A stretch of DNA of 25,551 nt, taken from positions 1 through 25,551 of the IMG/VR virus record IMGVR_UViG_3300044491_003096; one strand, written 5' to 3'. This DNA comes from a virus. Every line of letters begins with the position of its first letter. Position 1 is the first letter of the stretch. Below, in pieces: positions 1 to 25,551 of the stretch. The translations under genes were made by a program, and so were the position numbers. The notes below the pieces were generated by a model. That model saw only the letters and a program-made list of their open reading frames with translations. It had not been told where the DNA came from and searched no databases.

Positions 1-72
1 AAAAAGTTGTATTATAGTGATCACCAACCGAGTAGTTGGGATTGGCATGATCATATTATAGTAAAACTTTAG
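1..72 (+). CDS. 3' end of an unidentified gene (partial)
   Basis: Reading from base 1 gives an open frame of 23 codons ending in TAG at 70-72, one base before the uvsW start. The tail is rich in Trp, His and Asp (SSWDWHDHIIVKL). The tight junction to uvsW fits the overlapping style of the genes that follow. The fragment is too short to identify; no function is proposed. Confidence 0.5.
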   Translation, partial: KKLYYSDHQPSSWDWHDHIIVKL

Positions 73-73
73 A

Positions 74-1540
74 ATGAGCAGTTGTAAACTAGTAATCAAA
101 GACGAAGTGAATGTGAAGTTCGAGAACTTGAGCCTCGAATGGCGTAAGCGATTATCCAACAAATTCAAATACGAGATACCATACGCCAGACACCTACCGG
201 CTGTCAAACTAGGCAGGTGGGATGGCAAGGTCAGTTTCTTTGGGTTAGGTGGCACCACATACTTGAACCTAGTGGACCAGATACTGCCCATACTGGACGA
301 GGGAGGTGTCTACGTGGACTTCGAAGATCACAGACCACAGCACAACTTTGAATTTAAGGTCGTGGACAAGGATTACCTGGCACACATCACGTGGCCCGAG
401 CATCATCCTTGTGCGGGGCAACCCATACAGTTGAGAGACTACCAAGTTGAAGTCATAAACAAATTCATAGAGAACCCACAGAGCATACAGGAGATAGCCA
501 CCGGGGCGGGCAAGACCATAATCACTGCGGCACTCTGCCAACTGGTGGAACCATATGGTCGTACACTGACGATAGTTCCCAACAAGAGTTTGGTCACACA
601 GACCGAGGAGGACTTCCTGGCCTGTAATCTAGACGTGGGAGTGTACTACGGAGATAGGAAAGAACTAGGTAGGTTCAACACCATAGCCACATGGCAGTCA
701 TTGAATGTGCTTGAGAAGAAAAGCAAGGACGAGCACACCACAGATTTCCTAGAGGCCATAAAAGGCATCAACACCGTGATCATAGACGAGGTTCACATGG
801 CCAAGGCCGATGTACTAAAAAGATTATTGACCGGACCATTCGCACACTGTGGCATACGTTGGGGACTGACCGGCACCGTGCCAAAAGCAGACTACGAGTT
901 CATGGGATTGAAATGTAGCATAGGTGACGTGTCCAACAGGATACAGGCCAGTGAACTGCAAGACAAGGGAGTGTTGGCCAATTGCCACGTCAACGTGTTA
1001 CAGACACAAGACCATCCACAGTTCAAGACCTACGGCGAGGAGTTGAAATGGTTGACTACAGACGACACCAGGATGACCTGGGTGGCCAACACGATCACAG
1101 ACATAGCCACTTCGGGCAACACACTGATACTCGTGGACAGGATATCCGCTGGAGAGATGCTAGAGAAGAAAATAAAAGATTCCGTGTTCGTTTCGGGATC
1201 GACCAAAAACACAGACAGGAAGGAGCAATACGATGAAGTATCTACTGCGACAAATAAAGTTATCATTGCCACATATGGAGTTGCCGCTGTTGGCATTAAT
1301 ATTCCTAGGATTTTTAATCTTGTTCTCATAGAGCCCGGCAAGTCATTCGTGCGTGTGATACAGAGCATAGGACGTGGAATCAGGAAGGCCGAGGACAAGG
1401 ACAGCGTACAGATCTGGGACATCACCAGCAGTTGCAAGTTTGCGAAAAGACACCTCGGAGCAAGGAAAAAGTTTTACAAAGAGGCCAATTACCCGTATAA
1501 TATAGAAAAGATAGATTATGCAAATCCTTACACTAGATAA
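74..1540 (+). CDS. uvsW: UvsW-like DNA/RNA helicase
   Basis: This is a 488-residue superfamily 2 helicase, close in length to T4 UvsW (about 500-590 aa). Visible motifs are Walker A TGAGKT (residues 143-148), the DEVH box (238-241), motif III LTGT (265-268) and motif VI QSIGRGIRK (430-438). The first 110 residues correspond to the UvsW N-terminal DNA-binding region. In T4 the protein unwinds branched DNA and R-loops, drives branch migration and shifts replication from origin-dependent to recombination-dependent initiation. It is the first complete gene of a plus-strand run with overlapping members (the next gene starts at 1518). No strong ribosome-binding site is visible; an AT-rich stretch (TATTATAGT, 53-61) precedes it. 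Identification is from motifs and gene context. Confidence 0.93.
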   Translation: MSSCKLVIKDEVNVKFENLSLEWRKRLSNKFKYEIPYARHLPAVKLGRWDGKVSFFGLGGTTYLNLVDQILPILDEGGVYVDFEDHRPQHNFEFKVVDKDYLAHITWPEHHPCAGQPIQLRDYQVEVINKFIENPQSIQEIATGAGKTIITAALCQLVEPYGRTLTIVPNKSLVTQTEEDFLACNLDVGVYYGDRKELGRFNTIATWQSLNVLEKKSKDEHTTDFLEAIKGINTVIIDEVHMAKADVLKRLLTGPFAHCGIRWGLTGTVPKADYEFMGLKCSIGDVSNRIQASELQDKGVLANCHVNVLQTQDHPQFKTYGEELKWLTTDDTRMTWVANTITDIATSGNTLILVDRISAGEMLEKKIKDSVFVSGSTKNTDRKEQYDEVSTATNKVIIATYGVAAVGINIPRIFNLVLIEPGKSFVRVIQSIGRGIRKAEDKDSVQIWDITSSCKFAKRHLGARKKFYKEANYPYNIEKIDYANPYTR

Positions 1541-2021
1541 CAGATCATACACACTAGAGAAGATACCCGAGTGGGTGGATGAGAAACTGCGATTCGCTGT
1601 GTTAGACAATTCTGATCCTGCCAATCCAGACTTCTTCTATATTCCTTTAATATTCCTCGAGAGCTTCAACGCACCGGCGGCGGTGTTGGAGATAGGCAAG
1701 TGGAAGATCAAAATGCCATTAGACTGGAAGATGCTGATTGGGGAGGCCGGACAGTCAGAGATGCATGTGTTACCAATAACCAGTCTTAATGACAGGGGTT
1801 TTGACGCTTTCACATTCAATCCAATGTCCAGCACCAAGCCAGACTTCCATCCCATAGATGTTGTGGACATCTACACGGAAGTCAAGTGGTACTTCCCAAA
1901 GATCAAGTCAGGACAGATGTTGGCCGTGCCACTGTCCAATGGACCAAAACCCGTGTGTGCCTACTTCGTCAAGGACATATCCAGACAGTGTGAACAGGTG
2001 GACTATGGCTCAGTCTGGTAG
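1518..2021 (+). CDS. conserved T4-like phage protein of unknown function
   Basis: 167 residues, starting 23 bases inside the end of uvsW, so translation is probably coupled. No catalytic motif is recognised. The sequence is rich in aromatic residues and prolines, contains FLESFNAPAAVLEIG and ends in KPVCAYFVKDISRQCEQVDYG. From memory this resembles a hypothetical protein found next to uvsW in marine T4-like phages; that could not be checked here. It has no signal peptide or membrane segment, so it is probably a soluble cytoplasmic or virion-associated protein. Function unknown. Confidence 0.8.
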   Translation: MQILTLDNRSYTLEKIPEWVDEKLRFAVLDNSDPANPDFFYIPLIFLESFNAPAAVLEIGKWKIKMPLDWKMLIGEAGQSEMHVLPITSLNDRGFDAFTFNPMSSTKPDFHPIDVVDIYTEVKWYFPKIKSGQMLAVPLSNGPKPVCAYFVKDISRQCEQVDYGSVW

Positions 2022-2238
2022 ACGAACGATAACCATAGACGCGCCTGTGCTGATAACCAGCAACAAGATCGCCGTGTGGATGGATGAACACTGGATGAAG
2101 GATTTCTTTGATTGGTTAAGGAAAAATAAATTCAAGATTTCGGCTATGAATCATTTACAAAAGAAAATAAAATTAACATTCGTAGATGCGAAGGAATGCA
2201 CCATGTTCGGATTGAAATATGCCAGCAGAAAAAAATAA
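2005..2238 (+). CDS. small conserved hypothetical protein, 77 aa
   Basis: The ATG at 2005 lies 17 bases inside the upstream gene, and the stop overlaps the next gene (start 2219). This start is preferred over the one at 1858 because codons before 2005 are an out-of-frame reading of the preceding gene. The protein begins MAQSGRRTITI and is a mixed beta/alpha chain with a basic helix (DWLRKNKFKISAMNHLQKKIK). No cysteine cluster or membrane segment. Function unknown; its place between uvsW and a probable clamp-loader gene suggests DNA metabolism, by context only. Confidence 0.65.
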   Translation: MAQSGRRTITIDAPVLITSNKIAVWMDEHWMKDFFDWLRKNKFKISAMNHLQKKIKLTFVDAKECTMFGLKYASRKK

Positions 2239-2674
2239 CAGGAAATTCTTTGATTTGAGGAACGGTCTCAAGGCCGTGGACTTCAGGAACAAGGACTACT
2301 TCGACAGGATAGACGACAAGGAGCAGTCCCTGTATTCACCCTACATGTTGATGAGGTACGTGTCGAGCTGTTCATCGAAGGATCATTTCTATGTGGAACA
2401 CTACGTGGAGATGGTCAATGAGTGTGTGAACAAGCACTGCTTCACACTAGGCAAACACAAGAAATTGTTATGGATACTGACTGCGATGTGTGGCACACTA
2501 CAACAGCAGTTCCACCCATGGATCAAACCCATGAAGCGTGTTCCCAACAAGAGTCTCAAGAAACTGCAAGAGATATATCCCACATGGAAGGAATCGGACC
2601 TAGAGACATTGGACAAAGTTATAACAGACAGGGAACTAGAGGAGTTGATGGAGGCACATGGCATCGACAAATAA
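2219..2674 (+). CDS. probable sliding-clamp loader small subunit (gp62-like)
   Basis: 151 residues. The layout fits marine T4-like gp62: an N-terminal FFDLRNGLKAVDF segment, then SPYMLMRYVSSC, a helix holding YVEMVNECVN, and a basic HPWIKPMKR segment (the family usually shows a similar aromatic/basic block). gp62 pairs with the ATPase gp44 to load the gp45 clamp at the replication fork. It overlaps its neighbours on both sides (2005-2238 and 2658-3341). T4 gp62 is longer (187 aa), while marine relatives are shorter. Genes 44 and 45 are not in the window, so context does not settle the call. An unrelated small replication protein is the main alternative. Confidence 0.55.
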   Translation: MPAEKNNRKFFDLRNGLKAVDFRNKDYFDRIDDKEQSLYSPYMLMRYVSSCSSKDHFYVEHYVEMVNECVNKHCFTLGKHKKLLWILTAMCGTLQQQFHPWIKPMKRVPNKSLKKLQEIYPTWKESDLETLDKVITDRELEELMEAHGIDK

Positions 2675-3341
2675 ATGCACATACTGTGGCAAGGAGTTCG
2701 CAAAGGAGAGGACCTTACAGGTACACCTGTGTGAACCTAAACGTAGATATCTACAGCGAGATGAGAAATGGGTGGTCAACGCATTCATGGTTTTCCAAAG
2801 GTTCTATCAGATACACCAGCACAACTCTAAAACTAGAACATATGATGACTTCGTCAAGAGCGCATACTACAACGCATTCGTGAAGTTTGGTAGGTACATC
2901 ATGCATATCAACCCATTATACCCTGACAAGTACATAGACTACGTACTACGATCAAAGATCAAATTGGATCACTGGGCCAGAGATGACCTGTACGAGGAGT
3001 ACCTGATCGAGACCTTGAAGTCAGAGCCCGTGGAATCGGCCTTGCAACGTAGCATAGCCACCATGATGGACTGGGCCAACGAACAGAACGCACAATGGAG
3101 TGACTACTTCAGATTGGTCAACACCAATCGAGCAGTGCAACACATACAACAGGGTGCAATAAGTCCATGGCTACTGTTAGGTTGCAGTGCGGGAAAGAAG
3201 ATGTTAAAATCATTCAACGACGAGCAACTACAGATGATTGAGAGATTCATAAACCCAAGTTTCTGGCCAAGCAAGATCAAGAGCTATCCGGCGGACCTAC
3301 TATTGGTCCAGGAGACAGCCCGGGAGGCCAAGATTGTCTAA
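2658..3341 (+). CDS. zinc-finger-containing phage protein
   Basis: 227 residues. The N-terminus holds a C2H2/C2HC-like finger: CTYCGKEF (residues 7-14), then a Leu and HLCEPKRR (about 23-30), i.e. C-x2-C-F-L-H-x-C. The rest is a helical domain rich in Trp, Tyr and charged residues (PWLLLGCSAGKKM near 170) with no known enzyme motif. The finger suggests nucleic-acid binding, perhaps a replication or late-transcription accessory factor; that is inference. It overlaps the upstream gene by 17 bases, and the downstream gene starts inside its last codons. Confidence 0.75.
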   Translation: MASTNKCTYCGKEFAKERTLQVHLCEPKRRYLQRDEKWVVNAFMVFQRFYQIHQHNSKTRTYDDFVKSAYYNAFVKFGRYIMHINPLYPDKYIDYVLRSKIKLDHWARDDLYEEYLIETLKSEPVESALQRSIATMMDWANEQNAQWSDYFRLVNTNRAVQHIQQGAISPWLLLGCSAGKKMLKSFNDEQLQMIERFINPSFWPSKIKSYPADLLLVQETAREAKIV

Positions 3342-3567
3342 GATAGATCTAGAGATTACAGATAATTTAAGTTTCGATGACGGAGACTGTGCCGTGATAA
3401 TAAAAGAGGACGGATCCATAGGCAGAGTGATAATGCCGGACATGAACAGGAAAATTTTAGAGTCAGACGGATACAAGAAACTTCTGGACGTACTGGAAGT
3501 CTTAGAGCCGGGATCACGTGACAAGATGATAGATCATGCCAAACAAGGTAAAGGGAGTATGCACTAA
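3334..3567 (+). CDS. small acidic hypothetical protein, TTG start
   Basis: 77 residues beginning at TTG (3334). The start is fixed by a strong ribosome-binding site, GGGAGG, about 7 bases upstream, inside the end of the previous gene, and by the lack of a better in-frame start. The protein begins MSKIDLEITDNLSFDDGDCAVI. It looks like a small alpha/beta protein with no membrane segment. Its stop overlaps the ATG of the next gene by one base (TAATG), so the two are probably made in fixed ratio. Function unknown. Confidence 0.75.
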   Translation: MSKIDLEITDNLSFDDGDCAVIIKEDGSIGRVIMPDMNRKILESDGYKKLLDVLEVLEPGSRDKMIDHAKQGKGSMH

Positions 3568-4157
3568 TGCCTGATGTAGATATAGATTTCTTTGACAGGG
3601 ATGGAGTGCTGAAATTGTTTAAGCACACACCTGCATCGATAATCAAAGACGGTAAAACAGAAAAACATAAGACAGGAGTGTACTTCCACGCTGTACCAGA
3701 ACATCCAGTGACAGGACACGCAAGTTTAGATTACAAACAAGCTGAGTATCGTGGATACTTCAAGATAGATTGTTTGAATGTCAACATCTACAAAGAAGTA
3801 AAGTCAGAGCAAGAACTGGTGGAGTTGATGATACAGGAACCCGACTGGGACATGCTGAAGGATCCAAAGATTGTAGAAAATCTTTTCCACCTAAATGGAC
3901 ATTTTAACATAGTGTCCAAACTGGAGCCCAGGAACATAGAACAACTGGCGGCAGTGCTGGCCATCATACGACCGGCCAAGCGGCAGTTGATGTACAAGGA
4001 TTGGGTGGACATCATGAAGGAAGTTTGGGTGAAACCCATAGATGGTTCTTACTTCTTCAAGAAATCACACGCTGTGGCGTACGCACAGGCCATTGTGGTG
4101 CAGATGAATCTGATAGCCAGAGATAAATATAACTTTAGTGTACAACAAGAAAACTAA
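3567..4157 (+). CDS. miniature DNA polymerase III alpha (DnaE)-like protein
   Basis: 196 residues that read like a compressed DnaE catalytic core. PDVDIDF at residues 2-8 matches the DnaE palm motif whose two Asp (E. coli D401, D403) bind metal. GYFKIDCLN (63-71) matches the VKFDFLGL segment carrying the third Asp (D555; here D68). KLEPRNIEQLAAVLAIIRP matches the LKPT.FEDIIALVALYRPG block of the fingers, and FFKKSHAVAYAQA matches FNKSHAVAYA. The PHP domain, most of the thumb, much of the fingers, the clamp-binding region and the OB fold are absent (DnaE is about 1,100 aa). Catalytic Asp are kept, but processive synthesis seems unlikely. It is the last gene of the uvsW cluster. A repair or regulatory role is possible; activity is not established. 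Confidence 0.7.
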   Translation: MPDVDIDFFDRDGVLKLFKHTPASIIKDGKTEKHKTGVYFHAVPEHPVTGHASLDYKQAEYRGYFKIDCLNVNIYKEVKSEQELVELMIQEPDWDMLKDPKIVENLFHLNGHFNIVSKLEPRNIEQLAAVLAIIRPAKRQLMYKDWVDIMKEVWVKPIDGSYFFKKSHAVAYAQAIVVQMNLIARDKYNFSVQQEN

Positions 4158-4277
4158 AAAACTCACTAAAAAAACTAAGAAAAAAACTCCTATCAATCGT
4201 TCCGAATATAATTCATTCCAACCCAATAGCCCGTTGACTGTTTACTTTCTGAAATTGATAGAGAAAAAATCTTGAGT

Positions 4278-4652
4278 TTAAACTGGACGTCGGACCAATT
4301 GTATTGTCCTTCTCTTCACCCGTTTCTTTGAAATATCTGACAATCGCACGGTGGGACCATGCACTATCTCCACATCCTTGGAATTTAGTGTGACCAATGT
4401 TGTGCGGAAATAACGGAAGTCGCCCTTGAGGAATATGTTGATTGGTAGTTTACGATTGGACTCGTGCCACCAAATCTCACCACACTTCAGGAACTGCATC
4501 TTGTCCTGTGGTAACATCAGCCTACCATAATCATAGAAGCTGATCACGTTGGTATCCTCATTCTGCACTATACCCACGTACTCCAGATCACCTTTACGGA
4601 TTAGACTCAAAAATGGGAATTTGTCCCTTAGCGTGTTAAAAATCTCGTTCAT
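4278..4652 (-). CDS. conserved hypothetical protein, 124 aa
   Basis: Minus-strand gene between the uvsW cluster and a virion gene, divergent from the latter. It begins MNEIFNTLRDKFPFLSLIRKG and contains YVGIVQNEDTNVISFYDYG and an IWWHESNRKLPINIFLKGDF segment; the tail is very basic (SKKRVKRRTIQLVRR). Similar small proteins occur in marine T4-like phages, as far as I recall. Upstream on its strand a TATAGATA sequence (4656-4663 on the plus strand) ends 4 bases before the ATG, which may be a weak promoter. No membrane segment; function unknown. Confidence 0.75.
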   Translation of the reverse strand: MNEIFNTLRDKFPFLSLIRKGDLEYVGIVQNEDTNVISFYDYGRLMLPQDKMQFLKCGEIWWHESNRKLPINIFLKGDFRYFRTTLVTLNSKDVEIVHGPTVRLSDISKKRVKRRTIQLVRRPV

Positions 4653-4660
4653 TCTATATC

Positions 4661-4668
4661 TATAAATA
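4661..4668 (+). promoter_or_regulatory. T4-type late promoter box TATAAATA
   Basis: Exact TATAAATA, 16 bases before the ATG of the virion-like gene at 4685. T4 late promoters have only this box, read by the gp55 sigma factor, with initiation about 6 bases downstream. It is the best late box in the window. Confidence 0.8.
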
Positions 4669-4684
4669 CTGTTAAATATGTACT

Positions 4685-5488
4685 ATGCAAACAGTTTCAA
4701 GGTATTTACTCACACAGTTGGTAATCGCCTACATAAATGGTTATCACGGAAGGAATTCAAAAGTGTACGATAGACGCTTAACACTGCACAGAGGGGTCAA
4801 CAATCCCATAACATTCACGTTCAAGAACGAGGATCAGAAGGCTCAGGACATCACGAGCAAGACCTACGAGTTCAACATGATCGATTCAGAGACCAAAAAA
4901 GCGGTGCTGACCAAGACACTGACCATACTGGACGACGGATCCACAGTGAGCACGAAAGGTGACGCCAGTTGTACTATCACAGAAGGTGATCTATTACCAC
5001 TGGATGCCAAGTTCTACAACTTCGCGGTACGTGAAGTCAAGTCGGACGGTAGTAGGGAGATCACATACTCAGACACAGGATACGCGGCCGCTGGAACCAT
5101 AGAACTGTTAGATGGTGCTTACCCAGAGTTCGTTGCCAGCACAGAAGTTTCAAGTTTCACAGCAGTGGGTGGACCACTGACCTACACATCAGGATCCACG
5201 GATGCCAGACCAGGCATCAATAATAACAAGGCACTGCACACGATCGCAGTGTACACCAAGAATTTCTCTGGCACACTGAGGGTGCAGGGCACCATGAGTG
5301 CCAGCCCAGGGTCAAGCGATTGGTTTGATATTACCATAGATGGTGCGGGCTCTACAGCCAACACTTTCTCCAGTTCCACTACAGTTACCAACTACAACTT
5401 CTACGGTGTCTATCACAGTGTGAGATTCAGTTGGGGAAACGACAGTAGTAACACTGGTGTGATTGACAAAATCCTATATAGACAGTAA
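4685..5488 (+). CDS. putative virion structural protein (tail/baseplate, Ig-like)
   Basis: 267 residues, almost all beta-strand-like, rich in Ser, Thr, Gly and Asn. After a hydrophobic start (SRYLLTQLVIAYING) comes YDRRLTLHRGVNNPITFTFKN, resembling the N-terminal Ig-like or BppU-type folds of phage baseplate and tail proteins. A Ser/Thr/Gly-rich region follows, with a C-terminal beta domain (VTNYNFYGVYHSVRFSWG). It stands alone behind an exact late promoter, as expected for a virion gene. The role (baseplate, fibre attachment or capsid decoration) cannot be resolved. The stop codon overlaps the -10 box of the next gene's promoter. Confidence 0.7.
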   Translation: MQTVSRYLLTQLVIAYINGYHGRNSKVYDRRLTLHRGVNNPITFTFKNEDQKAQDITSKTYEFNMIDSETKKAVLTKTLTILDDGSTVSTKGDASCTITEGDLLPLDAKFYNFAVREVKSDGSREITYSDTGYAAAGTIELLDGAYPEFVASTEVSSFTAVGGPLTYTSGSTDARPGINNNKALHTIAVYTKNFSGTLRVQGTMSASPGSSDWFDITIDGAGSTANTFSSSTTVTNYNFYGVYHSVRFSWGNDSSNTGVIDKILYRQ

Positions 5489-5491
5489 AAT
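5463..5491 (+). promoter_or_regulatory. sigma70-like promoter for the SGNH insert
   Basis: TTGACA (5463-5468), 17-base spacer, TAAAAT (5486-5491). It lies in the last codons of the virion gene, so the AT-rich gene at 5503 has its own early-type promoter. Predicted start of transcription is near 5498. Confidence 0.7.
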
Positions 5492-5502
5492 ATAAACTTA
5501 AT

Positions 5503-6180
5503 ATGACTAATCCAATATTAGTTTCTGGAGACAGTTATTCTTTAGAGTGGCCTAAGCAATTTGCCAAATTGATAAGGAACCCGATTACAAATATTTCTTC
5601 ACAAGGTAGAAGTAATCTTTTCGTTTGGTCTTCTGCTATAAATTACCTTACAAAGGTTGATACAAAACACATAGTGATAGTTGGCAACAGTTTTATTACA
5701 CGCACAGATACTTGGGTGGAAAATCAAATTAATAAAAAAACTTGGGATGAAGTACAGCACCCTGAAAGAAAAAACGGAAATCTATCTATGCCATTACAAC
5801 ACTTTAATAAAAAATATGAAGAATGGTTTAGAACTTCGGATATATGTACACTATGGCAAGAATATTATTATGATCTGTTTTGTTTTGCTCATACACTTAA
5901 ATCGTTAGGACATGATTTTTTCTTGTTTAATGCGGCAAGAAACCTAATGGGTGATCCGGAACTAGATTTTAATTTCCGTGGTTATTTAATCAACACACCT
6001 TATTACAATTGGTGTCATTCACAACCTAATATTTTACCAGGTGATACTTTTTCAATACCAGATTGGTGTAAGGAAAACAATGTGAAGACATCAGACACCG
6101 GACATATCAAAGATGACGAGGGTTGTTTGGTATTTTCAAAATGGTTACACAAGCAACTGTTACAACTCAAGTTGTTCTAA
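5503..6180 (+). CDS. SGNH-hydrolase-like protein (AT-rich insert)
   Basis: 225 residues with the four SGNH landmarks: GDSYS at 9-13 (block I Ser), SSQGRSN near 33-39 (block II Gly), IVGNSF near 60 (block III Asn), and DTGH at 198-201 followed by IKDDEG (block V Asp/His pair). Family members are esterases, lipases or O-acetyl hydrolases, often acting on polysaccharides. No signal peptide is seen, so it acts in the host cytoplasm or in the particle. It is clearly more AT-rich than its neighbours and uses AAA, TTA and AAT codons where they use AAG, CTG and AAC. With its private promoter this marks a recently gained cassette. Substrate unknown. Confidence 0.7.
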   Translation: MTNPILVSGDSYSLEWPKQFAKLIRNPITNISSQGRSNLFVWSSAINYLTKVDTKHIVIVGNSFITRTDTWVENQINKKTWDEVQHPERKNGNLSMPLQHFNKKYEEWFRTSDICTLWQEYYYDLFCFAHTLKSLGHDFFLFNAARNLMGDPELDFNFRGYLINTPYYNWCHSQPNILPGDTFSIPDWCKENNVKTSDTGHIKDDEGCLVFSKWLHKQLLQLKLF

Positions 6181-6200
6181 AACAAAATTCATGTTATAAT
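6172..6200 (+). promoter_or_regulatory. sigma70-like promoter abutting the primase start codon
   Basis: TTGTTC (6172-6177), 17-base spacer, perfect TATAAT (6195-6200), then only AAGTT before the ATG at 6206. Predicted initiation falls on or next to the start codon, and no ribosome-binding site is present. Confidence 0.7.
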
Positions 6201-6205
6201 AAGTT

Positions 6206-7219
6206 ATGAATTTGATACAGAATACAATTCTGACTAGTCTACCTGCGAACAGAAAGAAGACACCCAGCGGATGGATAAGTTTCAATGCACCATGTTGTGT
6301 GTACAATGGCGAGTCAGCAGACAAGAAGAAGCGGGGAGGTATAATGACCAGTGCTGATGGCACAGTCAGTTATCACTGCTTCAACTGTGGCTTCAAGGCC
6401 AGTTATGTGATAGGTAGGAAACTATCCCACAAGATGAGGCAGTTCATGGGCTACATAGGCATACCCGAGGACACCATACGCAAGTTGGCCATAGAGGCCA
6501 TGCGTGAAGAAGAGGGTGATCTAAAATATGAGAAGAAGAAATTCGTAACGTTCAAGAAGAAACAGTTGCCAAAGAACACACACAAACTGGCTTTGTGGTT
6601 GGAGAAATATGTTGGCAATGATCTCACTGAACCACAGTGGAAAAGGATTGATGCACTGCTGAAATATCTAGAAGACAGGGGAATGGGTGCAGACTGGTAT
6701 GACTTCATGTATTCCCCAGACCAACACTGGGACGTGGACAAACGGATACTGATACCTTTCTACTGGCGAGGTGATGTAGTAGGATTCACAGGACGTATGT
6801 TTGAACAGTCAGACAAGGTCAAGTATTACACGGACGTACAGCCAGGCTATGTGTTCAACATGGACGCACAGGACTGGACCAGGAAGTTCGTGCTGGTCAC
6901 AGAGGGACCGTTTGATGCAATCGCCGTATCTGGGGTAAGCATACTGGGATCAGAGATAAATGACACACAGCGTGAACTGATCGACGGACTGGGTAGGCAA
7001 GTGATCGTGGTGCCCGACAGAGATGCTCCAGGACAGAAACTGGTGGACCAGGCAACCGAGTTTGGGTGGAGTGTGGCTTTTCCAGAATGGGACAAAGCGG
7101 TTGGCGATGTGGCAGAGGCTGTGTTACAATATGGCAGACTGTTTACTATACAATCGATACTGAAAACGACCGAAACAAGTAAATTGAAAATAGATTTAAA
7201 GAGAAAGATGTATGGCTGA
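6206..7219 (+). CDS. 61: DNA primase, gp61-like
   Basis: 337 residues, matching T4 gp61 (342 aa). The N-terminal zinc-binding region uses Cys30/Cys31 with HCFNC (residues 57-61). The TOPRIM catalytic domain shows VTEGPFDAI (231-239, Glu233) and VVPDRDAPGQ (268-277, Asp271 and Asp273). gp61 makes the pentaribonucleotide primers for lagging-strand synthesis and works with the gp41 helicase, whose gene starts 8 bases before this one ends. The start has a perfect -10 box 5 bases upstream and no ribosome-binding site, suggesting a leaderless transcript. Codon use (AGG, ATA, CTG) is typical of the phage core. Confidence 0.93.
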   Translation: MNLIQNTILTSLPANRKKTPSGWISFNAPCCVYNGESADKKKRGGIMTSADGTVSYHCFNCGFKASYVIGRKLSHKMRQFMGYIGIPEDTIRKLAIEAMREEEGDLKYEKKKFVTFKKKQLPKNTHKLALWLEKYVGNDLTEPQWKRIDALLKYLEDRGMGADWYDFMYSPDQHWDVDKRILIPFYWRGDVVGFTGRMFEQSDKVKYYTDVQPGYVFNMDAQDWTRKFVLVTEGPFDAIAVSGVSILGSEINDTQRELIDGLGRQVIVVPDRDAPGQKLVDQATEFGWSVAFPEWDKAVGDVAEAVLQYGRLFTIQSILKTTETSKLKIDLKRKMYG

Positions 7220-8651
7220 ATACACATTTGATGTACAAAAACTTTATATAGAGATGTTGCTGGCGGATGCGGAATCATTCGCGAGGGCACAGAACATATT
7301 CAAACCCGAATCGTTTGATCGTAAACTGCAACCCATAGCCAAGTTCGTCAAGGACTACATGGACGAATACAAGGTCATGCCAGACGTTGAACAAGTCAAC
7401 GCCAAACATGATGTCAAACTGAAATCGGCCAAGGACCTGGATCCAAGCCATTTCAACTGGTTGTTAGACGAGTTCGAGACATTCTCCAGACACAAGGCGC
7501 TGGAACATGCCATACTACAATCTGCAGACTTGTTAGAGAAGGGTGACTACGGTCCTGTAGAAGACATGGTCAAGGAAGCGGTCAGCGTGGGTCTGACACG
7601 TGACCTAGGCACAGACTACTTCGAGGATCCAAAAGGCAGACTGACGGCCCTCAAGGACAACAACGGACAGATCAGCACAGGGTGGGCCAATCTCGACAAG
7701 AAACTGTTTGGTGGATTCAACCGAGGAGAACTAAACATCTTTGCAGGTGGATCGGGCGCAGGTAAGAGTTTGTTCTTGCAGAATCTCGCGGTCAACTGGG
7801 CCACCGCTGGTCTGAATGTGTGTTACATATCTTTCGAGTTGAGTGAACAACTGACAGCGATGAGGCTGGATGCCATGATGACCAACATACCAACACGTAA
7901 GGTGTTCCCAGAGATAGACAACGTGGAGATGAAGGTCAAGATGATGGCGAAGAAGTCTGGATTACTACAGATCAAGTACTTGCCGAGTGGTAGCAACGTG
8001 CTAGATGTTAGAACGTATCTCAAGGAACTAGAACTCAAGACCAAGAAGAAGATCGACTGTATCCTGATAGATTACCTGGATCTCATGATGCCCAAGAGCA
8101 AGAAGATATCGCCGGCAGACTTGTTCATCAAAGACAAGTATGTGAGTGAAGAACTAAGGAATTTGGTTGTCGAAAAACAGTGTGTGTTGGCAACAGCATC
8201 ACAGTTGAACAGGGCATCTGTTGAGGAGATAGAGTTCGATCACAGTCACATATCAGGAGGACTATCGAAGATACAGACTGCTGACAACGTAATAGGTATA
8301 TTCACTTCGAGGGCAATGAAAGAACGTGGTAGATATCAGATACAGTTCATGAAGACCAGATCCAGTTCTGGTGTAGGACAAAAGGTAGATCTAGAGTTTG
8401 ATGTGGACAGTCTACGTATCAGAAGCCTGGACGAGGATGAGTCACAGAGTTACAATCAACAGGGCAAGAACAAGATATACGATTCTTTGAAACAAACATC
8501 TAAAGTCACAGGCAATACAGACGCAGATGCTAGGTCAGAAGTGCCCGACCCACGTAAAGGCGATAACCTAGGAGTCAAGGTCAAAGCCACAGTTGAGGGC
8601 GGGAAACTGAGACAACTGCTAAATGAATTGCACTCAGATGAAGAACAATAA
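7212..8651 (+). CDS. 41: replicative DNA helicase, gp41-like (DnaB family)
   Basis: 479 residues, as in T4 gp41 (475 aa). The RecA-type core has Walker A GGSGAGKS (179-186), Walker B CILIDYLD (283-290) and an H3-type ATASQLNR (328-334). The first 130 residues form the helical N-domain used for hexamer assembly and primase contact. It moves 5' to 3' on the lagging strand and forms the primosome with gp61. The gene overlaps the primase by 8 bases in a different frame, so the two are translationally coupled. The C-terminal tail after residue 420 is hydrophilic and probably disordered. Confidence 0.95.
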   Translation: MAEYTFDVQKLYIEMLLADAESFARAQNIFKPESFDRKLQPIAKFVKDYMDEYKVMPDVEQVNAKHDVKLKSAKDLDPSHFNWLLDEFETFSRHKALEHAILQSADLLEKGDYGPVEDMVKEAVSVGLTRDLGTDYFEDPKGRLTALKDNNGQISTGWANLDKKLFGGFNRGELNIFAGGSGAGKSLFLQNLAVNWATAGLNVCYISFELSEQLTAMRLDAMMTNIPTRKVFPEIDNVEMKVKMMAKKSGLLQIKYLPSGSNVLDVRTYLKELELKTKKKIDCILIDYLDLMMPKSKKISPADLFIKDKYVSEELRNLVVEKQCVLATASQLNRASVEEIEFDHSHISGGLSKIQTADNVIGIFTSRAMKERGRYQIQFMKTRSSSGVGQKVDLEFDVDSLRIRSLDEDESQSYNQQGKNKIYDSLKQTSKVTGNTDADARSEVPDPRKGDNLGVKVKATVEGGKLRQLLNELHSDEEQ

Positions 8652-9282
8652 GGTCTGGATTTATCCCAGTGAGTTAGACGATTTACAACCATACATGGTC
8701 GACAAACCATACCAACAGTCTCACAGAAATAAAATAATAGAATACCTGATATCAATTAAACAACCATTCAGGAATTGTATTGACGTAGGTAGTCACATCG
8801 GTATATGGAGCAACGACTTTGTTAAATTGTTTGAATGGGTTCATGCTTTCGAAATCATTAAAGAGATGAGAGAATGCTATGTTAAAAATGTTGATGGGGG
8901 AAACTACACCTTGTATCCTTTTGGGTTAGGTCGAGAAGAAAAAATAGTATCCGTAAACTATGTGCCCCAACACAGCAAGAACACACAGATCGATTCGAAT
9001 GGCACTTATCGCGCAGAGATACGTCCTATTGATTCACTGAATCTTAAAAACATTGATTACATTAAAATGGATGTTGAGGGTTATGAATTGGAAGTTTTAA
9101 AAGGTGCTACCAAATTACTAAATTCACAGACGCCTATAATACATCTCGAAATGAAAATGGGTGTGCTAAAGAAATTTAACTTAGATAAACAAACAGTTAG
9201 GGATTGGTTAGCTCAACATGGATATCAGCAGGTTTTAAAAATTTCTAATGAATTTATTTTTAAAAAAAGCAAAGAACAGTGA
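8638..9282 (+). CDS. FkbM-family SAM-dependent methyltransferase
   Basis: 214 residues from the ATG at 8638; an in-frame ATG at 8623 would add five. Motif I is NCIDVGSHIGIWSND (46-60) and the FkbM-typical block is IDYIKMDVEGYELEVLKGA, which supplies the acidic residues. FkbM enzymes O-methylate sugars or polyketides. The gene overlaps the helicase by 14 bases but is much richer in A+T, with AAA/AAT/TTA codons, so it was probably acquired separately. It overlaps the following sulfotransferase-like gene by one base (TGATG), forming a two-gene cassette that may modify glycans. Confidence 0.8.
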   Translation: MKNNKVWIYPSELDDLQPYMVDKPYQQSHRNKIIEYLISIKQPFRNCIDVGSHIGIWSNDFVKLFEWVHAFEIIKEMRECYVKNVDGGNYTLYPFGLGREEKIVSVNYVPQHSKNTQIDSNGTYRAEIRPIDSLNLKNIDYIKMDVEGYELEVLKGATKLLNSQTPIIHLEMKMGVLKKFNLDKQTVRDWLAQHGYQQVLKISNEFIFKKSKEQ

Positions 9283-9893
9283 TGGCATTACGAATAGAGA
9301 ACAAACTTACATTTATTCACGTGAGTCATTCGGCCGGTACTGCCGTCTGTAAATTTCTAAAAGAGAACTTTGTTTGTGAAAACATAGGCCGACAGCACGA
9401 AACCTATGATCAATTATCACTCGAATTTAGGGACGATACTTTTGCCGTTGTGAGAAATACCTATGACCGAGTAGTTTCTCTTTACGAAAAAGATCGAACC
9501 ATATTTGGTTCAAAGAATAATCACACCTATAAAAAAGAATTTGCCTTACTAGAAAAGGGGTTTGATTGCTATGTCAAAAATTTACAGGAATATAGATTTG
9601 ATAAACACATGGTAGGTCGATCAAAAAGACGCACGTGGGCAGAACAAACACAACTCAGATTTCTCCCAGATGATTTAAATCTTATAAAACTTATAAGGTT
9701 TGATAATGTTGAAAAAGATTTATATCAATACTTACAGGATAGAGGATTGATGTACAACAGTCCCTTGCAAAGGAGAAATGCGACAAAAACACGTGAGGGG
9801 AGAAATTACAAAGATTACTATAACGCGGAAACAATAAAGATTGTTTCCCGAATATATGCTGACGAGATAGAAAAACTCAAATTTTGTTTCTAG
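9282..9893 (+). CDS. sulfotransferase-family protein
   Basis: 203 residues from the ATG at 9282, chosen because it overlaps the preceding TGA (TGATG); a GTG sits one codon upstream. The N-terminus has FIHVSHSAGTAVCKFL, resembling the 5'-phosphosulfate loop of Sulfotransfer_2 proteins, followed by AVVRNTYDRVVSLYE, the 3'-phosphate site (RxPxxRxxS type, with Asn for Pro). Such enzymes transfer sulfate from PAPS to carbohydrates. AT-rich like its partner upstream. Last gene before a repeat and terminator region. Function is by family similarity only. Confidence 0.7.
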   Translation: MALRIENKLTFIHVSHSAGTAVCKFLKENFVCENIGRQHETYDQLSLEFRDDTFAVVRNTYDRVVSLYEKDRTIFGSKNNHTYKKEFALLEKGFDCYVKNLQEYRFDKHMVGRSKRRTWAEQTQLRFLPDDLNLIKLIRFDNVEKDLYQYLQDRGLMYNSPLQRRNATKTREGRNYKDYYNAETIKIVSRIYADEIEKLKFCF

Positions 9894-9895
9894 TG

Positions 9896-9961
9896 GCGTA
9901 AAGCGTAAATTACCAGAGATAGCGTAAAAAAGAAATAACGCGAAGCGTTAAAAAGCGTAAA
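9896..9961 (+). repeat. GCGTAAA direct repeats
   Basis: Four copies of GCGTAAA (9896, 9903, 9922 and 9955) and one GCGTTAA variant (9945), the last within the hairpin AACGC-GAA-GCGTT (9938-9950). They fill the space between two convergent genes. Confidence 0.7.
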
Positions 9962-9993
9962 GCCGGCTTTGATCTTTTGGATCTCTACCGGCT
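9961..9993. terminator. probable bidirectional terminator hairpin
   Basis: AGCCGG (9961-9966) pairs with CCGGCT (9988-9993), with an inner GATC/GATC pair around TTTTG. Read on the minus strand it is followed by TTTACGC and TTTTT, so it probably ends porin transcription. It sits between the convergent ends at 9893 and 10010. Confidence 0.55.
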
Positions 9994-10009
9994 CCACAGT
10001 GTTTGGGAA

Positions 10010-10948
10010 CTAGAATGTGAACTTGATTCCAGCCGCCATGTCTGCTGTGTCTGTGCCTGACACCACGTCAGTCATCTCGTAACCAGCGTACATGCTGAAG
10101 TTGTCACCGATTTTCTTTTCAGCTCCAACTGTTGTGTAGGCAGTCCCACTCTTGACTTTACCGTAACCTGCTGAGAACGTTGTGTTTCCCACTGTGTGTG
10201 AGGCAACGTACTCGTTGGCTTTGGTATCAAGGTTGGTCGATTCCACCGTCTTGATTGTGTGGTTGTAACCAATCGTTGTGGCATCTGTGATGTCAAATGA
10301 TGCACCAACACCCTTGTACTCGATGTTGTTCACTTTGTCATCCGTGTAAGCGATACCCACGTTTAGGCCGTCGCTGATGTCCATAGAGGCCGCAGTCTCG
10401 TAAACGTCAACGCCTGATTTACCAGTTGTACCGTCAACTTTTACCAAGTTGTCGAACTGGATCGCACCGATGCTGTTAGAGTAGATCACTGTGTGTGAGT
10501 CTCTGCTGAACAGTTTCTGTGCGGCAGTATTACCATATTCTGGGAACACATCTGTCTTAGATGTGACAGCACCCTTGAACACAGAGTTCTGTCTTCCTGC
10601 TGATAGCACACCTGCTCCGCCCATGTCAACTCCGGCGAAAGCCAGTTTTGAATCGAATGGTGTGGAACCAGAGTCATCCGCGTCGATGTCCACTTCTAAC
10701 TTGGCGAAGCCGTCGATGCCCTCTGCGATGTTGCTTGAAAAGTCAACACCAATTGAGGAACCGTTGTTCTCCGCTTTTGCTGTTGCCACGCCTGAAGCGT
10801 TCTCGTTGTTTGAAACCATGTAGTTCAGTGAACCATACACCTTCATCTCTGTCGCTTCGGCTGGGGCTGGTTTGAACACCGCCCATAAAACGATGACTGC
10901 AACTACAATCGCCGCACCTATCGTCCATTTGTTCTTAGTAATTTTCAT
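10010..10948 (-). CDS. outer-membrane porin (phage-encoded)
   Basis: 312 residues. A basic start (MKITKNKW) leads into a 17-residue hydrophobic segment and PAPAEA, a signal-peptidase I site (cleavage near residue 32). Then comes MKVYGSLNYMVS, typical of the first beta-strand of Gram-negative general porins. The rest alternates amphipathic strands and Asp/Gly/Asn loops (GFAKLEVDIDADDSG, VLSAGRQNSVFKG), ending MAAGIKFTF with the C-terminal Phe recognised by the BAM complex. The predicted product is a beta-barrel in the host outer membrane. RBS: AGGAG, 11 bases before the ATG. A structured leader and a late box lie upstream. Possible roles are altered nutrient uptake or receptor masking; neither is shown. 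Confidence 0.85.
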   Translation of the reverse strand: MKITKNKWTIGAAIVVAVIVLWAVFKPAPAEATEMKVYGSLNYMVSNNENASGVATAKAENNGSSIGVDFSSNIAEGIDGFAKLEVDIDADDSGSTPFDSKLAFAGVDMGGAGVLSAGRQNSVFKGAVTSKTDVFPEYGNTAAQKLFSRDSHTVIYSNSIGAIQFDNLVKVDGTTGKSGVDVYETAASMDISDGLNVGIAYTDDKVNNIEYKGVGASFDITDATTIGYNHTIKTVESTNLDTKANEYVASHTVGNTTFSAGYGKVKSGTAYTTVGAEKKIGDNFSMYAGYEMTDVVSGTDTADMAAGIKFTF

Positions 10949-10999
10949 TATAGATTGATCTCCTATATTTTTTCTCTATAAGGTTTATGTAAACGCGAG

Positions 11000-11049
11000 C
11001 ACCAACAAGTGTCGGTGAGAGCGTGTGCGATCACTGGCCTTGTGACCGC
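11000..11049 (-). promoter_or_regulatory. two hairpins in the porin 5' leader
   Basis: On the minus strand, GCGGTCAC and GTGATCGC pair across a 7-base loop (11027-11049), then CACCGACA and TGTTGGTG pair across a 2-base loop (11000-11017). Neither is followed by a T-run, so they are not simple terminators. They lie between the late box at 11066 and the porin ATG. Confidence 0.6.
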
Positions 11050-11065
11050 TCTGGATTGTAAGGCA

Positions 11066-11073
11066 TATTTATC
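11066..11073 (-). promoter_or_regulatory. late promoter box GATAAATA for the porin
   Basis: The minus strand reads GATAAATA, one base from TATAAATA. It would give a leader of about 110 bases carrying two hairpins. No convincing sigma70-type pair was found closer to the gene. Confidence 0.45.
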
Positions 11074-11114
11074 AAAAACACAACCATAATATGCAAATAA
11101 AATTACCAAACAAA

Positions 11115-11143
11115 TTGACCCTGGGGCCGTTTCAGTGTATAAT
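11115..11143 (+). promoter_or_regulatory. strong sigma70-like promoter of the radical SAM operon
   Basis: TTGACC (11115-11120), 17-base spacer, perfect TATAAT (11138-11143). Initiation is expected near 11150, 20 bases before an ATG with a strong RBS. It is divergent from the porin late box 42 bases to the left. Confidence 0.8.
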
Positions 11144-11169
11144 TACGGGTACACACAAGGAGGTTCACC

Positions 11170-11340
11170 ATGGGCATACACTACGATTACAAGAGCACAA
11201 GGGGTGCGAAGAAACTTCAGAAACAACACGAACGGGAACAGCGCAGGCTACAGAAGAGACAGCAGTCAGAGGAGTCCACACCAGAGATGCGGGAGGACAA
11301 GCCACTGACCCTGGACATGATCACCGATCCCGCCAAATGA
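11170..11340 (+). CDS. small basic coiled protein, first gene of the radical SAM operon
   Basis: 56 residues beginning MGIHYDYKSTRGAKKLQKQH, with a Lys/Arg/Gln/Glu-rich helix and an acidic, Pro-containing tail. The start is fixed by AAGGAGG, 7 bases before the ATG. Its TGA overlaps the ATG of the first radical SAM gene (ATGA), so translation is coupled. No Cys or hydrophobic core is present, so it does not look like a typical RiPP precursor, though that role cannot be excluded. A nucleic-acid-binding or adaptor protein is equally possible. Function unknown. Confidence 0.75.
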   Translation: MGIHYDYKSTRGAKKLQKQHEREQRRLQKRQQSEESTPEMREDKPLTLDMITDPAK

Positions 11341-12368
11341 TAAACCGCAGGCTGTTCGACCACTACGGCATAGACACAACCAAGGATCTCAAGATCGCCA
11401 ACATCTGTCCTCGACCATTCGATACCGTCCTCGTGGACAAGCGGGGATCCTGTTACGCCTGTGAGTGCCAGTCATGGTTACCACAGAGCATAGGCAACCT
11501 GCAGGTAAAGGACATGGAGGACATATTAGGACACAACAACACCAGAGCTCATCTACAGGGATCCGTCAAGGACGGCACGTACCGTTACTGCAACGAACAC
11601 CAATGTTCATACATCAAGTCCGGCTCGATTTTCAATCAACGGATAGACCAAATTAGACACATCCGGCTTGCCATAGATGACAGTTGCAACCTGAGGTGCC
11701 CGAGCTGTAGGAAGGACATGATCTTCCACAAACAGGGTTCCGCTTACCAACTTGGCATAAGGCTGGCCGACAAAATAAATGACTGGCTTATGAATTACAG
11801 CCACGACGTACAGGTGCATATAGGGTCTGACGGAGATCCATTCGCCTCATACGTGTACAGGCATTTTATGGAGCACACGCCCGAGCGCGATGACATCAAG
11901 TACTCCATCCTGACCAATGGATTGATGTTCAAGGAGTTCCACTCCCGCGTGCCTAACGTTATCAGGAATCTCAAAGAACTCGGGGTCAGCATCGATGGTG
12001 CCAGCAAGGAGACCTACGAGAAACTGAGGATGGGAGGTAAATGGGACAAAATAATAGAGAACCTCGAATGTATATCGTCTCTCAAAGAACAATACGACTT
12101 TCAATTCATCTTGCACTTTGTTGTACAGAAGGACAACTACCACGAGATGGAAGACATCATAGCACTTGGCAAAAAATATCATGCTGACAGAGTCTGGTTG
12201 AACAAGATGGAGGATTGGAACGTGTCACCAAATTTCAAGGAAAATGACATATTCAACCCAGGACATTCCCTGCACAATGACTACAAAAAAAGCCTTGCAA
12301 GGATAAAACCTTACCTTGGGGCTGAAAAAAATCCTATCGTTGAAATTCCAACTTTAAATACCCGGTAA
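11337..12368 (+). CDS. radical SAM protein 1 with N-terminal Cys cluster
   Basis: 343 residues from the ATG at 11337. A longer reading from 11091 is rejected because it runs out of frame through the preceding small gene. The radical SAM [4Fe-4S] motif is CNLRCPSC (117-124, CX3CX2C). Before it lies a SPASM/twitch-like set: C24, C39, C42, C44, C85 and C90, around GSCYACECQSW and IGNLQVKDMEDILG. In known families this auxiliary domain follows the core; here it precedes it. SIDGASKETYEKLR is the usual substrate-binding strand. SPASM/twitch enzymes modify peptides or small molecules by radical chemistry; the substrate here is unknown. It is coupled to genes on both sides. Confidence 0.85.
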   Translation: MINRRLFDHYGIDTTKDLKIANICPRPFDTVLVDKRGSCYACECQSWLPQSIGNLQVKDMEDILGHNNTRAHLQGSVKDGTYRYCNEHQCSYIKSGSIFNQRIDQIRHIRLAIDDSCNLRCPSCRKDMIFHKQGSAYQLGIRLADKINDWLMNYSHDVQVHIGSDGDPFASYVYRHFMEHTPERDDIKYSILTNGLMFKEFHSRVPNVIRNLKELGVSIDGASKETYEKLRMGGKWDKIIENLECISSLKEQYDFQFILHFVVQKDNYHEMEDIIALGKKYHADRVWLNKMEDWNVSPNFKENDIFNPGHSLHNDYKKSLARIKPYLGAEKNPIVEIPTLNTR

Positions 12369-12841
12369 TGAAAATAGCGATTACCGGACACAAGAGAGGC
12401 ATAGGTCAAGCATTCGCCGAACAACTATTGTCAAGAGGACACGAAATTGTGGGTATATCGCGTAGTGATGGTGAAAACATAAGACGTACGGCACACACTG
12501 CTTCTCTGATAGAACCTTGCGACATGTTTATAAACAACGCTATAAGCAAGTATGCCCAGACAGAACTATTGTTTGAGGTCTGGCATCGCTGGATGAACAG
12601 CACGGAAGTACGATGGATCTGGAATATTTCGACCAAAGTGTGTGAATGGTCGGAGGACCAACACATACACGGGATAACGATGAGGGAGTCTATGGAATAT
12701 CGTAACCAGAAAATGGCACTGGAACTAGCACATGAACAGTTGTCAGCACAGCCTAGCAATATCAAAATGCTATTGATCAGACCTGATAGCAGGACTGACG
12801 TATATGTAAGACAGGTGTTGTTGGAACAAGGACTGACCTGA
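12368..12841 (+). CDS. short-chain dehydrogenase/reductase-like protein
   Basis: 157 residues, short for the SDR family (about 250). It keeps the cofactor loop TGHKRGIG (6-13), the NNA motif (56-58), a Ser in WNIS (88) and the catalytic YRNQK (Y111, K115), so the Rossmann core and active site look intact while the C-terminal substrate region is reduced. SDRs use NAD(P)H to oxidise or reduce alcohols and carbonyls, often in sugar metabolism. The ATG overlaps the preceding TAA (TAATG). A TTTAAATA box ends 7 bases upstream and may allow separate late expression. The next gene overlaps its TGA. Confidence 0.8.
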   Translation: MKIAITGHKRGIGQAFAEQLLSRGHEIVGISRSDGENIRRTAHTASLIEPCDMFINNAISKYAQTELLFEVWHRWMNSTEVRWIWNISTKVCEWSEDQHIHGITMRESMEYRNQKMALELAHEQLSAQPSNIKMLLIRPDSRTDVYVRQVLLEQGLT

Positions 12842-13998
12842 TGGATCCAAAGAAACTACTGACCAACAAAAGCATATGTGTGCTACCATGGACCGGATTC
12901 GAGCTGGATCCCGGAGGTTACGTCAAGAACTGTATCATGTCAAAAGAGTATTTAGGCAACATACAGGATACCCCGATAGACAAAATTTTAAATGGTAGTA
13001 CCAATATAAAACTAAAACAAGACATGCTGAACGATCGACAACCCAGTAACTGCCAAGGGTGTTACCTGCAGGAAAAAAACAGATCGTCGCTGAGCAGTAT
13101 CAGTAGTAGACTGTATTACCGGAAGGAGATTGCCAGCAAAACCGACTTAGGCATCTACGATGATGAGAAAAATTTTTCATTGAAACACGTGGATCTGAGA
13201 TGGACCAACTCTTGTAACCAGGCCTGTGTCTACTGCGAACCCATGCTGAGTAGTAAATGGGCACAAGAACTAGGAACTCACATAAGTTCAAACAAGGAAG
13301 CAAGACAAAATGTTAAGGAATTCGTGTTTGACAATATAGAAAGTTTACAAAATGTTTATCTAGCGGGGGGCGAACCCATGCTTATGAAGGAGAACTTGGA
13401 ATTCCTTCAACTGTTGAAACAGAAGAATCCAGACTGCTCCATAAGAATCAATACCAACCTCAGCACGACCAAGACCGGAATATTTGATCTTGTCTGCAGT
13501 TTCCCAAACGTGCACTGGACTGTCAGTGTTGAATCTATCGGCAAGGAATACGAGTACATTCGTTATCATGGATCTTGGGATGAATTTGAAAAAAATTTAA
13601 CAACAATCAAAAAACTAGATCATAGGATATCTTTCAATATGCTCCACTTCATCCTCAATCATCACTCGTTGTTTGACTGTGTTCGATACCTCAAGCAGAG
13701 AGGCTTCCACGACAATAGTTTTGTTATCGGGCCTTTGATGCAACCTGACCACTTACATCTATTGAACTTGCCTGCACACATGGTGGGAAAAGTTTTAAGG
13801 AAGATACAGAATGGCCTAGATTTGAAACCACAAGGTTATCTCAAGAACAGTTATGAAAATTTAATGGAGTACTACACCACAACTGCATGGGATAAAAACA
13901 TTTCAAAGTTTTTACAGGAAACAGCAATCAGGGATAAACGGCGTGGCACAGACTGTCGTAAAGTTTTTCCTGACCTGTTCGGAGAACTGGATGCTTAA
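12841..13998 (+). CDS. radical SAM protein 2 (twitch/SPASM-like)
   Basis: 385 residues. The cluster motif is CNQACVYC (125-132) and LAGGEPM follows at 174-180 (the GGEP SAM-binding motif). N-terminal Cys13, Cys31, Cys71 and Cys74 lie in a pattern (CVLPWTGFELDPGGYVKNC, LGNI, NCQGCYLQE) that closely resembles the auxiliary-cluster region of SPASM/twitch proteins. It is the second of three related proteins in the operon. It starts in the stop codon of the SDR gene (TGATG) and ends 8 bases inside the next gene. Probably an oxygen-sensitive cytoplasmic enzyme; substrate unknown. Confidence 0.87.
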   Translation: MDPKKLLTNKSICVLPWTGFELDPGGYVKNCIMSKEYLGNIQDTPIDKILNGSTNIKLKQDMLNDRQPSNCQGCYLQEKNRSSLSSISSRLYYRKEIASKTDLGIYDDEKNFSLKHVDLRWTNSCNQACVYCEPMLSSKWAQELGTHISSNKEARQNVKEFVFDNIESLQNVYLAGGEPMLMKENLEFLQLLKQKNPDCSIRINTNLSTTKTGIFDLVCSFPNVHWTVSVESIGKEYEYIRYHGSWDEFEKNLTTIKKLDHRISFNMLHFILNHHSLFDCVRYLKQRGFHDNSFVIGPLMQPDHLHLLNLPAHMVGKVLRKIQNGLDLKPQGYLKNSYENLMEYYTTTAWDKNISKFLQETAIRDKRRGTDCRKVFPDLFGELDA

Positions 13999-14518
13999 AC
14001 ACTGGGACAACTTGCTCAACACCGACTGTATCGTGGTAAGAGTGGGAACACACACTGTATATCCTATATACAGATCTGGCTCAACCAGCCTGGAACTGTC
14101 GGCAGACAAGGTCTATACCAACGAGCAAATCAAAGAGTGTGATCACATAGAGGTACTAATCAGAGATCCACATGAACGTTTTGTTTCGGGCATTAACGAG
14201 TACAGTAGATTAAACAACATGAATGTCGACCAGACCTGGACCCTCGTTAAACAAGGCAAACTTGCAGATCGTCATTTTGTCCCACAGTATATCTGGTTAC
14301 TTCATCTTAGTAAATATTACAAGGGCACCGTAACTTTAAGGCCGTTCGAATACATAAAAAATATCACTGACCTACACGCAAAATTAGATCCCAAGGAAAA
14401 AATTCTAGTCAACCCTATTGAAAATTTTGTCAAAGTGGATAGCGAACTGATGAAAATAATTAACCAAACAGTCGAGTTAAAATATCTAATTAGGAAATAC
14501 AAAGATGCACTGTCCTAG
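13991..14518 (+). CDS. sulfotransferase-like protein
   Basis: 175 residues from the ATG at 13991, chosen because every neighbour in the operon overlaps by 1-14 bases; an upstream GTG/ATG start at 13943 would overlap by 56. YPIYRSGSTSL (24-34) looks like the 5'-phosphosulfate loop and VLIRDPHERFVSGINEY (55-71) like the 3'-phosphate site of sulfotransferases. Short for the family, but it has both PAPS-contact regions. It sits between two radical SAM genes. Probably transfers sulfate to a product of the operon or to a glycan; inference only. Confidence 0.68.
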   Translation: MLKHWDNLLNTDCIVVRVGTHTVYPIYRSGSTSLELSADKVYTNEQIKECDHIEVLIRDPHERFVSGINEYSRLNNMNVDQTWTLVKQGKLADRHFVPQYIWLLHLSKYYKGTVTLRPFEYIKNITDLHAKLDPKEKILVNPIENFVKVDSELMKIINQTVELKYLIRKYKDALS

Positions 14519-15491
14519 AATCAAACACTTTGCTAGACTGAACAGGGATGGCACCATAGGAAAATGTGGTCACATGGTAGATCCTCCGGGATTCAGAAAT
14601 TTCGTAGACATGGAGCAAAGTCAATGGGTGGAAAACATAAAACAACAAATGCAGAGCAACCAATGGCCGGCCGAGTGTGTGAGATGTCAGAGGACAGAAG
14701 AAACCGGGGAGAAAAGTGTTAGGCTTGCCAGCATAGACAGACACAGATTATTGAAACCGTTACATGATGATTATCTCATAGTTGGCGGAGTTTTAGACAA
14801 CATTTGTAATAGTGCATGCCAAACTTGTAACGCAGGACTAAGCACAAAGATCGGAAGCCTTGAATCAAAACAATATCCAAAGATAGACAATTACGAACTG
14901 TTCTGGGAATTACCGCAGGACAGAATAGTCGAAGTGGACGTTAGCGGCGGGGAACCGACGGCCAGCAGGAACTATAAGAAATTGTTGTCAAACTTGCCAT
15001 CTAAAATAAAAATAGTGCGCATGAACACCAACGGTTCTCGCATGATTAACGAAATAGAATCTGTACTCGAACAAGGTATTAAAGTAATAGTCACGCTTAG
15101 CCTGGACGGACTACGTGACGTGCATGATTACGTACGGTGGCCTATTAAGTGGGACCAATATGAAGACACTGTCAACAAATACATAGGTCTTCAAAAAAAA
15201 TATAAATTGTTGGATATCGATACATGGACCACTGTAAGTTGTCTCAACATAATGGACCTATCTAACATTATAGAGTACACATCCGTTAACGGACTACAAC
15301 ATAACTGGTCTTTCCTTGAACGTCCGTCTGTGTTGAATGTAAAGTATAAAAATAAATTCACCGTACCTATGAAACACCTTTATCCGGATCAAGTAGCCAT
15401 AAAAGGAAATAATGACGAGGCACTCTCACACTTTTTAAAAAAACAAGACATGCTTCGCGGTATAGATGTAAACGATTATTTTAACTTCTGA
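14505..15491 (+). CDS. radical SAM protein 3 (twitch/SPASM-like)
   Basis: 328 residues. The cluster motif is CNSACQTC (101-108) and VSGGEPT spans 146-152. N-terminal C3, C21, C58 and C61 (WPAECVRCQRTEE) repeat the spacing seen in radical SAM 2. SLDGLRDVHDYVR is the typical core strand near residue 205. Last gene of the operon, overlapping the sulfotransferase-like gene by 14 bases. Its 3' end overlaps the convergent SGNH gene by 16 bases, with no terminator visible between them. Substrate unknown. Confidence 0.86.
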   Translation: MHCPRIKHFARLNRDGTIGKCGHMVDPPGFRNFVDMEQSQWVENIKQQMQSNQWPAECVRCQRTEETGEKSVRLASIDRHRLLKPLHDDYLIVGGVLDNICNSACQTCNAGLSTKIGSLESKQYPKIDNYELFWELPQDRIVEVDVSGGEPTASRNYKKLLSNLPSKIKIVRMNTNGSRMINEIESVLEQGIKVIVTLSLDGLRDVHDYVRWPIKWDQYEDTVNKYIGLQKKYKLLDIDTWTTVSCLNIMDLSNIIEYTSVNGLQHNWSFLERPSVLNVKYKNKFTVPMKHLYPDQVAIKGNNDEALSHFLKKQDMLRGIDVNDYFNF

Positions 15492-16180
15492 GAGAATTTT
15501 TCAAGAAACATTTTTGCAAAACGTTTATGATGTTCGATCCCATAATGTTTCCCGTCCATGGCCAGACTTGGTTCATTGTAAGGCACACGTTGCTTAAACT
15601 TGTCCCAGTAAGGCCAACAGTTCTTGAGTGTGTATGTTTCCAAAACATTCAATCCTGATATGTGTTTGTGATAGGAATCCTGTGCGAAACAATGGAAGGT
15701 CTTACATTCATTTTTTTCTGCGTACTTCTCCACAAAGAAAACATTCTTTAGGAAATTATTTCTATCGGTGTCGTCGTCCTCTCCCTTTAATAGTTCGTCG
15801 TGTCCCATCTGGCTTTGTGCATACTTTCCTAATCTTTCCCTGCGACTCCAGAAAGGCCAACACACGATTATGATTCTAGGATCTATTACTTTCTCACAAC
15901 CATACAATATCCTAACAATCTTGTCCGCACTTGCACCAGGCTGTCCTAAATTCCAGTACCTAAGCCTTCCTGTGTTGTGCTGTGACAGGAAATGCACCCA
16001 GTGTTCGTCGTCCTTGTTGCCTTGTCCGAAAGTGTGACTGCAACCAAGCACTAACACGTTCTTCTTACCGTCGGGCATGGGTGTCCATTCAGGGCACCTG
16101 TATCCGTGTGAATTCAGTTGGTAACCATCTATATCTACCCCGCGGGGTATTTCTCTGTCCGAATAGAATCCAAACTTCAT
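15476..16180 (-). CDS. SGNH-hydrolase-like protein 2
   Basis: 234 residues. Block I is LVLGCSHTFGQG (Ser48, with Cys in place of Asp), block II NLGQPGAS (77-84), block III IVCWPFWSRRE (block-III Asn absent), and block V DGKHYG (Asp209, His212). The GCSHT variant is shared with the C-terminal domain of the protein at 24054-25223, and differs from the GDSYS form at 5503. No signal peptide. It is co-translated with the upstream small gene by an ATGA overlap and converges on the radical SAM operon. Likely an esterase or deacetylase-like fold; catalytic ability is uncertain without the block III residue. Confidence 0.7.
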   Translation of the reverse strand: MKFGFYSDREIPRGVDIDGYQLNSHGYRCPEWTPMPDGKKNVLVLGCSHTFGQGNKDDEHWVHFLSQHNTGRLRYWNLGQPGASADKIVRILYGCEKVIDPRIIIVCWPFWSRRERLGKYAQSQMGHDELLKGEDDDTDRNNFLKNVFFVEKYAEKNECKTFHCFAQDSYHKHISGLNVLETYTLKNCWPYWDKFKQRVPYNEPSLAMDGKHYGIEHHKRFAKMFLEKFSQKLK

Positions 16181-16479
16181 GTGCTACCTTTCGCTAGTTG
16201 TAGTTTCTTGTTGATCAATCTACTGATGTACAATTCCATGAACCCCATCTGTCCACGTCCACCGAACATGTCAGGATACTTGATCCTGCCTATTGTGAGG
16301 TACTTCTCATCTGCGTAGAGATCCAATCTGTCGCGTGACTTGATGTATCGGAACTCCAGTGCACCGTTGTCACTGAGGTATTGCACCAACTCTGACTCCG
16401 ACTTCATCATGTCCTGTGCCACGGTCACGGGTATGAACTCCCTGTGGTGTTTGAGTCTTATGGAATAGAATTTCTTCAC
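16177..16479 (-). CDS. small hypothetical protein downstream of the tRNAs
   Basis: 100 residues from GTG at 16479. It begins MKKFYSIRLKHHREFIPVTV and contains FRYIKSRDRLDLYADEKYLTIGRIKYPDMFGG. Mixed alpha/beta, basic, no membrane segment; function unknown. It follows tRNA-Arg by about 20 bases and may be read from the tRNA promoter. No ribosome-binding site is seen. A perfect 7-bp inverted repeat, ACACAAT/ATTGTGT (16478-16496), covers the start codon and could hide it. The stop overlaps the next gene (ATGA). Confidence 0.65.
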   Translation of the reverse strand: MKKFYSIRLKHHREFIPVTVAQDMMKSESELVQYLSDNGALEFRYIKSRDRLDLYADEKYLTIGRIKYPDMFGGRGQMGFMELYISRLINKKLQLAKGST

Positions 16480-16499
16480 ACAATTAATTATTGTGTCTA

Positions 16500-16576
16500 T
16501 GGTGGACCGGAAAGGATTCGAACCTCCGGCCTTGGGTTCCGCAAACCCACGCTCTATCCAACTGAGCTACCGGTCC
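16500..16576 (-). tRNA. tRNA-Arg (anticodon GCG)
   Basis: Acceptor GGACCGG/CCGGTCC; anticodon stem TGGGT/ACCCA with loop TTGCGGA; T-loop TTCGAAT; CCA encoded. Reads CGC/CGT. The T-stem has two G-U pairs. Confidence 0.9.
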
Positions 16577-16579
16577 ATT

Positions 16580-16656
16580 TGGTGTGCCCGGCAGGATTCG
16601 AACCTGCGACCTTCGGTTTAGGAAACCAACATTCTATCCAACTGAACTACGGGCAC
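16580..16656 (-). tRNA. tRNA-Arg (anticodon CCT)
   Basis: Acceptor GTGCCCG/CGGGCAC; anticodon loop TTCCTAA; T-loop TTCGAAT; CCA encoded. Reads AGG, a codon used heavily by the replication and structural genes here. Only three bases separate it from the next tRNA. Confidence 0.93.
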
Positions 16657-16672
16657 ATCAAGTGGACTCGTG

Positions 16673-16746
16673 TGGTGGAGGATAGGAGAGTCGAACTCCT
16701 GACTCATCCATGCCATGGATGCGTGATCCCACTTCACCAATCCCCC
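16673..16746 (-). tRNA. tRNA-Ala (anticodon GGC)
   Basis: Acceptor GGGGGAT/ATCCTCC includes the G3-U70 pair that marks alanine tRNAs. Anticodon stem CATCC/GGATG, loop ATGGCAT; T-loop TTCGACT; CCA encoded. The D-stem has one mismatch. Confidence 0.88.
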
Positions 16747-16818
16747 AATCTGACCAATCACATGCAAGACCATTGACTTTTTTGGTGTATATGGTAATTC
16801 TGGCATAATTGGTACTTG

Positions 16819-16894
16819 TGGTGCCGCTTCACGGATTCGAACCGCGGACCTACTGATTACAAATCAGTTGCTCTACCGGCTGAGCTAAAGCGGC
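16819..16894 (-). tRNA. tRNA-Thr (anticodon TGT)
   Basis: Acceptor GCCGCTT/AAGCGGC; anticodon stem ACTGA/TCAGT, loop TTTGTAA; T-loop TTCGAAT; CCA encoded. Reads ACA. First tRNA after the promoter at 16907-16935. Confidence 0.93.
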
Positions 16895-16906
16895 GTCACA
16901 GTTAAA

Positions 16907-16935
16907 ATAGTACACTACAAACCGCGTTATGTCTA
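16907..16935 (-). promoter_or_regulatory. sigma70-like promoter of the tRNA cluster
   Basis: The minus strand reads TAGACA, 17 bases, TACTAT; initiation is expected about 6 bases before tRNA-Thr. The TAGTGTACTAT context is shared with the clpP promoter (19319-19347). Confidence 0.65.
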
Positions 16936-17035
16936 CCTGTTAAACGCACACAGACGCCTTTATACGCATGGTAAAACTGATCTTGGACAAGTTGTACATC
17001 TGCCTGTAATACACGCACATAAAGACAGGTATGTA

Positions 17036-17050
17036 ATAATAGCATATCTG
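17036..17050 (-). promoter_or_regulatory. possible extended -10 promoter, minus strand
   Basis: The minus strand reads CAGATATGC then TATTAT (TGn-TATTAT). A TTGTCA lies 15 bases upstream, inside the palindromic region shared with the divergent plus promoter. It may add transcription toward the tRNAs; no convincing gene lies between. Confidence 0.4.
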
Positions 17051-17055
17051 ACCTG

Positions 17056-17084
17056 TTGACAACGCATAAATAATCTTATACAAT
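17056..17084 (+). promoter_or_regulatory. sigma70-like promoter abutting a start codon
   Basis: Perfect TTGACA (17056-17061), 17 bases, TACAAT (17079-17084), then AGAATT and ATG at 17091. A late-like CATAAATA (17065-17072) lies in the spacer. No RBS, so the transcript should begin at the start codon. Confidence 0.78.
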
Positions 17085-17090
17085 AGAATT

Positions 17091-17273
17091 ATGAGAGACA
17101 CAAAAACAATAACAGCATACGCCCAGAAGATGATGCGTGAGGCCAAGGAGAAATTGCTCTTCAAGAGCCTGCGTAAGGAAGTCAACGTGGGTGCCAACGG
17201 CACACAGGATTACGTGATCAAGAACGGTGGAAATGCTGGTAAAGTGGCATTGAACGCCAACAAGTTCCAATAA
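17091..17273 (+). CDS. small basic hypothetical protein, 60 aa
   Basis: Begins MRDTKTITAYAQKMMREAKE, a helix rich in Lys and Glu, followed by a Gly/Asn-rich segment (VNVGANGTQDYVIKNGGNAGK). No membrane segment or Cys. The start is set by the promoter: the -10 box ends 6 bases before the ATG, so the mRNA is probably leaderless and transcribed early. Short early proteins of this kind often bind host proteins or nucleic acid, but nothing in the sequence shows a target. Confidence 0.72.
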   Translation: MRDTKTITAYAQKMMREAKEKLLFKSLRKEVNVGANGTQDYVIKNGGNAGKVALNANKFQ

Positions 17274-17307
17274 CATTTTCTATCCAGATCATCCATTCAT
17301 TGACTGG

Positions 17308-17315
17308 TGTAAATA
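17308..17315 (+). promoter_or_regulatory. late-like box TGTAAATA
   Basis: Two mismatches from TATAAATA at most, 6 bases before the ATG at 17322. No ribosome-binding site follows it. Confidence 0.5.
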
Positions 17316-17321
17316 ACCGGT

Positions 17322-17603
17322 ATGAATAAAAAACTAGAATGGTTGATAATCATCTTCATGTTGGTTATACTCGTGACATTAGGTTCACGTAAGGCATCAG
17401 CCGATCACGGAACACCACACCAATCAGACAAAGAATACCAGGCGGAGATCACCAAGGAGATGGAAGTGATAGACGATGAGTTATCCGACAAGGGTGACAG
17501 CATATCAAACCTTCAGGGCGTGGCCAACGGGGTGGTCTGTGTGTTCGCACCGGAGCAGTGCCAGGAGAATGCTGTACTCACTCCACCAAAAGAAAATCAA
17601 TAA
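17322..17603 (+). CDS. small exported protein with signal peptide
   Basis: 93 residues. MNKKLEWLIIIFMLVILVTLG forms a basic start plus hydrophobic core, and RKASA gives a signal-peptidase I site near residue 27; no lipobox is present. The mature part is acidic and helical (EITKEMEVIDDELSDKGDS), with a Cys pair near the end (VVCVFAPEQCQ) that could form a disulfide. Predicted periplasmic, or anchored in the inner membrane if uncleaved. The start lies 6 bases after a late-like box, without a ribosome-binding site. Function unknown. Confidence 0.72.
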   Translation: MNKKLEWLIIIFMLVILVTLGSRKASADHGTPHQSDKEYQAEITKEMEVIDDELSDKGDSISNLQGVANGVVCVFAPEQCQENAVLTPPKENQ

Positions 17604-17606
17604 ATA
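17599..17606 (+). promoter_or_regulatory. late-like box AATAAATA
   Basis: One mismatch from TATAAATA, overlapping the stop of the preceding gene and 25 bases before the ATG at 17632, which has its own RBS (GGGGAG). Confidence 0.55.
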
Positions 17607-17631
17607 CCATTACCAATAACGGGGAGACAAC

Positions 17632-17742
17632 ATGTTTTTAACAATTGGATTAGTGATCGGTTTCATAGCGGGCTGGTGGGTCAACGAAAAGTTCGAGGAC
17701 ATCGCCGAGGCTAGCAACAAACTGAAGTTCTGGAAGAAGTAA
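17632..17742 (+). CDS. 36-aa single-pass membrane protein
   Basis: Begins MFLTIGLVIGFIAGWWVNEKFE. A Gly-spaced hydrophobic helix (GxxxGxxxG-like) spans residues 2-17, followed by a charged tail ending KLKFWKK. RBS GGGGAG, 6 bases before the ATG. Small Gly-zipper proteins of this type occur in marine T4-like phages; the function is not known. It is followed after 22 bases by another small gene. Confidence 0.68.
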   Translation: MFLTIGLVIGFIAGWWVNEKFEDIAEASNKLKFWKK

Positions 17743-17764
17743 TCACAATGACGGAGGGTGGCCA

Positions 17765-17923
17765 ATGTTCGATTGGATTAGAAGACTGTGGAAACGGTAT
17801 GAGAAATTTACACTTGAACAGTATGACGTGTCACCCGTCGTCTACCGCATAGGCACTAAGAAGTATATCAAGAAGAAAGCATTCAGCAAAGGACCTGTCC
17901 CTCGCACAAGATACGAAAAGTAA
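17765..17923 (+). CDS. 52-aa basic hypothetical protein
   Basis: Begins MFDWIRRLWKRYEKF, an amphipathic basic/aromatic helix that could lie on a membrane, followed by YDVSPVVYRIGTKKYIKKKAF and a basic tail. RBS GGAGGG, 6 bases before the ATG, fixes the start; an out-of-frame ATG at 17748 has none. Its TAA directly abuts the TGA of the convergent minus-strand gene (17924). Function unknown. Confidence 0.68.
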   Translation: MFDWIRRLWKRYEKFTLEQYDVSPVVYRIGTKKYIKKKAFSKGPVPRTRYEK

Positions 17924-18145
17924 TCAAACCCAATACTTCTTGTTTAGTTCAATTGTATCAAACAGTCGCTTCTGAGATTGTTTGTAAGAACAGCCGTTCC
18001 ACCAATCTTGACTTTCTATGTCCATGCGACACAGTTCACAGTCACCTATCACCCATGAGGGATCGTACCAGACTGGATTGCCGCGCCATGGAGTTATGCA
18101 GTGCGTGTGGTACCACACCGGCTTGCGTGTCATGATGTAGATCAT
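17924..18145 (-). CDS. 73-aa Trp/Cys-rich hypothetical protein
   Basis: The start at 18145 is chosen because GGAG lies 9 bases upstream; the longer frame to 18274 runs into the neighbouring gene. It begins MIYIMTRKPVWYHTHCITPW and contains NPVWYDPSWVIGDCELCRMD, with Cys in a C-x2-C pair plus His and further Cys, so a metal-binding site is possible. No membrane segment. A TGTAAATA box lies about 30 bases upstream. Function unknown. Confidence 0.65.
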   Translation of the reverse strand: MIYIMTRKPVWYHTHCITPWRGNPVWYDPSWVIGDCELCRMDIESQDWWNGCSYKQSQKRLFDTIELNKKYWV

Positions 18146-18174
18146 CTTGCGTTTCTCCACAGTGTACATAAAAA

Positions 18175-18182
18175 TATTTACA
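18175..18182 (-). promoter_or_regulatory. late-like box TGTAAATA
   Basis: The minus strand reads TGTAAATA in the short gap between two minus-strand genes, 29 bases before the start at 18145. Same sequence as the plus-strand box at 17308. Confidence 0.45.
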
Positions 18183-18210
18183 CCGCGGAAACGCAAGAAA
18201 TAGTTTGCTA

Positions 18211-18357
18211 TTAATTGAATGTCTTCTGTGATCCGAAGAACCTGGCGATCCTTGTGTACAGTTTGGATACCCACTCCGGTCTAGGCACTGCCCAGGTCAC
18301 CGCTATAGCACTGACAAGCAATCCCAATTCCATTAACTCATGTAGTAAAAAGCTCAT
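18211..18357 (-). CDS. 48-aa membrane protein
   Basis: Begins MSFLLHELMELGLLVSAIAV, a single hydrophobic helix (residues 3-24) followed by a short basic, aromatic tail (SKLYTRIARFFGS). RBS AGGAG, 6 bases before the ATG. Upstream are a 9-bp hairpin and a TATAAGTA late-like box, giving a complete small late transcription unit. Function unknown; size and topology would suit a phage membrane modulator. Confidence 0.68.
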   Translation of the reverse strand: MSFLLHELMELGLLVSAIAVTWAVPRPEWVSKLYTRIARFFGSQKTFN

Positions 18358-18370
18358 GTGTTTCTCCTAG

Positions 18371-18393
18371 TTGCGAATAGTTATTATTCGCAA
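18371..18393 (-). promoter_or_regulatory. perfect 9-bp hairpin in a 5' leader
   Basis: TTGCGAATA pairs with TATTCGCAA across a 5-base loop. It lies between the late box (18395-18402) and the RBS of the 48-aa gene, so it would sit at the very 5' end of that mRNA and could protect it. Confidence 0.65.
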
Positions 18394-18394
18394 G

Positions 18395-18402
18395 TACTTA
18401 TA
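18395..18402 (-). promoter_or_regulatory. late-like box TATAAGTA
   Basis: The minus strand reads TATAAGTA, one mismatch from the consensus and identical to the plus-strand box at 19365-19372. Confidence 0.55.
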
Positions 18403-18417
18403 GGTGTGTGAATTTGG

Positions 18418-18633
18418 CTACTTGGAATGTGGCGGCAGTTTCTTCTCCACCCACCAGATATGCTTCTGTGTGATGGGGTCGAACTTGCGCATTCGCAGTT
18501 TCTGATTTTGCTTCTCGCCCTTGCCGGGCTTCATGGCGTAGTAGTAGAACGCATGATCCTTCATGCTTGGATCTTCCGGGACCAGTCTAACTTTTACGTA
18601 GGGTTTTTTTGACTTGGGCTTTTTTGCGGCCAT
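18418..18633 (-). CDS. bL33-like ribosomal protein
   Basis: 71 residues. The core matches bacterial bL33: a basic start, VKVRLVPE, an FYYYAMKPGK strand, then KLRMRKFDPITQKHIWWVEKKL, equivalent to LELKKFDP..R.HV.Y.E.K in cellular bL33. No Cys, so it is the zinc-free type. It is longer than cellular bL33 (about 50-55 aa) because of short inserts (EDPSMKD; GKGEKQNQ) and a PPHSK tail. bL33 sits near the ribosomal E site. It lies downstream of clpP and a tiny membrane ORF that overlaps its start. The phage copy may replace or supplement host bL33 on ribosomes; that role is inferred. Confidence 0.75.
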   Translation of the reverse strand: MAAKKPKSKKPYVKVRLVPEDPSMKDHAFYYYAMKPGKGEKQNQKLRMRKFDPITQKHIWWVEKKLPPHSK

Positions 18634-18703
18634 GTAGGTATCCTAGTTGGTATGCCACCGCTATGAAAGTGGCGATTATTAGTGTGTGCCAGATGTAAAA
18701 CAT
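18587..18703 (-). CDS. 38-aa membrane mini-protein overlapping the bL33-like gene
   Basis: Begins MFYIWHTLIIATFIAVAYQLG, one hydrophobic helix (residues 2-20), then a Lys/Arg-rich tail (GRKKAQVKKTLRKS). It starts 7 bases after the clpP stop and overlaps the first 47 bases of the bL33-like gene in another frame. No clear RBS; coupling to clpP could supply initiation. The membrane-plus-basic layout argues for a real protein, but chance cannot be excluded. Confidence 0.45.
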   Translation of the reverse strand: MFYIWHTLIIATFIAVAYQLGYLHGRKKAQVKKTLRKS

Positions 18704-18709
18704 ATACTG

Positions 18710-19312
18710 TTAATTAGTCTGATCGTCATCGGCCCTGCTGGTGATCACCCGGTCCACTAGCCCGTACGCCACGGCTTCCTCGGCGTTCATGAACTTGTCA
18801 CGTTCCATGTCCGCTTTCAGTTTTTCCAGTGGTTGTCCGGTTGTCTTCTCATAGATCTCCGTCAGCTCTTTCTTCCAACGTAGCAGTTCGTTCGCCCTGA
18901 TCTCCACGTCGGTGGCCTGACCACTCGCTCCGCCCAATGGTTGGTGTATCATGTGTCGTGCGTGTGGCAACATCAGACGCTTGCCTTTGGTGCCCGCGCT
19001 CGCTAGGAGTGAGCCCATGCTACAGGCCTGGCCCACCACTATGGTCTGTATGTCTGATCTCACATACTGCATGGTGTCGTATATGGCCATGCCTGCCGTT
19101 ACCAGACCGCCTGGCGAATTGATATACAGTGTGATATCCTTCGAGGCATCTTGTGATTCCAAGAACAACAGTTGGGCACACAGCACTGAAGCGGTGTGTT
19201 CCTCTATCGGTCCTTCCAACATGATTATCCTGTCCTTGAGCAACCTACTGAAAATATCGTAGGATCTTTCGCCCTTGGATGTCTGTTCTATCACTATTGG
19301 TGTAAGTGGCAT
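18710..19312 (-). CDS. clpP: ClpP-like ATP-dependent protease proteolytic subunit
   Basis: 200 residues from the ATG at 19312. That start places the triad at Ser98 (QACSMGS), His123 (HMIHQP) and Asp172 (ERDKFM), one residue from E. coli mature ClpP, and the promoter's -10 box ends 6 bases upstream. A GTG at 19327 would lie inside the promoter. Substrate-binding SPGG and the handle helix ([19 protein letters not shown]) are present. ClpP forms 14-subunit barrels fed by ClpX or ClpA; no unfoldase gene is in the window, so host partners are likely. An oddity is Cys instead of Ala before the catalytic Ser. Several T4-like marine phages carry clpP. Confidence 0.93.
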
Positions 19313-19318
19313 AAAGTA

Positions 19319-19347
19319 ATAGTACACTAGAACCCGTTTCGGGTCAA
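19319..19347 (-). promoter_or_regulatory. sigma70-like promoter abutting clpP
   Basis: The minus strand reads TTGACC, 17 bases, TACTAT, then TACTTT and ATG. Expected initiation coincides with the start codon. The spacer holds the inverted repeat AACCCG/CGGGTT (approximately 19331-19343). Confidence 0.68.
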
Positions 19348-19364
19348 CCTGAAAAATAGGGCAC

Positions 19365-19372
19365 TATAAGTA
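19365..19372 (+). promoter_or_regulatory. late-like box TATAAGTA, 5 bases before a GTG start
   Basis: TATAAGTA, then CCGAT, then GTG at 19378. By T4 spacing the first transcribed base is the G of the start codon. Divergent from the clpP promoter. Confidence 0.55.
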
Positions 19373-19377
19373 CCGAT

Positions 19378-19824
19378 GTGCAGGAATATTTGGAAAAATT
19401 AAAGATCACCCTAGAGGTCGACAACATCACGCGAGATGATCAGCAAGATCCTACTCTGCTGGTGGGACTCAACCGTGTTTCAGATCGGTGTGCATTGGTG
19501 CGTGGACGCAACAGTGTGTCGTTCACGGGCCTGGTACACAGCACGGGAGAACAGCGATTGATCGTGCAGGTCGAGGAGACAGACAGGGCCTGGAGCATCG
19601 GCGCGTTCAAGATAATGGACGTCAAGATACACGGGGTCAGCGTGGGCGGTGCCTTGATGCGATGCAGTTACGTGCCCAAGTACGATGACGACTTCCTGGG
19701 GCTCAACCCGGACATGCCGCGACACATGGACATGGTTTTGCACGTGGGCAACAGAGGCACATGGAGTTGGAGATTCGACGGACCGGTGTACAACAACAAG
19801 TCACTGAACATAGGATTGTGGTAG
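19378..19824 (+). CDS. beta-rich hypothetical protein, GTG start
   Basis: 148 residues starting at GTG 19378, supported by the late-like box 5 bases upstream and the absence of other starts. Alternating short strands with Gly/Asp turns (RNSVSFTGLVHSTGEQRLIVQVEETDR) and Trp/Tyr residues near the end (NRGTWSWRFDGPVYNN) suggest a beta-sandwich, perhaps sugar-binding. GC-rich compared with the core genes. It ends one base before the methyltransferase gene starts. A virion or glycan-binding protein is possible; no motif proves it. Confidence 0.65.
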   Translation: MQEYLEKLKITLEVDNITRDDQQDPTLLVGLNRVSDRCALVRGRNSVSFTGLVHSTGEQRLIVQVEETDRAWSIGAFKIMDVKIHGVSVGGALMRCSYVPKYDDDFLGLNPDMPRHMDMVLHVGNRGTWSWRFDGPVYNNKSLNIGLW

Positions 19825-19825
19825 G

Positions 19826-20626
19826 ATGGACTCGGACCAGGCATTAGACAGATTCCAGAGCCACTACGCCAAGCGACTGATCTTGGATCAGTTGGGCGAC
19901 GAGGCCGAACACATGGCCGAGGACTTCCGGGTGACCGACTTCTTCCGCAACAAGTACCAGAGCCTGATAGTGGACAACAGGGAGATCATACGTGGCTCAC
20001 ACGTGCTGGACGTGGGATCTAATCTGGGACAGTGGGCCACCTTGTGCTGTCTGAACGGGGCCAAGGCCGTGACCTGCCTGGAACCCAGGCGGAAGTACGT
20101 GGAGGGCCTGAACAGGTTCGCGGGAGCCCAAGGACTGCCCATGGTGGCGGTGCAGGGCATACACAGGGACTGTGCGTCCATGGGACAGCGATTCGACGTG
20201 GTGTTGCTGTCGGCCATGGTGTCACAGATGCCGGACGTGTGGGATTTCTTCAGAGGGCTGAGGGGGATCACGGAACACGTGATCATAGGACATCACATCA
20301 CCGTCAACACATTGCCCGATGACGCCTGCAGGATAGAACCACAGCACAACCTCTCGCACAGGAACGCCGTGGACCTGCGTGATGACGGGTACCTGGAGGA
20401 TCCAGAGGGGGTGCAGTACGACTGGAACAGCGTGAGCGACCCCATGGCACGTGGTCGTACCTTCCACTGGTACTATGGCGTGGATTTCCTCAAGACCGTG
20501 GTGCGGCACCTGGGCTACGAGGTACTGCGCGTGAAGAAGCATGACAATCGACTGCTGTTCGGGGACACCATGGGCGCCGACGACGGACAGACACTGTATG
20601 ACCTGATACTGAGGGTCAAGAGATAG
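19826..20626 (+). CDS. class I SAM-dependent methyltransferase
   Basis: 266 residues. Motif I is HVLDVGSNLGQWATL (59-73) with the acidic strand-2 end CLEPRRK (about 84-90), a motif IV-like FDVVLLSAMVSQMPD (about 124-138) and an extended C-terminal substrate region containing GRTFHWYYGVDF. It resembles small-molecule or sugar methyltransferases rather than DNA methylases: no NPPY or PC motif is seen. GC-rich. RBS is weak (AGG directly before the ATG). It probably forms one unit with the upstream beta-rich gene. Substrate unknown. Confidence 0.8.
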   Translation: MDSDQALDRFQSHYAKRLILDQLGDEAEHMAEDFRVTDFFRNKYQSLIVDNREIIRGSHVLDVGSNLGQWATLCCLNGAKAVTCLEPRRKYVEGLNRFAGAQGLPMVAVQGIHRDCASMGQRFDVVLLSAMVSQMPDVWDFFRGLRGITEHVIIGHHITVNTLPDDACRIEPQHNLSHRNAVDLRDDGYLEDPEGVQYDWNSVSDPMARGRTFHWYYGVDFLKTVVRHLGYEVLRVKKHDNRLLFGDTMGADDGQTLYDLILRVKR

Positions 20627-20638
20627 CCACACGCCAGC

Positions 20639-20646
20639 ATTAAATA
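20639..20646 (+). promoter_or_regulatory. late-like box ATTAAATA, 5 bases before a GTG start
   Basis: ATTAAATA, then CCCAC, then GTG at 20652. Same spacing as at 19365 and 21643. Confidence 0.5.
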
Positions 20647-20651
20647 CCCAC

Positions 20652-20852
20652 GTGAGATGGTTCCTGATCGTGTATTTCCTCACCATGGGCACGGATGGTA
20701 ATATGACATGGCGCACCGCCGAGGAGCTGGGACGCGAGGGTTGGTATCGCATGGAGCACCCGGACGCGGAGAGTTGCCGACGGGCACAGGACCGATTCAC
20801 CGAGAACACCAATGGTGCCCTGATGAGGGCCGCCTGTGAACCCCAACGCTAG
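20652..20852 (+). CDS. small secreted protein of the MRWFLI family, copy 1
   Basis: 66 residues from GTG. MRWFLIVYFLTMGTDG is a short signal-like leader, followed by an acidic/basic helix with Cys at about 43 and 62 (AESCRRAQDRF; ACEP), able to form one disulfide. It resembles the product of 22521-22775 in leader, in the E(S/C)CR helix and in a C-x-P near the end. No RBS; the late-like box sits right before the start. The 3' end overlaps the convergent mini-gene by 4 bases. Function unknown. Confidence 0.62.
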   Translation: MRWFLIVYFLTMGTDGNMTWRTAEELGREGWYRMEHPDAESCRRAQDRFTENTNGALMRAACEPQR

Positions 20853-20950
20853 ATGTGTGTGATCATGGCCATGATGGCGAAGAACGCCACGAACGCCCAG
20901 GTGTCCAACCTGTAGCGCTCCACCATGTGGTACTTCTGACGCTCTGACAC
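20849..20950 (-). CDS. 33-aa membrane mini-protein, coupled GTG start
   Basis: Begins at GTG overlapping the stop of the upstream gene (TAGTG). The peptide has a basic N-part (SERQKYHMVERYRLD) and a hydrophobic C-terminal helix (WAFVAFFAIMAMI), i.e. tail-anchored. The codons are in a frame continuous with a longer reading to 21106, but that part overlaps the real upstream gene. Real expression is likely from coupling; no own RBS. Confidence 0.5.
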   Translation of the reverse strand: MSERQKYHMVERYRLDTWAFVAFFAIMAMITHI

Positions 20951-21132
20951 TATACCTGCACCGGCACCACGTAGGTCCTGCCGTCCACCTCTATGGTGGT
21001 CCTGATGGCCCAGTCGTGTTTGCGATAGTCCTGTGCTTGTGGTGGTTGTCCGTCCCTTGTCTGGTTGCTGACACGCTTCTTCTTCTTCTTGGGTGCGCTC
21101 AGCCATTCATTCTCTTGTTCCGTGTATATCAT
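20950..21132 (-). CDS. 60-aa basic hypothetical protein
   Basis: Begins MIYTEQENEWLSAPKKKKKR with a Lys5 run, and ends with a beta-strand segment (TTIEVDGRTYVVPVQV). An AAGGA lies about 12 bases before the ATG. It is transcribed, together with the mini-gene after it, from the sigma70-like promoter at 21286-21314 through a 150-base leader. The Lys run could bind nucleic acid. Function unknown. Confidence 0.6.
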   Translation of the reverse strand: MIYTEQENEWLSAPKKKKKRVSNQTRDGQPPQAQDYRKHDWAIRTTIEVDGRTYVVPVQV

Positions 21133-21158
21133 GTGTGGGTGTGTTCCTTGGTTTTGTA

Positions 21159-21272
21159 CTATTTTATCTGATCGCGCGGGCGATCACGACCGCTGTTTTG
21201 ACATACCAGGTATGCGATGGCCTTGGGATCCGATCCACTCTCGCATCCTCGGACCCCATGGGCGCCATGCAT
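21159..21272 (-). CDS. possible 37-aa leader ORF
   Basis: Open frame starting 14 bases downstream of a perfect -10 box, with a GTGGGG that might act as a weak RBS. The peptide is hydrophilic, with two Cys and many Gly/Arg. It covers the hairpin at 21169-21186 and ends 27 bases before the 60-aa gene. It may be a small gene, a regulatory leader peptide or chance. Confidence 0.3.
   Translation of the reverse strand: MHGAHGVRGCESGSDPKAIAYLVCQNSGRDRPRDQIK
21169..21186. repeat. perfect inverted repeat in a leader
   Basis: TGATCGC and GCGATCA flank a 4-base GCGG loop. It lies in the transcribed leader of the minus-strand operon; no T-run follows on either side. Confidence 0.6.
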
Positions 21273-21285
21273 CTGATACCCCACC

Positions 21286-21314
21286 ATTATAACATGTTAT
21301 TCGGTCAGGGTCAA
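21286..21314 (-). promoter_or_regulatory. strong sigma70-like promoter, minus strand
   Basis: The minus strand reads TTGACC (21314-21309), 17 bases, perfect TATAAT (21291-21286). It drives the 37-, 60- and 33-aa ORFs. Confidence 0.75.
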
Positions 21315-21344
21315 GCCCGAGGGTTATAGCCCGTTATTTTTCCT

Positions 21345-21362
21345 GCTGTGCAAATTTTTTGA
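21345..21362. repeat. GCTGTGCAAATTTTTT repeat, copy 1
   Basis: GCTGTGCAAATTTTTTGA here, GCTGTGCAAATTTTTGA at 21901-21917 and the variant GCTGTGCG with T8 at 21981-21996. Copy 1 lies just downstream of the 85-aa minus-strand gene; the other two lie upstream of the 63-aa gene's promoter. Confidence 0.6.
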
Positions 21363-21379
21363 TTCCCAGGAACACCCAC

Positions 21380-21637
21380 CTATGGATGCTGTGCGCGATC
21401 GTGTTCGACCAGTTGATCTATGACCTGTTGTATGTCCGCCCTTATGCCTGCGATCTCCTCGTGCACCACTGCGCGTTGGTGCGGTTCCACGTACTCCAAC
21501 TGATACAGCAACTCCCACAGGTTCATGACCAGGATCTGCAACTGCTCCTTGAGATCGAACACCGCGAAGGTGTTGTCATGGAACGCGACAGCACACACAG
21601 TCATGATCATGTAGAGGATGGCGGTACGCAGGAGCAT
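21380..21637 (-). CDS. 85-aa membrane-anchored helical protein
   Basis: The start at 21637 is chosen because a late-like box ends 5 bases upstream; the longer frame to 21703 overlaps the gene before it. MLLRTAILYMIMTVCAVAF is a hydrophobic anchor or signal (residues 2-19). The rest is a long amphipathic helix (FDLKEQLQILVMNLWELLYQLEYVEPHQR; IRADIQQVIDQLVEHDRA), probably a coiled coil facing the periplasm. The topology recalls small T4-like spanin or holin accessory proteins, but no lysis gene is nearby and no lipobox is seen. Function unknown. Confidence 0.6.
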   Translation of the reverse strand: MLLRTAILYMIMTVCAVAFHDNTFAVFDLKEQLQILVMNLWELLYQLEYVEPHQRAVVHEEIAGIRADIQQVIDQLVEHDRAQHP

Positions 21638-21642
21638 ACAGG

Positions 21643-21650
21643 TATTTAAG
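21643..21650 (-). promoter_or_regulatory. late-like box CTTAAATA, 5 bases before an ATG
   Basis: The minus strand reads CTTAAATA, then CCTGT, then ATG at 21637. The box contains the TAA stop of the preceding gene. Confidence 0.5.
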
Positions 21651-21837
21651 GGGCGTTGTCCAGGAACAGATCCCACTCCACTTCTGACGCTTCGACCGCA
21701 CACACCTGCACTAGATCCGACCTGGATTCCAATGAGTCGTGTAATATGTCAGCAGAAGCAGGATCCAACCGCACATAAGCACGATGCACTAGTGATCCCC
21801 GTTGACACATCACGTAGTAGTAGTGAGACTTTGACAT
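21646..21837 (-). CDS. 63-aa hypothetical protein
   Basis: Start at ATG 21837, set by a strong promoter whose -10 box ends 7 bases upstream; a longer frame to 22119 reads through that promoter and is rejected. Begins MSKSHYYYVMCQRGSLVHRAYVRL and ends in an acidic segment (VEASEVEWDLFLDNAP). Two Cys; no membrane helix. No RBS, so leaderless initiation is predicted. The stop codon lies in the promoter box of the next gene. Function unknown. Confidence 0.62.
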   Translation of the reverse strand: MSKSHYYYVMCQRGSLVHRAYVRLDPASADILHDSLESRSDLVQVCAVEASEVEWDLFLDNAP

Positions 21838-21844
21838 ACAGGTT

Positions 21845-21873
21845 ATTATACACTGTACGGGAGCAGTTGCCAA
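21845..21873 (-). promoter_or_regulatory. sigma70-like promoter abutting a start codon
   Basis: The minus strand reads TTGGCA (21873-21868), 17 bases, perfect TATAAT (21850-21845), then AACCTGT and ATG. The ACCTGTATG junction is identical to that at 21637. Confidence 0.75.
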
Positions 21874-21900
21874 CCTGGGCATGTGTGGGGAAACGTGGCC

Positions 21901-21998
21901 GCTGTGCAAATTTTTGAGATCTGAGGATCTGGGCCTTACGATGCTTTTTGCCCAGACCTGGTACAGTGCCCTATTAGACCGCTGTGCGTTTTTTTTAG
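21901..21998. repeat. GCTGTGC-T-tract repeats, copies 2 and 3
   Basis: Copy 2 (21901-21917) is GCTGTGCAAATTTTTGA; copy 3 (21981-21996) is GCTGTGCG plus T8. Between them are small inverted repeats AGATC/GATCT (21916-21929) and TGGGC/GCCCA (21930-21954). No gene is supported from 21874 to 22234. Confidence 0.5.
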
Positions 21999-22234
21999 TA
22001 TGGGGGTATTTTATCATTGCCCTACCAGTTTTACCACCATGGGTGTAGAAATGCATGCCGACCGGCCTGATGAAAAAGATTTTTTCTTTTCGATACCGAC
22101 CCGCATGGTGCCTACCCATTTCTGAGTGTGTCTACCATTCTCCACCGTTATCTACTGCGATAACTGTGGCCCACCCGACCCACCCAGCCACTGTGTCTTA
22201 TATGTCTAGTTCCGTTGTGAGTCCCCCGTCGCGG

Positions 22235-22496
22235 TGGTAATGTTTGGTAAAGGTGCCGCACGGCTGGCCCGTGCCCAGATCCGGAGAGTGGTAACGATTG
22301 GTAAGGCAGACCCAGACCAAACCAAAATCCAAGTGGTCTTGCATGTGGAACCTGGTAACGATTGGTAACGGCCTGGCCCACCAAACCAAAAGCACCAAGT
22401 GTTTTAGCTCACTGAGCGAAGATCCTGGTAGGGATTGGTAAGCCCAGAACGGCGTACATTACTCCTCACACGCACGACCATTACCAACTGTTACCG
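22235..22496. repeat. iteron-like TGGTAA pair repeats
   Basis: Four direct copies of a paired element, TGGTAACGATTGGTAA or a close variant, start at 22235, 22289, 22353 and 22426 (spacings 54, 64 and 73). An inverted copy, TTACCAACTGTTACCG, lies at 22481-22496. In each, the two TGGTAA half-sites are 10 bp apart, one helical turn. Units 2 and 3 also share ACCAAACCAAAA followed by CCAAGTG. A diverged inverted pair occurs at 22022-22036. The stretch has no gene. It looks like a multi-site binding region for a protein: operator, origin or packaging-type site. Confidence 0.75.
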
Positions 22497-22504
22497 GCCG
22501 CCCC

Positions 22505-22512
22505 GTTAAATA
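22505..22512 (+). promoter_or_regulatory. late-like box GTTAAATA
   Basis: GTTAAATA, 8 bases before the ATG at 22521 and directly after the inverted TGGTAA element, so a protein on that element could affect this promoter. Confidence 0.5.
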
Positions 22513-22520
22513 CAGTTAGA

Positions 22521-22775
22521 ATGCGATGGTTCCTGATCATATGGATTGCCACGGTAGAATGGCCAGTGGGTGAAAGCCGTTGGATGGACGGCATCGTGAC
22601 CGACTCAGAAGCAGAGTGTAGACAGTACATAGACACAGTGAACGAAAGAGAACACATAGTCGGATCAGCCCAGCGGCAGGAGGCTGTGGTACTGGATGTG
22701 GACTGCATGCCGGCATGGTGGTTCGAGCATCATCAACCCAGCGTCATACAATTACGACCCGGACACACCACATAA
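22521..22775 (+). CDS. small secreted protein of the MRWFLI family, copy 2
   Basis: 84 residues. MRWFLIIWIATVEWPVG is a short hydrophobic leader like that of the protein at 20652-20852. It is followed by an acidic helix (DSEAECRQYIDTVNERE) and a second Cys in DVDCMPAWW. Both copies keep two Cys, the E-x-CR helix and C-x-P. No RBS; a late-like box lies 8 bases upstream. Probably exported and disulfide-bonded, or a membrane-held peptide if the leader is not cleaved. Function unknown. Confidence 0.65.
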   Translation: MRWFLIIWIATVEWPVGESRWMDGIVTDSEAECRQYIDTVNEREHIVGSAQRQEAVVLDVDCMPAWWFEHHQPSVIQLRPGHTT

Positions 22776-22970
22776 CCATAGAGCATGGTGGGATTGGTCT
22801 GGACCATACGACATGGTGGCCGATCCGGACCCCCTCACCCTAAGACACCCCCAATCGCGCCAACAACGGCGTACGACCCAATATAGGCTATCGAAGCAAA
22901 CGATTTTGGTAAAGAATTCCTAAGGATGGCAGGCATAGTTCAAATGCTCCATGCTCGTAAACACTCAAAC

Positions 22971-22978
22971 GATAACTA
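22971..22978 (+). promoter_or_regulatory. weak late-like box GATAACTA
   Basis: GATAACTA, two mismatches from TATAAATA, 5 bases before the ATG at 22984. Supported mainly by its spacing. Confidence 0.3.
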
Positions 22979-22983
22979 TCCGT

Positions 22984-23169
22984 ATGCCCACCCAAAGAGA
23001 ATACGACCGGTACAACCGACCAGAGATCAAGCCAGATCATCACCCGCGTTGGCGTGCACCGTTCCTGGATCAACTGCCAGTGTGTCCCACTTGTATCGGG
23101 ATCCGTCACATAGTGCTCTACGGTCTAGCCCTGTATGGCCTATACTCACTAATCACTCTACTATTTTAA
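22984..23169 (+). CDS. 61-aa tail-anchored protein with a CPTC motif
   Basis: Begins MPTQREYDRYNRPEIKPDHH, hydrophilic and Pro/His-rich, then LPVCPTCIGIRH (a C-x2-C pair that could bind metal or be redox-active) and a C-terminal hydrophobic helix (VLYGLALYGLYSLITLLF). An in-frame ATG at 22951 would add 11 residues; 22984 is preferred because of the box spacing. No RBS. Function unknown. The 200 bases before it (22776-22970) show no supported gene. Confidence 0.55.
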   Translation: MPTQREYDRYNRPEIKPDHHPRWRAPFLDQLPVCPTCIGIRHIVLYGLALYGLYSLITLLF

Positions 23170-23431
23170 TTCCGTCCGTAATCACATATCAGTCCGTCGA
23201 TGGCCCTAAGGTAGGTACAGTAGAAACGGTCGTGGGCTAGTCATCAGATAGGGTTAGGATACAGTAAGGCTAAGGTGTCAAAAATCGTCGTACGCAAGTT
23301 CGCTCTGCGAACTGTGTTGGCATATGCCCGGATTACCAAGCACGAACATCTCGTGGAAATTTTTGCGGACGCATCGCCTTCCAGGCGCGGGTCGCATCTG
23401 GCCCTTACCAATTACCAGATAATATGGCCAC
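23170..23431. other. gene-free stretch before a terminator
   Basis: No supported gene on either strand. It holds short direct repeats around CTAAGG (23207; 23269) and the hairpin-like GTTCGC-TCT-GCGAAC (23298-23312), but nothing assignable. A GTG-started frame (23275-23481) runs through the terminator hairpin and is not accepted. Confidence 0.5.
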
Positions 23432-23462
23432 AAAAAAAGGGCGATGTTGATACCGCCCCTTT
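23432..23462 (-). terminator. rho-independent terminator of the minus-strand operon
   Basis: On the minus strand, AAAGGGGCG pairs with CGCCCTTT (one bulged G) around a TATCAACAT loop, followed by a T7 run. It lies about 33 bases downstream of the stop at 23495. Confidence 0.78.
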
Positions 23463-23494
23463 GGTGTCGATTATTGTCTAGTGGGAGAATTCGA

Positions 23495-23674
23495 TCACAG
23501 TCTGCCCAACTCAAAACCCTTTGGTCTTGCCGTCTTCTTGACTTTGACTGTCTGTGGTCGGTTCCCCTTCACAGCCGAATAGATCAGGTGCAACGGGATC
23601 GTGGCCATCAAGAATATGAAGCCCGTGAAAACGATCGCGATGATGTGTAGTAGGATGAATAAGAAATGTCCCAT
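23495..23674 (-). CDS. 59-aa membrane protein
   Basis: Begins MGHFLFILLHIIAIVFTGFI, one long or two short hydrophobic helices (residues 3-32), then a basic tail (KGNRPQTVKVKKTARPKG). RBS GGAGG, 6 bases before the ATG. It overlaps the stop of the upstream secreted-protein gene (TAATG), so the two form a coupled operon ending at the terminator at 23432. The layout could suit a holin-like or membrane-adaptor protein, but that is speculation. Confidence 0.7.
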   Translation of the reverse strand: MGHFLFILLHIIAIVFTGFIFLMATIPLHLIYSAVKGNRPQTVKVKKTARPKGFELGRL

Positions 23675-23964
23675 TATAGGTCCTCCAGCATACAGTTCAG
23701 AACAACCGCCTGTCCATATTCCGTGGCAGAAAGATCCGTGTCATATGCGATTGCCACCACGCCCAAAGCATAGGCATTGAAATCACCAGTGAAACCCACA
23801 CTCTCCACCAATGCGATTGCCGTTGACAGAGGTACCGTTGCCTTGCTTGAAATCAATTGCGATGCCATCTCGCCCATCATGCCACAGTATTCCGACTTGG
23901 GGACTGCCTGTGCTGACGCGGATAATCCTAGCAGGATTGCCATTGTTATTATTAGTTTTTTCAT
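23674..23964 (-). CDS. secreted protein with cleavable signal peptide
   Basis: 96 residues. MKKLIITMAILLGLSASAQA is a textbook signal peptide with an AQA cleavage site (residue 20). The mature 76-residue part is Ala/Val/Gly-rich with Cys at about 27 and 92 (SEYCGMMGEMAS; VLNCMLEDL), which could form a disulfide. Predicted periplasmic. RBS GGGAG, 9 bases before the ATG; sigma70-like promoter just upstream. First gene of a two-gene operon with the 59-aa membrane protein. Function unknown. Confidence 0.78.
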   Translation of the reverse strand: MKKLIITMAILLGLSASAQAVPKSEYCGMMGEMASQLISSKATVPLSTAIALVESVGFTGDFNAYALGVVAIAYDTDLSATEYGQAVVLNCMLEDL

Positions 23965-23995
23965 TTTGTTTTTCTCCCTTGTTTGGTTATAATTC

Positions 23996-24023
23996 AGTAT
24001 AGCATATCTGGTAATACCGTCAA
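23996..24023 (-). promoter_or_regulatory. sigma70-like promoter with extended -10
   Basis: The minus strand reads TTGACG (24023-24018), 16 bases, then TGC-TATACT (-10 at 24001-23996). The 12-mer ATAGCATATCTG here (23999-24010) recurs at 17039-17050. A normal leader with an RBS follows. Confidence 0.7.
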
Positions 24024-24053
24024 CCTGTCAAAAAAGGCTGTTTCTGGTGGTTT

Positions 24054-25223
24054 TTATCGGATCAGGGGCAGGATCTCGTGGATCCATCGCTGGTGTGCCT
24101 GGGCCGAGGGGTGCTGACCATCCACCGCCCCGAGGTCATTGTCAAACAGGGGCAACAGGTTCCGTGGTCCCATCACGCTCAGACGTTCCAGGTCCTGGTG
24201 CACCTCGGGGTCATGACTGCCGATCCAGTACCGTCCACCCCATCCCTCCAGCAGGTATCGGATGCGATCCACTATCCTCAGTCCACGCCTCCTGTGGTCC
24301 CGCCTCACCAGTAGTCGCTGTCCCCTGTGCCTCATGGCCTCACGATCCTGGGTGTGCCACCACGCCGAGCAGGGTTCCGTCGGGGGTGTGGCCCGTGACA
24401 TCACGGTTATGGGCATCCTCAGGGTCTCGCCGTGCCTGTGTGTGCGTTCCAGTCGCCTGTGCCATGATGGCAGTAGCAGGATGATCCTGTCCATGTGGAA
24501 ACTGCGGATGGCCCTCTCCAGGTTCATCCATATGGCGTCCACCCCCGCTCCGGCCTGTGCCAGGTTGATGTTGGTGCCCGGTAGCAGGCTGGGCCATTGA
24601 TCACCACGCCGTATCGCCGATCCCTGTGTGACGCTACAACCGAAACAGCCATGGTCGTAGGTGCCCGTGGCGTCCCAGGGGTCGTGTGGTGTGTTGGCCC
24701 ACTGCCTGAGGTGGTCCAGGTGTGTGGTCCTCTCGGGGTCTCCACACTCACCGTCCCAGCAACCCGCCAGCTCACTGCCACAGTCGGTCCTGGTGTTGTC
24801 GTACACCCAGTCCCATCGACTGCCACTGCGGTACCACATGGTCCAGTCCCACCTCCGTGCCCATCGGGTGTCCAGTGCGACCCCACCGTTGAATGCTATC
24901 TCCTTCTCGCCCGTGATCAGTCTGTCCCGTTGGTACCGGTTGTGGCTGATCTGCTGTCTTATGAATCTGTCATGGTCCCTCAGGGCCTGTCCGTTGACCC
25001 ATATGCCGTCCACCGTTATCCGTTGGTAGAGCCCCTGTCGTATGCCCGACACCTGGAACAGTGGCGTGACCTCCCCTGACCTGTAGTTGGTCATGATCCG
25101 TAGTTCCGTGGCGCCCTCGGGCACCTGGATCTCCTGTTGGTCCTGGGTGTGTATGGTGATCGGTGTTGGTGATCCACGGGTCAGTGCCTGGATCTTTATG
25201 ATTACGGGCAATCGTGTCTCCAT
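24054..25223 (-). CDS. two-domain protein with C-terminal SGNH hydrolase domain
   Basis: 389 residues from the ATG at 25223, preferred over 25244 because a TATAATTA box lies 5 bases upstream. The first 180 or so residues are beta-rich (ITIHTQDQQEIQVPEGATEL) with clustered Trp and Cys (SELAGCWDGECGD), probably sugar- or virion-binding. The C-terminal half has SGNH blocks: GCFGCSVTQG (Ser about 197), NLAQAGAGVD, LLLPSW and DGQHPS (Asp about 368, His about 371). GCS and the missing block-III Asn match the protein at 15476-16180. No signal peptide. Very GC-rich, with many Arg and Trp. A receptor-binding or glycan-deacetylating tail protein is one possibility. Confidence 0.72.
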   Translation of the reverse strand: METRLPVIIKIQALTRGSPTPITIHTQDQQEIQVPEGATELRIMTNYRSGEVTPLFQVSGIRQGLYQRITVDGIWVNGQALRDHDRFIRQQISHNRYQRDRLITGEKEIAFNGGVALDTRWARRWDWTMWYRSGSRWDWVYDNTRTDCGSELAGCWDGECGDPERTTHLDHLRQWANTPHDPWDATGTYDHGCFGCSVTQGSAIRRGDQWPSLLPGTNINLAQAGAGVDAIWMNLERAIRSFHMDRIILLLPSWHRRLERTHRHGETLRMPITVMSRATPPTEPCSAWWHTQDREAMRHRGQRLLVRRDHRRRGLRIVDRIRYLLEGWGGRYWIGSHDPEVHQDLERLSVMGPRNLLPLFDNDLGAVDGQHPSAQAHQRWIHEILPLIR

Positions 25224-25228
25224 AACTG

Positions 25229-25236
25229 TAATTATA
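25229..25236 (-). promoter_or_regulatory. late-like box TATAATTA, 5 bases before an ATG
   Basis: The minus strand reads TATAATTA, then CAGTT, then ATG at 25223. It can also be read as a -10 TATAAT, but no -35 at 17 bases is seen. Confidence 0.45.
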
Positions 25237-25245
25237 ATGGTCATG

Positions 25246-25298
25246 TGGTGCCCTCAACAGGAATTGAACTCGCGACTGACTAGTCTATTAATTTATGT
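25246..25298 (-). pseudogene. tRNA 3' remnant
   Basis: 53 bases directly after the tRNA-Leu CCA. They hold a T-loop-like GTTCAATTCC, an acceptor-like TGAGGGC and an encoded ACCA, but no matching 5' acceptor strand (GCCCTCA) or D-arm. Looks like the 3' half of a lost tRNA. Confidence 0.55.
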
Positions 25299-25383
25299 TG
25301 GTGGGCCTCGAGGGAGTCGAACCCTCACGCCTTGCGGCACATGATCCTAAGTCATGCGTGTCTGCCAGTTCCACCAAAGGCCC
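25299..25383 (-). tRNA. tRNA-Leu (anticodon TAG)
   Basis: Acceptor GGGCCTT/GAGGCCC; anticodon stem CATGA/TCATG, loop CTTAGGA; long variable arm GCCGCAAGGC; T-loop TTCGACT; CCA encoded. Reads CTA. Confidence 0.92.
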
Positions 25384-25386
25384 TTG

Positions 25387-25460
25387 TGGTGCTCCCACCC
25401 TGTACTGACCAGGGAATTAGTCATTACCAATGACTTGATATGCCATTTATCTATAGGAGC
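25387..25460 (-). tRNA. probable tRNA-Thr (anticodon GGT) with unusual T-loop
   Basis: Acceptor GCTCCTA/TGGGAGC; D-stem GATA/TATC; anticodon stem AGTCA/TGACT, loop TTGGTAA; T-stem CCCTG/CAGGG; CCA encoded. All four stems pair. The T-loop is GTCAGTA instead of TTCRANY, so the normal T54 and A58 are lost. Reads ACC. Confidence 0.7.
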
Positions 25461-25471
25461 ATATCTGTGGT

Positions 25472-25506
25472 GTGCGGGCCGTGCCATTAAGACGTGGCCC
25501 ACGCAC
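25472..25506. repeat. inverted repeat near the right edge
   Basis: GTGCG-GGCC pairs with GGCC-CA-CGCAC (CA bulged) across a 15-base loop. No T-run follows. It lies between the tRNA-Thr 5' end and a strong RBS at 25521. Confidence 0.5.
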
Positions 25507-25520
25507 CTTTCTTCATCGAA

Positions 25521-25545
25521 GGGAGGTCCGATGAGAGAAATCTAA
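25521..25545 (+). other. strong RBS followed by a 4-codon ORF
   Basis: GGGAGG (25521-25526), 4 bases, ATG (25531), three more codons, TAA (25543-25545). Part of the RBS can pair with ACCTTTC just upstream. It may be a leader peptide of a gene beyond the window. Confidence 0.35.
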
Positions 25546-25551
25546 AAACCT

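Follow-up and report, generated by a model that had tools for sequence, protein, structure and literature searches.

Marine T4-like phages with multiple radical SAM (rSAM) genes have already been published. The available portions of two reports describe 12 rSAM genes in one 183-kb environmental marine T4-like phage genome (PMC5332604), and radical SAM cassettes together with many LPS-type genes in pelagimyophages (PMC7029224). We analyzed a 25,551-nucleotide stretch of viral DNA (the window), positions 1 to 25,551 of IMG/VR record IMGVR_UViG_3300044491_003096, which contains an operon of six genes, all on the plus strand, between 11170 and 15491 (Table 1). Relatives of this locus show two units, p56-rS1 and SDR-rS2-SULF-rS3, rather than one pathway.

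Neighboring genes in the operon overlap by 4, 1, 1, 8, and 14 bases, in agreement with the overlaps of 1 to 14 bases in the original prediction, which was also correct about the phage origin and the enzyme classes of the genes. The listed open reading frame of SULF has an alternative GTG start at 13943, which is probably too early because the ATG at 13991 is the start in relatives and pLDDT values are below 50 for residues 1 to 11 of the long form. A search for fusions between cassette members found none, and the only Rfam elements were tRNAs. Promoter-like sites are as many in the whole region as in shuffled sequences. A single promoter had been predicted ahead of the operon, and the relatives agree: in 49 of 61 distinct relatives ATAATTA occurs no more than 60 bp ahead of p56, versus 9 of 2,928 control windows. 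It is nearly missing from the 100 bp preceding three of the internal genes (rS1, 1/73; SDR, 0/106; sulfotransferase gene, 0/112).

Table 1. Features of the operon and its downstream border (window coordinates)
Feature	Position	Strand	Basis
Sigma-70-like promoter TTGACC-17-TATAAT	11115..11143	+	11/12 match; ATAATTA element kept 5' of p56 in relatives
p56, operon leader gene, 56-aa basic protein	11170..11340	+	Alignment; rS1 adjoining in 65/70 testable loci
rS1, radical SAM, N-terminal SPASM-like region before CX3CX2C core	11337..12368	+	Six invariant Cys
SDR, short-chain dehydrogenase/reductase	12368..12841	+	TGxxxGIG, NNA, S88, Y111-x3-K115
rS2, N-terminal-twitch radical SAM	12841..13998	+	NCBIfam NF033640, 266 bits; SPASM Pfam domain at residues 13-75
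SULF, PAPS-type sulfotransferase-like	13991..14518	+	Motifs PIxKNGSSSL, Rx7S, HxxPQ; AF2 model
rS3, radical SAM with N-terminal twitch Cys	14505..15491	+	NF033640, 129 bits, below cut-off of 170
SGNH-hydrolase-like gene	15476..16180	-	Convergent border of cassette in layout-A relatives

The SDR-rS2-SULF-rS3 cassette is a movable unit. Sequence and conservation show SULF and rS3 to be translationally coupled and SDR and rS2 to form a second coupled pair. SULF adjoins rS3 in 80 of 80 rS3 loci. An independent SDR query found rS3 within 3.5 kb in 79 of 80 loci, SULF in 76, and rS2 in 69, and the single SDR locus without rS3 is a contig ending at SDR; some loci have SULF-rS3 without SDR-rS2 (L022, L042, L052, and L073). 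The cassette occurs with SDR first in 22 loci (layout A, after gp41-p56-rS1 as in the window) and with SULF first in 46 (layout B, between gp32 and uvsX), with no mixed orders, and in each of the rS3, SDR, and SULF trees a single branch divides the two layouts (97/92, 100/99, and 100/100). Both coupled pairs stay together across the two gene orders and the two genome sites. This conserved neighborhood supports the functional linkage that had been proposed for the four genes. In phages with uvsX genes 82 to 99% identical, the gp32-uvsX interval is empty (55 to 73 bp) in 18, contains the cassette in 12, and holds other cargo in 31, so that close relatives of cassette carriers have an empty junction at the same site. 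The sites between gp32 and uvsX and behind gp41 are plastic, and p56-rS1 separates from the remaining operon genes, as it might if unrelated accessory genes had simply gathered there. However, SDR, rS2, SULF, and rS3 remain together despite the order swap and the change of site, with matching trees, and we consider chance gathering very unlikely.

SULF is a predicted sulfotransferase, based on its PAPS motifs and an AlphaFold model. Position 44 in the 5'-PSB loop is Lys in 50 and Arg in 4 of 54 members, the 3'-PB motif R-x7-S has R74 in 54/54 and Ser or Thr at position 82 in 50/54, and H111 and Q115 (HxxPQ) are conserved. Sulfotransfer_2 is the commonest Pfam match among the members, reached at an E value of ≤0.1 by 5 of 54 (best, 7.6e-4); the window copy had no Pfam match, and the SULF profile had none among PDB sequences. 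When the AF2 model was compared by VIA structure alignment, the top 23 rows were all PAPS sulfotransferases, with Z scores of only 5.2 to 3.0 (<8), and heparan-sulfate sulfotransferases were the highest-scoring solved structures (Z, ∼5). Foldseek E values were above 0.1, and the best BFVD match (E, 7e-12) is annotated as Sulfotransferase family. The low Z scores, the few Pfam matches, and the adenylate kinases and GTPases further down the structure list would fit some other P-loop-like transferase or kinase, but we find this very unlikely given the unbroken run of PAPS sulfotransferases at the top of that list, the conserved residues, and the BFVD annotation.

The window copy of SDR has all of the class motifs (TGxxxGxG, NNAG-like, Ser, and YxxxK), with Ile replacing the classical Gly after NNA. 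These motifs are invariant in 17 aligned members except for S88 (at least 90%). The protein retains its catalytic Ser/Tyr/Lys; its C-terminal part is shortened.

All three rSAM proteins exceed the gathering score of PF04055 (radical SAM superfamily), and their CX3CX2C core Cys are invariant in 21 rS1, 50 rS2, and 55 rS3 sequences. Invariant Cys also precede the core in all three, consistent with the predicted placement of auxiliary Fe-S ligands there. A pattern common to the three proteins had been proposed, and it holds for rS2 (C13-x12-G26-x4-C31 ... C71-x2-C74) and rS3 (C3-x12-G16-x4-C21 ... C58-x2-C61). rS1 fits only loosely, as its six invariant N-terminal Cys (C24, C39, C42, C44, C85, and C90) are spaced differently; PF13186 matches 20 of 21 rS1 members at an E value of ≤0.01, and NF033640 gives 39 bits, below the cut-off, over the core region 101-291 only. 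The C-x(9-15)-G-x4-C ... CxxC set is kept in 50/50 rS2 and 53/55 rS3 sequences, the other two rows being gapped at those columns, and rS2 and rS3 retain every Cys for the core and a predicted auxiliary [4Fe-4S] cluster. rS2 matches NF033640 with 265.9 bits (cut-off, 170) from residue 9 to 379 and profile position 1 to 394 of 398, and PF13186 matches its residues 13-75 above the cut-off. rS3 has no PF13186 match, and all 55 members match NF033640 at an E value of ≤1e-10; by sequence it is a relative of this family on a distant branch and not a filed member. Residues 1-66 of the rS3 model form a block with pLDDT values of 87 to 97. The best Foldseek matches of the model are the RiPP maturases SkfB and SuiB, and its rSAM core also matches NifB, MoaA, viperin, and BlsE. 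The N-terminal Cys domain had been taken for a new architecture, which is ruled out because the NCBIfam family NF033640 (N_Twi_rSAM) already covers proteins named for and laid out in this way.

The p56-rS1 pair is linked to the helicase gene gp41 and often stands alone. Among the 47 rS1 loci whose downstream sequence extends for 4.5 kb or more, 18 have no rS3 module, which rules out the complete six-gene modification pathway of the original prediction. p56 has conserved ends in the alignment (MGIHYDYK... and LTLDMITDP), and its HMM matches upstream of rS1 in 55 of 80 rS1 loci. The suggestion that p56 is an obligate substrate or carrier was not upheld: the protein is free of Cys, and rS1 does not adjoin p56 in 5 of the 70 p56 loci that could be tested, which rules out an obligate precursor, since a RiPP precursor would be found obligately beside its maturase.

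Peptides are the substrates of many SPASM/twitch rSAM enzymes, which counts against a glycan substrate here. The enzymes might modify a peptide or protein in a RiPP-like or post-translational manner, with rS1 acting on p56, or rS2/rS3 on an unseen peptide, and SULF adding sulfate to Tyr or to a new hydroxyl group. The top structural matches of rS3 are SPASM/twitch enzymes (SkfB, SuiB, and anSME), and p56 is a short protein whose gene is coupled to rS1 through the 4-base overlap in the window and usually lies next to it. However, p56 has no Cys, lacks an adjoining rS1 in 5 loci, and was not detected in the layout-B loci, which carry the complete cassette; moreover, we saw no small conserved ORF within SDR-rS2-SULF-rS3 and no conserved transporter or protease partner. 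We therefore regard a peptide substrate as doubtful.

Our best explanation, held tentatively, is that the region combines p56-rS1, a lineage-linked pair, with the movable SDR-rS2-SULF-rS3 cassette under one phage promoter, and that the four cassette enzymes would modify one molecule in turn, most likely a surface glycan or small molecule. The rSAM step may be an oxidation, epimerization, or bond formation at an unactivated carbon; SDR would reduce a carbonyl with NAD(P)H; and SULF would add sulfate from host PAPS, before or after the rSAM and SDR chemistry. The acceptor would most likely be a sugar or glycan, or a related small molecule of the cell surface, made or altered by the phage in the infected cell, and a change of the host surface could block reinfection or mask a receptor. 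We are confident of the enzyme classes and of the cassette as one functional unit; a glycan or small-molecule substrate is plausible but falls short of probable. Modification of a surface glycan or sugar seems to us a better candidate than that of a peptide because heparan-sulfate sulfotransferases rank highest among solved structures for the SULF model and Sulfotransfer_2 is its commonest Pfam match, because other gp32-uvsX cargo includes a formyltransferase, hexapeptide acyltransferase, Asp/Asn hydroxylase, and desaturase, because cytidylyltransferase/mannose-P-isomerase-type, glycosyltransferase-like, and GDP-mannose-dehydratase-like genes lie downstream in layout-B loci, and because pelagimyophages reportedly have many LPS-type genes as well as radical-SAM cassettes (PMC7029224). 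No glycosyltransferase is conserved in the cassette itself.

The cassette could instead produce a nucleotide, or a base of DNA or tRNA, that is hypermodified by sulfation or further derivatization. Nucleotides are substrates of rSAM enzymes in other phages, layout B lies among the replication and recombination genes gp32, uvsX, and uvsY, and a 2OG-oxygenase-like gene (HxD...H...R pattern) is present in 37 of 80 loci. The location says little about such a role, however, because gp32-uvsX is a hotspot with unrelated cargo that is often empty. With no conserved nucleotide kinase, thymidylate-synthase-like, or DNA glycosyltransferase partner, and with glycans and small molecules as the sulfotransferase acceptors in known structures, we judge this unlikely and keep surface modification as the preferred reading.

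The carriers are uncultured T4-like viruses from the sea and fresh water. Isolate phages (50,697 records) contained no rS1 or rS3 and only a 24% partial match to rS2, in two Vibrio phages. Among 84,980 species genomes, rS3 matched once, on a 10-kb MAG contig that is itself a piece of a phage genome bearing gp41 and SGNH genes, which rules out this match as a bacterial homologue; all NF033640 matches of that MAG are on the same contig. NF033640 scores above its cut-off in 2 of 274 genomes of the same class, one through this contig and the other through a single gene that neighbors a methyltransferase gene in an ordinary stretch of bacterial chromosome. In the searched collections, SULF homologues occur only in viruses. 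This virus-only set of steps (two N-terminal-cluster rSAM enzymes, an SDR, and a sulfotransferase) might yield a sulfated product or decoration unknown from any cell and movable among uncultured T4-like phages, a possibility that we hold with low confidence. If it is true, abundant uncultured aquatic viruses own a radical-plus-sulfation chemistry absent from the searched cellular genomes and isolated phages, which would suggest that infected bacteria contain a new sulfated metabolite or have an altered surface. The empty gp32-uvsX site and its exchangeable cargo provide a natural experiment, with close phages that have or lack the cassette.

No specific account of the SDR-rS2-SULF-rS3 cassette, or of N_Twi_rSAM under that name, came up in literature searches. 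The phages of PMC5332604 and PMC7029224 are of the same kind and also have plastic regions that contain many rSAM genes, but the available portions of these reports describe no sulfotransferase-linked cassette, two layouts, or empty site. N_Twi_rSAM, for which we know of no family function, has its auxiliary Cys before the core, as does rS2, matched over 371 of 385 residues; rS3 differs as a distant branch, and rS1 matches through the core only. SkfB, SuiB, anSME, BlsE, and MoaA share the CX3CX2C core, the rSAM barrel, and the C-x(9-15)-G-x4-C ... CxxC set, but the auxiliary domain of SPASM/twitch enzymes is C-terminal, whereas here it is N-terminal and the enzymes are partnered with a sulfotransferase and an SDR. 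SULF has the PAPS motifs (Lys/Arg 5' loop and R-x7-S 3') and HxxPQ of 3-OST, 2-OST, and NDST (Sulfotransfer_2), with a modeled fold that may resemble theirs (VIA Z score of only ∼5); unlike heparan-sulfate and other carbohydrate sulfotransferases, it is ∼175 to 220 aa long, has 10 to 15% identity to them, is found here only in viruses, and is coupled to an rSAM gene.

The 25,551-base IMG/VR virus record carries genes for T4-type replication (uvsW-like helicase, primase and gp41-like helicase), ClpP and tRNAs. As originally predicted, six plus-strand open reading frames (p56, rS1, SDR, rS2, SULF and rS3; see table) follow one another with overlaps of 4, 1, 1, 8 and 14 bases. The SULF frame is readable from a GTG at 13943, and the start in relatives is the ATG at 13991; in the AF2 model of the long form, residues 1 to 11 have pLDDT <50. 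The proposed promoter, TTGACC-17-TATAAT, matches at 11/12 positions. Because shuffled sequence yielded equally many promoter-like sites overall, we checked its conservation. Of 61 distinct relatives, 49 had ATAATTA within 60 bases 5' of p56, versus 9 of 2,928 control windows, and the string was nearly missing within 100 bases 5' of the remaining genes, a distribution that lends good support to the predicted single promoter before p56.

We surveyed relatives of these genes in fragments of uncultured viruses, some of them near-copies; counts from the rS3, SDR, rS1, p56 and uvsX searches are among the matches listed (best 80). The search with rS3, a radical SAM protein, returned at least 80 viral loci, and the sulfotransferase-like SULF lay directly upstream in 80/80 of those listed. 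Since an rS3 query could bias linkage, we made a second search with the short-chain dehydrogenase/reductase (SDR). Among its listed matches, rS3 was within 3.5 kb in 79/80, SULF in 76/80 and the radical SAM gene rS2 in 69/80; in the sole locus without rS3, the sequence ends beside SDR.

This cassette occurs in two layouts. Layout A, to which the window belongs (22 listed loci with SDR and SULF), reads gp41 - p56 - rS1 - SDR - (rS2) - SULF - rS3 - SGNH (opposite strand). Layout B (46 listed loci) reads terminase - gp32 - SULF - rS3 - (2OG-oxygenase-like) - SDR - rS2 - uvsX - uvsY, where uvsY, which matched no Pfam model, is named by its size and place. The SULF-rS3 and SDR-rS2 pairs have exchanged places; none of the layout A and B loci listed had a mixed order, and all layout A sequences lie beyond one single branch in the rS3, SDR and SULF trees (97/92, 100/99 and 100/100, respectively). 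The 2OG-Fe(II)-oxygenase-like small family (HxD ... H ... R pattern, no Pfam match) stands beside the cassette, in either orientation, in 37/80 listed rS3 loci. Three loci (L052, L073 and L075) carry a metK-like (S-adenosylmethionine synthetase) gene near a cassette without SDR-rS2.

We also took 80 listed loci by uvsX similarity alone (82 to 99% identical). Both gp32 and uvsX were visible in 61, and the interval between them (loci L312-L389) was empty, at 55 to 73 bases, in 18, held the cassette in 12 and held other cargo in 31 (Asp/Asn hydroxylase, formyltransferase, AMP-binding enzyme, hexapeptide acyltransferase, fatty acid desaturase). Judged by these gene orders, the cassette is an accessory unit that can be exchanged, and the interval is a hotspot for accessory cargo in uncultured T4-like phages.

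The 56-residue p56 and radical SAM protein rS1 form a separate unit. The proposal that all six genes make one pathway is rejected, as many phages have p56-rS1 after gp41 but lack the remaining operon genes; of the 47 listed rS1 loci that extend 4.5 kb or more downstream, 29 had the rS3 module. p56, suggested to be a substrate, carrier or regulator, preceded rS1 in 65 of 70 testable loci among the matches listed. Because five lacked rS1, we regard p56 from its gene context as a leader gene and not a proven substrate.

All three radical SAM proteins scored above the gathering score of Pfam Radical_SAM. rS2 belongs to NCBIfam NF033640 (N_Twi_rSAM), which it matches almost from end to end at 266 bits against a cut-off of 170, so the N-terminal twitch layout is already known as a named family. 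By sequence rS3 is a relative scoring under that cut-off (129 bits), with 55/55 members matching at E<=1e-10; the rS1 match was confined to the core. The original prediction gave all three one N-terminal Cys pattern. Conserved Cys do precede the core in each: C13, C31, C71 and C74 of rS2 in 50/50 sequences, C3 and C21 of rS3 in 53/55 (the other two gapped there), C58 and C61 of rS3 in 55/55, and six Cys of rS1 in 21/21. The C-x12-G-x4-C ... CxxC spacing common to rS2 and rS3 is that of twitch domains. Pfam SPASM matched rS2 and 20/21 rS1 sequences, N-terminally in rS2 and the window's rS1. In L054, L037, L060 and L068, the radical SAM gene is shortened and followed by one for a stand-alone 106-residue protein with a twitch-like Cys pattern, as though the auxiliary-cluster domain had a gene of its own.

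Family searches with SULF were weak: the window copy had no Pfam match, and 5/54 members matched Sulfotransfer_2 at E<=0.1. The PAPS features were retained across 54 sequences (numbering of the 191-residue reading): Lys/Arg at 44 within the PIxKNGSSSL loop, R74-x7-S/T82, and both H111 and Q115 of HxxPQ. The AF2 model (pLDDT 88.7) aligned best to heparan-sulfate and other PAPS sulfotransferases in VIA, which filled the top 23 rows at Z of only 5.2 to 3.0, and the closest viral model bears the annotation Sulfotransferase family (E 7e-12). SULF is likely, if unproven, a sulfotransferase. SDR keeps TGxxxGIG, NNA, Ser88 and Tyr111-x3-Lys115; compared with layout A relatives, the window copy is missing some 13 residues behind the RPG strand (at 12775-12841), and its cofactor binding may be changed or impaired.

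The comparisons show that the cassette genes are coupled, conserve catalytic residues and move jointly. Their enzymes would work together on a single molecule; host PAPS would donate the sulfate, and NAD(P)H would serve SDR. The AF2 model of rS3 is confident (mean pLDDT 93.7); it resembles SkfB, SuiB, BlsE, viperin, MoaA and NifB, and is uninformative on substrate because these likenesses span peptide, nucleotide and sugar-type enzymes. Since many SPASM/twitch enzymes act on peptides, a peptide or protein is the main rival substrate; nucleotides or DNA may also be the target. We favour a glycan or sugar-like substrate because SULF's relatives are carbohydrate-type, because of the cargo exchanged at the gp32-uvsX site, because cytidylyltransferase and glycosyltransferase-like genes lie downstream in layout B, and because LPS-type genes and radical-SAM cassettes are reported in pelagimyophages (PMC7029224).

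The gene immediately 5' of the operon, on the opposite strand, encodes a 312-residue porin-like protein with an N-terminal membrane anchor and, by eye, outer-membrane-barrel-like repeats. It had no Pfam match; relatives in L005 and L008 are 76 to 82% identical. A porin-like gene would be unusual in a phage. An FkbM methyltransferase gene is followed, with a 4-base overlap, by another sulfotransferase-like gene, which differs from SULF (PHROG galactose-3-O-sulfotransferase, E 4e-7). None of three SGNH-hydrolase-like proteins (motifs such as GCSHTFG and GCSVTQG) had a significant Pfam match.

Positions of features in the window and in related loci
Feature	Locus	Position	Strand	Basis
p56	window	11170-11340	+	
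rS1	window	11337-12368	+	
SDR	window	12368-12841	+	
rS2	window	12841-13998	+	
SULF	window	13991-14518	+	
rS3	window	14505-15491	+	
SGNH-hydrolase-like	window	5503-6180	+	motif
SGNH-hydrolase-like	window	15476-16180	-	motif
SGNH-hydrolase-like	window	24054-25244	-	motif
Porin-like	window	10010-10948	-	
FkbM and second sulfotransferase-like	window	8623-9893	+	
2OG-oxygenase-like	L048	8926-9468		
2OG-oxygenase-like	L024	5332-5814	-	
metK-like	L052	11560-12660		
106-residue twitch-like	L054	12433-12753		
106-residue twitch-like	L037	10245-10565		

Neither rS1 nor rS3 was found in 50,697 isolate phage records, where rS2 matched two Vibrio phages at 24%; among 84,980 species genomes, one had rS3, and the 10-kb contig carrying it is itself a phage fragment. 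The literature searched contained no description of the sulfotransferase-rSAM-SDR-rSAM cassette, of its two layouts or of its empty site. Radical SAM genes are abundant in marine T4-like phages, with 12 in one 183-kb genome (PMC5332604), and we regard the cassette as a variant of the known phage accessory modification cassettes.
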